Source: a virus
Reading direction: 5' to 3' (one strand)
Virus record (IMG/VR): IMGVR_UViG_3300020164_000003
Coordinates: 1 to 43,869 of that record
Length of the DNA stretch: 43,869 bases
Of the stretch, positions 1 to 43,869 are shown piece after piece (position 1 is the stretch's first letter; each line of letters begins with the position of its first letter). The notes below the pieces were generated by a model. It ran no database searches. It saw nothing but the letters and a program-made list of their open reading frames with translations, and had not been told where the DNA came from. A program made the translations under genes and the position numbers.

Positions 1-60
1 GGGCGGGACGTATAGCGGAACGGGGGGTAATTGGGGGAAAAAGTGGGGATAAATAGGGGA
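1..60. other. G-rich window edge
   Basis: The first 60 bases are made of runs of G separated by short AT stretches, unlike the AT-rich remainder. No reading frame, promoter or RNA fold is convincing here. It could be real, but homopolymer-G noise at a contig end looks equally likely. Positions 61-223, downstream of the PqqA-like gene, are very AT-rich and hold nothing I can support. Confidence 0.4.
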
Positions 61-223
61 ATTTGAATATATTTGATATATTCTTTAAAATCATTAGAAA
101 AACTTCAATATGTTCAATGGATTACATTACGATATTGTATTATATGTTAAACGATATGATATTCCTTTATAATCAATGAATATTAATGTTTTATACTGTT
201 TTATTTGATATATTTAAATAGAA

Positions 224-295
224 CTATCTATTAAGAATATAACAAGTTACTTCAAACCCTAATCTTAGATCTCTGAATGTTGGTTTTGTCCACAT
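224..295 (-). CDS. PqqA-like ribosomal peptide (23 aa)
   Basis: A 23-codon gene that starts MWTKP and ends LRLGFEVTCYILNR. Bacterial PqqA, the precursor peptide of the redox cofactor pyrroloquinoline quinone, is about the same length and shares the MWxKP start, the DLRxG centre and the EVTxY core. In PqqA the Glu and Tyr of that core are cross-linked by the radical SAM enzyme PqqE; both are kept here (E15, Y19). An AGGTG ribosome binding site lies five bases before the ATG and a T4-type late promoter lies about 35 bases upstream. No PqqB/C/D/E homologue is seen in the window, so the peptide would need host enzymes, or has another role such as a decoy or signal. Identity by motif is strong; function is inference. 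Confidence 0.8.
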   Translation of the reverse strand: MWTKPTFRDLRLGFEVTCYILNR

Positions 296-330
296 TTTAT
301 CACCTATTAAACAACTTGTCAACTCTTTTG

Positions 331-338
331 TATTTATA
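331..338 (-). promoter_or_regulatory. T4-type late promoter for the PqqA-like gene
   Basis: An exact TATAAATA octamer on the minus strand, placed so that transcription would start about 20-25 bases before the PqqA-like ATG. A TTGACA with TAAAAT 17 bases later also occurs here, but its start point would fall inside the gene, so I favour the late promoter. Confidence 0.6.
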
Positions 339-369
339 CAAAAAACATCTCTATGTGTTACATTATGTA

Positions 370-445
370 TGGTGGGCCCCCTCGGACTTGAACCGAGAAC
401 CAACAGATTATGAGTCTGGTGCTCTAACCATTGAGCTAGAGGCCC
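370..445 (-). tRNA. tRNA with CAT anticodon, probably tRNA-Ile2 (AUA)
   Basis: Full cloverleaf with a 7-bp acceptor (one G-T pair), anticodon loop CTCATAA, T-loop TTCAAGT and encoded CCA. The anticodon is CAT. The body resembles bacterial tRNA-Ile2 (start GGGCC, TAATC then TTGGT after the anticodon loop, GGTTCAAGTCC T-arm) more than elongator or initiator tRNA-Met. If so, C34 must be converted to lysidine by host TilS to read AUA, a codon expected to be common in such AT-rich genes. It is last in the Gly-Gln-RNA-Ile transcript. Confidence 0.85.
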
Positions 446-593
446 TTTAGAAATGTATTGTCTGACCTATTTGGGAGTGAGGTTGCATTCCTCTCCGTAG
501 CGACTAGTCAGTTATCTCAGGATTCGTTCCTCGCCAGTTGAACCCGAATAGTATATGCGTCCATATACGCTACCTTGACAATACATTTCTAAA
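446..593 (-). ncRNA. Structured RNA filling the tRNA-Gln/tRNA-Ile spacer
   Basis: The spacer is closed by a perfect 17-bp inverted repeat (446-462 with 577-593). Inside, a second helix joins 497-502 (GTAGCG) to 568-573 (CGCTAC), a hairpin spans 474-496 (GGAG/CTCC plus AGG/CCT), and a 7-bp hairpin lies at 551-568. One outer arm touches the 5' end of tRNA-Ile and the other lies three bases from the 3' end of tRNA-Gln, so tRNA processing alone would release it. No reading frame explains it. T4 also makes stable non-tRNA RNAs from its tRNA cluster, a possible analogy rather than homology. Function unknown. Confidence 0.65.
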
Positions 594-596
594 AAT

Positions 597-670
597 TGGC
601 TTCGGAAGATGGATTCGAACCACCATTCGCAGAGTCAAAGTCTGCTGTCCTACCATTAGACGATCCCGAA
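597..670 (-). tRNA. tRNA-Gln (TTG)
   Basis: Complete cloverleaf: acceptor TTCGGGA paired with TTCCGAA (one G-T pair), anticodon stem GCAGA/TCTGC with loop CTTTGAC, T-loop TTCGAAT, discriminator G and encoded CCA. The anticodon TTG reads CAA and CAG. It lies between tRNA-Gly and the structured spacer RNA in one transcription unit. Confidence 0.93.
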
Positions 671-707
671 ATAAAATCAATATACCTCTAAAATACTCGT
701 CGTCCCG

Positions 708-794
708 TCACTGTAAGAGTCCTGTTATTCCTCCGAAACAGATGAGGAGAAATAGAAATAGAATGTATTGGAGAAAGTATATAAAGTATTTCAT
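708..794 (-). CDS. Possible 28-aa hydrophobic peptide
   Basis: A short frame between tRNA-Gly and tRNA-Gln would encode a 28-residue peptide that is almost wholly one membrane helix (starts MKYFIYF, ends GITGLLQ). No good ribosome binding site precedes it. The same stretch can fold into an H-type pseudoknot (CTGTT/AACAG with CCTC/GAGG), so it could be RNA instead. Low confidence as a gene. Confidence 0.2.
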   Translation of the reverse strand: MKYFIYFLQYILFLFLLICFGGITGLLQ

Positions 795-805
795 TTTAGT
801 ATTAA

Positions 806-880
806 TGGAGCGGAAGATGGGGGTCGAACCCACGACATCTGACTTGGAAGGACAGCGCTCTGCCTCTGAGCTACTTCCGC
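806..880 (-). tRNA. tRNA-Gly (TCC)
   Basis: Cloverleaf with acceptor GCGGAAG paired with CTTCCGC, anticodon loop CTTCCAA (TCC, reads GGA and GGG), T-loop TTCGACC, discriminator T and encoded CCA. The anticodon stem carries one T-T mismatch (CTGTC/GTCAG), which may weaken it. It is the first tRNA of its cluster, five bases after the predicted start of transcription. Confidence 0.9.
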
Positions 881-891
881 ATTATGTTTAC

Positions 892-920
892 ATTATACTC
901 TTGATTATTTGATTTGTCAA
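892..920 (-). promoter_or_regulatory. Sigma70-like promoter of the Gly-Gln-RNA-Ile cluster
   Basis: A consensus TTGACA (915-920), exactly 17 bases of spacer and a consensus TATAAT (892-897). Transcription would start near 885, just before tRNA-Gly, so the host polymerase can read this cluster early without phage factors. Confidence 0.85.
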
Positions 921-924
921 GCTT

Positions 925-996
925 TTAGATTAACATTAGAAGAAGAATGGTTATAAATCCTGCTGCTACAATATATTTTTCATACTTGGTATTCAT
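925..996 (-). CDS. Possible 23-aa membrane peptide
   Basis: Starts MNTKYEKYIV followed by about 13 hydrophobic residues, so it would be a single-span membrane peptide. It lies 3' of the secreted protein gene at 1067 and overlaps the next candidate by 17 bases. No clear ribosome binding site is seen and homology cannot be judged at this length. Its stop codon is close to the tRNA cluster promoter. Confidence 0.25.
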   Translation of the reverse strand: MNTKYEKYIVAAGFITILLLMLI

Positions 997-1060
997 ATAG
1001 GTAATATGCTGATGAGATGAAAATTAAAAGAGAAAGAATAAAGAATTTAAAGTGTGACAT
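980..1060 (-). CDS. Possible 26-aa hydrophobic peptide
   Basis: Starts MSHFKFFILSLLIF and reads as a charged tip plus one membrane helix. It follows the stop of the secreted protein gene by six bases, which fits co-transcription, but no ribosome binding site is obvious. It could equally be chance in AT-rich DNA. Confidence 0.25.
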   Translation of the reverse strand: MSHFKFFILSLLIFISSAYYLYEYQV

Positions 1061-1066
1061 TTTAGT

Positions 1067-1450
1067 TTATGGGAGTGACTTACAAGGAGTAATGATTACA
1101 GTTACTGGAAGTGATGGAGTAGTAAACTGTTGAGCATTATATGATTTATCATCCATAGTATAGAAGTCCCAAAATGCTAGAACTGGGCGTGTGCCTGGTT
1201 CTGTTAGAGAGATTTCCCAGACTTGATCCTTCTTATATGAAGAACCATATACACTTTTTACAGTATTTGGATCTGCTGGTTTAAATGAGATTCCTGTTAC
1301 AAAATAAGTCCTGATTGTCTTATTCTGTGATGTCGGAGTGAGATTTAATCTATAATAGGTTGTTTGGTTTTGTGATGTTTCAATAAAACACTTTTGTTGT
1401 GCTTGAATGGTGAATGGCAATAAAAAGAGAAGTAGAGTTAAGTATTTCAT
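1067..1450 (-). CDS. Secreted protein of unknown function (127 aa)
   Basis: I do not recognise the family. The N-terminus (MKYLTLLLFLLPFTIQAQQ) is a clear Sec signal peptide with one Lys, a leucine-rich core and an AxA-like site (IQA), so the mature protein of about 108 residues would be periplasmic or exported. The rest is beta-rich with two cysteines (about residues 21 and 123) that could form a disulfide. It starts five bases after the stop of the RNase H-fold gene upstream and likely shares its mRNA. A superinfection-exclusion or envelope-modifying role is possible but not shown. Confidence 0.6.
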   Translation of the reverse strand: MKYLTLLLFLLPFTIQAQQKCFIETSQNQTTYYRLNLTPTSQNKTIRTYFVTGISFKPADPNTVKSVYGSSYKKDQVWEISLTEPGTRPVLAFWDFYTMDDKSYNAQQFTTPSLPVTVIITPCKSLP

Positions 1451-1455
1451 TTTGG

Positions 1456-1977
1456 TTAGTGTTTAATGGGGGTTAATGGGATTGGGTTGTGGGATTGGTG
1501 AGTAAGGGATTGGTGAGTAAGGGATTTGAATCTGTCAGCAACAGTACTTGCTGCCCATGCATTTGGTTTTACAAAAGGAGTTACGTTACACATTCCTCTA
1601 ATGTAACCAATCGCTTCTAAGATTACGCAAGAACTTCCATATCTTTCATCTGGATTAATATCAAGATGGATTTCCACATTTCTATCTTCTAGGATTTCTC
1701 CTAATTTCATATAGAGATTTGCTACATTCATAACTTCATTCATCAAACGCATTCTTGGGCGATTCTTCTTTTGATCAAAATCTCTTTCTCTTGAGATTTC
1801 ACCAAAAACTTTACATCCATGTTTACCATTTATATGAACAATAATTACTGTGTAATATTCAGCATACCAAACTCCTTTCACTCTAAATCTTTCCGAATCA
1901 CCACCAATATAAATTTTTGTATTTGGACCTTGTGCTTCTATGAATTCTTTGACTTCTTGGATGTTTATGGTCTGCAT
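1456..1977 (-). CDS. RNase H-fold protein, YkuK (DUF458)-like
   Basis: A 173-residue protein with the layout of the YkuK/DUF458 ribonuclease H-like family. A first strand contains YIGGDSERF (Asp27 candidate metal ligand), a second acidic strand is HLDINPDERYGSS, and the C-terminal signature is VKPNAWAASTVADR. The family has the RNase H fold but no firmly known substrate; a nucleic-acid role is inference. The last 22 residues are odd: SLTHQ is repeated because the DNA has a 15-bp tandem duplication, so the tail beyond about residue 150 is probably not part of the fold. The gene has an AGGTGG ribosome binding site. Confidence 0.7.
   Translation of the reverse strand: MQTINIQEVKEFIEAQGPNTKIYIGGDSERFRVKGVWYAEYYTVIIVHINGKHGCKVFGEISRERDFDQKKNRPRMRLMNEVMNVANLYMKLGEILEDRNVEIHLDINPDERYGSSCVILEAIGYIRGMCNVTPFVKPNAWAASTVADRFKSLTHQSLTHQSHNPIPLTPIKH
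1491..1520. repeat. 15-bp tandem duplication in the YkuK-like gene
   Basis: Two exact copies of GGGATTGGTGAGTAA (1491-1505 and 1506-1520), followed by a partial third. They encode the SLTHQ repeats in the disordered tail and suggest replication slippage; the frame is kept. Confidence 0.85.
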
Positions 1978-2069
1978 TTTCCACCTTAGAGTTGTTATTC
2001 CCTCAATTATATATAAAAATCCAATTTTATAATGTTTCGGATGTGTTACAAACTCTAGGGGAATTAATA

Positions 2070-2282
2070 TTATTTTATTAGAAATAGAGCAGTTTTTGCT
2101 TTGGTTTTATCTGCTGTTCTATTTCCATTTTTATCATAATAGGTGAATAACTCTAATTTTGGATCATTTAATTTTTCCAAATAATCAATAATTAGTTTTC
2201 TTTTTTGTTCACCACTATCATCGCCAAAAATAGAAAACGCATAATCATCAACAAGAATCATTAATTTTTCAATATCAACCAT
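2070..2282 (-). CDS. Small acidic protein, unknown (70 aa)
   Basis: Not recognised. It starts MVDIEKLMILVDDYAFSIF and is mostly helical by composition, with a C-terminal segment rich in Lys and Thr. It has no membrane segment, cysteine cluster or catalytic motif. A weak AAGGAAAT ribosome binding site precedes the ATG. It lies directly 3' of tRNA-Pro and may be expressed by read-through from that cluster. The spacer 1978-2069 on its left holds only an imperfect inverted repeat (TAGAGTT). Confidence 0.55.
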   Translation of the reverse strand: MVDIEKLMILVDDYAFSIFGDDSGEQKRKLIIDYLEKLNDPKLELFTYYDKNGNRTADKTKAKTALFLIK

Positions 2283-2301
2283 AATTTCCTTTTTTATTAA
2301 A

Positions 2302-2378
2302 TGGTCTCTGAGACACGAATTGAACGTGCAACCTTACCGTCCCAAACGGTATGCTCTACCAAGTTGAGCTACTCAGAG
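2302..2378 (-). tRNA. tRNA-Pro (TGG)
   Basis: Acceptor CTCTGAG paired with CTCAGAG, anticodon stem TACCG/CGGTA, loop TTTGGGA (TGG, able to read all CCN by wobble), T-loop TTCAATT, discriminator A and encoded CCA. Last of the Asn-Ala-Pro group. It starts with C1, as bacterial tRNA-Pro usually does. Confidence 0.93.
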
Positions 2379-2385
2379 ATTAAAC

Positions 2386-2461
2386 TGGTGGAGTATCGGG
2401 GTAACGATCCCCGTTCTTCGGATTGCAAAACCGATGTGTTGCCCTCAATCACTAATACCCC
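2386..2461 (-). tRNA. tRNA-Ala (TGC), divergent arms
   Basis: The acceptor GGGGTAT pairs with ATACTCC and contains the G3-T70 wobble that identifies alanine tRNAs; discriminator A and CCA are encoded. The anticodon loop TTTGCAA gives TGC. Three features are odd: the D-stem has only three pairs, the anticodon stem closes on a T-T mismatch, and the T-loop is ATCGTTA, where the usual T54/A58 pair is swapped to A54/T58. Shifting the loop to read GCA (Cys) breaks the stem, so Ala is the better call. It may be a degenerate but charged tRNA. Confidence 0.75.
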
Positions 2462-2476
2462 ATTAAATTATAAGAA

Positions 2477-2582
2477 AAGACAAAGCTGCTGGAGCAGGGA
2501 TCGAACCTGCGTACGGTATTACCGAATGCGAGTGATTAACAGTCACTTCTCTTGCCACTAGAGTACCCAGCAGCTTTGTCTT
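2477..2582. repeat. 16-bp inverted repeat extending the tRNA-Asn acceptor stem
   Basis: Positions 2477-2492 are the exact reverse complement of 2567-2582. The inner part is acceptor stem; the outer nine pairs lie beyond the mature tRNA ends, so the precursor can fold an acceptor helix about twice normal length. Confidence 0.8.
2486..2572 (-). tRNA. tRNA-Asn (GTT) with long variable arm
   Basis: Acceptor TGCTGGG pairs with TCCAGCA and the discriminator is G, as in bacterial tRNA-Asn. The anticodon arm AGTGA-CTGTTAA-TCACT gives GTT. Two features are abnormal. The variable region is 20 nt with its own CGGT/ACCG hairpin, a class II shape normally limited to Leu, Ser and bacterial Tyr. CCA is not encoded (CTT follows the discriminator), unlike the other eight tRNAs here. 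A 16-bp helix extends past both ends. It may be real with host CCA addition, or it may have evolved into a non-translational RNA. Confidence 0.75.
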
Positions 2583-2597
2583 CTCAACCTACCAACC

Positions 2598-2626
2598 ATT
2601 ATACCAAACTTTCCTAAAAAAGTAAA
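2598..2626 (-). promoter_or_regulatory. Sigma70-like promoter of the Asn-Ala-Pro cluster
   Basis: TTTACT (2621-2626), a 17-base spacer and a consensus TATAAT (2598-2603). The start of transcription would be near 2591, just before the extended helix around tRNA-Asn. Confidence 0.75.
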
Positions 2627-2639
2627 GCGAAAATTAATT

Positions 2640-2673
2640 CCCTTCTTCCTTTATCAACGTAAGGGTATCGTTG
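2640..2673. other. Possible H-type pseudoknot between tRNA clusters
   Basis: CAACG (2655-2659) can pair with CGTTG (2669-2673), while CCCTT (2640-2644) can pair with AAGGG (2661-2665) inside that loop, giving the crossed order of an H-type pseudoknot on either strand. The spacer 2627-2711 has no gene. Short helices like these can arise by chance. Confidence 0.3.
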
Positions 2674-2711
2674 TCTCGCGATCAATCAATAATAATCAAT
2701 CACATTTCATC

Positions 2712-2787
2712 TGGAGCCCCCGATAGGAATTGAACCCACAACCTACGCATTACAAGTGCGTTGCTCTACCAATTGAGCTACAGAGGC
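2712..2787 (-). tRNA. tRNA-Thr (TGT)
   Basis: Acceptor GCCTCTG paired with CGGGGGC (two G-T pairs), anticodon stem ACGCA/TGCGT, loop CTTGTAA (TGT, reads ACA and ACG), T-loop TTCAATT, discriminator T and encoded CCA. Second after tRNA-Asp in a run read through from the methyltransferase gene. Confidence 0.93.
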
Positions 2788-2812
2788 ATTTTATTACTTA
2801 TATCAATTAAAT

Positions 2813-2888
2813 TGGCGAGTCTGATGGGTTTTGATCCCACTACCTCCGCAGTGACAGTGCGGTGCTCTCCCGATTGAGCTACAGACTC
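2813..2888 (-). tRNA. tRNA-Asp (GTC)
   Basis: Acceptor GAGTCTG pairs perfectly with CAGACTC; anticodon stem CCGCA/TGCGG with loop CTGTCAC gives GTC; discriminator G and CCA are encoded. The T-loop is ATCAAAA, with A at position 54 instead of T. Its first base directly follows the last base of the methyltransferase stop codon, so mRNA and tRNA must be separated by RNase P cleavage at the stop codon. Confidence 0.9.
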
Positions 2889-3887
2889 TTATTTCTTATA
2901 TATAACAGTTACATCAGAACTCTTTTTTTCATTACTAAGTTTTTGTAAAGATTGTCGTTTACTACTAATAACAGAAAATTGATTTATTTTATTGAATTGT
3001 AATCTATTGTGAATCTTTTCAACGTCAATATTCATATCGCGTTTTTCCACTTTACCAACATTCCAACAACTAACCCCATTTATATTTAATAACGAACTAC
3101 TTTTTTCTATTATACCAGATAAAAAATGATTTGTCCAGGATTCATATGTTGAATGATTTTCAATTGATTGGGTTGATTCTTTAGTATAAATCTCTAAATC
3201 AAAATATGGAGGAGAAGTTAAAACCAAATCTACATTTTGAATATCATAATTCAACATATTCAACGCATCATCACAAATCAAAGTAACCTTATTTTCAATA
3301 TTGAGAAAACTAACCAATGCACATAGATTATTATATGTTTTAGTATTTGGTTCAAATGCAATATAATTTGCACCAGAAGCAATAGTACCAAGCAATCTTC
3401 CACCCCAACCAGCACAAGGATCTAAAACTGTCTGTGGTTTATATACATCACAAATCATTTTTGCCATTTGTGGGCGATACATAGTATTCTTTGTTAATCC
3501 ACAGCAAAAGTATATTCCACGCTTTAGTTCAGATAAGTATGGAGTTGAATGACTTTTTCTATTCCACCTTAAAATCTTAATTAGATTATCTTTATTCCAA
3601 AGATTGCGAAAACTTTGTCCTCTATTATTCTCAATATCAAAAAAGTTTGGAAAAAAATGTTCACATAATTTCATTCCAAATCTTGATGTTGAATTTATGT
3701 TATTATTTAATGCAGTCCAATTATTCAGACTTCTCCAATCATGCTGTAATTTTTCATCTTGATAATTAACTTCAATGTTTATTTTTGAAATTTCTTCTGC
3801 TAATTGTGGTAGAATCAATTCAAACTTTTCATCAGATAAATTTCTTAATGAATTTTTTACATTTACTATTTTATAAACATCAATCAT
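2889..3887 (-). CDS. DNA amino-methyltransferase (N4-C or N6-A)
   Basis: A 332-residue SAM-dependent DNA methyltransferase. The SAM-binding motif is LDPCAGWGGR (about 155-164) with FEPN closing the next strand, and the catalytic motif is TSPPY (224-228), typical of enzymes that methylate the exocyclic amino group of adenine or cytosine. The N-terminal 130 residues are a likely recognition region (WNRKSHSTPYLSELKRG). It overlaps the upstream nuclease-like gene by four bases (ATGA), the coupling expected of a restriction-modification pair, and also has its own late promoter inside that gene. The methyltransferase assignment is firm; target sequence and N4/N6 choice cannot be read. Confidence 0.88.
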   Translation of the reverse strand: MIDVYKIVNVKNSLRNLSDEKFELILPQLAEEISKINIEVNYQDEKLQHDWRSLNNWTALNNNINSTSRFGMKLCEHFFPNFFDIENNRGQSFRNLWNKDNLIKILRWNRKSHSTPYLSELKRGIYFCCGLTKNTMYRPQMAKMICDVYKPQTVLDPCAGWGGRLLGTIASGANYIAFEPNTKTYNNLCALVSFLNIENKVTLICDDALNMLNYDIQNVDLVLTSPPYFDLEIYTKESTQSIENHSTYESWTNHFLSGIIEKSSSLLNINGVSCWNVGKVEKRDMNIDVEKIHNRLQFNKINQFSVISSKRQSLQKLSNEKKSSDVTVIYKK

Positions 3888-4435
3888 ATTGAAATAATCT
3901 TTGGTTCAATTATATTATTTGTATTTATAGTTGTCCAGAGTTGATCTGACATTGATTTTATAATTTTAGCATTGTAATTTTTAGCATCACATTTCCAACC
4001 AGAATTAAAAGATTCCCAACATTGCTTGTTATAATCCAACAACTGAGAATCAAAAATAAAAAGATAATAATTTTTAATTCCAGAATTCCACTCTTTCTTA
4101 TTTCTTGCTAAACAAAAATATGTATCATCTGTTTTTTCTGATAAAAATTTTAACTTTTCTTCAATCGTTTTATACTTTGTCGTTCTGGAACCATTGAGTG
4201 TTAATGTATTATTCTTTAAATCATATTCGCCAGATTTGCATGAAATTTTACCATAATCACTATTTACAATATCCTTTCCAATTGAATGTGATCGGTTTGG
4301 TTGCCAATCAGAATCTTTTCCAATCTCCAAGAGAGAAAGGTGTAGTAATTCTTCCCAATATTCTCCAAAAACAGGAAGAGAATATAAATTATGGTGTAAC
4401 CTAATTTTACTAGAAATATTTTCAACAAGCATCAT
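3884..4435 (-). CDS. Putative type II restriction endonuclease
   Basis: A 183-residue protein coupled to a DNA methyltransferase by an ATGA overlap. Its centre has WQPNRSHSIGKDI (D55), then GKISCKSGE (K67, E70), then GSRTTKYKT and YFCLAR. This order, with an acidic residue, a short turn and a strand ending in a Lys, resembles the PD-(D/E)XK nuclease core of small type II restriction enzymes, though the usual Glu before xK is Ser here. No other domain or membrane segment is seen. Alternative: an uncharacterised partner of an orphan methyltransferase. The call rests on the motif and the pairing, not on a known homologue. Confidence 0.6.
   Translation of the reverse strand: MMLVENISSKIRLHHNLYSLPVFGEYWEELLHLSLLEIGKDSDWQPNRSHSIGKDIVNSDYGKISCKSGEYDLKNNTLTLNGSRTTKYKTIEEKLKFLSEKTDDTYFCLARNKKEWNSGIKNYYLFIFDSQLLDYNKQCWESFNSGWKCDAKNYNAKIIKSMSDQLWTTINTNNIIEPKIISI
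3922..3929 (-). promoter_or_regulatory. Possible late promoter ahead of the methyltransferase
   Basis: An exact TATAAATA lies inside the 3' end of the nuclease-like gene, about 35 bases before the methyltransferase ATG. It would allow the methylase to be made late without the nuclease. Such octamers also occur by chance in AT-rich genes (for example 7439 and 24393), so this is tentative. Confidence 0.45.
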
Positions 4436-4520
4436 ATTATAATTATAAACTGGAAACTATCAATTTAAGAATAAAAATAAAAGCATATATATTATTTTTA
4501 ACACATGATAGGAGAAAATT

Positions 4521-4784
4521 ATGGATGAATATGTTGGTGTAATTAAACAGTTCGCTAGTCAACGTTGTCTTTCAAATTATATGTTTTGTGAAGGACAAAC
4601 ATTACAAGTTCAGCAATATCAACCACTATTTGCGGTTATTGGATATACATATGGAGGTGATGGTAATACTAGTTTCAAACTACCAGACCTAAGACCAAAT
4701 CCACCATCGGTTTTGAATAATGGTTGGGGCAATGAACCCAAATACATTATTTGTGTAAATGGAATATTTCCTGATTTTGATTAA
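4521..4784 (+). CDS. Small phage tail collar domain protein
   Basis: The only supported plus-strand gene. Its 87 residues match the phage tail collar domain: IKQFA, then MFCEGQTL, LFAVIGYTYGGDG and FKLPDLR. In larger proteins this domain tips short tail fibres (T4 gp12 type) or caps microcystin-dependent-protein-like adhesins; here it stands alone, ending shortly after the motif. A good AGGAG lies seven bases before the ATG. It converges on the next gene and overlaps it by four bases. No plus-strand promoter is obvious in 4436-4520. It could be a host-range cassette acquired on its own, or a residue of a longer fibre gene. Confidence 0.8.
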   Translation: MDEYVGVIKQFASQRCLSNYMFCEGQTLQVQQYQPLFAVIGYTYGGDGNTSFKLPDLRPNPPSVLNNGWGNEPKYIICVNGIFPDFD

Positions 4785-5020
4785 TTAGTGTCTCCAACAA
4801 GGTTTAAACTTAGACTTTCGGGGTCATCAACAATAGTTATTCCATACAACTTAGCAGCAGTTTCTGCTTGTTCTTTTGTATGATAGATATCAAATTGTTT
4901 TGGACCCCATTTAGTCATTTCTAAAATTGCCCAAGGTCTAAAGTTAGTATGCGTTTGATTATGTAAATCAATATAAAACACACTATCCTGTGATTTTAAT
5001 AAACATATCAAATTAATCAC
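4781..5020 (-). CDS. Hypothetical protein (79 aa)
   Basis: Not recognised. It starts at a GTG preceded by AGGAAACAAT; no in-frame ATG is suitably placed. The middle (YHTKEQAETAAKLYGI) looks like a short helix-turn segment common in small phage proteins that sit in a beta-alpha fold, but no motif is decisive. It converges with the tail collar gene, overlapping by four bases, and is followed upstream by tRNA-Lys. Confidence 0.5.
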   Translation of the reverse strand: MINLICLLKSQDSVFYIDLHNQTHTNFRPWAILEMTKWGPKQFDIYHTKEQAETAAKLYGITIVDDPESLSLNLVGDTN

Positions 5021-5036
5021 ATTGTTTCCTAAAAAT

Positions 5037-5111
5037 TGGTGAGATTGCAGGGACTCGAACCCTGAACCTACTAGTTAAAAGCCAGTTGCTCTACCATTGA
5101 GCTACAATCTC
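5037..5111 (-). tRNA. tRNA-Lys (TTT)
   Basis: Acceptor GAGATTG paired with CAATCTC, anticodon stem ACTGG/CTAGT (one G-T pair), loop CTTTTAA (TTT), T-loop TTCGAGT, discriminator A and encoded CCA. It follows the small gene at 5130 and is probably cut from the same transcript made from the promoter at 5440. Confidence 0.92.
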
Positions 5112-5129
5112 ATATCAAACAATAAAATA

Positions 5130-5318
5130 TTAATCTCTTGGTAAAGATACAATTTCTTTAATTAAAGCAACCAATTCATCTTCACTAGATACTATAATCT
5201 TAGAAGTTACCCAATCATCATTATCATCTCTACCATCAATATCAATCATGAATCCATTATCATACAGATTGATAGTAAAAGATTGACTGACTTTAGATAA
5301 TTTATCTGAAACTTTCAT
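5130..5318 (-). CDS. Small conserved-type phage protein (62 aa)
   Basis: Starts MKVSDKLSKVSQSF, chosen because AAGGA lies eight bases before this ATG; the longer frame needs a TTG that is itself next to the ribosome binding site. The protein has a beta-hairpin core (YDNGFMIDIDGRDDNDDW) and resembles small hypothetical proteins of T4-like marine phages from memory, with no known function. It is preceded by a 115-nt leader with a strong stem-loop and a sigma70-like promoter, and followed by tRNA-Lys. Confidence 0.65.
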   Translation of the reverse strand: MKVSDKLSKVSQSFTINLYDNGFMIDIDGRDDNDDWVTSKIIVSSEDELVALIKEIVSLPRD

Positions 5319-5359
5319 AATATATTCCTTCAATAATTTATAGAATTGGAGAGTGAGTT

Positions 5360-5396
5360 ACCAAAGATCCTCTGGGAGAGTCCCAGAGGATTTGGT
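5360..5396 (-). promoter_or_regulatory. Long stem-loop in the leader of the 62-aa gene
   Basis: An 11-bp perfect stem (ATCCTCTGGGA with its complement) with a three-base loop, extended by five more pairs across a two-base bulge. No T-run follows, so it is not a simple terminator. It lies between the promoter at 5440-5468 and the gene, where it could stabilise the mRNA or act as a processing site. Confidence 0.7.
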
Positions 5397-5439
5397 TATT
5401 AGAATAATTATATATTTAATTCTTTCAAACTTGAATACC

Positions 5440-5468
5440 AGTATACATCAATTGATTCATTTTGTCAA
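5440..5468 (-). promoter_or_regulatory. Sigma70-like promoter for the 62-aa gene and tRNA-Lys
   Basis: Consensus TTGACA (5463-5468), 17-base spacer, TATACT (5440-5445). It begins just after the stop codon of the Ala-rich virion protein gene. Confidence 0.8.
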
Positions 5469-5472
5469 GCCT

Positions 5473-6396
5473 TTACATCCATTTTCCTGTACCAGGATTT
5501 GCTTTAGCAGCAGAAGAGGATGTTACTGGTTGCTTTGGAGCAGGAGCAGAAGATTTCATTCCCATCAATCTATCCAATTTAGCAGAAGCAGCGCTCATTC
5601 CAGTAGCTGCCTTTTCCGCACTAGATTGTGTAGAACTTAGTTTAGAACTTGCTGCTGAAAAATTTTGTGCTGTTTTACCAACTGGAGTTGCTCCAAATCT
5701 AGATTTTGTAAAATCTCTTTGGGATTTATTGATATCCGAAATTTTATTGGCAGTAGATGCTGCTTTATTAATATCAGAAAAATCTGGAGATTTAACTGGA
5801 GCAGATTTTGCCATTGGAGAAGGCATTGCCTTTTTCACTGGAGCAGCAGCAACCGCAGATTTAACTGGAGCAGTGGATTTTGCTGTAGCAGGAAAAGAAA
5901 CAGTACCACCACCAGTTTTTGTAGGGACTGAAGTTTTTGGACCAGAATCAGCAACCTTTCTGGAAACTTCTGGACTTTTAGCCTTTACAACCTCAGGGGC
6001 AGTTCCAATTCCAATTTTTTGTAATCCTCCAGCAATAGACTTACCAATTTTATCAGTAACTTTATCAACTGCTGAAATTTTATTTAATGCCTTGCCAACT
6101 TCATATCCGGTAGTTGCTGCAGAAACTGGAGCAACCGCTTTAGATGCTAATCTGCCAGCAGCACCAAGAGCAGCCTTACCAACATCTTTTAAGGTAGTTT
6201 TTGCTAGAGAACTTGCTGGGGATGGTAAAGACTTCATTACTCCAGAAGTTGAACCACTTCCGATAACCTTTTCTCCAGCAGGTTTGGCAATATTAGAAAC
6301 ACTTGTTGATGTAGGTTTAGCAACTGCTGTAGTTTTTGGAGCAGGAAGTGCTAATTCATTTAGTTCAGTTCTAAATTGTGAAAATGATTTTGACAT
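5473..6396 (-). CDS. Ala/Ser/Lys/Pro-rich protein, probable virion or internal head protein
   Basis: A 307-residue low-complexity protein dominated by Ala, Ser, Lys, Pro and Thr, with no catalytic motif. Its N-terminus (MSKSFSQFRTELNEL) resembles the FxxFxxE pattern seen at the start of other proteins in this window and of T4 internal head proteins. A central segment (DVGKAALGAAGRLASKA to KIGKSIAGGLQKIG) could form amphipathic helices. A TATAAATA late promoter lies just upstream, in line with a structural role. The opposite-strand frame over the same region is an artefact of this composition. Composition would also fit a DNA-binding protein packaged in the head. Confidence 0.65.
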   Translation of the reverse strand: MSKSFSQFRTELNELALPAPKTTAVAKPTSTSVSNIAKPAGEKVIGSGSTSGVMKSLPSPASSLAKTTLKDVGKAALGAAGRLASKAVAPVSAATTGYEVGKALNKISAVDKVTDKIGKSIAGGLQKIGIGTAPEVVKAKSPEVSRKVADSGPKTSVPTKTGGGTVSFPATAKSTAPVKSAVAAAPVKKAMPSPMAKSAPVKSPDFSDINKAASTANKISDINKSQRDFTKSRFGATPVGKTAQNFSAASSKLSSTQSSAEKAATGMSAASAKLDRLMGMKSSAPAPKQPVTSSSAAKANPGTGKWM

Positions 6397-6431
6397 TCTA
6401 ATATCCCTAATTATAGTTAATTTTATAAGTA

Positions 6432-6439
6432 TATTTATA
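6432..6439 (-). promoter_or_regulatory. T4-type late promoter for the Ala-rich protein
   Basis: An exact TATAAATA 36-43 bases before the ATG of the 307-residue protein, directly after the stop of the 58-residue membrane protein gene. Position and partner gene both fit late control. Confidence 0.7.
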
Positions 6440-6445
6440 AAAAAA

Positions 6446-6622
6446 TTAAATTAGATACCTATCAACAACCCATTGAACAAGAATATACCAACTATAAGGA
6501 GGAAATAGTACCGATAATGTTGTAGTAAAAAATCCTTTGGATAGTGCGATACCAAATAACCAAGCAACAACAAAAATAAAGTTAAAAATAAAGTTCACAG
6601 CAATCTGTCCGATAGAGTTCAT
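6446..6622 (-). CDS. Small membrane protein (58 aa)
   Basis: A 58-codon gene starting MNSIGQIAVNFIFNFIFVV. It has two hydrophobic segments (about residues 7-27 and 36-53) separated by SKGFFTTTLS, so it should be a two-span inner-membrane protein with both ends on the same side; the PPYSWY stretch starts the second segment. Its ATG overlaps the stop of the upstream gene (ATGA), showing translational coupling. It is the last gene of the primase-nrd-rnh operon. Size and topology would allow a holin-like or antiholin role, but nothing proves it. Confidence 0.75.
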   Translation of the reverse strand: MNSIGQIAVNFIFNFIFVVAWLFGIALSKGFFTTTLSVLFPPYSWYILVQWVVDRYLI

Positions 6623-6813
6623 TCCTGTAAAAATTCCATCAATTTAATTCCATTATTTGTTAATCTAATTACCGAATTATCTGGAAATATAAAATCTTCT
6701 TCTGGTAAAGATGAAATTGGTTTCCCGTTATTTTCAAGAATAGTTGATAACGCCTCGCCATAAGAGAATGGTCTATTGGTTAAATTTTCATAAATGGTTC
6801 TGTTAATGCTCAT
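6619..6813 (-). CDS. Hypothetical protein (64 aa)
   Basis: Start MSINRTIYENL, chosen because GAAGG lies just before it and because it overlaps the preceding gene, whose frame covers the alternative upstream start. The protein is small and mixed in charge (FIFPDNSVIRLTNNGIKL at the end), without cysteines or membrane segment. Coupled by overlap on both sides within the primase-to-rnh operon. Function unknown. Confidence 0.65.
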   Translation of the reverse strand: MSINRTIYENLTNRPFSYGEALSTILENNGKPISSLPEEDFIFPDNSVIRLTNNGIKLMEFLQE

Positions 6814-6952
6814 AACCTTCATATCCTTTTTGCATATAATACTTTTTATTTTTTCTTGATGGATCAAATTTCACATCGGTTTTTGGTTTCTTTGTAGATT
6901 TCTTTAATTCAAAATCAACATCTTTCTTTTTATTGAACGTTTTTTGACTCAT
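6803..6952 (-). CDS. Very basic small protein (49 aa)
   Basis: Starts MSQKTFNKKKDVDFELKK. About a third of the residues are Lys or Arg and the end is GYEGYEH. Its ATG overlaps the upstream stop (ATGA) and its own 3' end overlaps the next gene by 11 bases, so it is firmly embedded in the operon. Composition suggests nucleic-acid or ribosome binding, but no family is recognised. Confidence 0.65.
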   Translation of the reverse strand: MSQKTFNKKKDVDFELKKSTKKPKTDVKFDPSRKNKKYYMQKGYEGYEH

Positions 6953-7374
6953 GGCAGTAGGTTTGGGAATGTTTCCTTTACAAAATTATAGGTTAAAAAT
7001 TTAGTTTGTAGATTTTTCTTCATCATATTTACAAACACATGGGCTTCTCTTGGTTCAAATGATTCTAACAATTGAATGAGAACTTGATTTCTCTTTTCTT
7101 CGGATAGTTTATCCGCAGTTACCTCTCCCTTTAAAAAGAGGTATGTTCTACGAATTTCGGATTCAATACCAGCGTATCTTAATCCAGGAAATGTATCTGG
7201 TTCTTGATAATCCTTCGGAAAAGATTTAACATAAAATTGAAATTTTGGATCAAAAGTATATTTTAAAACTTGCAGGAAGTGTGGAGTTGCGTTTTCTCTT
7301 AGAATTGTTTGGCGATCCGCTTTATTATCAGCATTTTCAAATTCATCTAAAATTTCATAAACATTTTTTATCAT
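6949..7374 (-). CDS. Conserved marine T4-like phage protein (141 aa)
   Basis: A helical 141-residue protein with TFDPKFQFYVKSFP, GIESEIRRTYLFLKG and LIQLLESFEPREAHVFVNMMKKN. From memory this pattern is a family found widely in T4-like marine phages (DUF6433-type), next to replication genes and of unknown function. It follows rnh by 12 bases, so it may serve DNA replication. It is not a recognisable gp59 helicase loader. A TATAAATA inside the end of rnh (7439-7446) may or may not be a promoter. Confidence 0.65.
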   Translation of the reverse strand: MIKNVYEILDEFENADNKADRQTILRENATPHFLQVLKYTFDPKFQFYVKSFPKDYQEPDTFPGLRYAGIESEIRRTYLFLKGEVTADKLSEEKRNQVLIQLLESFEPREAHVFVNMMKKNLQTKFLTYNFVKETFPNLLP

Positions 7375-7386
7375 ATTAATTCTCTA

Positions 7387-8229
7387 TTAAAAATCTTCAA
7401 TACATTCAAGTAGATTGATCAATCTATTCTCTACAAAATATTTATAAAGTTTTTGTTTTGTAGAAGGTTTTGATTCATCATATTCTTTAATGATATTTTC
7501 TTTGATAGCGGTTGGAATATTATCAAAATTAATTAAAGTATCATTTCTAATATAATTTCTATATTCCTCTTCGGATAAACAATCCTTTGGACTATTTTCC
7601 AACCAGACATCCAACTTCTTTTTTGAAATTGGGGGTTGCCTTCTTCCAGCGACAAATACATCATCGGGAGAAAGAATTGATGGAATACCATCTCCTTTAT
7701 CTCCTCTAATAATCTTTTCCTTTAAATCTTTAGTTGGATGTTTTGACGTTACATAAATTCCAAGCATAGGATTATATTGCTTTACATTATCATATTTTTG
7801 AAGTTGTTTAAAATCCGCATCAGATGAAAGAATTAAAACTCTTTCTGAAGCACTCAATCTTGGAGCAAGAGTTCCAATAACATCATCTGCTTCAGCACCA
7901 TCAACTTCAATGACTTTGTATGGGAAGTTTTCTTTTAAATCTTGTTTGATTTTATTAAGAACCTTAAAGATAAGATTCCAGTCTAGAGGGGACTTTTCCC
8001 TAGCACTTTTTCTATGTGCTTTATAGTGGGGGTATATTTGCTTTCTCCAATAGTTTCTAGAATCACAGCAAAGAATAATTTCTCCATATTCACGAAACTT
8101 TTTTACATTGGATCTAAGCGTATTTAGAACAATATGTCTAATCAAATCTTCCTCAAGTTTTTGTCGAGCATTAACTTGAGCAAGAAGACCAGAAATCATA
8201 ACTTGATTCAAATCTACTAAGGTAGCCAT
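7387..8229 (-). CDS. rnh: T4-type RNase H (FEN-1 family 5' nuclease)
   Basis: A 280-residue homologue of T4 RNase H, the 5'-3' nuclease that removes RNA primers from lagging-strand fragments. The acidic metal-binding residues of the FEN-1 fold are visible: D6 (MATLVDLN), D56 (CCDSRNYWR), the cluster E113/D115/D116 (GAEADDVIG), D137/D139 (SSDADF) and D177/D180 (GDKGDGIPS, entering the helix-hairpin-helix DNA-binding turn). A basic arch region (YPHYKAHRKSAREK) follows the second motif. Length is close to T4 RNase H (305). It lies in the early operon with primase and nucleotide genes. Confidence 0.93.
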   Translation of the reverse strand: MATLVDLNQVMISGLLAQVNARQKLEEDLIRHIVLNTLRSNVKKFREYGEIILCCDSRNYWRKQIYPHYKAHRKSAREKSPLDWNLIFKVLNKIKQDLKENFPYKVIEVDGAEADDVIGTLAPRLSASERVLILSSDADFKQLQKYDNVKQYNPMLGIYVTSKHPTKDLKEKIIRGDKGDGIPSILSPDDVFVAGRRQPPISKKKLDVWLENSPKDCLSEEEYRNYIRNDTLINFDNIPTAIKENIIKEYDESKPSTKQKLYKYFVENRLINLLECIEDF

Positions 8230-8260
8230 AATATTTTTTATTTTAAATTAAATTGTACAA

Positions 8261-9355
8261 TCACTTAACGACTTTTAATAATATAGTCTCAGAATTAATT
8301 CTTCCAGTAAGTTTATCTTCTTTAGTTTTAATTGAAGACATAATCTTTTTTAGATCAGTTTTTTTACCTTTTGATACCAAAGGTAATACTTCTAATGGTT
8401 TTCTCAATGTTTTAGACATAGAGGTTATATCGTTAAAGTTTTCTATAGTGGTTCCCTTTACAGAGAATCCAGATTCATCATTGGCATAATAAACACCAAG
8501 TTTCTTATATTTAGTATTATAAATCCAGAGTTGTGTTGCTGAAATAATTTCAGTGGGATTAACTGAAACAATTTTAGATTCAGTATCTTCTTTCTTATAT
8601 TGAAGTTTAGCAACTTTCTTATCAGCACTAATTACTTTTTTCTTTTTTGTCTTTCTTGTAGTCTTAACATTTGATCCATAATTGGAACAATCTGCGATTA
8701 TCCCGCCTACAAATTTTAAATATTCAGATAGTTCTTTTTTTGACCAATGTGAATATGATTCAACAAGTTGTTCATCTTCCTTTTGAATGGTACAATTTAT
8801 TTCATCAATCAAAGGAATATAGTGCTCCTTAATTTGAGACATATAAATTGGTTTGATCGTATTTGCCGTCAACCAATCATAGCATTTAAATGTTGATGTT
8901 CTATTCTTAATATAATCATCAACATGCCCATCAATTTCAGCAATATAGAGGGATGCCTGATCAAATACCCTATCTTGAATTGATTTTGTTTCTGTTTTTT
9001 GATCATCATCTGATACTAGAGATTTTGTTGATGAAACCTTTATGATTTCATCAATTCTAGAACCGATCCATTCAGACTTATCAATAGTGGATCCTCTTTG
9101 AATCATTCTACAAACAAAACCAAGATTTTTAAATAAATCTTCATGTGCAGAAGATAATCCATCAAAGATTTCTTTTGAAAATTTGTTAATTTTGACATAT
9201 TCTAGAGTATATTTCTTAGAATCTTTCCAATCTTTTTGATTGGAATACCAAGATAATGCTCTAATTATTGGAAGTTCTTTTTTTGGATCTCCCCAGGTGG
9301 GTTCATCGCCAATAAAAATACTTTCTAGATTAACACTATTACGTTTCGCTTCCAT
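8261..9355 (-). CDS. Conserved T4-like phage protein, unknown (364 aa)
   Basis: I do not recognise a functional domain. It is soluble, begins with a segment containing PTWGDP and ALSWYSNQKDWK, has a helical middle, a very basic linker (KTTRKTKKKKVISADKK, about residues 229-245) and a C-terminal beta-rich domain (TQLWIYNTKYKKLGVYYA, then TIENFNDITS). The basic linker and the position just upstream of rnh suggest nucleic-acid binding. Similar proteins are, from memory, usual in T4-like marine phages. Its start overlaps the preceding gene by 17 bases. Confidence 0.6.
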   Translation of the reverse strand: MEAKRNSVNLESIFIGDEPTWGDPKKELPIIRALSWYSNQKDWKDSKKYTLEYVKINKFSKEIFDGLSSAHEDLFKNLGFVCRMIQRGSTIDKSEWIGSRIDEIIKVSSTKSLVSDDDQKTETKSIQDRVFDQASLYIAEIDGHVDDYIKNRTSTFKCYDWLTANTIKPIYMSQIKEHYIPLIDEINCTIQKEDEQLVESYSHWSKKELSEYLKFVGGIIADCSNYGSNVKTTRKTKKKKVISADKKVAKLQYKKEDTESKIVSVNPTEIISATQLWIYNTKYKKLGVYYANDESGFSVKGTTIENFNDITSMSKTLRKPLEVLPLVSKGKKTDLKKIMSSIKTKEDKLTGRINSETILLKVVK

Positions 9356-9704
9356 CTTGTATTGTATCCAAAACTTTTTGATAAACAGATTTCATAAATT
9401 TTGTTGAGGTCTTTGTTTTCTTAACCACAACTCCATAAAAACCACAATTAATTATATTGTTTACATAAACACAGGGATCAGTTAAAACAGCAGTAAAATT
9501 GTCATGGTGGTATGCACATCCATCATCATCACACTTGTATAACATTATATGATAAACATTTCCCAAATTACAAATTTCATATTTGGATTTTTTGGTATAA
9601 TGAAATCCATTAATGTTAATTTCAAATTCAGATGAGGGTAGGAATGATATCCCATCAACTCCATCGGAAAAAATAGTTTTAATTGTTTCTTTCATCTCGC
9701 TCAT
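9339..9704 (-). CDS. Hypothetical protein (121 aa)
   Basis: Not recognised. Starts MSEMKETIKTIF with an ATGA overlap onto the GIY-YIG gene stop. The middle is beta-rich and aromatic (INGFHYTKKSKYEI, VYHIMLYKCDDDGCAYHH), and a Cys/His-containing stretch (about residues 54-67) could bind a metal, though only two cysteines are close. Coupled both upstream and downstream, so probably expressed in the same early operon. Confidence 0.55.
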   Translation of the reverse strand: MSEMKETIKTIFSDGVDGISFLPSSEFEININGFHYTKKSKYEICNLGNVYHIMLYKCDDDGCAYHHDNFTAVLTDPCVYVNNIINCGFYGVVVKKTKTSTKFMKSVYQKVLDTIQDGSET

Positions 9705-10132
9705 TGTATATCAGTTCTTTCAGAAAGTAAAGCTTTAGTTAAAATATGAGATCTCCTAATTTTTACCATAATCCATGCGTTATAAAAGTTTTCCGGATAA
9801 TATAAGACATCATATTCAAATTGATACTTTGCCTCATAATATGAAAGTTCACCTTTTTTTATACACAATTTTAAAATTTCTCTTTTAAAATTGTCTTCGC
9901 CATGAACTTTCACATCACCATTAAGTTCTTGATTTGAACCATAATATGATTTCCAATCAGATTCAACAAAGAATCTTTTTTTCTTACCATTAATTTGTTT
10001 TGTTTTTTTGAATTGTAAAAGTTTTTTACCAATATATTTTCGTCCATTCAAATGATTGGTAATCAAATAAACAAATCCGCAGTATTTTGGATCTATTTCT
10101 TCTACTAGATTCCCTTCATAAAACCAAGACAT
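9701..10132 (-). CDS. GIY-YIG endonuclease (free-standing, SegE-like)
   Basis: A 143-residue protein whose core is a GIY-YIG nuclease: GFVYLI (19-24) for the GIY strand, KYIGKK (32-37) for the YIG strand, and SYYGSN (62-67) with flanking basic residues. This layout resembles the T4 seg family and small GIY-YIG proteins of marine T4-like phages. There is no separate DNA-binding domain after it, only a helical tail. It lies just downstream of nrdB and a zinc-ribbon gene, a usual kind of site for a mobile free-standing endonuclease, but it may also be a resident repair nuclease. Confidence 0.78.
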   Translation of the reverse strand: MSWFYEGNLVEEIDPKYCGFVYLITNHLNGRKYIGKKLLQFKKTKQINGKKKRFFVESDWKSYYGSNQELNGDVKVHGEDNFKREILKLCIKKGELSYYEAKYQFEYDVLYYPENFYNAWIMVKIRRSHILTKALLSERTDIQ

Positions 10133-10139
10133 TTAATTA

Positions 10140-10325
10140 TTATTCTTCCCAAGAATCATCTTGGAATAGATCAAACTCTTCAGTAATTTCTTCTTCTATT
10201 GATTCTATTAATTCTCCACAAAATGGACAGTTTATTCCATCATGCTCTTTTACTAAATTTTCATTAAATTTTAATTCAAATTCTGAATCGCAATTTTCAC
10301 ATATACTATTTACTACTTTACTCAT
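10140..10325 (-). CDS. Zinc-ribbon protein (61 aa)
   Basis: Two CxxC pairs (CENC at about 9-12 and CPFC at about 33-36) form a classic zinc ribbon, followed by a very acidic tail (EEEITEEFDLFQDDSWEE). Such small acidic zinc ribbons may bind RNA polymerase or nucleic acid; the family is not identified. A GGAG ribosome binding site lies nine bases before the ATG. It sits between nrdB and the GIY-YIG gene. Confidence 0.75.
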   Translation of the reverse strand: MSKVVNSICENCDSEFELKFNENLVKEHDGINCPFCGELIESIEEEITEEFDLFQDDSWEE

Positions 10326-10376
10326 CTAAAAACTCCGTTTTTAAAAGTTAACTGTAGTATTTATTAAATTAGATAT

Positions 10377-11354
10377 TTACGCCCACACATCACTCCAACT
10401 ACCACTTAATGCTCCTTTGGCATATGCTGTCGCCCTATTCTCAAAGAAATTCGTATGCTGTGGAGCAGAAACCATTTCATCAACCCAAGGTAAAGGATTC
10501 TTCTTAACCTTGAATATTCCCTTTAATCCCATAGCAATCAATCTACGATCACAAATATATCTAATATATTTTTTTAGATCATCAACGTTTAATCCTTCAC
10601 ATTCTCCCATAGAATAGCAAATATCAATGAAAGCATCCTCCAATTCAACCATCTTTTCAGCAATTGAATATAGTTCAAACTTTAATTCATCTTTCCAAAT
10701 ATCTCTGTTTTCTTCAATAAAAGTTCTAAATGTTTTAATCATCGCCTCGCAATGTAATTGCTCATCAAGAATAGACCAAGAAATAATTTGTCCCATTCCC
10801 TTCATCTTTCCTCCGCGTGGGAAATTTAAAAGCATTACAAAAGAACTAAACAACTGCATCCCTTCAGTAAATGCGGAGAATATAGCAATTTGTTGAGCAA
10901 TATTCTTTGTAGAATCCATCTCTGACACCGATTCAATATACTCATGCTTATTCTTCATTTCTTCATATTGTAAAAACTCACTATAAGTTGAATCTGGCAT
11001 CCCCAGAGTTTCAATTAGATGAGAATATGCAGCAATATGAACAGCTTCTCTAGCAGCAAACCCAAGAAGCATCATCCTCAATTCTGGTTGTTTTAGAATC
11101 GGTAGGTAATTGTTGACATAACCACCTGCAACATCAATATCTGATTGAGTAAAAAATCTAAAGATATTTGTAAGAAAGTATTTTTCCTTGTCTGTTAGAT
11201 TATTTTGCCAATCCTTAATATCTTGAACCAATTCAACTTCTGAATGAATCCAATGCATCTTCTCATGAGTTAACCAATAATCATATGCCCAAGAATATGT
11301 GAAAGGTTTAAATGAAGTTCTAGAATCTGTTAATTTTAATTTAATCTTTGCCAT
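10377..11354 (-). CDS. nrdB: Class I ribonucleotide reductase small subunit
   Basis: The radical-generating beta subunit of aerobic ribonucleotide reductase, which with NrdA turns ribonucleotides into deoxyribonucleotides. The di-iron ligands can be placed by E. coli spacing: D72, E103 and H106 (REAVH), E164 (TEGMQL), E198 and H201 (DEQLHCE). The radical tyrosine is Y110, four residues after the ligand His as in E. coli. Length 325 is normal for phage NrdB. It follows nrdA by nine bases. The C-terminal tail binds NrdA in this family. Confidence 0.95.
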   Translation of the reverse strand: MAKIKLKLTDSRTSFKPFTYSWAYDYWLTHEKMHWIHSEVELVQDIKDWQNNLTDKEKYFLTNIFRFFTQSDIDVAGGYVNNYLPILKQPELRMMLLGFAAREAVHIAAYSHLIETLGMPDSTYSEFLQYEEMKNKHEYIESVSEMDSTKNIAQQIAIFSAFTEGMQLFSSFVMLLNFPRGGKMKGMGQIISWSILDEQLHCEAMIKTFRTFIEENRDIWKDELKFELYSIAEKMVELEDAFIDICYSMGECEGLNVDDLKKYIRYICDRRLIAMGLKGIFKVKKNPLPWVDEMVSAPQHTNFFENRATAYAKGALSGSWSDVWA

Positions 11355-11363
11355 TAGTTTTCC

Positions 11364-13181
11364 TTATGAGTGGCACGCAAGACATTCTTCACCAGAAATA
11401 ATATCATTCATATTAATTTCTTCAATTATTTGCCTTTCAATTTGTTTAGATACTTTATCTGATTTCTTTAAACTATCAGAACGGCAATAATAAAGGGTTG
11501 GAATTTTATTCTTCCACGCCAAAAAATGAACCGCATGAAGATATTTAATGTGAGCATCCGGTCTGAAAAATAAATTTAATGATTGTGTTTGATCAATATA
11601 TTTTTGTCTATCGGCAGCAAGATCAACAACCCATCTTTGATCTAATTCCATAGCAGTTTTGAATATTTCCTTTTCATCATCGGAAAAAATATCCATATGT
11701 TGAATTGAACCATCATTTGTTATGATATCCATCCAAACATCATCATATATTAACTTTGGATTTTCTTCAATCTTTTTCTTGATGACATCATCAAGAACAT
11801 AATTCTTATTTAAATGAGAACCCGACATAGTATCTTGGCGATATGCGTTTGCTCTGATTGGTTCAATAGATGGACTAATATTACCCATGATAATTGAAGT
11901 TGATGCTGTTGGAGCAATTGCCATTAGGTGACTGAATCGTTTAAAGGGAACATCTTCTGGTCTACGACCTTCTTGAAAATCTGGACAATTCCCACGTTCT
12001 TCTCCAAGTTCATAGTTAGCTTGATCTAACTTTTCTCTAAAATTCTTAAATATCATAATATTCCTAGATTTAGCAAGAGCAGATTCAAAAGGAATATTAT
12101 TTTGTTGAAGATATGTATGAAAACCAAGAACCCCAACTCCAATTGCTCGCTCTCTAAACGCAGAATATTTTGCCCTTGGAATAGAATTTGGGGCGTTATC
12201 AATGAATGTTGTCAAAACATTATCTAACATTTCAGCAATATCTTTGAAAAATTGATAGTTATCTTTATATTCATCATAATAACGAAGATTCAACGAAGAT
12301 AAACAACAAACAGCCGTTCTATCTTCTCCTGTGGGAAGTAAAATTTCTGCACAAAGATTACTTTGTTTAATTTCCAAATTAATGTTTTTTTGGAAATCTG
12401 GCATTTGTTCATTAGCAGTATCAATGAATAGAATATATGGTTCTCCGCTTTGCATTCTCAAATCAAGAATCTTTTGCCAAACTTCTTTTGCTGAAACAAT
12501 TTCCCGCGAATTTTCTGGATCATGCTTATCATACAAATGCCAAGAATCGTCAAAATCTGGATCTATCATACACCGCTCAATAATATTCATAAACTTGTCA
12601 GTTAGAATAATGCCGTGATGTAGATTAAGACACTTAATATTTTGATCTCCGGTCGGTTTACGCATTTCCAAAAACATAAGAACGTCTGGATGATCAACCC
12701 TTAGATACGCAACATAAGACCCCCTACGGGTAGATCCTTGCTTATATGCCAAACAAGAAGCATCATAAATTTTAAGATGGGGCATAACCCCAACAGACTT
12801 ATCATCAGCAGAACGAATTTGAACTCCAATACCAACCCCACCCCCTAACATTGAAAGTGTATTAACTTCTGAAAGGGTATCAATCAACCCAGAAGCAGAA
12901 TCTTCCATTGAAGAAAGATAACACGAAATAGGAAGTCCATTTTTAGATTTTCCATATGAAAGAATTGGAGTAGCAAATGATAACCAATGTTTAGATGAAT
13001 ACTCATATAATCGTTGAGCATGTTCTAGATTTGAACCAAACGCTTTAGATACATAAGCAAATCTTTCTTGTGGAGATGCTTCATCACTCCTCATATATGA
13101 TTCTTTTAAGCGTTTAATGCCCAAAGAATCAAACAAATCATCTCTCTCCGGGTTTATCTGAATTCCTAGATATTCTTCCAT
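11364..13181 (-). CDS. nrdA: Class I ribonucleotide reductase large subunit
   Basis: The catalytic alpha subunit. The start MEEYLGIQ was chosen because AGGAG lies four bases before it; the longer frame overlaps mazG. Visible residues are the redox cysteine in LPISCYLSS (C87), the active-site Cys and Glu in NLCAEI (about 275-280), the second redox Cys in VCCLSSLNL, the tyrosine pair YY near the end and C-terminal CLAC. At 605 residues it is shorter than E. coli NrdA (761); the N-terminal ATP-cone is missing, so dATP feedback at that site should be absent, which would favour unrestrained dNTP supply. Confidence 0.95.
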   Translation of the reverse strand: MEEYLGIQINPERDDLFDSLGIKRLKESYMRSDEASPQERFAYVSKAFGSNLEHAQRLYEYSSKHWLSFATPILSYGKSKNGLPISCYLSSMEDSASGLIDTLSEVNTLSMLGGGVGIGVQIRSADDKSVGVMPHLKIYDASCLAYKQGSTRRGSYVAYLRVDHPDVLMFLEMRKPTGDQNIKCLNLHHGIILTDKFMNIIERCMIDPDFDDSWHLYDKHDPENSREIVSAKEVWQKILDLRMQSGEPYILFIDTANEQMPDFQKNINLEIKQSNLCAEILLPTGEDRTAVCCLSSLNLRYYDEYKDNYQFFKDIAEMLDNVLTTFIDNAPNSIPRAKYSAFRERAIGVGVLGFHTYLQQNNIPFESALAKSRNIMIFKNFREKLDQANYELGEERGNCPDFQEGRRPEDVPFKRFSHLMAIAPTASTSIIMGNISPSIEPIRANAYRQDTMSGSHLNKNYVLDDVIKKKIEENPKLIYDDVWMDIITNDGSIQHMDIFSDDEKEIFKTAMELDQRWVVDLAADRQKYIDQTQSLNLFFRPDAHIKYLHAVHFLAWKNKIPTLYYCRSDSLKKSDKVSKQIERQIIEEINMNDIISGEECLACHS

Positions 13182-13197
13182 TTTCTCCTTCCTTTTT

Positions 13198-13617
13198 TTA
13201 TAGATCGTTTTCTTTTCTATTTTCCGAGTAGTGAACGTCAAATTTACCTGCTGGATAACGATTGATTAACTTATTTACATTTTCTTTAATTACTTCATTT
13301 GGATCAAGATCTAGTGCACGACAAGCATTGATCCAATACCAACAAACGTCTGAAAGTTCTAACATCATATGCCGTTTATTATCTTCAGATAATGGTTTTC
13401 CCTGGAACACTATTTTCTTTACAATTTCAATAAATTCACCAGATTCTGAACAAAGACCCATTGCTCCGGTTAATAGTAAAGAAATATTAACGGTTTTATC
13501 TTCTTGTTTTAATGAAGTTAACCTATTGATAAAAAATTCAAAATCATTGGATTCGTTGGAGGTAACAGATTCCACGAATTCCTTATATCTATTCAAATCA
13601 AAACCATTCTTATTCAT
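13198..13617 (-). CDS. mazG: MazG-like nucleotide pyrophosphohydrolase
   Basis: A 139-residue all-alpha NTP pyrophosphohydrolase. The magnesium-binding motifs are SESGEFIEI (E58, E61, E64) and ELSDVCWYW (E87, D90), in the order of MazG-type proteins. Family members hydrolyse NTPs or dNTPs to monophosphates; in marine phages MazG has been proposed either to change alarmone levels or to supply dNMPs from host DNA. Its place between thyX and nrdA, overlapping thyX by eight bases, favours a nucleotide-pool role. Confidence 0.85.
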   Translation of the reverse strand: MNKNGFDLNRYKEFVESVTSNESNDFEFFINRLTSLKQEDKTVNISLLLTGAMGLCSESGEFIEIVKKIVFQGKPLSEDNKRHMMLELSDVCWYWINACRALDLDPNEVIKENVNKLINRYPAGKFDVHYSENRKENDL

Positions 13618-14263
13618 TAATAAAACTCCTAATCATTGGAAAAATAGGTTCTAAAGCATTGACACAAGCAATAGCAACTTCCCTATGCTCTTTTTGGGTT
13701 TCAATACCACTTCGTATTTGTATATAATGAATCCAACTCCTCAATGAACCTTTCATATACATTCTGGACTTAGTAAGTCCTTCTGGCAGAATTACTCTCG
13801 CCTGTTCTTTGGCAATACCATTTTCAATTGCCGATTCATAAGCATCTGTAATACTTTCAATTAGCTGTTCTTGATAATCAATCCATTGACGTTGAAGTTC
13901 TTCATCATCTACATCAATACTATTTTGTCTGTTCTTTAAATCTTGAAGTCTTGCTTCTCTTGTAACAAACCCTAAATCTTTGGTTGGATCAGCATAACGT
14001 TGACTAAATTCCTGAAAAACAAAACTACGATGTCTGAGTATTTGTCTGGCAATATCTCTTGTAGTTTCAATTTCTAATGTAGCATCAACCATTTCCAATG
14101 GAGACCAATGTTTGTGGTCTATAAGATATTTGACTAGTTTTTCGGCAGTAGAATCATTATTCTGGTTGGATGGATTGGAAACTCTAGCAACATAAGCAAT
14201 CTGTTCCAATAGATTTTTATCACCATCAACATCTTGAGTAAAACTTTTTAACTTTACATTCAT
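13610..14263 (-). CDS. thyX: Flavin-dependent thymidylate synthase
   Basis: ThyX methylates dUMP to dTMP using FAD, NADPH and methylene-tetrahydrofolate, without DHFR. The family signature RHRx7S is exact (R77-H78-R79, S87, in RHRSFVFQEFSQRY), and C-terminal residues GSLRSWIHYIQIRS match the substrate-binding helix. Length 217 is typical. Coupled to mazG by overlap and 13 bases downstream of primase. With the dCMP deaminase at 42349 (dCMP to dUMP) it completes dTMP synthesis, useful for a very AT-rich genome. Confidence 0.95.
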   Translation of the reverse strand: MNVKLKSFTQDVDGDKNLLEQIAYVARVSNPSNQNNDSTAEKLVKYLIDHKHWSPLEMVDATLEIETTRDIARQILRHRSFVFQEFSQRYADPTKDLGFVTREARLQDLKNRQNSIDVDDEELQRQWIDYQEQLIESITDAYESAIENGIAKEQARVILPEGLTKSRMYMKGSLRSWIHYIQIRSGIETQKEHREVAIACVNALEPIFPMIRSFINE

Positions 14264-14276
14264 TTATAACTCCAAA

Positions 14277-15287
14277 TTAACATTTTTTCCATTTAGCAAA
14301 TTCCATTTTTGCTCTTAATCCATCAAATGTATTTTCATTAATTATACGATGAATCTCAGGCTTAGTCAAACCATTTAAAACTGCTTCATTAATATCCTTT
14401 CCCTTAAAAGACTCTGGGAAAAGACAAACTTTAAATCCAGCATCTATTGCTCTTTGAATTTGTTTCGCAATGTGTGGATTTCTTGGTTCATTATCTGAGA
14501 TCAAAACTAAATTATCTTTACCCAAAACTTCAGCAACAGTCAGATTGGCATCAGCAGTTGCCACAGAATTCTTCAAAAATAAACTATCAATTGGACCCTC
14601 AACAACCAATATAGGTTCTTCTTTATTAACCTTATCCAATCCAAATAATTTTAAACTCTCATCTAATTTTACGGTAATATACCTTAATGGATTTTTTCCC
14701 AATGCCCTACCTTGAAAAGCAAATAGATTTCCATCTTCATCTCGAAATGGGATTACTAATCTTTCATCATTATCCAACAATTCCTTATCATACTCTGGAA
14801 ATATATCATGAACAAAATTCTTAAAATCCTGAGCATAATATAGATCTTTATGAGATCCTTTTGGAATCCTTCTATCCAAAACATACTTCTTAGCAAAATG
14901 ACTTTCAACCAATGAAGCAATGGTAGGAATATTTAGTTCAGTCTTTTTCTTAAAAACAGGTTTCTTAAATGTGAACTCTGGTTTTTTATAATTGTGTTGT
15001 TTAGTTTCCCCATTAAAAAAACGTTCAAACGCATATTCTTTGGCAAGAGTGGAATCTAATCTTTGAATAAAATTATAAAAAGTTGTACTACAACCATCAT
15101 CATTGAAACACTTATAGAAAAGATCATTTCCTTTTTTATAGAGAAACCCCCTCTTTTTAGTCTTCTTCTTCTGAGAATCCCCACAGAAAGGACATCTACA
15201 ATTCCACAAATCAGAAGATTTCTGAATAAATCCTTCCAAACGGGGAGAAATAATCTTTAAATATTTCGTATCAATATAAAATGACAT
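14277..15287 (-). CDS. 61: DNA primase, T4 gp61-like
   Basis: Makes RNA primers for lagging-strand synthesis with helicase gp41. An N-terminal zinc-binding domain has CRCPFC (C30, C32, C35) and KCFNDDGC (C60, C66). A Toprim catalytic domain follows: the Glu motif LVVEGPIDSLF near residue 229 and the Asp motif SDNEPRNPH near 267. The middle FTFKKPVFKKK is a basic linker. At 336 residues it is close to T4 gp61 (342). It is the first gene after a sigma70-like promoter at 15323 and heads the thyX-mazG-nrdAB operon. Confidence 0.9.
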   Translation of the reverse strand: MSFYIDTKYLKIISPRLEGFIQKSSDLWNCRCPFCGDSQKKKTKKRGFLYKKGNDLFYKCFNDDGCSTTFYNFIQRLDSTLAKEYAFERFFNGETKQHNYKKPEFTFKKPVFKKKTELNIPTIASLVESHFAKKYVLDRRIPKGSHKDLYYAQDFKNFVHDIFPEYDKELLDNDERLVIPFRDEDGNLFAFQGRALGKNPLRYITVKLDESLKLFGLDKVNKEEPILVVEGPIDSLFLKNSVATADANLTVAEVLGKDNLVLISDNEPRNPHIAKQIQRAIDAGFKVCLFPESFKGKDINEAVLNGLTKPEIHRIINENTFDGLRAKMEFAKWKKC

Positions 15288-15322
15288 TTTTATTTTCTTA
15301 CAAAATTAATATCTAGAGTGTA

Positions 15323-15351
15323 ATAATACCTTAACATAATAAAAAAGTCAA
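15323..15351 (-). promoter_or_regulatory. Sigma70-like promoter of the primase operon
   Basis: TTGACT (15346-15351), a 17-base spacer and TATTAT (15323-15328). Transcription would start about 30 bases before the primase ATG. The -35 element is also the descending arm of the terminator hairpin at 15345-15371, so end of late transcription and start of early transcription share bases. Confidence 0.78.
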
Positions 15352-15371
15352 ACTAAAAAATAGCTTGACTT
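15336..15371 (-). terminator. Rho-independent terminator after the lysis/late genes
   Basis: The hairpin has arms at 15345-15355 and 15361-15371: AAGTCAA, a G-T pair and CTA, with a five-base loop. A run of Ts follows on the minus strand. It ends transcripts coming from the endolysin and membrane protein genes before the primase operon. Confidence 0.8.
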
Positions 15372-15428
15372 TCTGGATTTTTATTATATACTATCTATGT
15401 GGTCGGTTGATAGTTTGTTTCTAAATAA

Positions 15429-15971
15429 TTAATCTATTTCTTTGAATGCTCTTGTACATAAGTTCTCAATAGGCATACAATATGCGAATCTAGTATCAAA
15501 TGTCATTGTTATTGTTTTTGCTGTTCCAAAGATTTTATTGATTTGAATTGGGATTTGTTGATTTTCTTCACACCCTTGCTTTGGATCACAAACCTTGAGT
15601 TTTATGATTCCTAATAGACCATTGATTTTATCAATTGCTGCGATTTTATAAATTTCTTGTCTTTTTAAATTTCCTGCTACACTCTCAATAACTAAGAAAC
15701 TTCCATCTAAATCAGCATCATCAATATTGATTATTAAATCTCCGATTGATGATCTCCACTTTCCTTCTATATATTTTAATAACTTTTCATTACTTTCGGT
15801 ATGAAGAATAGCAAGTTCTTCATGATTATCCATATTTGATGAAAGGTTTATTGGGGTAAAATATTCTTGCCAGAAAAGACCGCCAATACACCCAAGAACA
15901 ATTCCCAGACTAAAAACTTTTAATTTTGATTTGAAATCTAAACAGGACATTTTGGTTTCTTCTTTTACCAT
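15429..15971 (-). CDS. Membrane-anchored protein with exported domain (180 aa)
   Basis: Not recognised. A short cytoplasmic start, one membrane helix (VFSLGIVLGCIGGLFWQEYF, about residues 19-38) and an exported domain of about 140 residues with four cysteines near its end (VCDPKQGC, YCMPIENLC), which suggests disulfides in the periplasm. It directly follows a coiled-coil membrane protein and the endolysin and is ended by a terminator. The position would suit a spanin-like or lysis-control protein, but there is no sequence match to known ones. Confidence 0.6.
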   Translation of the reverse strand: MVKEETKMSCLDFKSKLKVFSLGIVLGCIGGLFWQEYFTPINLSSNMDNHEELAILHTESNEKLLKYIEGKWRSSIGDLIINIDDADLDGSFLVIESVAGNLKRQEIYKIAAIDKINGLLGIIKLKVCDPKQGCEENQQIPIQINKIFGTAKTITMTFDTRFAYCMPIENLCTRAFKEID

Positions 15972-15977
15972 TTGGAT

Positions 15978-16382
15978 TTACCTTTTATTATATTCCTCAA
16001 TAACTTTATGCACGAGTGCTTTTGAACTTTCGGCATTTGTCATTGATTCGTTTCTAGATGAATTTAAAACTACGTTGTTCCAAATCAAACCCAAGAATGA
16101 CATTAGGACGAATCCAACCAAAGCAAAGAATAATTTCCGTATTAACCGCATCTCAGGCATTTCTTGCCTCAAAGAATCTACCATTTCTTCCAAATCACAA
16201 ATTCTTTCTTCAAAGTCGGCAACATTCTTTTGACTGCGAATATCGTCTTTTAGAGCGTCTAATTTATTTAATAACTCTGAATATTTCTCATCTAACTTAT
16301 TTAGATATTTTTGGTTTTCTAGAAGATCTCTTTCTAATATAAAGATCTTTGACCAAGGATCTTGTTGATTATTTTGTGACAC
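15978..16382 (-). CDS. Coiled-coil membrane protein next to the endolysin (134 aa)
   Basis: Residues about 15-80 have strong heptad character (LERDLLENQKYLNKLDEKY, then LEEMVDSLRQEMPE), followed by one membrane helix (KLFFALVGFVLMSFLGLIW, about 83-101) and a short polar tail. The likely topology is a cytoplasmic coiled coil anchored in the inner membrane. A late promoter lies 82-89 bases upstream of its ATG and the GH19 endolysin is the preceding gene, so a holin, antiholin or regulator of lysis is plausible. Tail tape or chaperone roles cannot be excluded. Confidence 0.6.
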   Translation of the reverse strand: MSQNNQQDPWSKIFILERDLLENQKYLNKLDEKYSELLNKLDALKDDIRSQKNVADFEERICDLEEMVDSLRQEMPEMRLIRKLFFALVGFVLMSFLGLIWNNVVLNSSRNESMTNAESSKALVHKVIEEYNKR

Positions 16383-16463
16383 TATCTTATTCCTTTATTA
16401 AATGTTTTTGAGGTTTTCAATAAAGGGATTTGCGTCCCCCAAAATTTATATTGATTTCAATAC

Positions 16464-16471
16464 TATTTATA
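16464..16471 (-). promoter_or_regulatory. T4-type late promoter in the lysis block
   Basis: An exact TATAAATA between the endolysin stop and the coiled-coil membrane protein gene, in non-coding DNA, which supports a real late promoter. Confidence 0.68.
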
Positions 16472-16483
16472 ATCATTTGAAAC

Positions 16484-17266
16484 TCAAGATTTGAGAATAA
16501 ACAGTGCTTTTGTAAAACGAACTTTACGATCTGTCAATCCAATAGTCCCGCCATTAATTAATTTTGTCATTTTTACTATATCATTTTTATCGCAAGTTTT
16601 ATTGATATTTTTAAAATTCCAATACCAACAGGCGGATTTAATACAAATTTCTTTACTAGTTAAAATTAAATCTGGATCACTAACTAATCTCAAATCTTTA
16701 AATAGAAATTTTGAACATTGAATATAATTAGATTTTCCTGTAATTTGAATTGGACCTCTACCCCTAAATTTCCATCCTTCTTCTGGTCCATTGCCCATCC
16801 TACCGCCATATATCTTATTGGCGGTTAATTGCGGATTCTTAGCGAATGGTTTTGCTGCAACTACAGAAGCAAATCTTCTTGGGAAAGTTTTCCGCAACCC
16901 TTGAGCAGAATACTTTAAGTTCTCTTCAATATCAGTAAAATCTGAACTTTCATGTCCAGTTTGTGCCAGGAATCCAGCAACTCTTTCTGGAGTATTGATT
17001 TTATATTCTGGTAATATAAAATATAATGCGTCAAACCATTCTTCTGATTCTGGATTTACTATTATTTTTGAGAATTTTTCATAAGTAAACTCAAAAGTAT
17101 AAGGATTTTGTGGAACATCAACAATAATTTTTTCTGATGGTTTTTTATCCATAGGCATTTCATATTTCAAATCAGAATATGTCTCATCTATAGCATCTTG
17201 TAAAATTTGTTCAGCTTCAGAATTTTTCTTTGCGAAAATTGAAAATATTTTTAATAATGTATTCAT
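16484..17266 (-). CDS. GH19 endolysin (chitinase-like muramidase)
   Basis: A 260-residue lytic enzyme of glycoside hydrolase family 19, which in phages cuts peptidoglycan. The catalytic segment is FLAQTGHESSDF (E106 as acid) and IEENLKYSAQG (E115 as second acid), followed by ANKIYGGRMGNG and FRGRGPIQITGKSNY. The first 60 residues form a separate segment with an N-terminal hydrophobic start (LLKIFSIF) that is too short and lysine-flanked to be a sure signal peptide. It is followed by two membrane protein genes, so this is probably the lysis cassette. A virion-associated role is the alternative. Confidence 0.88.
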   Translation of the reverse strand: MNTLLKIFSIFAKKNSEAEQILQDAIDETYSDLKYEMPMDKKPSEKIIVDVPQNPYTFEFTYEKFSKIIVNPESEEWFDALYFILPEYKINTPERVAGFLAQTGHESSDFTDIEENLKYSAQGLRKTFPRRFASVVAAKPFAKNPQLTANKIYGGRMGNGPEEGWKFRGRGPIQITGKSNYIQCSKFLFKDLRLVSDPDLILTSKEICIKSACWYWNFKNINKTCDKNDIVKMTKLINGGTIGLTDRKVRFTKALFILKS

Positions 17267-17308
17267 ATAAATTTTTCTGCTCTCATTTTATATTATAACA
17301 ATTTGATA

Positions 17309-19057
17309 TTAATAAATTTCTCGCCATTGGAAATCTACCCACAATTTAGTTGTCCCCCCAATAGCTTTCCCACAAACAACATAAATTTCACTATTAGATG
17401 AATCTTGATTTTGAGCAATAAAATTTTTCTTGGCATTACTAGGTTGATTTACTGGCGCAGTACCAGTACCTTTAGCACTACCACCAGGACTTGATGTACC
17501 TGCAATGCCCCCATCTAATCTATCACCACCAGTAATTGCCGTGGCAGATAGATTATATTCTACAGCAGAATCCGCCGAAACTGAAATCCAAGTAGAATTA
17601 GCTAATGTAATATTTGATAAATTTGCTAATTTAATTAAACTCCAGTAAGCAGGAAAGTCTTCGGCATAAATATTGATATTTCCGGATTTTACTATCACTC
17701 TATTGGGGTACGTTCTAAATGAATTTTTTAATCTAATCGCAATAATAGGGTATATCCCATCTGCTACTGCAATTGATTGTGACGTTTGCCCAGAATCTAC
17801 ACTAAAATCAATACCAGACTCCATATATCCACCTTCCGATACCACAGTTGAACAGATTTGATCAAAGTATGCTCCGGCGGTAGTTCCAATATTTCTTATT
17901 TCACATCTAACTGGCAAATTGGGGTTGCTCATATAAACCACTGGCAAGTTATTATCATTATAAAATTCATGGGCTACTATCGTTTGTCCATTGTGAACAA
18001 ATCCACAACGAACACGGCCTACTCCCAACCATTGAAAGTCTATAAAAAAAATCTGTGTTTTTGTGATATCCAAATTCCAACTACCAACTAGTCCAAAGTT
18101 AGATCCATCGGTTGAAGTTCCTGCTATAGTAGTATTACAAGTATCGCGGTTCCATTTATCTTGTGTAATTCGTCTTGTATCTGATGGCGAACCGCTTGTA
18201 TTAGTTCTAATAACAAAACTAAGAACACCATTTCCATTTTGTTCAAAATATATGCCATTTAGATCATCAAAATATCCTGTTCTCTTGGTCACGTTAGTTG
18301 TATTTGCGTAAAAGTTTACAGTAGTCTTGATTAACTGACTTTTACCTGGCATATAATTATGATACATTTTAGTTTGATGTATAGCATAACTATTTACATT
18401 ATTAGATGTTGCTAATCTTGCCGCAGATTGATTTGCGATGTGTGTTACTGTTCCATCGTTAGAAACCGTATCTCTAAATGATGAATCAACCCCATAAGTA
18501 TGTTTGTAATCACCAAGCGTAAAGGCTTCAGATACGCGAAGTCTACCAAATGCATCTTGTTGACCATCAACAACTTTAGATGTTACCGTACCTGTTACTG
18601 TTGCATTAACATTACCATCCACAGTTATTGTATTACCTCCATCTTGGATAGTAACTGTGCCATAAACATTTTGACTTGCTGGAAAGTTAATTACATTAGC
18701 AAATATTGTGTTACCAATATTAACGGTTCCATTGACTGTTTGTGTTGCTGGGAAATTGAGTATTGATACATTCCCACCAATAGGTAAATAATTTACTGAT
18801 AATACTCCACCATTACCAACTTCAGTGATATGAGTGTGAACTGGATTATCTGGAGAACTGGCAACGTTTATTGTTGGAATGATATTCACATTACCAGTAA
18901 TAATGATACTTTCAGAACCCAAAGTTACAGGGAATGGGTTCAGATTGCTTACTGGACGGTTGGAATTATATACAATAGTTGGAATTGAATTTCCGGAATC
19001 ATTCTTAATCTCAACTTCATTAATAATGCTATTATTAGAATCAAACAAATATGTCAT
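17309..19057 (-). CDS. Virion structural protein with FGRLRVSE motif
   Basis: A 582-residue protein; the start MTYLFDSN follows GGAG and overlaps the previous stop (ATGA). Residues 1-170 are beta-rich repeats of NGTVNI and NVTGTVT type, like fibrous or bead-forming virion proteins. Then comes DAFGRLRVSEAFTLGDYKH, a motif I know from structural proteins of several tailed phages, followed by a large beta domain. The gene sits in a run of virion-type genes ending at the endolysin. Fibre, whisker or decoration protein are all possible; no receptor-binding domain is evident. Confidence 0.72.
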   Translation of the reverse strand: MTYLFDSNNSIINEVEIKNDSGNSIPTIVYNSNRPVSNLNPFPVTLGSESIIITGNVNIIPTINVASSPDNPVHTHITEVGNGGVLSVNYLPIGGNVSILNFPATQTVNGTVNIGNTIFANVINFPASQNVYGTVTIQDGGNTITVDGNVNATVTGTVTSKVVDGQQDAFGRLRVSEAFTLGDYKHTYGVDSSFRDTVSNDGTVTHIANQSAARLATSNNVNSYAIHQTKMYHNYMPGKSQLIKTTVNFYANTTNVTKRTGYFDDLNGIYFEQNGNGVLSFVIRTNTSGSPSDTRRITQDKWNRDTCNTTIAGTSTDGSNFGLVGSWNLDITKTQIFFIDFQWLGVGRVRCGFVHNGQTIVAHEFYNDNNLPVVYMSNPNLPVRCEIRNIGTTAGAYFDQICSTVVSEGGYMESGIDFSVDSGQTSQSIAVADGIYPIIAIRLKNSFRTYPNRVIVKSGNINIYAEDFPAYWSLIKLANLSNITLANSTWISVSADSAVEYNLSATAITGGDRLDGGIAGTSSPGGSAKGTGTAPVNQPSNAKKNFIAQNQDSSNSEIYVVCGKAIGGTTKLWVDFQWREIY

Positions 19058-20280
19058 ATTATTCTCCAACCATTTCTATAAATCATTTGTATAGCACCGT
19101 TATTAATTTTTAAAATAAATCCACCAGAATCATTATCAACATTTCCAGTTACTGTAATTGGATTTATTGAACAATTACCAGATTCGTCTTTTATAACAAC
19201 AACCTTGCCGTGTTGAGCGGTTGGTTGTAGTGTTATTGTTGTTGGTCCGGCATAATTAATTCCAACATAATAATCATCAGGAACTAAAGAGTATGTATTG
19301 CTTGTTACAAGTCTAGTGTTGTTAGATATAGTATTACTTGTTACATAGTCGAAATAAAATTTTCTATTATCTTGGTTGTATGTTAGATATTTATTTTCCC
19401 CAATAGAATTTGGATCAACATCGTCAAGATACCTAAAGTTTACTTCACCACCTCCAGGACCAACCATTGAGATCTTAGCAATCCAATCTTCCAAAAACTT
19501 CATTTTATTTTGAAGTGCTTTTATTGTAGGATCTACTTTTGGTGAATTTGGATTTGAAAATAGGTTAGTATAATTTTCTGGAATATTATCTTGGGACTTT
19601 AAAGATTCTTCTTTTGATATTGATTGGACCGTTGTTGATATTAAATCTGAATGAGAAAGATCTTCTTCATTCACTATCTCCTCAATTTCTGGTTCCTTGT
19701 CATATAAATCAAGTTCCAAATAGTCCTTTTCTAAAATATCAATTACTTCTTCATCTATATCTTTTTGTTTTTCTGCCAGATTGGAAAAGAAAGTCAATAC
19801 TTCTTCCCTTTTAACTTCAGAAACTCTATGTTCTTCTTTTATTTTTGATAAAGATTCTATTAGAAAACCACTATCAAAAATATTTGTTTTATGACTTAAA
19901 GATTTATTTTTAGTGTTTTTAAATGTTTCTGATAAATTGTTTTTATATTTTGTTGTTGGGTCTTCTTCAATATTTTCAATATCTTTTTGTATCGGTTCTA
20001 AAATATCTTGATCTGAAATATTCTGCTTATTCTCTTCAAATATTTGACTTAATTGCGATAAACCTTCCTTAAAAAAATCAATTCTATTATCTAACGATTT
20101 TTCTTTTACTTCTTTAGTTGTATCTGATAAATTCTTTTTGAATTTTAGAATCTTATTACTTTCTATTTCTACATCATACTCTTCAGAAAGTTTCTCAAAT
20201 AAAGACAAGGGGTTAGAAGAAACTCCTAACCCCTCTCTTTGCTTCTTTAAGTTTTCTTTAAAACTTTCTTTTGGGTCCAT
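19054..20280 (-). CDS. Virion structural protein, helical arm plus beta head
   Basis: A 408-residue protein in two parts. The first 265 residues are charged and helical with a repeated unit: KFKKNLSDTTKEVKEKSL and KYKNNLSETFKNTKNKSL recur about 70 residues apart. A coiled coil (IKALQNKMKFLEDWIAKI) then leads to GPGGGEVNFRYLDDVD and a beta-rich C-terminal domain, a combination common, from memory, in structural proteins of T4-like marine phages. It probably forms a trimeric or multimeric extended virion part. Coupled to the next structural gene by ATGA. Confidence 0.72.
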   Translation of the reverse strand: MDPKESFKENLKKQREGLGVSSNPLSLFEKLSEEYDVEIESNKILKFKKNLSDTTKEVKEKSLDNRIDFFKEGLSQLSQIFEENKQNISDQDILEPIQKDIENIEEDPTTKYKNNLSETFKNTKNKSLSHKTNIFDSGFLIESLSKIKEEHRVSEVKREEVLTFFSNLAEKQKDIDEEVIDILEKDYLELDLYDKEPEIEEIVNEEDLSHSDLISTTVQSISKEESLKSQDNIPENYTNLFSNPNSPKVDPTIKALQNKMKFLEDWIAKISMVGPGGGEVNFRYLDDVDPNSIGENKYLTYNQDNRKFYFDYVTSNTISNNTRLVTSNTYSLVPDDYYVGINYAGPTTITLQPTAQHGKVVVIKDESGNCSINPITVTGNVDNDSGGFILKINNGAIQMIYRNGWRII

Positions 20281-20703
20281 TTACTTCAATTCGCGTAATT
20301 TATATGCGACAGAATTACAAAGAGAAACTATAGAATCAATGTCATTTTGAATTTCAGATAAATCGGAAATGATTTCTCTGTTAGAATCAATCCACTTTGT
20401 TAGATTACCAACAATTTGTAATCCATCTGTAGATGATTCTTTAGCATTTGGAAAAGATTCAAATTTTCCATATCTACCAATATAACTTTCAGCGAAAGCA
20501 TCTGCTAATGGAATGATACCATCATAAAACGCATTCAATGCCATATGTGCAGCATAACTTGAAGTCATTAAGTGTGCGAAATGGGCAGCAGTAGATGCCG
20601 ATCTACAACGAGCAAATAATTCAGCACCCTTTGCCTTAGCAGAACCTGGGTCTTGAATATCTTCTTCAATTTGGGTTGTAATTTCTTTAAATGTGATTCC
20701 CAT
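20281..20703 (-). CDS. Helical phage protein, DUF5856-like (140 aa)
   Basis: Start MGITFKEITTQ chosen for the GAGG seven bases upstream. The core (HFAHLMTSSYAAHMALNAFYDGII, with LADAFAESYIGRYG) has the look of a ferritin- or Dps-like four-helix protein and matches my memory of phage family DUF5856; spaced His and Glu residues could bind metal. Function is not known. It sits among virion genes, so it may be a minor head component or a late metal-binding protein. Confidence 0.6.
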   Translation of the reverse strand: MGITFKEITTQIEEDIQDPGSAKAKGAELFARCRSASTAAHFAHLMTSSYAAHMALNAFYDGIIPLADAFAESYIGRYGKFESFPNAKESSTDGLQIVGNLTKWIDSNREIISDLSEIQNDIDSIVSLCNSVAYKLRELK

Positions 20704-20713
20704 ATTAATCCTC

Positions 20714-20980
20714 TTACATTTTTGGGGGAGTTCTTTTATATATGCCACTCATTACTGGAGACTTTGGGGTTTCTTTTGGAAAATCTTTTTTTCTCCTTTT
20801 ATTTCCAGGTTGATTTTCTGGATGAACACCAGGTTCTCCCTGTGGACCAACACCAGCACCAGCAATAGCACCAGTTCCAACCGCATTTGTTGGACCTCCG
20901 CCAAGACCACCAGCACCACCATCTTCTTTGATTGAGTTTAGTTCTTTAATTAATTTTCTGATTTTTTTGATTTTATTCAT
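20714..20980 (-). CDS. Gly/Pro-rich small protein, virion-type (88 aa)
   Basis: A basic helical start (MNKIKKIRKLIKELNSIKED) followed by a glycine-rich stretch (GGAGGLGGGP, GAGVGPQGEPG) and a Lys/Pro-rich end. It has no catalytic motif. The ATG overlaps the upstream stop. Flexible Gly-rich linkers with basic ends are usual in small virion or scaffolding components; that is inference from composition and position. Confidence 0.6.
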   Translation of the reverse strand: MNKIKKIRKLIKELNSIKEDGGAGGLGGGPTNAVGTGAIAGAGVGPQGEPGVHPENQPGNKRRKKDFPKETPKSPVMSGIYKRTPPKM

Positions 20981-21363
20981 AGTTTTCTTAGTTCGTTTGC
21001 GATATTAAAATCTATTGGGATGTCGGATGAATATATTATGCCCCCATCAATATCTTCAATTTTATTTGGCATATAATTCAAATATATCAAAAATGTCTTT
21101 AAACATGAATGATCAGATTCTTTCATTTTTAAAAATAACATTTTTGTACACGCATATGGATCAAATACATTATATATTAGTATAATATGATTTAATATCA
21201 ACCGTTCTTTTAGATCGCCAGAAAGTCTATACTTTTGAATCAAACGTTTTATATATTTAATTCGCTTCAAGTCTTGAAAAAATTCTTGCTCCAAATAATG
21301 CGGCGAAACATAGTGCTTCGCCGCATATATCAAAAAATTCTCATTGGTCAAATTATCAATCAT
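20977..21363 (-). CDS. Conserved T4-like phage protein (128 aa, DUF7207-like)
   Basis: Starts MIDNLTNENFLIYAAKHYVS; then EFFQDLKRIKYIKRLIQKYR and LKERLILNHIILIYNVF. From memory this pattern is a family seen next to head genes in many T4-like marine phages, with no assigned function. It is helical and contains four scattered cysteines or none in pairs that would suggest zinc. Coupled by ATGA to the Gly-rich gene downstream. Confidence 0.62.
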   Translation of the reverse strand: MIDNLTNENFLIYAAKHYVSPHYLEQEFFQDLKRIKYIKRLIQKYRLSGDLKERLILNHIILIYNVFDPYACTKMLFLKMKESDHSCLKTFLIYLNYMPNKIEDIDGGIIYSSDIPIDFNIANELRKL

Positions 21364-21380
21364 TAAAAATACTTAAAAAT

Positions 21381-21776
21381 TTACTTTTCTACTACCTCAG
21401 AATGAATATCATATACACCATCTTTTAATTCATAAGTAAATTTAAAGTTATGATTTTCATTTTTTTCTTGGAAAGGTCCAGTAATATTAGAATGACTTTC
21501 ACCAGAAGTTTTATACTGTCCGATAGAAACAACAATAGATCCTTTCTTTTGATCTTTAAAATCAATTTTTGGAAGTTCAATACCATACATAGTTAAAATT
21601 TTCTTTGCGCTATTCAATCCTTCTCCAATATTAGAAAAGTCTTTGGATAGAGCAATTGCCAAGTTTTTGTTGATTTCGTTTACTGTTTCTGGGTCGTTTA
21701 AATCAACTTGTCTCTTGTCAATTGAAACAACAGGAACATTATAAACTTCAGAAACAAATTGCTTAAACGTTTTCAT
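21381..21776 (-). CDS. Candidate internal head protein with T4-like targeting N-terminus
   Basis: The start MKTFKQFVSEVYNV was chosen because the longer frame begins inside the previous gene. It closely resembles the capsid-targeting sequence of T4 internal proteins (MKTYQEFI.E), which directs proteins into the prohead and is removed by protease gp21 after a short hydrophobic-x-Glu site; here the site would be VSE. The remaining ~120 residues (KKILTMYGIELPKIDFKD, IVVSIGQYKTSGESH) form an unknown small domain. Injection with DNA is then likely. The similarity is short, so this is a motif-level call. Confidence 0.6.
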   Translation of the reverse strand: MKTFKQFVSEVYNVPVVSIDKRQVDLNDPETVNEINKNLAIALSKDFSNIGEGLNSAKKILTMYGIELPKIDFKDQKKGSIVVSIGQYKTSGESHSNITGPFQEKNENHNFKFTYELKDGVYDIHSEVVEK

Positions 21777-21778
21777 TA

Positions 21779-22294
21779 TTATAATCCAGTAAAGTATGGT
21801 AATCCAGAGTTGGCATCTGTTACATTTGGAGAAGACAAACAAACTAGAGTTTCTGCTTGAACTCTACCCATTCTTCCACCTGGAGTAATTGTGAATGATA
21901 AAATGTTGTTATTTGAACCAGCAACATTAGCTGAAATTGTTGGAGCAGATGAATATCCTGTTCCACCAGCATTTAGTACAACAGAAACGTTGTTACCATT
22001 TAGAACAACAAGTCTAGCATTTGCACCGGTTGTATTTGCACCAGTAAATGTTAAGAAAGTGTTTGCGTATGTATATTTTGGATCGGTATTCGCAGAAACA
22101 GAAAGAGCAGATACATATCCAATTCCTTGGAAGATCTTTACCCAACCTTGATGAGTAACTGCTTTTCCATTTGAGAAAGTTGCGTTTGCTAATCTAGCAG
22201 CATCTACTAGAAAAACATTGGTATTTCCTGGAAAGTTTGTGGTTAAATATTTTGGTATATTATTAGCGTAATCGTTAATTCCCCATTCTGACAT
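21779..22294 (-). CDS. Virion structural protein (171 aa)
   Basis: Starts MSEWGINDYANN, rich in Asn, Thr, Gly and Val with long beta stretches (GANARLVVLNGNNVSVVLN, GTGYSSAPTISANV). Proteins of this composition with an MS.WG..D start are, from memory, common virion components of T4-like marine phages. A late promoter lies 40-47 bases before the ATG in non-coding DNA. Decoration or neck protein are both possible. Confidence 0.7.
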   Translation of the reverse strand: MSEWGINDYANNIPKYLTTNFPGNTNVFLVDAARLANATFSNGKAVTHQGWVKIFQGIGYVSALSVSANTDPKYTYANTFLTFTGANTTGANARLVVLNGNNVSVVLNAGGTGYSSAPTISANVAGSNNNILSFTITPGGRMGRVQAETLVCLSSPNVTDANSGLPYFTGL

Positions 22295-22333
22295 GATAGT
22301 ATTCCTATTGAAGTTAATGAATATTTATTACTG

Positions 22334-22341
22334 TATTTATA
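22334..22341 (-). promoter_or_regulatory. T4-type late promoter
   Basis: An exact TATAAATA in the spacer between the 54-residue gene and the structural gene at 21779-22294. Distance and position are right for late transcription of that gene and those after it. Confidence 0.72.
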
Positions 22342-22352
22342 ATATTTTTAAT

Positions 22353-22517
22353 TTATAATTTTTGATATGGAATTTGTAAATGATCGCTTTTTGGTTTTTC
22401 ATTACTAGCTACATTTTTAGTTTCCAACTCAGAAGTTTCAATTGGATTTCTTGGTTGTCCTGTCATAGTTCTATTTTTTCTGACAGTATTCATAACTTTT
22501 TCCGTCTTTTTATCCAT
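22353..22517 (-). CDS. Small polar protein (54 aa)
   Basis: Starts MDKKTEKVMNTVRKN. Polar and basic, with no hydrophobic core, probably disordered (TGQPRNPIETSELE). AAGGA lies six bases before the ATG, and it follows the 204-residue basic protein gene by nine bases, so it is likely translated. Function unknown; a head-packaged basic peptide is one possibility given its neighbours. Confidence 0.6.
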   Translation of the reverse strand: MDKKTEKVMNTVRKNRTMTGQPRNPIETSELETKNVASNEKPKSDHLQIPYQKL

Positions 22518-22526
22518 TTTAGTTCC

Positions 22527-23141
22527 TTAGTATACTTTGTATGTTTTTCTGTGATATTTCATTCCAGTTGAACCAGGAACTCTCTTTAGGAACATCATTT
22601 TTCCAGTTCCCAATGCTCTCGCTCTTCTTTTCTTTGCTGTTACGCCATATAAGATGTTACTTTCCCCAGAAGTTACCATTCCTCCAGAATTGATAGTTTG
22701 AAGAGTTCTGTTTCTCATTACTTCTTGTCTTTCTGCTTTAGATTTATATGATCCTCTTTTTCCAAATTGATGTGCCTTTTTTGCCATAAAATCAATTTGT
22801 TTGATTTTTTCCATAAGAGATATAAAACTAACAACCTCTTCTTCTGTAATTAGGTTGTCTGTTGAATCGTCTAGATAAAATTCTTTTAGAAATAATTCAA
22901 TATTATTATAAATCAATAATTCATCAACATTTGCTTCATCGGCAATTCTTTTGATCTTTAGTAACTTTTTAAACATTTGATAACGCTTTGATCTTGCCCA
23001 TTTATATAATTGCTTTCTTGTTAAATGAGTATAATCCAATCCAATAGATGTGATAAATCTTCTCAATGGAGTTAATCTTGCCTCAAAAAGATATTCATCT
23101 TTAAAATATGAAGAAAGTAACTTTTCTTTTAATGATCTCAT
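22527..23141 (-). CDS. Basic protein in the head-associated block (204 aa)
   Basis: Not recognised. Very basic, helical in the first two thirds (RKQLYKWARSKRYQMFKKLL, then KIKQIDFMAKKAHQFGKRG) and with a Gly/Arg-rich C-terminus (TAKKRRARALGTGKMMFLK). The N-terminus has LFEARL, a possible gp21-like cleavage point. Composition suggests DNA or RNA binding. Coupled by ATGA overlap to the P-loop kinase-like gene. Confidence 0.55.
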   Translation of the reverse strand: MRSLKEKLLSSYFKDEYLFEARLTPLRRFITSIGLDYTHLTRKQLYKWARSKRYQMFKKLLKIKRIADEANVDELLIYNNIELFLKEFYLDDSTDNLITEEEVVSFISLMEKIKQIDFMAKKAHQFGKRGSYKSKAERQEVMRNRTLQTINSGGMVTSGESNILYGVTAKKRRARALGTGKMMFLKRVPGSTGMKYHRKTYKVY

Positions 23142-23974
23142 TGAATTTCCTTTGAATATTTCTGCTTTGCCAATTTTTTAATTATTTTTACTTTTTTACT
23201 ATCTACTTTTACTGGCTCTGTTGGATATTCAGTTCTTTCATTTCCTCTCTCTGGAGAAGTAAACATTGGAAGACTAACATCAATATCCGCAGCATATGTT
23301 TCCGAATACATAGGACCAACTGTGGATGTTGATGAATATCCAATACCAGATCCTCTAGTATCAAATCCTTGGGAAATGCTATCTGTTGGTATTTTATTCA
23401 AAACTCCAGGCGTAACACCTAAAAGTTTCTTCTTAATTGAAAATTTCTTAGTTACTTTTTTATCATGCTTTTCAAATATTTTTAAAAAATCACCATTTAG
23501 AAATATATTACAAAATTCTTTTATTGAATTTAATTGTTCCCCATCTTCCAAAATGGAACTGTTGTCATATAAAATAAAATGCTCAAACAATTGATCAAAG
23601 AAAGGAATATTATGTTTTGAAATTGTTAATTTTTCTTTTCTAGAATCTTCAGAAAAACTTCTCTTTGACAATCTATTTTTACTAACGGTGTCGGAAACAT
23701 CAACAAAAATCATTGCAGTAGAATATCCAAAATTTTCCAATAATCCTTTAACCTTTTCAATGTTATTAAATCTATATGCATTTGTAGAAATGATAATTCC
23801 TTCTTTTTTCATGATGGAATATTTCTTATCATTTTCCGAAATTGGATTATTAAATACAGATTCTACCTGTTCAATAGTAAATTCTTTTATACCATAATTA
23901 TTAACGATATCTTTTAACATGATATCTTTCCCAGATCCTGGACCACCAACTAAAAAAATTGCCTTATTATTCAT
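23138..23974 (-). CDS. P-loop kinase-like protein
   Basis: A 278-residue protein with an N-terminal P-loop: FLVGGPGSGKD (residues 7-17), a Walker B-like strand STAMIFVDVSD, and an Arg-rich lid-like segment SKNRLSKRSFSEDSRKEK. The pattern fits the nucleoside/polynucleotide kinase class of P-loop proteins. From about residue 165 the chain is low complexity (Ser, Gly, Tyr, Pro) and may be a virion or partner interaction tail. It lies between a basic protein and a double-nucleotidyltransferase protein, with one-base overlap. The substrate cannot be read from sequence; a 5'-end kinase of DNA or RNA is a guess from context. Confidence 0.68.
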   Translation of the reverse strand: MNNKAIFLVGGPGSGKDIMLKDIVNNYGIKEFTIEQVESVFNNPISENDKKYSIMKKEGIIISTNAYRFNNIEKVKGLLENFGYSTAMIFVDVSDTVSKNRLSKRSFSEDSRKEKLTISKHNIPFFDQLFEHFILYDNSSILEDGEQLNSIKEFCNIFLNGDFLKIFEKHDKKVTKKFSIKKKLLGVTPGVLNKIPTDSISQGFDTRGSGIGYSSTSTVGPMYSETYAADIDVSLPMFTSPERGNERTEYPTEPVKVDSKKVKIIKKLAKQKYSKEIQ

Positions 23975-25872
23975 TAGTTTAAAATATTCCTTATTCTTAA
24001 TAGCATTGATTCTTTAATGCCAGCTGTTCTATCCTTGATTTTTTTCATTAGGTTGGACGCATCCTCATTAGAAAAATCTGGATGTAGTAATTTTTTGAAT
24101 TTTTCAACGTGTTCTGGATTAGTATGATCCAATTCTGTGGCAGTCCTCCTCATCACCGAACCGGAAGTTTTACCTCTTGGATTTTCAACAAATTTTGCTG
24201 ATTCATAATCCATTCTTAAATCACCACCACGTTTATTTCCATTCTCATCAACAGATTCTGGAAATCTGGTTTTATTATACTTATCTATTAATCCCTTATA
24301 TTGTTCTAATGATCCACCTGCTGCCGATTTCTTTTGAATTCCTTCATCACCAGAACCAGCAACAACTGTGATATTAACTTTTCTTCCAGGTTTATTTATA
24401 TTATGCCAAGTGTGGATTAATGCTTTTTGCGGATTCTTTGTATGTCTTTCCGTTCCAGCAATAAAAGAATCGGAATGTTCTGGATATAATTTTTTTAGTT
24501 GTGTGATTTTTTCATCAACTGTTAATGGATCTTTTGATGTAGTCTTTTCTTTGGATTCTGGACCCATAACATAAACTCTATGAGAATCTGCTTTAGTCCC
24601 AAAAACTCTTGATAATAACTTATGATGTTCTTCTGTAGGTCCAGTAAATCTACCGGCAGCAAAAACTACATGGTGAGTATCACCATCATGATCTTCTTTT
24701 ATTGTATTGTTTTCAGTATCTGAAGATGGAATAAGTTTTGCTCCTCGCTTGAACTTCTTTCCTTCTGGATCATAATATTCTTTCTTTTGTTGCTCTGTTT
24801 TTTCTTTTCTAACAGTTGCTTCCCCAGGAAAATGCTTCGCCATTTCATTATAGGCAGTTTCTTTTATTTTTTTATCTTGCTTTGGATCAATGCTAGTTTC
24901 TTGGGCAGAAGGATGCCATAATTTATTGGCAAAAGAATCAAAAATCTTTTGATGATGTTCTTGTGGTATGTGCTGTTTAATATGACTAACAACTCCTCCA
25001 AAAGAATGGATATCATGAACATCTTGTTCAGATGGATTTCTTTTAAACATTGTTTTATAAATTGTTGGAAGGTGTTTTGTATATTCAGCTCCCTTAGAAG
25101 GTTGCTCTTGAACAACTGGTTTATCACCTTTTTCACCAACTTTTTTCCACTTTTCTCTCAATCCTTTATCAACAGAAAAACTATGTGGGGAATAAGTGCC
25201 TTCTTCTTGAGTTTCTGCTCTCGCCTTTCCTCTACCAACCATCTTGGAAATGATCCCTGGTTTAGACTGTGCTGCCAATGCTGATTGGAGTAAATATTTG
25301 TGATGAACACCTTTCAATCCCTGTTCTAAGTCATTAATATGACTATTATGGGCAAATTTTTCAAATTGGTTTGGTTCTTGAGTTTTTTTATCATATTCTA
25401 CTGGTTCAAAATCAACTTGGTGATGCAATCCAGTATCTTGGTGTTTGACTATCGCATGAACTTGACTTCCAGTACCATTAACATGAACAACAGTAAATTT
25501 TCCATGTTTTTGTCCAGGTTGTAGATAATTTTTTAGTTTTTCTTTATGTTCTTCTGGAATCTGAACATCATAATCTCCCATAGTTGGTTTTGCTTTCGTA
25601 AACCTTTCTGTAGAAACTTTTGGATCATTATAAACTTCGGCAGACCCAGAAGCAAATGTATTCTTTTTTAAAGCATTTCCAAACAAATTATGTCCATGTT
25701 GTTGGTGAAATCCTTTATCAATGGAATGGAACATCTCTTTAAAATGATTCCCCTCAACATCCCTTCTACTAGACTGGATAGAATCGGAAACTCTGTTCCC
25801 TTGTTCCGGTTTATTTGGATCTGTGAATGGGAGATTTCCTCCTTCCATTAAGAATTTCTTAAAACTTAGCAT
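23974..25872 (-). CDS. Two-domain nucleotidyltransferase, probably packaged in the head
   Basis: A 632-residue protein; start MLSFKKFLMEGG, preceded by AAGGA. Residues 1-12 look like a capsid-targeting sequence with a gp21-type site (LME/G). Residues about 70-160 show a polymerase-beta-type nucleotidyltransferase: ASGSAEV, MGDYDVQI (D100, D102) and HHQVDFE (D154). Residues about 400-600 resemble an HIGH-type cytidylyl/adenylyltransferase: FAAGRFTGPTEEHHKLL, then DPLTVDEKITQLKKLYP, though the second His motif is altered. The two domains are joined by a charged linker. Related proteins occur in T4-like phages; their substrates are unknown to me. Confidence 0.7.
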   Translation of the reverse strand: MLSFKKFLMEGGNLPFTDPNKPEQGNRVSDSIQSSRRDVEGNHFKEMFHSIDKGFHQQHGHNLFGNALKKNTFASGSAEVYNDPKVSTERFTKAKPTMGDYDVQIPEEHKEKLKNYLQPGQKHGKFTVVHVNGTGSQVHAIVKHQDTGLHHQVDFEPVEYDKKTQEPNQFEKFAHNSHINDLEQGLKGVHHKYLLQSALAAQSKPGIISKMVGRGKARAETQEEGTYSPHSFSVDKGLREKWKKVGEKGDKPVVQEQPSKGAEYTKHLPTIYKTMFKRNPSEQDVHDIHSFGGVVSHIKQHIPQEHHQKIFDSFANKLWHPSAQETSIDPKQDKKIKETAYNEMAKHFPGEATVRKEKTEQQKKEYYDPEGKKFKRGAKLIPSSDTENNTIKEDHDGDTHHVVFAAGRFTGPTEEHHKLLSRVFGTKADSHRVYVMGPESKEKTTSKDPLTVDEKITQLKKLYPEHSDSFIAGTERHTKNPQKALIHTWHNINKPGRKVNITVVAGSGDEGIQKKSAAGGSLEQYKGLIDKYNKTRFPESVDENGNKRGGDLRMDYESAKFVENPRGKTSGSVMRRTATELDHTNPEHVEKFKKLLHPDFSNEDASNLMKKIKDRTAGIKESMLLRIRNILN

Positions 25873-25882
25873 AATTATTCCT

Positions 25883-26758
25883 TTATTTTTTCTGATCTGC
25901 TTTAAAACTTTTAAATGAATCGGATTGGATTTTAAATGGAGAGTTCCCTTTTGGATGAAATACATTACCTTCAGATTCCCCAGCAACTTCCCAAGGTCTT
26001 GAACCCATTGATTTTAAATGTGTTTTTAATTTATTCTCTAAAGAATTTCTAATAACATTCAATTTTGCGTGTTCTGCCTCTTTTGCTTCTTTATCTGCCA
26101 ATTTTCTTGATTTTAACAATTCTGGATTAATTTCGCCATGTAATTTTCTTTCAATAGAAGTATCAATATTGAATTTATTACCTTCAGACTTATCATGATC
26201 AAATGTTACATGAGAATCCCCAAGAGAAGCAATATGTTTTGGATTATGTGTGGAATTTTCCGAAAGTTTATGGTGCATAATAAACATTCCGGTGTTGCCC
26301 ATTGCTTTGGGATTATATGATGTTCCTACAAATTTGATTCCCTTATCGGTCTTCTCTCCCAAACCTTTAAGAAAGAACTCACCCTTGATTGTTGAAGGTT
26401 TCCCCTCTTCATGTCTGGATTTTAGATAAGAAACTAATTTTGGATTATTTTGTAATTTGTGATGCATCGCATCATATTGAGAAGAAACTGAAGTGTCGGC
26501 ATCTTCGCCCCTTTTGTTTCTTGTATATGCAGAATATTCTCCAGAATTTCTTACTTTATCTGAACGAGCAGAACGGGTATAGAATCCATGTTCATCATAC
26601 CCAACTTCACCAGCAGCCCCATCTGTTTTTGGAGTAGTGGTTCCTTGTAAAGAATCGCCTTTAAGCAAGTCTCCCAATCTTTCATGGGATAACTTACTTA
26701 AATGTTCAAGTCCTTGTCTAAGTTTTTGTTCTTGAAGAAAATTTTTAAAAGATAACAC
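25883..26758 (-). CDS. Ligase-like covalent nucleotidyltransferase, probably packaged
   Basis: A GTG start is chosen (AGGG six bases upstream), giving VLSFKNFLQEQ, again like a head-targeting N-terminus. The 291 residues show the motifs of ATP-dependent nucleic-acid ligases in order: KTDG (44-47, nucleotide-binding Lys), TRSAR, IKGEFF (124-129), EGNVF (263-267) and FKIQ (275-278). Spacing is loose and the protein lacks the usual OB domain, so it is a divergent member, near phage family DUF6267 from memory. It could seal RNA or DNA, or transfer a nucleotide to another acceptor. Own late promoter upstream. Confidence 0.66.
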   Translation of the reverse strand: MLSFKNFLQEQKLRQGLEHLSKLSHERLGDLLKGDSLQGTTTPKTDGAAGEVGYDEHGFYTRSARSDKVRNSGEYSAYTRNKRGEDADTSVSSQYDAMHHKLQNNPKLVSYLKSRHEEGKPSTIKGEFFLKGLGEKTDKGIKFVGTSYNPKAMGNTGMFIMHHKLSENSTHNPKHIASLGDSHVTFDHDKSEGNKFNIDTSIERKLHGEINPELLKSRKLADKEAKEAEHAKLNVIRNSLENKLKTHLKSMGSRPWEVAGESEGNVFHPKGNSPFKIQSDSFKSFKADQKK

Positions 26759-26789
26759 AAAATACCCTAATATTAAATATTGTTTAGAG

Positions 26790-26797
26790 TATTTATA
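26790..26797 (-). promoter_or_regulatory. T4-type late promoter of the ligase/NTase/kinase block
   Basis: An exact TATAAATA 32-39 bases before the ligase-like GTG start, in non-coding DNA after the glycan cluster. It separates the late head-associated block from the glycan operon. Confidence 0.72.
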
Positions 26798-26802
26798 TAA
26801 GT

Positions 26803-27513
26803 TCAATCTTCCAACAATTCACCATTAGCAGCAACTAATCCTTCACAATGAACTTTTTCAAATTCAGTTAAATGTTTTTTATTTATGTTGAGGAAATGAG
26901 AATGTTCTGTATCCAATCCTAAATCTAAAGATTTAAAATTACTAATTAAAACATTCATATACTCATCAATCAAAGATGGGCAAAATGAGAATAATCTAGT
27001 AACCAATAAATCTGTCGCACCAGTCAATTTCTGATCATGAAATGCCAACCAAGAAGGGATTCTTTTTCTAAAAACATATTTACCATACAGATTATCATAC
27101 TGGGTAATATCAAAAGAATCTTGTAATTTATATCTTCCACTAATCTTAAATAATCTTTTGGTTGAATGAATCAACTTCATTAAGTTGGGATTTTGTTTTA
27201 ATTGTTGTAAAACATTGAGAAGTAATAATGTTTCAGCATGACTCTTCATTCCAGATTTACATAGATTTTTTAAATTTTGATCAAAACTCAAATCAAGAAA
27301 CCCAGAAATTTTATTTTCAAATTTTGCCAATTCATTTTTTTCCAATGGGATTACGGAACAATCACATAATATAATAGTAGCATCTGGAACGTTTCTTAAA
27401 ATGCTATTAAAAGTTTCTATTGTTTGCTCCAAACGTTGATTGGCAGAAAAAACTCCAATGGTTGGTTTTATACATGATGTTACCAAAAAAACATTTTTAT
27501 TTGGGATTATCAT
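26803..27513 (-). CDS. Glycosyltransferase-like protein (236 aa)
   Basis: The fold is suggested by VFLVTSCIKPT at the start (first nucleotide-binding strand), DATIILCDCS, and LFKISGRYKLQD, a phrase I know from capsular and phage glycosyltransferases. The end is HCEGLVAANGEL. No clear DxD metal motif is seen except possibly DCS. Last gene of the glycan operon, overlapping the nucleotidyltransferase-HAD gene by four bases. Donor and acceptor are unknown. Confidence 0.55.
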   Translation of the reverse strand: MIIPNKNVFLVTSCIKPTIGVFSANQRLEQTIETFNSILRNVPDATIILCDCSVIPLEKNELAKFENKISGFLDLSFDQNLKNLCKSGMKSHAETLLLLNVLQQLKQNPNLMKLIHSTKRLFKISGRYKLQDSFDITQYDNLYGKYVFRKRIPSWLAFHDQKLTGATDLLVTRLFSFCPSLIDEYMNVLISNFKSLDLGLDTEHSHFLNINKKHLTEFEKVHCEGLVAANGELLED

Positions 27514-28529
27514 AGAAAGTCTCCCAAATTATCAGTGTCTCTAAAAATATTAATTGCCTCTGCTCTTGGATATGGATTAGCATGGTTATAATCATTAATC
27601 AAAATTCTTCTTGAGTTTTGTAACCCGTAGATAACTTGAAAATTATCAAATCCTAATGATCTAATCATTCTTTCAGTATCTTCCTTTGCGAATTCCATTC
27701 TAGCAGTAGTAAATATAAATTGTGCGCCTTTATAATACCAATCCAAAAGAACTTTAACATTTTTTTCTAGAACTACTGGAGGTTGTCCATGATCCTTATG
27801 TCCTTGCGCTTTAACGATTGTTCCATCAATATCACAAAAGAATACTGGCTTATCGTTATATTCAAACCAATCTTCGGCAGTACCAACATCAACATAATTT
27901 TCAATTTTCTTTTCTAAGAAAATTTCTCCATTTTGAATACAATGTTGTATCACATGAGAAACGAAGAATTCTGAATCTACAGAAATATTCTCAAACGCAT
28001 CACAAAATAGTTTCGCGGATCTAAAAGCATATCCCCCAACACAAAAAGTATCGGAAACAACATTCTTTTCAACAACACTCTTAACAATTCCCTGATCATT
28101 AGAAATTGTAAAACTCTTTGAATGAAGTTTCTTTAATACATCATGATCAGAAATCTTAGAAACGCAAATATAATTATCTTCTGAAATATCATGATCAAAA
28201 AAACTATCACAATCTTTAATTAGAATTGGTGAAGTTAGATCAATATTTGCTTGCTTTATAATTCTATATACAGTTTCTGCTGGTCCTTTTGTTAAGGAGT
28301 CAATAACGACAATATTAACAAGATCTCCAAGATAAGATCTAATATGTTTAATTACATCATATTGATCTTGATGTTCTTTAAGAACTCCAATGGTAATATT
28401 ATGTTTATGTAGGTATGGGTTAATTGCTGACTCCAACATAATACTCTTTTCATATGTTGCCAGAGTATACTTTGGACGCATATTGGCAAATCTTGAAGAT
28501 AATCCAGCAGCGGGTACTATAATTTCCAT
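27510..28529 (-). CDS. Sugar-phosphate nucleotidyltransferase fused to HAD phosphatase
   Basis: Two domains in 339 residues. Residues 1-225 are a GT-A-type NTP transferase: EIIVPAAGLSSRF and RPKYTL as nucleotide-binding loop, IKDCDSFF as metal motif, VGGYAFRS and YVDVGTAEDW at the sugar end. Residues 229-339 are a HAD phosphatase: FFCDIDGTIV (motif I with both Asp), FTTAR (motif II) and LINDYN (acidic motif IV). The pairing would let one protein activate a sugar-1-phosphate and dephosphorylate an intermediate, as in heptose or polyol-type nucleotide sugar pathways. Coupled to the kinase gene by a 13-base overlap. Confidence 0.82.
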   Translation of the reverse strand: MEIIVPAAGLSSRFANMRPKYTLATYEKSIMLESAINPYLHKHNITIGVLKEHQDQYDVIKHIRSYLGDLVNIVVIDSLTKGPAETVYRIIKQANIDLTSPILIKDCDSFFDHDISEDNYICVSKISDHDVLKKLHSKSFTISNDQGIVKSVVEKNVVSDTFCVGGYAFRSAKLFCDAFENISVDSEFFVSHVIQHCIQNGEIFLEKKIENYVDVGTAEDWFEYNDKPVFFCDIDGTIVKAQGHKDHGQPPVVLEKNVKVLLDWYYKGAQFIFTTARMEFAKEDTERMIRSLGFDNFQVIYGLQNSRRILINDYNHANPYPRAEAINIFRDTDNLGDFL

Positions 28530-29266
28530 AATTTATTAATCTCTTTCAATAAGAATTGTTGCTCAAAAGAATTTTCTTTTGCGTGTTTGTATACTCTCAA
28601 AAGCATTAATATTAAAATATAATCATCATTTGCTTCTGGGTAAATATCTAGAATTTCTTTTTCAATAGCATTTAGTTTAACATCTAAAGATAAAGAGTCT
28701 AGTCGTAAAAACCACTTACACTTTAAATCTTGTCTTAATTTTGCTATATCAAATATATATGAATCATATTCTATAGTAGCCCCATCTATAAGATAGAATT
28801 GATTATCATTTCCATACAATATATTTTCTAAGGTCAAATCTCCAAAATATTCTGAATTATACAATATTTTTGGTAGTTTGTCAAATATTTGTTCTTTATT
28901 AAATGGAAGTAGAGAAAAATCTATATCATTTAATTTATTTTCATATATAGTTGAATAATCTTTGGGTTCTTTATTATCTGAGAGTTTTTCTAGGGTGTTT
29001 AAAATAAATTCAATCAGATTTGAAATAGAATTGAACTTTAGATATGATTTAATGTCTAAACTCGGAATATATTGTATATCCAAAACGTTAGACTCTTTTT
29101 TATAAATGTCTGGAACATTAAATCCTAGAGTTTTTAAATGAGACAATCTTTCATAGTTCCTATCAACATTTTCAATTTTTCTAACAAAGATTGAATCATT
29201 ATCTTTAATAAGAAAAACTTCACTACCAGAAAATCCAGATAACTTCCTTATTATGGTTTCCATCAA
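28517..29266 (-). CDS. Small-molecule kinase, APH/choline kinase fold
   Basis: A 249-residue protein with a kinase-like fold: SGSEVFLIKD and FVRKIEN for the N-lobe Lys, FGDLTLENIL near residue 140 in place of HGDLxxxNIL, and YLIDGATIEYD for the metal-binding Asp. The usual His before Asp is Phe. Family members phosphorylate sugars, choline or aminoglycosides. Next to a sugar nucleotidyltransferase-HAD fusion, a sugar or alditol kinase feeding that enzyme is the best inference. Confidence 0.7.
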   Translation of the reverse strand: MMETIIRKLSGFSGSEVFLIKDNDSIFVRKIENVDRNYERLSHLKTLGFNVPDIYKKESNVLDIQYIPSLDIKSYLKFNSISNLIEFILNTLEKLSDNKEPKDYSTIYENKLNDIDFSLLPFNKEQIFDKLPKILYNSEYFGDLTLENILYGNDNQFYLIDGATIEYDSYIFDIAKLRQDLKCKWFLRLDSLSLDVKLNAIEKEILDIYPEANDDYILILMLLRVYKHAKENSFEQQFLLKEINKLWKL

Positions 29267-30015
29267 CTCAAATTTTTTATATATATTCTAGTTGGATTAT
29301 TAATATCTCTAGGGATTCTTTTTACTATGAACTGGTTTGAATTTATAGCATTTCTCACTCTCTCCTCATCCAATTCAACCATATTGAAACAATTGTAAGT
29401 ATTAAATTCAACAGATTTTGATTTATCGTGAAATTTATTCAAATAAGAAATATACATAAACTCTTCATGGTGATGTAGACTACAAGTATTTCTATATGAT
29501 TCAAAATATTCCATCATATCTTTAAATATATCAAACCTAAAGAACATTCCATCATGATTTGATTGGAGAGTAAAAAATTCAGCACCTATCTCTTCTTTAA
29601 ATTTCTGAAACATTGGACTTCCCTCCCAAAAACTAAGATAATCTTGGTTTGGAATTCTCCTTTCATAATATCCAAAATCAAATTTCTTCATGAATTCATA
29701 AAATCCATGCCTTACAAATAATTGATTTGATGCCAAAAGTAAAATATGGGTTGCTGTTATTTCAGATTCTTTTATGAAATCAAAGAGTTCTAAGTGTAAT
29801 GGAATCATTGTTCCAAACTTTTCAACCATTTGTTGTTTTCTATCAACAATAAAAACAGAATTTTGAGTCTTTATATCATCTAAGTTTTCGGTTGATCCAT
29901 TAGATATTATTATAGCAACATTTTCTTTATTGAATTTTTTTATATTTAAAATAAGATCAAGTAGACATTCCTTATTTTCATGAAAAGTTATTAACACAAC
30001 CAAATCGTAATTCAT
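29263..30015 (-). CDS. Glycosyltransferase-like protein (250 aa)
   Basis: Starts with VVLITFHENKECLLDLILNI and IIISNGST, typical of the first two strands of GT-A enzymes, then HILLLASNQLFVRHGFYEFM and a C-terminal half rich in aromatic residues (SNHDGMFFRFDIF). The order resembles core-2/GT14-type branching transferases, but the match is weak. It overlaps the kinase gene by four bases. No signal peptide or membrane helix. Confidence 0.55.
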   Translation of the reverse strand: MNYDLVVLITFHENKECLLDLILNIKKFNKENVAIIISNGSTENLDDIKTQNSVFIVDRKQQMVEKFGTMIPLHLELFDFIKESEITATHILLLASNQLFVRHGFYEFMKKFDFGYYERRIPNQDYLSFWEGSPMFQKFKEEIGAEFFTLQSNHDGMFFRFDIFKDMMEYFESYRNTCSLHHHEEFMYISYLNKFHDKSKSVEFNTYNCFNMVELDEERVRNAINSNQFIVKRIPRDINNPTRIYIKNLS

Positions 30016-30714
30016 TCATTTTACCCAAGATTCATAGTCTTCCCTAACTAAAGAATGCCATGTTCCGTTATGAAGACCTGGTGGAAAAGGATGGTTTACA
30101 TCTATATATTGAAGATTTTTTCCAACCAATTCATATGCTTTGATATTTGCTTGAAGCATTCGCTCACCAATCAACTCAACTCCAGTTTCATAATATTCAT
30201 CAATATTTGAAAAAGTATTCATGTACTTTGACATAAATGCCGAATTAGAGAATGCGAATTGATCATTACAAAAATCCTTTTCTGGAGTCATGTGACAATT
30301 TGGAACATATATTTTATTACTACAGAGTTCCTCAAAAGGAATCTTAATATTCAGAGCAAAATCATATCTGGTTCTTATAACCCAATCATAAACAAAATTA
30401 TTTTTCGTTTCATACTCATTTTTCAAAATGCTTGATTGACTTATTGAATAAAATGATGAGAGTGTAAATCTAGGAGGATATTTTTTTGGGTCTGGAGTAT
30501 TTGTGTATTTTCTATCATAAGATTCATCAAACATATAATCTTCAAATTTATATGATTTGGGATTATATAATTCTAAAATATCATCATTAAGAGTACTGTT
30601 CCAAGCATGACAAAAAACATCAATATCATATAAATTTAAAAGATTTTCTTTATAATAATTATATGCTACGTTTAGTCCTCTTGGTTGTCCAGAAAAACAT
30701 AGCGCAATTTTCAT
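30016..30714 (-). CDS. Predicted glycosyltransferase, FSGQPR type
   Basis: Starts MKIALCFSGQPRGL, followed by DIDVFCHAWNST and YNPKSYKFEDY. This N-terminal signature marks a GT family frequent in viral and bacterial surface-glycan clusters. The metal motif is probably RTRYDFAL. A paralogue lies next to it (30711-31394), so the pair arose by duplication. Acceptor unknown. Confidence 0.65.
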   Translation of the reverse strand: MKIALCFSGQPRGLNVAYNYYKENLLNLYDIDVFCHAWNSTLNDDILELYNPKSYKFEDYMFDESYDRKYTNTPDPKKYPPRFTLSSFYSISQSSILKNEYETKNNFVYDWVIRTRYDFALNIKIPFEELCSNKIYVPNCHMTPEKDFCNDQFAFSNSAFMSKYMNTFSNIDEYYETGVELIGERMLQANIKAYELVGKNLQYIDVNHPFPPGLHNGTWHSLVREDYESWVK

Positions 30715-31394
30715 CGTAGAATACTCACAGGATAATTAAGGTGCTCATGAGGAACATTATTATTAATTAGATTTCTCAATAAAACCATATGGGGACAATA
30801 TCGTTCTTCATTATGTATCATAATATTTTCTTCCCCATACTTCATTCCAAATCTAAGAAACTCATCAAAAGTAGGTTCAAATTTTTTAGAATGTAATTCC
30901 TCAAAAACGTCATAAATGAAATAATGTTTTGAATATTTAAATGGAGTTATACAAAAAATATCAGAAATAATATTATATGCCTGTTCAAATGGAGTAGTTA
31001 CTGCATCAATATTTTGAAATGTAAATACAGGATTAAAGTCAATATCATATCGACAATAAACTAATGTATCATATTCCCCATCAATCAATTCAAAAGCCTT
31101 CTTTCTTCCAAAATTCATAGAGGCATGATTTGCCAATTTATCAATGGTTGATTTTTTTGGATTGTTCTTTTTTATATTAGTTTCAATTTCATCAAAAATA
31201 GATTTATAATTATTATAATCTTCACTAATAATCTTTTTTGGATTCAATTCTTCAATAATATAATTTGATTCATCATCATTAGTTGACCATAAGTGACAAT
31301 AGACATCAAGGTTATTCAATGAAATAAATTTTTTGATTTTTTCTTTTGTTCTTGGGAAAGATCTAAATTCCCCAGATAGTACTATACAATTCAT
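30711..31394 (-). CDS. Predicted glycosyltransferase, paralogue of the FSGQPR type
   Basis: Start MNCIVLSGEFRSF, chosen from the ATGA overlap with the methyltransferase stop. It shares with its neighbour the order SGxxRS, LDVYCHLWST, LNPKKIISEDY and YCRYDIDFNP (metal motif candidate). The C-terminal half differs, which suggests different donors or acceptors. Translationally coupled on both sides. Confidence 0.65.
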   Translation of the reverse strand: MNCIVLSGEFRSFPRTKEKIKKFISLNNLDVYCHLWSTNDDESNYIIEELNPKKIISEDYNNYKSIFDEIETNIKKNNPKKSTIDKLANHASMNFGRKKAFELIDGEYDTLVYCRYDIDFNPVFTFQNIDAVTTPFEQAYNIISDIFCITPFKYSKHYFIYDVFEELHSKKFEPTFDEFLRFGMKYGEENIMIHNEERYCPHMVLLRNLINNNVPHEHLNYPVSILR

Positions 31395-31960
31395 TTTACC
31401 CAATACCACACATCAACGTCAGTTAAAGAAATTTTCTTTCCAATCTTATTGGCAAATTCTGTTGCTGCTCTATTAACTCCTGCAATTGCTGTAAAATCAT
31501 GCCCAGCAAAGATACCACCAACCTTTAATTTGGAATAATAATTTTCACAATCTTTACTTAGTTGTTCATAAGTATGAAGTCCATCAATAAAGATAAAGTC
31601 AAATTGATCATCATGAAAATCTTCAACCGCATCATCAGAAGTTTTCTTATGAAGAACGAATCGTTCTCCGAATGTTGATAACCGTTTCGTTGCTACATCA
31701 AGAGTATCATGTCTTGATACTAAATCATTACCATTCCAATCAATATAATCAGTATATGGGTCAATGCTATGAAGAGTCAATTTTTTTAGAGTATTTAATA
31801 AATGAAAAGATGTGTCTCCAACATCACATCCAATCTCCAAACCAATTAGATCTGTTCTACGATCAACCAAATCAACCAGTCCAAATCCAGAACATTTAAA
31901 CCCAGATTTTGGAAGTTCCATCATTCCATAAGACGTATCAAAAATAAATTCATCAGTCAT
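31391..31960 (-). CDS. SAM-dependent methyltransferase (189 aa)
   Basis: A compact class I methyltransferase: LIGLEIGCDVGDTSFHLL is motif I, HSIDPY ends the second strand (acidic residue for SAM ribose), FDFIFIDGLHTYEQL is the family-24-type motif, and LKVGGIFAGHDF the motif after it. Members of this class methylate small molecules and sugars, and this one sits inside a glycan operon, so O-methylation of a sugar is the best guess. Coupled by ATGA to the next glycosyltransferase. Confidence 0.75.
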   Translation of the reverse strand: MTDEFIFDTSYGMMELPKSGFKCSGFGLVDLVDRRTDLIGLEIGCDVGDTSFHLLNTLKKLTLHSIDPYTDYIDWNGNDLVSRHDTLDVATKRLSTFGERFVLHKKTSDDAVEDFHDDQFDFIFIDGLHTYEQLSKDCENYYSKLKVGGIFAGHDFTAIAGVNRAATEFANKIGKKISLTDVDVWYWVK

Positions 31961-31969
31961 AATATCCCC

Positions 31970-32944
31970 TCATTTCAAAAATATAGTATTAAATTTTTCC
32001 ATTACTGGGTTTGGTTTAAATTCAGACACCAAACTCTTATAATCATAATCATAAACTTCTTTATCTTTTAATTTAAAAAGTTGTTCTCTAATATTATGTA
32101 TATTGTATAAATTTCCAGTATTCTTCAAAATTTCAACATGATTTTTATCAGTTCCATCTTCCCAAGCAAATACTGGTTTGTTGTGGAACAGAAACTCACA
32201 AATTGCCAACCCAAAAGATTCGCCTCCAGATCTAGCATGAAGCATAGCATCACAAGAATTAATAAAATCTGATTTTAATTGGGGATCAATGATAGGATTT
32301 AAAAATATAATATTTTGATGATCTATAAATTTTGCGGTGTTTACAAATACAAAAACAAAAGAAGAATCATTATTTACAATATCAAATACAGTCTGCATCA
32401 CAAAAGGAATATCAAATTGATGGAGTCCACCGTATCGTCCAACAACAATTTTATCTTTTGGAATATTTAATATATCTCTAATATTGTGAACTCTTGTTTC
32501 TGGCATATCAACAATATGTGGCACATAATCCACTTTTCCATTAGAAACAGTCTTTGCCAACCAATCGGAGATGTAGGCATATCTATCTCCATGCGGTTCA
32601 AAAGATTGAAATACCGCATGAATTAAGTTTTTTGAAGTTTTAGTAACCAATCCATCATTGAATCCAGCCTTAATAAAATAAGTAGCATCAATATTTTCCT
32701 TTTCACAAATATTATTAAGATCCGATAGGGAAGAGTATGAAATTACATTATAATTATTTTTTAAATCTTCAAGAACATCTGCTTGAGTTAAAGAATCTTG
32801 ACTGACTCCAGGATCATAGAAACTTTCCGGATAAACAATTACACTTTCGTTACCTAGAATTTCTTGATTATATTTGGCATAATCTTTTACTGCAATAGTA
32901 GTGCCCCTATGACAAATTGTATTTGTTTGAAATGCTACTTTCAT
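31970..32944 (-). CDS. GT-B glycosyltransferase, family 4-like
   Basis: A 324-residue enzyme with the two Rossmann domains of GT-B transferases. The start is VAFQTNTICHRGTTIAVKDYA; the C-terminal domain has VVGRYGGLHQFDIPF, VFVNTA and the donor-binding ARSGGESFGLAICEFL, the E-x7-E element of GT4. It would use a nucleotide sugar in the cytoplasm. Nine bases from the methyltransferase gene. Confidence 0.78.
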   Translation of the reverse strand: MKVAFQTNTICHRGTTIAVKDYAKYNQEILGNESVIVYPESFYDPGVSQDSLTQADVLEDLKNNYNVISYSSLSDLNNICEKENIDATYFIKAGFNDGLVTKTSKNLIHAVFQSFEPHGDRYAYISDWLAKTVSNGKVDYVPHIVDMPETRVHNIRDILNIPKDKIVVGRYGGLHQFDIPFVMQTVFDIVNNDSSFVFVFVNTAKFIDHQNIIFLNPIIDPQLKSDFINSCDAMLHARSGGESFGLAICEFLFHNKPVFAWEDGTDKNHVEILKNTGNLYNIHNIREQLFKLKDKEVYDYDYKSLVSEFKPNPVMEKFNTIFLK

Positions 32945-32945
32945 T

Positions 32946-33605
32946 TTAAAACTCCAGAGAACGGATCATATTTTCTGTTGAAAATGTTCCGGAAATGATT
33001 TCATTACATCTGCTTTCAAATAATTCAACGTTATTTTCAAATCTGCCTTGATATAGATGATAAACTCCTCCATGAAAATGAGTTCCTACGGCAAATCCTC
33101 CATAATTACCAAGATTCCAAACCCCTTCTGTTGAAGGTCTTTCATAGTGTGTTGGATATAATGCTCTATATTTAACGCCCTTTTCTTCTGCTACATAAGA
33201 AACTTCTTCGGCAACATCAGATCTTGAATTTTCAGAAAATTGAGGTTTTCCCAATCTTTCATAACAACTCTTCGTAATGAAGAAAAATGCTGGGGCAGCA
33301 AAAACATGAGAATATGGCGCAATGTGATTACTACATTGAGCAATTCCAATAAAAGAATCATTGGTTGTGACATACTTAATCGCATTTTCTACAACATTAA
33401 AATTTGTAGGTACGCAATCATTATCAAAGAATCCAAAAACATCAGAATCAATTTGATCTAAAACGGCATTCATCCACAATCCATGGGGTGCACCATTCAT
33501 ATTATGATATTGGACATTGAATCCAAAATGATCAGAAACTTTTTTGTTGGATTCTTGTAATCTTTTTCCATTATCCCAATAAAGAGAGTGTATTGAAACT
33601 CTCAT
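32946..33605 (-). CDS. GT-A glycosyltransferase-like protein (219 aa)
   Basis: Start MRVSIHSLYW from the ATGA overlap with the upstream gene. The metal and donor motif is FGFFDNDCVPTN (D61-N-D63), preceded by GAPHGLWMNAVLDQ and followed by AAPAFFFITKSCYERLG. Late residues include AVGTHFHGGVYHLYQ. The layout is that of inverting GT-A enzymes, with no exact family. Cytoplasmic. Confidence 0.68.
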   Translation of the reverse strand: MRVSIHSLYWDNGKRLQESNKKVSDHFGFNVQYHNMNGAPHGLWMNAVLDQIDSDVFGFFDNDCVPTNFNVVENAIKYVTTNDSFIGIAQCSNHIAPYSHVFAAPAFFFITKSCYERLGKPQFSENSRSDVAEEVSYVAEEKGVKYRALYPTHYERPSTEGVWNLGNYGGFAVGTHFHGGVYHLYQGRFENNVELFESRCNEIISGTFSTENMIRSLEF

Positions 33606-33943
33606 AATGTTTTTACCCAATCGTTCAATCTTTTAATAACTTCTTCGGAAGTATGTCCATCCAATTCTGGAGCCTTGTCTAATGTTGGAATATCAATTAA
33701 CATATTCCAAAAGGTATCTGGAATATGATATGTAATATTGCCGGAAAATAAATTCATCCCAGCAATAAACCATCCATCATATGCAGGTTCATCGTTATGA
33801 AGTTTAGATTTCCAAGAAATTGATTTATTACATTTCATTAATGAAATGAATAGTAAAATTCTATGAGCATATAATTGATCAAATGTGTGATATCCATCAG
33901 AAATTTGACCTGGATTTTCAATATTAAATGTGATCTTTGGCAT
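33602..33943 (-). CDS. Conserved phage protein, DGYHTFDQLYAHR family (113 aa)
   Basis: Start MPKITFNIE, chosen for GGAG six bases upstream. The core SDGYHTFDQLYAHRILLFISL, then YDGWFIAGM, ITYHIPDTFW and DGHTSEEVIKRL, is a recurring small phage protein pattern that I know only as hypothetical. It lies between two glycosyltransferases and overlaps both, so it may have been drawn into the glycan operon, or may act with it. Confidence 0.65.
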   Translation of the reverse strand: MPKITFNIENPGQISDGYHTFDQLYAHRILLFISLMKCNKSISWKSKLHNDEPAYDGWFIAGMNLFSGNITYHIPDTFWNMLIDIPTLDKAPELDGHTSEEVIKRLNDWVKTL

Positions 33944-34652
33944 TTTGTCTCCATGGGAATTCATTAAATTTTTGTTTCACTTGTTCATTTCCAAATTTGA
34001 AAAACTCCGGACTTACAGAACCAACATTCCCCTCTAATCTATAATTTAGAGTATATTCTCCAGTACAATCATATTGTGGAAAATATTGTTCCATTGCCCG
34101 ATAAAATACTCTGTCTTGTCCCCAACCGCCATGAAACGCATGGCAAATCTTAATTGCTACCTCTGTCTTTAGAGCATAACAATTGGTATCAATATGTTTA
34201 TAATTTGCGAACGGATTCCATTTACCCAAAGATTCACAATCATCTTTACAAATATATTTTCCAGATTTATCAACAATATTTCTAAGGCAGTATGCCCAGT
34301 CTATATTCTTCTTTTCAATAAGATCAATCATTGATTTAACATGATTCTTTTCAAACCAACAATCTTGGTCCAGAAAGAAAACATATTTTGAATTTATTAA
34401 ATGTGGGATTGAAGCATAAACTCTATGTCCATAGAATCCATTTGCTCCAACATTTTCTGGAATTGTCATTACGACATAATTTCTTTCGGTATGATCTATA
34501 TCATATAAAATATCAGTGACTTTCTCTTTGTTCTGATATCCATCAATAACAACATATGCCTGAACGTCATAGGACTGATTGAAAACTGATTCCACAGCAG
34601 ATTTTAACGTTTCGGAACCAGTTGTTGGAATAATAACACTAGATTGTCTCAT
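33924..34652 (-). CDS. Family 2 glycosyltransferase
   Basis: A 242-residue GT-A enzyme. SSVIIPTTGSETLKSAVESV is the family 2 start, YVVIDGYQ the second strand, and YVFFLDQDCWFEKNHV holds the DxD (D95, D97) for metal and nucleotide sugar. GGWGQDRVFYRAM may supply the catalytic base (ED-like QD). Overlaps the deaminase gene by four bases. Confidence 0.82.
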   Translation of the reverse strand: MRQSSVIIPTTGSETLKSAVESVFNQSYDVQAYVVIDGYQNKEKVTDILYDIDHTERNYVVMTIPENVGANGFYGHRVYASIPHLINSKYVFFLDQDCWFEKNHVKSMIDLIEKKNIDWAYCLRNIVDKSGKYICKDDCESLGKWNPFANYKHIDTNCYALKTEVAIKICHAFHGGWGQDRVFYRAMEQYFPQYDCTGEYTLNYRLEGNVGSVSPEFFKFGNEQVKQKFNEFPWRQNAKDHI

Positions 34653-35077
34653 AAAACTAAAACTCCATAATTTTCTTTTGCGTCTTCAATATGGTCTAGA
34701 GTATAGATGACTGCTTTAATACCATAATCTTTAATACATTTCATACATCCAATACAAGGCATTGCTAACCCAGAAATAAAATTATTTTTCCTACAAGAAT
34801 CATATTTTACTCTAGCAACATATAAAAAAGAATTTTCAAATTTATCAAATCCAATTCTTTTATCAGCATTGAAAATTGCTGAAGTTTCTGCGTGCCAAAA
34901 TATAGCATCAGCATTCCTTCCATATTTTCTTTGATATGGATGAGTTTTCATTCTATTTACACCATACGAAATAATTCTATTTCTATGAACTAATGCTGAC
35001 GCAATCCAAACTTTTGGGTGAGATCCAGAATGCGCCAGAACTTTCAAATTATTTAAAATTTTAAGATTTACCTTCAT
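34649..35077 (-). CDS. Cytidine/dCMP deaminase-fold protein (142 aa)
   Basis: The zinc deaminase signature is complete: WHAETSA (H62, E64) and MPCIGCMKC (C108, C111). It is smaller than the dCMP deaminase at 42349 and lacks its insert, so it is not simply a duplicate; substrates could be a free base, a nucleotide or a tRNA. It heads the glycan operon, unusual company for a deaminase. The promoter is so close that transcription would start at or next to the ATG, so the mRNA may be leaderless, and no ribosome binding site is seen. Confidence 0.78.
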   Translation of the reverse strand: MKVNLKILNNLKVLAHSGSHPKVWIASALVHRNRIISYGVNRMKTHPYQRKYGRNADAIFWHAETSAIFNADKRIGFDKFENSFLYVARVKYDSCRKNNFISGLAMPCIGCMKCIKDYGIKAVIYTLDHIEDAKENYGVLVL

Positions 35078-35083
35078 TGAAAT

Positions 35084-35112
35084 AGTTTACACTATGACAA
35101 TAAAAAAGTCAA
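35084..35112 (-). promoter_or_regulatory. Sigma70-like promoter of the deaminase/glycan operon
   Basis: TTGACT (35107-35112), a 17-base spacer and TAAACT (35084-35089). The first nine spacer bases (TTTTTATT then G) nearly repeat those of the primase promoter. Confidence 0.65.
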
Positions 35113-35118
35113 TATAAA

Positions 35119-36513
35119 TTAAACCTTAAATCCTTCAAATGATTTTTTTGGTTGGTTGAATTTTGAATGTAATGATTGTTGAGGAAGTTTTGGTTCCTGT
35201 CCAGAATCAGTTATTTGAGTTTGGGCAGTAGCCTCAACATCATATAATCTCATCTTTGCCCTATCAATACCAACAACAAATCTTTTATTGTGATTCTTAT
35301 CACCATATCTACTTTTAATTTGCTTAATCATGATTTGACCAAGAGAATCCAATTCCTCAGTGGCAATTAAAGCAACAATCCAATCTGCGGTCATGCTGGT
35401 TCCATGAGATTCGGAGACATCTTCCATAGTTGGATCAGAACTTGACCCACCTCCACGATTAAACTGAGATGAACTTAAAATTGGGACTTTATGTTCAACT
35501 GCCAATCCCCTCAGTTCTTCGGCGATTGCCTTAACATATGTATAAGAGTTTACCGTTGAATTTGATTTTAATCTTGAAGAACAGCAAATATTCATATAAT
35601 CAATAACAATAATATCAGGAACAAAATTCTTCTTTAAGTTTAATTCATTTAGAAGAGTTCTAAAATGAACAACTCCAGCAGATGCTGTTGGATATTGTTT
35701 AATTATCAATTTACCAACAGTATTGCTTCTAATCCTGGTAATTTTTTTATCAAACAAATCCTTTGGCATTTTCATCAGATCATCCATAGAAACATTCATA
35801 AGATTAGCATCAACACGTTTGCCGATTTCTTCTTCGGACATTTCCATAGTAATATATAAAACATTCTTTCCAATTTGGAGATAATGTGAAGTAAAATGAC
35901 ATTTTGTCAAAGTTTTACCAACATTAGTTCCAGAAATCAAAAGATTGAGAGTTCCTTTTGGAAGTCCCCCATTAGTTATCTTATTAAAATATTCAAGATC
36001 AAATGGAATCCTTTCTTCTTTTCTATGATAATATTCATATCTTGATTCAAAATCTTCAATGAAATCATGCCCAACACTTTGATCAAAAGATACTGCTAAA
36101 GCATCCGATAATATTTGTGGAATAGACCCCTTATCTAAGGATTTATTTTTACCATCAAGAATTGAAATTGATTCAAGGACTCCATTATAAATTGCCTGAT
36201 CTTGACAAAACTTTTCTGTCTTATCAACTAACCAATCTTGTTTTGCCAATTCATCTTTTGAAGAATGAATTTCTTCTAAAATCTCAACACTTCTTTTATA
36301 ATCATCTTCAGATATATTATTTTCATTTAATTGAATTATTAAAGATTCAAATGTTGGATTTGTATTATATTGATTTACAAACTCTGAAATTTGCTCATAT
36401 ACCAATCTTTCGGTTCTATCAGAAAAATATTCTGCCTTAATAAAAGGCAGAACTTTCCTAGTATAGTCTTCATCATATATTAAATGCTTTAAAATCGCAT
36501 TTTCAATTCTCAT
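35119..36513 (-). CDS. 41: Replicative DNA helicase, T4 gp41-like (DnaB family)
   Basis: A 464-residue hexameric helicase that unwinds the fork and works with primase. A small N-terminal domain (about 1-160) binds primase; the RecA-like motor has Walker A SGTNVGKT (194-201), Walker B DIIVIDYMNI and sensor motif SSQFNRGG. The C-terminal 40 residues (AQTQITDSGQEPKLPQQ) are disordered and may bind gp59 or polymerase. Uninterrupted, although gp41 is a known insertion site of split inteins in environmental phages. Last gene of the replication operon. Confidence 0.93.
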   Translation of the reverse strand: MRIENAILKHLIYDEDYTRKVLPFIKAEYFSDRTERLVYEQISEFVNQYNTNPTFESLIIQLNENNISEDDYKRSVEILEEIHSSKDELAKQDWLVDKTEKFCQDQAIYNGVLESISILDGKNKSLDKGSIPQILSDALAVSFDQSVGHDFIEDFESRYEYYHRKEERIPFDLEYFNKITNGGLPKGTLNLLISGTNVGKTLTKCHFTSHYLQIGKNVLYITMEMSEEEIGKRVDANLMNVSMDDLMKMPKDLFDKKITRIRSNTVGKLIIKQYPTASAGVVHFRTLLNELNLKKNFVPDIIVIDYMNICCSSRLKSNSTVNSYTYVKAIAEELRGLAVEHKVPILSSSQFNRGGGSSSDPTMEDVSESHGTSMTADWIVALIATEELDSLGQIMIKQIKSRYGDKNHNKRFVVGIDRAKMRLYDVEATAQTQITDSGQEPKLPQQSLHSKFNQPKKSFEGFKV

Positions 36514-36525
36514 TTTATCTCCGAA

Positions 36526-36831
36526 TTACTGGATTTGTGATTCTTCTTCCGATACTGATTGATTTTGAATCATTATATTAGATAAAACATGTCCAATATG
36601 ATTCTTAAAATCTTCATTTTCTAAAAGACTATCAAGTCCGTTTGAATCTACAAGGTCAAATTCATACGATAGCATCGCTTCTCCAGATTCTTCATCTTCA
36701 TTAACATTAACTCTACCATAACGATATACAACCCCTTCAAATTCTCCAGTCAAAAGTTCAACATTAACAATTGTACTTTCTTCTGTTGGATCAACAAATT
36801 TAAAATCTACATCTTGTGTTAAATCAATCAT
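36526..36831 (-). CDS. Small acidic protein between uvsX and gp41 (101 aa)
   Basis: Start MIDLTQDVDFKFVDP; the upstream frame extension lies inside uvsX. The first eight bases overlap the uvsX stop, so it is coupled to the intein-C/UvsX-C gene. Acidic throughout, with a beta-rich core (VVYRYGRVNVNEDEE) and a polar Gln/Glu tail. A protein of this type lies at this place in other T4-like marine phages as far as I recall; function unknown, an acidic partner of UvsX or gp41 being plausible. Confidence 0.65.
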   Translation of the reverse strand: MIDLTQDVDFKFVDPTEESTIVNVELLTGEFEGVVYRYGRVNVNEDEESGEAMLSYEFDLVDSNGLDSLLENEDFKNHIGHVLSNIMIQNQSVSEEESQIQ

Positions 36832-37393
36832 TTTCAATGTCCTCGTCTTTTGTGTTAATTTCTGTATTAATTTCCAAATCAATTTCTTCATAAGATATAA
36901 TAGCACCAGAAGAAATAGAATATCTGTTATATATAGCATCTTTAAAATTATTTGAGTTTAAAATTGAATCCCAAAAATCTTTTGTGTTAGTTTCTTTTAA
37001 TCTATATTTCTTTTCTTCAACCTCTCCAGTTGTAATATTAACTCTAGAATACCAACCATTTGATGGTTTAGTTACAAATCCCAACTCTAGGGCAATATCA
37101 ATCAACCCAGAATATTTACTTACCCCATTATCAAATGAAATTGAAATTGGAATCTTGGATTTCTCTCTGACATACCTAGATTTTTCAACATTAATGATGA
37201 AATTATATCCAGAAATTTCAGTACCTTCTTTTTCTTGCTGTCTACCAAGAATGTAGATGTTATCAGCAGCATAATATGAGCCAGTGTTATGAGTAACCAC
37301 CCCATTTTCTAATACATAATGTTCCGCATCTTTAACAGAAATATCATATACTTTTCTTTTACCTATTGCATTTACAGTTTTAATTTGCATCAT
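36824..37393 (-). CDS. uvsX: Split intein C-part fused to UvsX C-terminal part
   Basis: Start MMQIKTVNAIG, with AAGGA just upstream. Residues 1-36 are an IntC: RKVYDISVKDAEHYVLENGVVTHN carries the block F (DISV, HYVLENG) and block G (VVTHN) motifs, ending in the His-Asn needed for cleavage, and the +1 residue is Thr. From residue 37 the chain is UvsX again: TGSYYAADNIYILGRQ, then NVEKSRYVREKSK and GLIDIALELGF. It continues exactly where the upstream half stops at GGG in T4 UvsX (MGGG/TGPMYSAD). The 153-residue C-extein plus 210 from the N-part gives a 363-residue recombinase. Confidence 0.92.
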   Translation of the reverse strand: MMQIKTVNAIGKRKVYDISVKDAEHYVLENGVVTHNTGSYYAADNIYILGRQQEKEGTEISGYNFIINVEKSRYVREKSKIPISISFDNGVSKYSGLIDIALELGFVTKPSNGWYSRVNITTGEVEEKKYRLKETNTKDFWDSILNSNNFKDAIYNRYSISSGAIISYEEIDLEINTEINTKDEDIEND

Positions 37394-38081
37394 TTTTCCT
37401 TTTACAATTATCATTATGCCATCTTTTTAGATTTCCGGCAATTGTTACAACATCGCAATAAACACATTTATGTTTCAATTCTGGGTTTAATTTTTTAGGG
37501 TTGACCCATTCTAATTCACTATAAATCAAACCAATTTCCGATATAGGTGCTCGGATAATTTCCATAGTGTGTATATTTTGCAAATTTGTAAAACCTTTTC
37601 TTCCTATTTTAGCCCTATGTTCTAAAGACTTAGGTTTTTTAGCAACTTTTGATACCCAATTATCAATAACTTCCTGACTTTTTATGTTATTTCTATTAGA
37701 TTCTTTAATTTTTTCAATTGTTTCTTTATTATGAGTTTTCCCAAAAAATGGATTTCCTTCACCCGTCATTTGTATTGATACTGCTTGACTATGAGCTTTC
37801 CTAGCATATTCATAATGTTTACTAGAATATCTGGATTGATTATCCGATGACATATACATCATAAACCAAGCGTGTGCTAATTTAGAAGTTCTATATTGTT
37901 TAAATAATAACCAATGACATATAAAATGTTCTCTGGCAGTTAATTTTACTAAATTATCTTTAATATCTAATCCACCCATACATTTGGGCACTATATGGTG
38001 GTTTTCATAATAATTTAAATCATTAATACTTCTAATATTAGCCCTATTAATTATTTGGTTGTATATTTTAGCGTAGTTCAT
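37380..38081 (-). CDS. HNH homing endonuclease in the uvsX break
   Basis: A 233-residue free-standing endonuclease. HNH core: ENHHIVPKCMGG (H28, H29), NLVKLTAREHFICHWLL (N43, H52, H56). Then a NUMOD3-type DNA-binding segment NPFFGKTHNKETIEKI, and a C-terminal zinc finger CVYC...H...C (C206, C209, H222, C226), like those ending T4-phage HNH enzymes. It lies between the two halves of uvsX and its stop overlaps the IntC-UvsX-C start by 14 bases, so both may be translated together. An inverted repeat with a late promoter precedes it. It probably spreads the whole break by cutting intact uvsX alleles; this is inference. Confidence 0.88.
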   Translation of the reverse strand: MNYAKIYNQIINRANIRSINDLNYYENHHIVPKCMGGLDIKDNLVKLTAREHFICHWLLFKQYRTSKLAHAWFMMYMSSDNQSRYSSKHYEYARKAHSQAVSIQMTGEGNPFFGKTHNKETIEKIKESNRNNIKSQEVIDNWVSKVAKKPKSLEHRAKIGRKGFTNLQNIHTMEIIRAPISEIGLIYSELEWVNPKKLNPELKHKCVYCDVVTIAGNLKRWHNDNCKRKNDAN

Positions 38082-38090
38082 AGTAATCCT

Positions 38091-38140
38091 CTGTAGTATA
38101 ATAGGTATTTATAAAACAGAGAGTTTCTATTATACTACAG
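38091..38140 (-). promoter_or_regulatory. Perfect 14-bp inverted repeat before the HNH gene
   Basis: Positions 38127-38140 and 38091-38104 are exact complements with a 22-base loop. The IntN stop codon lies in the first arm, and the base of the second arm touches the AGAGG ribosome binding site (38087-38092) of the HNH gene. In long transcripts from the replication promoter this hairpin should hinder HNH translation. The loop carries a late promoter whose transcripts would lack the first arm. Confidence 0.8.
38106..38113 (-). promoter_or_regulatory. T4-type late promoter inside the hairpin
   Basis: An exact TATAAATA 25-32 bases before the HNH ATG, in non-coding DNA. A transcript started from here begins inside the second arm of the inverted repeat, freeing the ribosome binding site. 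Confidence 0.75.
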
Positions 38141-39038
38141 ATACATCATCACCAACAAATAAATTTTTAGCCTCAACCCATTCATTATTAATTAAAAATT
38201 TATGTTTATCTGAACAGATTACCTTATATCCATCTTCAAATTCAACTTCAAAACATTCAGGTTCACCGTCATCTAAGGTTTCTGGATTCCATGTATAAGT
38301 GACTTCTTTATCCCCATCTAAAGTTTTAACTAAATCTCCAACCAAAAACTCTTCAACATTCTTAAATGAACCATCTGCCAATTTGATTTTAGTCCCTTCA
38401 ACTAAACACCCTCCGCCAACAATATCTTTAGCATATAATTCCATAGTCTTGTATGTGTGATTTACAACAACCATAGGAATATCTTTAATTGATAGATGCG
38501 GAGTCACCATTCTAAAAAGACTCTTGATTTGTTTTGCTCTACTCATATCAGCAACAGATTTTCCATCAAGAGCATCTTCAACTTCTTTCTTTGATGCCAA
38601 ATTACCAATAGAGTCAATAAGAATGATAATCTTATCTCCCCGTTCAATGTTAGTAATTTGCTGCATTATATCAAATTTCAATTGTTCAATATCCATAATT
38701 GGAACATGAAGAACCTTTTCCAAATCAATTCCAAAAGAATTAAAATATGATTGTGGGGAACCAAATTCAGAATCATAAAACATTAAAACCGCATCAGGAT
38801 ACTTATCCATATAAGCCTTCGCCATAAGCAAAGAAAATCCTGTTTTAAACATTTTACTAACACCTGCCCACATAGTCAATCCGGAAGCAAATCCTCCATC
38901 AATCTTTCCGGAAAGAGCAACATTCAATACTGGAATTGATGTTGAGATCATATCTCTATCAGTAAAGAACTTTGATTTTGAAAGAATAGAAGCTTCTTTG
39001 ATAGTAGAATTCTTTTTAATCTTATCCATTAAACTCAT
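38130..39038 (-). CDS. uvsX: UvsX N-terminal part fused to split intein N-part
   Basis: Residues 1-210 are the N-terminal part of the T4 RecA-like recombinase: Walker A AGVSKMFKTG (58-67), Walker B IIILIDSIGNL and VVVNHTYKTMELYAKDIVGGG at the DNA-binding loop. At residue 211 an intein begins: CLVEGTKIKLADGSF is block A with the catalytic Cys, VICSDKHKFLI is block B with the conserved His. The IntN ends at residue 302 (GDDVSVV) with a stop codon, without endonuclease domain. Not a frameshift or assembly break: a new gene follows, and the IntC half is found about 0.7 kb downstream. Confidence 0.93.
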   Translation of the reverse strand: MSLMDKIKKNSTIKEASILSKSKFFTDRDMISTSIPVLNVALSGKIDGGFASGLTMWAGVSKMFKTGFSLLMAKAYMDKYPDAVLMFYDSEFGSPQSYFNSFGIDLEKVLHVPIMDIEQLKFDIMQQITNIERGDKIIILIDSIGNLASKKEVEDALDGKSVADMSRAKQIKSLFRMVTPHLSIKDIPMVVVNHTYKTMELYAKDIVGGGCLVEGTKIKLADGSFKNVEEFLVGDLVKTLDGDKEVTYTWNPETLDDGEPECFEVEFEDGYKVICSDKHKFLINNEWVEAKNLFVGDDVSVV

Positions 39039-39056
39039 AATTTTTCCTCAATATTT

Positions 39057-41642
39057 CTAAAAGAAATCTTCAAATGAAAACCTCTTTTCAGTTTGCCAAT
39101 CAATCGTTTCTGTTATTGCGGTCAATGGTTCTAAAAATACTTTATTAAACATTAAATCATAATCAATAAATTCAACCAAATCAAATTCTTTTGGAAGTTT
39201 TTCTGGAAAAGAAATGACATTTTCTTTAAGAAAATTTGGAACTTTCAAATAACAAAACTTAATCTTATCTCCATCTTTAATAAATTCATATTCAGAATCT
39301 AAGTTTTTTTCAACAAGTAACTTATTAAAAAGAATGCTGCCACGAACATGAATTGGAGTTCCTTTTTTATATAGCATAACAGAGTCCGAATACTTATATA
39401 ATCCTCGCATCCCTCTTGGGAATGATATTTCTTCAACACTTAATGATTTAAACTTTACTTTAAAGTCTCCAATGTAATCTTGGAGTTTTTGTTCGGTATC
39501 ATTAAGAATAATCTTAACACAATCTTTCAATGCGCCCCGAACAATTGCTGGAGTAGAAGACTTTACGATTTCCAATCCAGTAACTTTAATTTTTGGTTCC
39601 GCATAAATTACACCTTCATTTGAATATACATTAAGAGCATATCTTTTCTTAGCAACGAATACAGAATTTGAACATATCTTTTCTAGTTTGTATGACAGAT
39701 CATTCTTATATGAATTTACATAATCACTTAGATTTTGACAAAAATTATCAACTTCCGGTTGAACTTTTTGGGTAATCATCTTGATAATAAAATTCAGAAT
39801 CTGCTCGTTATTATACTCCTTTGGGCAGATTTTATCAACTAATTTCTCAAAAGAAATAGCAAGGCTATCCGTATCCATATAAATGACATAATCGGATTTT
39901 GTTTTTAATACAGAATTCAAATACTTATTCATGCCAGTTTCAACCCAACGATTGGATAGTTGTCCCTCCAATGTAATTGCTTCTGCTAATTTAACATCAA
40001 AAAATCTAAAATATTTATTACCAGTTGCCCCATAAAGAGAGTTCAAACATAATTTCTTTGAATTTTGAAGATTATTAAATTTTGAAATATCATATTGTAA
40101 CTCACTCAATCTTCTTTTCAATTCTGGAGAATTATTCTTCTTCAATTCTGCCGATACTACTTCATACTCTTTTTGAGCAGACAACATCTTCTTTTTATAA
40201 TCTTGTCTAGCCTTAAACATTGTTTCAACCATTTCTGGAAGAAATCCTTTTTTATCAGTCCTAAAGAATTGTCCATTTGGAGTCAATGTTACATTATTAT
40301 CTTTCAACTTTGAAAGATCCACAGATTTTGATAATAATTTATCTACAGAAACTCCACTAGAAAGAATCCTTCTCATGTCATCAGTATAATCTTCTGGACT
40401 AACCAAAGTCTCAATACTAATGTTCTTTGTCATAATGATTGAAGGATATAGAGAAGTCGCATCAAGAGTAGCAACCCACCTGTGCATTCCAGTAATAGGA
40501 TGTTTTACATAAGCACCAGCATATTCAACATCCTCACGATCTTCTTTTTGTGGAATTTGAATATTCTTTTGTCTCAAATAATCATAAATTAAAGAATCCC
40601 ACATTCTTGTCTGCTTAAACACATCTTCATAATTTGTTTTTGAATCGTATGCCAAGGTTAAACAAAGTTCAAACAACTTACACTTTTCATTCAACTTTTC
40701 AACCAGATAAACGTCTTTTACGTTATATTCATAAAATTTTTGCTTATCTTCAGTATAAAATTTATGGAGAGAACCATCATAATCAACTTTATTTTCGCCA
40801 AGTTCTTCTTCGGCAATGAAGTCTAGTTTGTAAGATTCTTGGGATGTACCTCCTGGTTGATATCTTTTATAGAGATCAAGATAATCAAGAGAAGATATAC
40901 CAAGAACTGAATAAGAAACTTCTTCCTCATACTGATTAAATTTAGGATTAAATTTCTTTGTTCTTCTATCATGGATAATATTCCACGGAGACAATTTCCT
41001 AGTTTCTTTCTCACCAATAATTCTATAGCAACGATTGATAAGATATGGAATATCAAACCCAGAAGAATTCCATCCAGACATAATATCTGGATATTCCAAA
41101 GACCAAATTTCAATAAACTTCTTTAAAAGAGTCCATTCATCTTGACATTTGATATAATAAACATTATCGGGACAATCAAAATCATGATATCCAAAAAGAT
41201 AATATTTTTCTTCACCAACAAACTTTAGCGCAATAGATGTTATTGGTTGGAATGTATCTTGAGCAGAAGCAAATCCTCCGGTTTCTGGATCTGAATTTAC
41301 TTCAATATCAAAAATAGCAATTCTTATTTTATTATAATCCCATTCAATATCTGTTTGGAACATATCAGAAATCAAGCAATATTCATATTGAGTATTACCA
41401 TAAACATGAAAGTTTCCAACACTTTCAAATTGAGAGACAAATTCTTTTGCCTTTTTGATGGATTCAAACTTGATTTTTTTTAGAGGATCTCCATACAGAG
41501 TTTTGTATGGAGATTCTTCATTTGTTGGAACAAATAATGAAGGTTTGAATGGAACTTTTTGTCTAATTTTCTTTCCATTTTTAATACCAGTATAGAGAAT
41601 ATTATCCCCATATTGCTTGGTATTTAAATAAAAATCACTCAT
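39057..41642 (-). CDS. 43: Family B DNA polymerase, T4 gp43-like
   Basis: The replicative polymerase with proofreading. Exonuclease motifs: AIFDIEVNSD (D112, E114), SGWNSSGFDIPYLINR and EYNVKDVYLVEKL. Polymerase motifs: A, DATSLYPSIIMT (near 394), B, KLCLNSLYGATGN, and C, YMDTDSLA (near 588). The C-terminal tail (RFSFEDFF) resembles the clamp-binding peptide of gp43. At 861 residues it is close to the T4 enzyme (898) and is intact, with no intein. It lies 18 bases upstream of uvsX-N in the replication operon. Confidence 0.96.
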   Translation of the reverse strand: MSDFYLNTKQYGDNILYTGIKNGKKIRQKVPFKPSLFVPTNEESPYKTLYGDPLKKIKFESIKKAKEFVSQFESVGNFHVYGNTQYEYCLISDMFQTDIEWDYNKIRIAIFDIEVNSDPETGGFASAQDTFQPITSIALKFVGEEKYYLFGYHDFDCPDNVYYIKCQDEWTLLKKFIEIWSLEYPDIMSGWNSSGFDIPYLINRCYRIIGEKETRKLSPWNIIHDRRTKKFNPKFNQYEEEVSYSVLGISSLDYLDLYKRYQPGGTSQESYKLDFIAEEELGENKVDYDGSLHKFYTEDKQKFYEYNVKDVYLVEKLNEKCKLFELCLTLAYDSKTNYEDVFKQTRMWDSLIYDYLRQKNIQIPQKEDREDVEYAGAYVKHPITGMHRWVATLDATSLYPSIIMTKNISIETLVSPEDYTDDMRRILSSGVSVDKLLSKSVDLSKLKDNNVTLTPNGQFFRTDKKGFLPEMVETMFKARQDYKKKMLSAQKEYEVVSAELKKNNSPELKRRLSELQYDISKFNNLQNSKKLCLNSLYGATGNKYFRFFDVKLAEAITLEGQLSNRWVETGMNKYLNSVLKTKSDYVIYMDTDSLAISFEKLVDKICPKEYNNEQILNFIIKMITQKVQPEVDNFCQNLSDYVNSYKNDLSYKLEKICSNSVFVAKKRYALNVYSNEGVIYAEPKIKVTGLEIVKSSTPAIVRGALKDCVKIILNDTEQKLQDYIGDFKVKFKSLSVEEISFPRGMRGLYKYSDSVMLYKKGTPIHVRGSILFNKLLVEKNLDSEYEFIKDGDKIKFCYLKVPNFLKENVISFPEKLPKEFDLVEFIDYDLMFNKVFLEPLTAITETIDWQTEKRFSFEDFF

Positions 41643-41644
41643 GA

Positions 41645-41941
41645 TTAAACAATCAATTTCTTTTGTGGAGCGATAATTCCAGCACCAAAGATACTATTAT
41701 ATTGATTTAGAAAATCTTCGGATGGTTCACAAACAAACATAATATGACAATTTTCAATTTCAATCTTTTTATCATTAGACATGATTGGAAATGGAATGAA
41801 TTGAAATTTTGGTTCTCCAGTTCGTGAAGGAACCATAATTACTTGAACAACATTTTCTAGAGTTGCTAGTCCATTGTTAGTGCTAAAATCAGCAAGAACA
41901 TCTTCTCCAGTAGTTAACTTCACACATTTAATATTTGGCAT
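41645..41941 (-). CDS. Conserved small phage protein upstream of gp43 (98 aa)
   Basis: Starts MPNIKCVKLTTGEDVLADF; then LENVVQVIMVPS and EIENCHIMFVCEPSEDFLNQYNSIFG, ending GIIAPQKKLIV. It is beta-rich with a small barrel-like pattern at the start and, from memory, belongs to a family seen in many phages near polymerase genes, with no confirmed function. Two bases before the polymerase ATG and one base overlap with the upstream gene, so tightly linked to replication. Not RegA, which it does not resemble. Confidence 0.65.
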   Translation of the reverse strand: MPNIKCVKLTTGEDVLADFSTNNGLATLENVVQVIMVPSRTGEPKFQFIPFPIMSNDKKIEIENCHIMFVCEPSEDFLNQYNSIFGAGIIAPQKKLIV

Positions 41942-42345
41942 TATTCTTCCTCAGTTGTTTGTTGGGGTTCAATTTTTAATACTGGTGATCCATTTTTTGT
42001 TGGAACACAAATTAGTCTATCACCTATACTATCATACAACTTTGACTTAATCAAGTCTAAATATTCTTCAGCTTGATTATCAGTCATCATTGAGACATCA
42101 GCATAAGCAACAACTTTATCATCTTGTTGTGTCCTTAAAATTTGAAAATCTAGTCCAGTATATGATACAATAACTTTATTCCCCTGCTCTTCAATATATT
42201 TTACAAATTCATCATTCCTCACTTCTGACAGTTTTTCTGTAGCAGACTTTTCATCAAGTCCATAGATATTAACCTTTAAAATGAGAATATCATTTTTTTG
42301 TAAATTAAGTTTAGCAAACTCAATTTTATTTAAGTCTTCTTCCAT
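41941..42345 (-). CDS. Hypothetical protein (134 aa)
   Basis: Not recognised. Acidic protein with an opening beta strand (ILILKVNIYGLDEKSATEKL), a helix rich in Glu/Lys and a second alpha/beta unit, ending in an acidic tail QQTTEEE. No metal or nucleotide motif. In the replication operon between the dCMP deaminase and the gene before polymerase. Confidence 0.55.
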   Translation of the reverse strand: MEEDLNKIEFAKLNLQKNDILILKVNIYGLDEKSATEKLSEVRNDEFVKYIEEQGNKVIVSYTGLDFQILRTQQDDKVVAYADVSMMTDNQAEEYLDLIKSKLYDSIGDRLICVPTKNGSPVLKIEPQQTTEEE

Positions 42346-42348
42346 TGT

Positions 42349-42864
42349 TTATCCTAATTTTATTACATTAATTTTACATTTCTTTAAAAATTCAATACCA
42401 TCAGAACTCCTATATTCTTTCTTATAATAGAATTCTTTTATCTTTGCCCCATATATCAATTTAGCACAATTCATACAACAACTATGAGTACAAAATAAAC
42501 TAGCACCCTCGGAAGACTCATGAGAAGAAGATATCTTCATCAACATTGCTTCTTCCGCATGAGTGACACAAGATTTTGTTTTTAGATAATATCGCTCCCA
42601 CTCATCGGCGATTTTGTTGGAGTTTTGTTTATATGGATACTTTTCATATAGTTGATAAAATTCTAAATTAGAAGAATCCTCTTCCGTTACAAAAATTTTA
42701 TTTTCACAAACATTATCCCATCCACGAGGAGTGCCATTCCAAGAAAAACTGATTATATTATCATTCTTAACCAGAACCGCGCCAACTTTCAATTTTTGAG
42801 CATATGATAATTGTGCAGTTCTTTCAGCAACATCCATATAATAATCAATCATTCTTTGTTTCAT
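42349..42864 (-). CDS. cd: dCMP deaminase
   Basis: Turns dCMP into dUMP, the substrate of ThyX. The zinc site is THAEE (H102, E104) and CCMNCAK (C130, C133); SFSWNGTPRGWDN (about 39-51) matches the nucleotide-binding loop of phage dCMP deaminases. The region between (EFYQLYEKYPYKQ) is an insert. At 171 residues it is a little shorter than T4 Cd (193). A stem-loop lies directly before the start codon. Second gene of the replication operon. Confidence 0.9.
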   Translation of the reverse strand: MKQRMIDYYMDVAERTAQLSYAQKLKVGAVLVKNDNIISFSWNGTPRGWDNVCENKIFVTEEDSSNLEFYQLYEKYPYKQNSNKIADEWERYYLKTKSCVTHAEEAMLMKISSSHESSEGASLFCTHSCCMNCAKLIYGAKIKEFYYKKEYRSSDGIEFLKKCKINVIKLG

Positions 42865-42892
42865 ATCAAACGAACAAACCTATTCGTTCGAT
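42865..42892 (-). promoter_or_regulatory. Stem-loop directly before the dCMP deaminase start codon
   Basis: ATCGAACGAA pairs with TTCGTTTGAT (10 bp, one G-T) around an eight-base loop that holds the TAG stop of the preceding gene and a short AGG. The ATG follows with no gap. AGG is 15 bases from the ATG in linear sequence but is brought close if the stem folds, as known for some T4 genes with hairpin-assisted initiation. Confidence 0.6.
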
Positions 42893-43077
42893 ACAAATGA
42901 CATATTTTCCTTCAACATATAGCGTAATGTTCTATCGGTTGGAGCCTTCTTTACTGCCATGAATGTTTTTCCTTCAATAACCTTTTCCGGAAAATCTTTT
43001 GATGTGTAATATAGATCAGAATTGATTTTACTCTTTACCTTTACTAGTGGTGAGGTAAGACCCTTCTTCTTAGTCAT
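42880..43077 (-). CDS. Small basic protein heading the replication operon (65 aa)
   Basis: Start MTKKKGLTSPLVKVK, with GGAG ten bases upstream; the longer frame runs back into the promoter region. Basic, with SDLYYTSKDFPEKVIEGKTF and a C-terminal helix (DRTLRYMLKENMSF). First gene after a consensus promoter, so probably made at once after infection. Function not recognised; an RNA- or DNA-binding role is suggested by charge only. Confidence 0.62.
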   Translation of the reverse strand: MTKKKGLTSPLVKVKSKINSDLYYTSKDFPEKVIEGKTFMAVKKAPTDRTLRYMLKENMSFVSNE

Positions 43078-43107
43078 TTTTATTCTCCGATTTTTTAGTA
43101 AAAATAT

Positions 43108-43136
43108 ATTATAATATATATTGAAATATAAGTCAA
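43108..43136 (-). promoter_or_regulatory. Consensus sigma70-like promoter of the replication operon
   Basis: TTGACT (43131-43136), a 17-base spacer and a consensus TATAAT (43108-43113). Drives the small basic gene, dCMP deaminase, gp43, the two uvsX halves, HNH and gp41. Confidence 0.85.
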
Positions 43137-43153
43137 GGGGGTGAATTACCCCC
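43137..43153 (-). terminator. Hairpin ending the hsp20 transcript
   Basis: A six-pair G/C-rich stem (GGGGGT/ACCCCC) with a five-base loop, seven bases after the hsp20 stop region. Only a broken T-run follows (TTGACTTATATTT), so it may pause or protect rather than fully terminate. It directly abuts the -35 of the next promoter. Confidence 0.6.
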
Positions 43154-43159
43154 CTCATA

Positions 43160-43618
43160 TTACTTATCTTCAATTAGAAGATTTGTTTGGGAATTTCCAA
43201 TTGGAATTAATCGGGGTTTCTTTTCCTCTGGAATTACATTCTCAATACCAATCTTCAAAACACCATCAATAATATCGGCACTTCTTACAATAGAAGTGTC
43301 AGTAAGAGTATAAACATGTTTGAAATCTCTAGCAGCAAGTCCATGATGTAAATAAGAAATTTCAATTTCCGGTTTCTTTGAGATTCCAGAAACAATCAGT
43401 TTATTGTGATTTGACTCAATTGAAATATCGTCCCTTGAGAATCCAGCAACAGCAATTTGAATCTCATAATTATATTCGTCACATTTAACGATATTGTATG
43501 GGGGATATGTTGGGGTTTTTGTATTTCCCAAAATAGAATCCAATTCTTCTAATGTAGAAAATAAACGATCAAATCCAACTGTTGAAGGCAATAGGTTTTT
43601 ACCGTAAGCGTAAGTCAT
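43160..43618 (-). CDS. Small heat shock protein, Hsp20/IbpA-like
   Basis: A 152-residue alpha-crystallin-domain chaperone that holds unfolded proteins. N-terminal arm STVGFDRLFSTLEEL, then the crystallin domain from PPYNIVKCDEYNYEIQIAVAG through DDISIESNHNKLIVSG, the loop LHHGLAARDFKHVYTLTD (a variant of the F.R.F.L motif), and DGVLKIGIENVIPE at its end; the tail has an IPI motif (LIPIGN) for oligomer contacts. Hsp20 genes are frequent in T4-like marine phages, perhaps for capsid assembly. A GGAG precedes the ATG, and it has a long structured leader with a late promoter. Confidence 0.93.
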   Translation of the reverse strand: MTYAYGKNLLPSTVGFDRLFSTLEELDSILGNTKTPTYPPYNIVKCDEYNYEIQIAVAGFSRDDISIESNHNKLIVSGISKKPEIEISYLHHGLAARDFKHVYTLTDTSIVRSADIIDGVLKIGIENVIPEEKKPRLIPIGNSQTNLLIEDK

Positions 43619-43646
43619 AATTGTTCTCCTTTTATAAAAGCGAGTT

Positions 43647-43786
43647 GATGTTAAAGATACTTTCCCGAAGGCAAAGTAGTTGCTGGTTCCGCCGCCAGCA
43701 TCCCTTTTTCGTATGGATCGGTTATATTAGACGCCAGATTTTTTATTTATTACTTCGCATGATCTGGACTCGAAGACTTTAATATC
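43647..43786 (-). ncRNA. Structured leader RNA of hsp20, possibly a manA-type motif
   Basis: The leader is closed by GATATTAAAG (43777-43786) paired with CTTTAACATC (43647-43656), one mismatch. Within it an H-type pseudoknot is possible: CTTCG (43771-43775) with CGAAG (43753-43757), and CCAGAT (43762-43767) with ATCTGG (43734-43739). Two more hairpins follow: GCTGG/CCAGC, and a stem with a TTCG tetraloop and one bulged G. A late promoter puts the RNA start near the 5' edge. The manA RNA motif was described from marine and phage DNA, in part before IbpA-like chaperone genes; I recall this but could not compare sequences. Confidence 0.6.
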
Positions 43787-43794
43787 TATTTATA
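43787..43794 (-). promoter_or_regulatory. T4-type late promoter of hsp20
   Basis: An exact TATAAATA just before the structured leader. Transcription would start within the first arm of its closing helix or a few bases before. It overlaps the stop codon of the partial gene at the window edge. Confidence 0.72.
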
Positions 43795-43869
43795 TATTTT
43801 TGTTATAATTTTTCTTAGATCCAATAGAATATTTTTGCTCTAGAATCCACTCATTTTTTTCTCTGTGAG
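43790..43869 (-). CDS. C-terminal end of a gene cut by the window edge
   Basis: An open frame enters from the right edge and ends at TAA (43790-43792), giving HREKNEWILEQKYSIGSKK and a few more polar residues. It lies just upstream of the hsp20 late promoter, as expected for the end of a preceding gene. Too short to identify; the other two frames stop earlier. Confidence 0.4.
   Translation of the reverse strand, partial: HREKNEWILEQKYSIGSKKNYNKNI

Follow-up and report, generated by a model that had tools for sequence, protein, structure and literature searches.

The window analysed here, 43,869 bp long, is a virus record from IMG/VR. Its uvsX gene lies on the minus strand as two open reading frames (ORFs), with the gene of an HNH endonuclease between them. 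How can a phage obtain UvsX from a gene in two pieces, and do the break and the gene in the gap belong to one element? Our main reading, with a probability of roughly 0.88, is that uvsX is a fractured gene in which a naturally split class-1 intein, inserted at GGG|TG, would splice in trans and would be mobile together with the HNH gene. In 2009, Dassa et al. reportedly described fractured genes in which a split intein is accompanied by a free-standing endonuclease. The host genes are reported to include gp41, NrdA, NrdJ, and IMPDH, and the eight enzyme types said to be covered may include UvsX/RecA.

Anatomy of the split uvsX locus

The gene order around the split gene is the same as in T4 (43 - uvsX - 40-like - 41). 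The neighbors on the minus strand include the DNA polymerase gp43 (861 residues, 39057-41642), which has no intein here, and a DnaB-like helicase gp41 (35119-36513). The UvsX-N/IntN ORF (39038-38130, 302 residues) begins with UvsX residues 1-210 (38409-39038, minus strand). This part matches phrog_97 UvsX and T4 UvsX (3io5, E 2e-67), and the alignment with T4 UvsX stops exactly at the junction, at the GGG in the region of the conserved DNA-binding loop. Residues 211-302 are the N-terminal intein part, IntN (38130-38408, minus strand; 92 residues and a stop codon). Residue 211 is Cys1, a block B motif S-x-x-H (CSDKH) is present, and the part matches the intein_Nterm family TIGR01445.

The IntC/UvsX-C ORF occupies 36824-37414 on the minus strand. 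Its probable start is M8 at 37393, the second in-frame start codon (MMQIK...), with AAAAGGA just before it. IntC (37286-37393, minus strand, 36 residues) has the block F Asp/His and a terminal His-Asn, whose Asn codon ends at 37286, and matches intein_Cterm TIGR01443. Both intein matches are above the NCBIfam cut-off. The remaining 153 residues and stop codon (36824-37285, minus strand) are the C-terminal part of UvsX, with Thr at +1 as the first residue. The match of this part to T4 UvsX (3io5, E 5e-40) begins at the junction, and it also matches the T4_UVSX_C domain PF21134 (E 1e-21). Joining the two UvsX parts (210 + 153) gives a predicted spliced protein of 363 residues. In intein-free relatives, uvsX is uninterrupted at GGG|TG, which is the exact empty site.

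The HNH homing endonuclease gene in the gap (37380-38081, minus strand) encodes 233 residues, and its stop codon overlaps the IntC start. The protein has an HNH domain, a NUMOD3 motif (Pfam), and a zinc-finger-like C-terminal module, and matches the homing endonuclease family phrog_655 (E 5e-56). An Rfam search of the gap gave no match, so that no known catalytic intron lies there. The joining of the two ORFs at GGG/TG, the lengths and splicing residues of the intein parts, the HNH gene in the gap, and the length of the spliced product had all been proposed in the initial annotation. The ORFs, the family matches, and the T4 UvsX alignments that meet at the junction bear these proposals out.

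A second, complete uvsX, a possibility raised in the same annotation, was found neither in the window, whose copy is the split one, nor in five genomes, complete or nearly so, that carry this intein (four complete isolates and a 143-kb contig of L026), in which the sole copy is split. The gene had also been called essential, which is too strong and is to be softened, because delta-uvsX T6 still propagates. In laboratory T6, uvsX is important, not strictly essential, and phage without it can be passaged (PMC13096335).

Intein chemistry and occurrence in phages

The two intein parts together carry the features of a class-1 intein, namely a nucleophile at position 1, the block B His, the block F Asp/His, a His-Asn end, and a Cys, Ser, or Thr at +1. 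Among 35 distinct inteins of this family, Cys1, the block B His (H69), the block F Asp (D16), and the terminal H34 and N35 are each present in all 35. The +1 residue is Thr or, in a few, Ser. Both halves are under purifying selection: in diverged environmental pairs, dN/dS is 0.06-0.17 for IntN, 0.03-0.16 for IntC, and 0.13-0.23 for the HNH gene. In the proposed mechanism, IntN and IntC would bring the two gene products together. Attack by Cys1, transfer to Thr +1, and cyclization of Asn would then release a normal UvsX of 363 residues, as the complete and invariant chemistry suggests. For protein engineering, the family is also a source of about 35 distinct, related split inteins in a +1 Thr context.

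The nearest solved intein in a profile search of the PDB is gp41-1 (6qaz, E 1.4e-7), a comparison that the initial annotation had pointed to. The gp41-1 split intein shares the class-1 chemistry, and its split position and the lengths of its halves are similar. However, sequence identity is low, its +1 residue is Ser instead of Thr, and the extein is another one. A profile match to the designed repeat protein Tako8 was rejected as a weak-repeat artefact. When the re-fused UvsX-intein precursor was modelled, T4 UvsX was the top Foldseek match of the model (E 5e-17). The model is silent on the intein fold because its confidence is low (pLDDT 57).

The arrangement is real and is not unique to the window. 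Three contigs from other metagenomes (L021, L022, and L023) have it at 99-100% identity, although L022 stops inside it. More widely, uvsX is split at the same residue in about 40 IMG/VR contigs and in 25 GenBank/RefSeq records, which represent at least 19 distinct T4-like phages. These are Yersinia phage TG1; Proteus phages PM2 and Pm5461; Klebsiella phage Lion_ER11; Salmonella phages SEA1, CF-SP2, and SNUABM_01; Enterobacter phages UFV01 and EnC07; Escherichia phages RPN226, BYEP01, SYGD1, ELT1, and HY03; Shigella phage SP21535; Shewanella phage Thanatos-1; Pseudomonas phage PspYZU05; and Vibrio phages VmeM-32 and EniLVp02. When 14 kb of the window was compared with phages at the DNA level, there was no match. 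The initial annotation knew of no such arrangement for uvsX. It was right about the locus itself, but the arrangement is not rare; it has gone unrecognized in at least 19 deposited phages. The products are annotated as RecA-like recombination proteins, hypothetical proteins, or endonucleases, and a 'HintC' note in Vibrio phage VmeM-32 comes nearest to recognition among the annotations examined. Judging by where their profiles start and end, PHROGs 8337 and 18112 apparently derive from such split-uvsX halves. No description of an intein in uvsX was found in the accessible parts of the literature covering inteins and uvsX, split inteins included.

The split uvsX belongs to the known fractured-gene class of mobile element. 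A conserved enzyme gene is divided into two ORFs, the break lies exactly at one intein insertion site, IntN and IntC carry all splicing motifs, and a separate endonuclease ORF lies in the gap. As is reported for the fractured genes of Dassa et al., the host gene serves DNA metabolism, the setting is a phage, and control elements are brought along with the endonuclease. The host gene here is uvsX, which may differ from theirs, and the endonuclease is of the HNH-NUMOD3 type (GIY-YIG in relatives), unlike the Vsr-like family that is said to be present at half of those loci. What the present comparison would add is the invariant chemistry, the putative hairpin and late promoter, the apparent recent transfer of the cassette, the variety of nucleases, and a lake series of three alleles. 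Split inteins also occur in PolB of the T4-like phages Aes and CP21 and are cysteine-less (PMC12707363). They are likewise split inteins in T4-like replication and recombination genes, but both the gene and the intein are different from those here. L021, a near twin of the window, also has a PolB split intein.

Two explanations without a trans-splicing intein have to be considered. The virus record of the window comes from a metagenome, and two loci could have been joined by an assembly or binning artefact. The three other metagenome assemblies and the cultured phages carry the same arrangement, which excludes misassembly for the arrangement and makes the chance of an artefact negligible. The halves could also stay unspliced, with UvsX working as a two-piece non-covalent protein like NrdA of phage Aeh1 and the intein parts being remnants. 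Enzymes that are broken by a homing endonuclease gene and work as two peptides are indeed found in T4-like phages (PMC10448857). Against such remnants stand the catalytic residues and +1 nucleophile conserved in 35 diverse inteins and the strong purifying selection on both halves. Furthermore, an in-frame re-fused cis-intein with the same sequence exists and would wreck UvsX unless it were spliced. We therefore regard an unspliced UvsX as very improbable.

Predicted control, apparent exchange, and transfer of the endonuclease cassette

The HNH protein has the features of a Mob-like homing endonuclease of phrog_655, with the HNH residues, NUMOD3, and a C-terminal DNA-binding module. In 12 homologues, H28, H29, N43, and H52 and also C206, C209, H222, and C226 are invariant. 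A structure model of the protein has a pLDDT of 69.

The start of the HNH gene is preceded by a predicted RNA hairpin (38090-38141, minus strand) with a 15-bp stem that pairs 38141-38127 with 38104-38090. The hairpin spans the last IntN codons, which its 5' arm overlaps, and the 48 nt from the IntN stop codon to the HNH start. Its computed energy is -19.9 kcal/mol (z -4.20), and none of 200 shuffled sequences was as good. The loop contains a T4-type late promoter, TATAAATA (38106-38113, minus strand). A transcript starting about 6 nt past TATAAATA would be without the 5' arm and is computed to be unstructured. In the window, all ten copies of TATAAATA are on the coding strand, and their count is near the chance expectation. 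Among 19 representative loci, TATAAATA is found just upstream of the endonuclease in 14, with a one-base variant in three more, and a clear hairpin is found upstream of the endonuclease in 13, with quite different stem sequences. Several loci have a weak hairpin only. The hairpin consensus is present in five close relatives, and no compensatory double-sided changes were seen among the five closest relatives of the window. Distant loci have other stems at the same place.

At the sequence level, this is the layout of I-TevI, that is, a hairpin at the ribosome-binding site and a late promoter that removes the 5' arm, with the difference that the HNH ribosome-binding site AGAGG (38092-38088) is only partly paired in the hairpin of the window. 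Control by a hairpin that sequesters the ribosome-binding site and by a late promoter is known for I-TevI, I-TevII, I-TevIII, SegB, and MobE of Aeh1 (PMC2988022). There, too, the hairpin is on the early message and cannot form on the late transcript, but those hairpins are intronic or intergenic, whereas the one described here overlaps the end of the intein coding sequence. By analogy with I-TevI, the HNH gene would be largely silent on the read-through message, where the hairpin would cover its ribosome-binding site, and would be translated late from its own promoter.

The same gap in uvsX holds GIY-YIG endonucleases in phages of enterobacteria, Vibrio, and Shewanella. With the C-terminal 89 residues of the HNH protein as the query, a search of 50,697 phage records gave four that matched over >80% of the query. 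Three of them are GIY-YIG endonucleases from the uvsX gap, in PspYZU05 (two records) and EniLVp02, and the remaining one is a protein of an Aeromonas phage. The HNH and GIY-YIG proteins align over a shared GRKG...NP...CxxC...RWHxDxCK module. Modules of the GRKG...CxxC...RWHxDxCK type are common in phage endonucleases. At the uvsX site, one target-binding module seems to have been combined with different nuclease domains, and the shared C-terminal module would thus reflect an exchange of the nuclease domain.

Intein-free uvsX genes are found in at least 120 contigs, and the closest among the matches listed shares about 80% DNA identity with the window. On the tree of the exteins, at least 17 switches occur between intein-bearing and intein-free states, and seven of these are forced by strong branches. 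In L034, L043, and L044, synonymous divergence of the exteins is saturated (pS 0.58-0.84), but IntN, HNH, and IntC are 97-100% identical (pS 0-0.11). The converse is seen between L025 and L027, which have close exteins (pS 0.24-0.35) and distant inteins (about 0.7). Between the window and L024, pS is 0.65-0.68 for the exteins, 0.33 for IntN, and 0.43 for HNH. Near-identical inteins and HNH genes on saturated exteins show that the IntN-HNH-IntC unit travels whole from one phage species to another, also in recent times. Escherichia phages HY03, which has the intein, and G2540, which is intein-free, are 98.1% identical over uvsX-N; the presence of the intein in such cultured phages makes trans-splicing, homing, and the timing of the endonuclease testable in coliphages.

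Homing would account for this movement. In a mixed infection, the endonuclease would cut the intein-free uvsX, and recombination would then copy the whole IntN-HNH-IntC unit into the cut gene. Homing in T4 depends on UvsX or RecA (PMC2988022), so that the split intein probably occupies the very recombinase that its own spread uses. SegA of T4 is a GIY-YIG endonuclease that adjoins uvsX and cuts in it (PMC2988022). It resembles the HNH enzyme, which would likewise be aimed at uvsX, but it is intergenic and has no intein. Alternatively, the intein could splice with the HNH gene riding along as an unrelated passenger, and the intein would then not be mobile by homing. Free-standing genes of the Mob/Seg type do occupy many intergenic regions of T4 (PMC2988022), and split alleles without the endonuclease persist. 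Since some split inteins have no endonuclease, splitting alone is no proof of current mobility at a given locus. The intein and the HNH gene nevertheless travel together between saturated backbones, the C-terminal module is common to the GIY-YIG enzymes in the same gap, and the HNH gene is under purifying selection. A passenger is thus improbable, and homing of the cassette as a unit is preferred.

Endonuclease loss and probable re-fusion of the intein

One lineage includes alleles with and without the endonuclease. We read the IMG sample numbers of its contigs as indicating a lake origin. These contigs were assembled from samples of few sites and do not count as independent events. The HNH gene is full in L034, L035, L043, and L044. 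In L037-L039, a remnant of 49 bp with the 3' end of the HNH gene is left, and in L036 the remnant is 33 bp. L040-L042 have no remnant and encode one read-through intein of 140 residues. Fused L042 and HNH-containing L044 are 99.9% identical over the 963 bp before the site and 98.5% over 2.2 kb after it. For fused L041 and L037, which has the remnant, the values are 99.9% before and 99.4% after the site. The halves are fused at GTAGAATAC|GAGGAAATTATG, where the split form's ribosome-binding site and start codon persist and are read as Glu-Glu-Ile-Met. On the tree, the fused rows are nested in the split clade (branches 96/93 and 100/95).

The better reading of these alleles is that the endonuclease decayed or was deleted, which would leave a split intein without it, and that the halves were then rejoined in frame, so that deletion would have mended the split form into a cis-intein. 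The opposite direction, in which the contiguous intein of L040-L042 was ancestral in the lineage and later received the HNH cassette, is unlikely, although we give it a small but real chance. Such an insertion would be clean, and contiguous inteins are found in more distant UvsX proteins (Salicola phage SCTP-2 and L020). Re-fusion is preferred because the downstream ribosome-binding site and start codon are still present in the fused sequence and because the fused rows lie inside the split clade; the 49- and 33-bp deletion remnants in the same lineage also argue against an ancestral contiguous form.

We lean, with some reserve, toward a wider view that treats the fractured state of the intein as mobile and reversible. 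The unit would home whole between phage species, swap its nuclease (HNH or GIY-YIG) for another with a related target module, lose the endonuclease by deletion, and re-fuse into a continuous cis-splicing intein. If true, this would turn round the usual account that invasion by an endonuclease breaks an intein for good. The allelic series, with the endonuclease present, deleted, or followed by re-fusion, informs both the origin and the reversibility of split inteins. Split alleles without an endonuclease are also seen in L026, L027, and L049-L056, some of them with HNH remnants.

Inteins in distant UvsX families

Two comparison loci from distant UvsX families (L063:5001-6352 and L061:5001-6364) likewise carry a split intein with an HNH gene between its halves. 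The insertion point in L063 is shifted a few residues upstream, before SGGGG. Salicola phage SCTP-2 (L020:2501-2902) carries a 134-residue contiguous intein in a UvsX/RecA-like protein, inserted at the corresponding position, GG|SG. The same gene shows signs of another intein upstream of the contiguous one.

Inteins in other proteins

One near twin of the window, L021, has a second split intein, which lies in its DNA polymerase (L021:2976-3539), interrupts YMDTDS|SLAISF and has no endonuclease gene. The window polymerase gene (gp43; 39057-41642, minus strand) has no such intein.

The gp41 helicase ends in a gp41-1-type IntN in L027 (near 7364), whose split uvsX intein has no endonuclease, and in the comparison locus L059 (near 7660); these phages thus have a fractured gp41 next to a split-intein uvsX. 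An intein at the gp41 P-loop is also seen in L059 and in the lake-lineage contig L044. In another comparison locus (L062:5001-7037), an apparent radical-SAM protein contains an intein that interrupts its Cys motif and is about 37% identical to the IntN used as query.

Late promoter motifs and other genes in the window

The TATAAATA motif, the T4 late promoter core, is found between 331 and 43794 in a number near chance expectation, with 10 of 10 copies on the coding (minus) strand. Several precede the start of an ORF by 25-80 nt. This strand bias and spacing are what T4 late promoters would be expected to show. Eight tRNA genes are clustered at 373-5111 on the minus strand, and two different dCMP-deaminase-like genes (34649-35077 and 42349-42864) flank the replication block.
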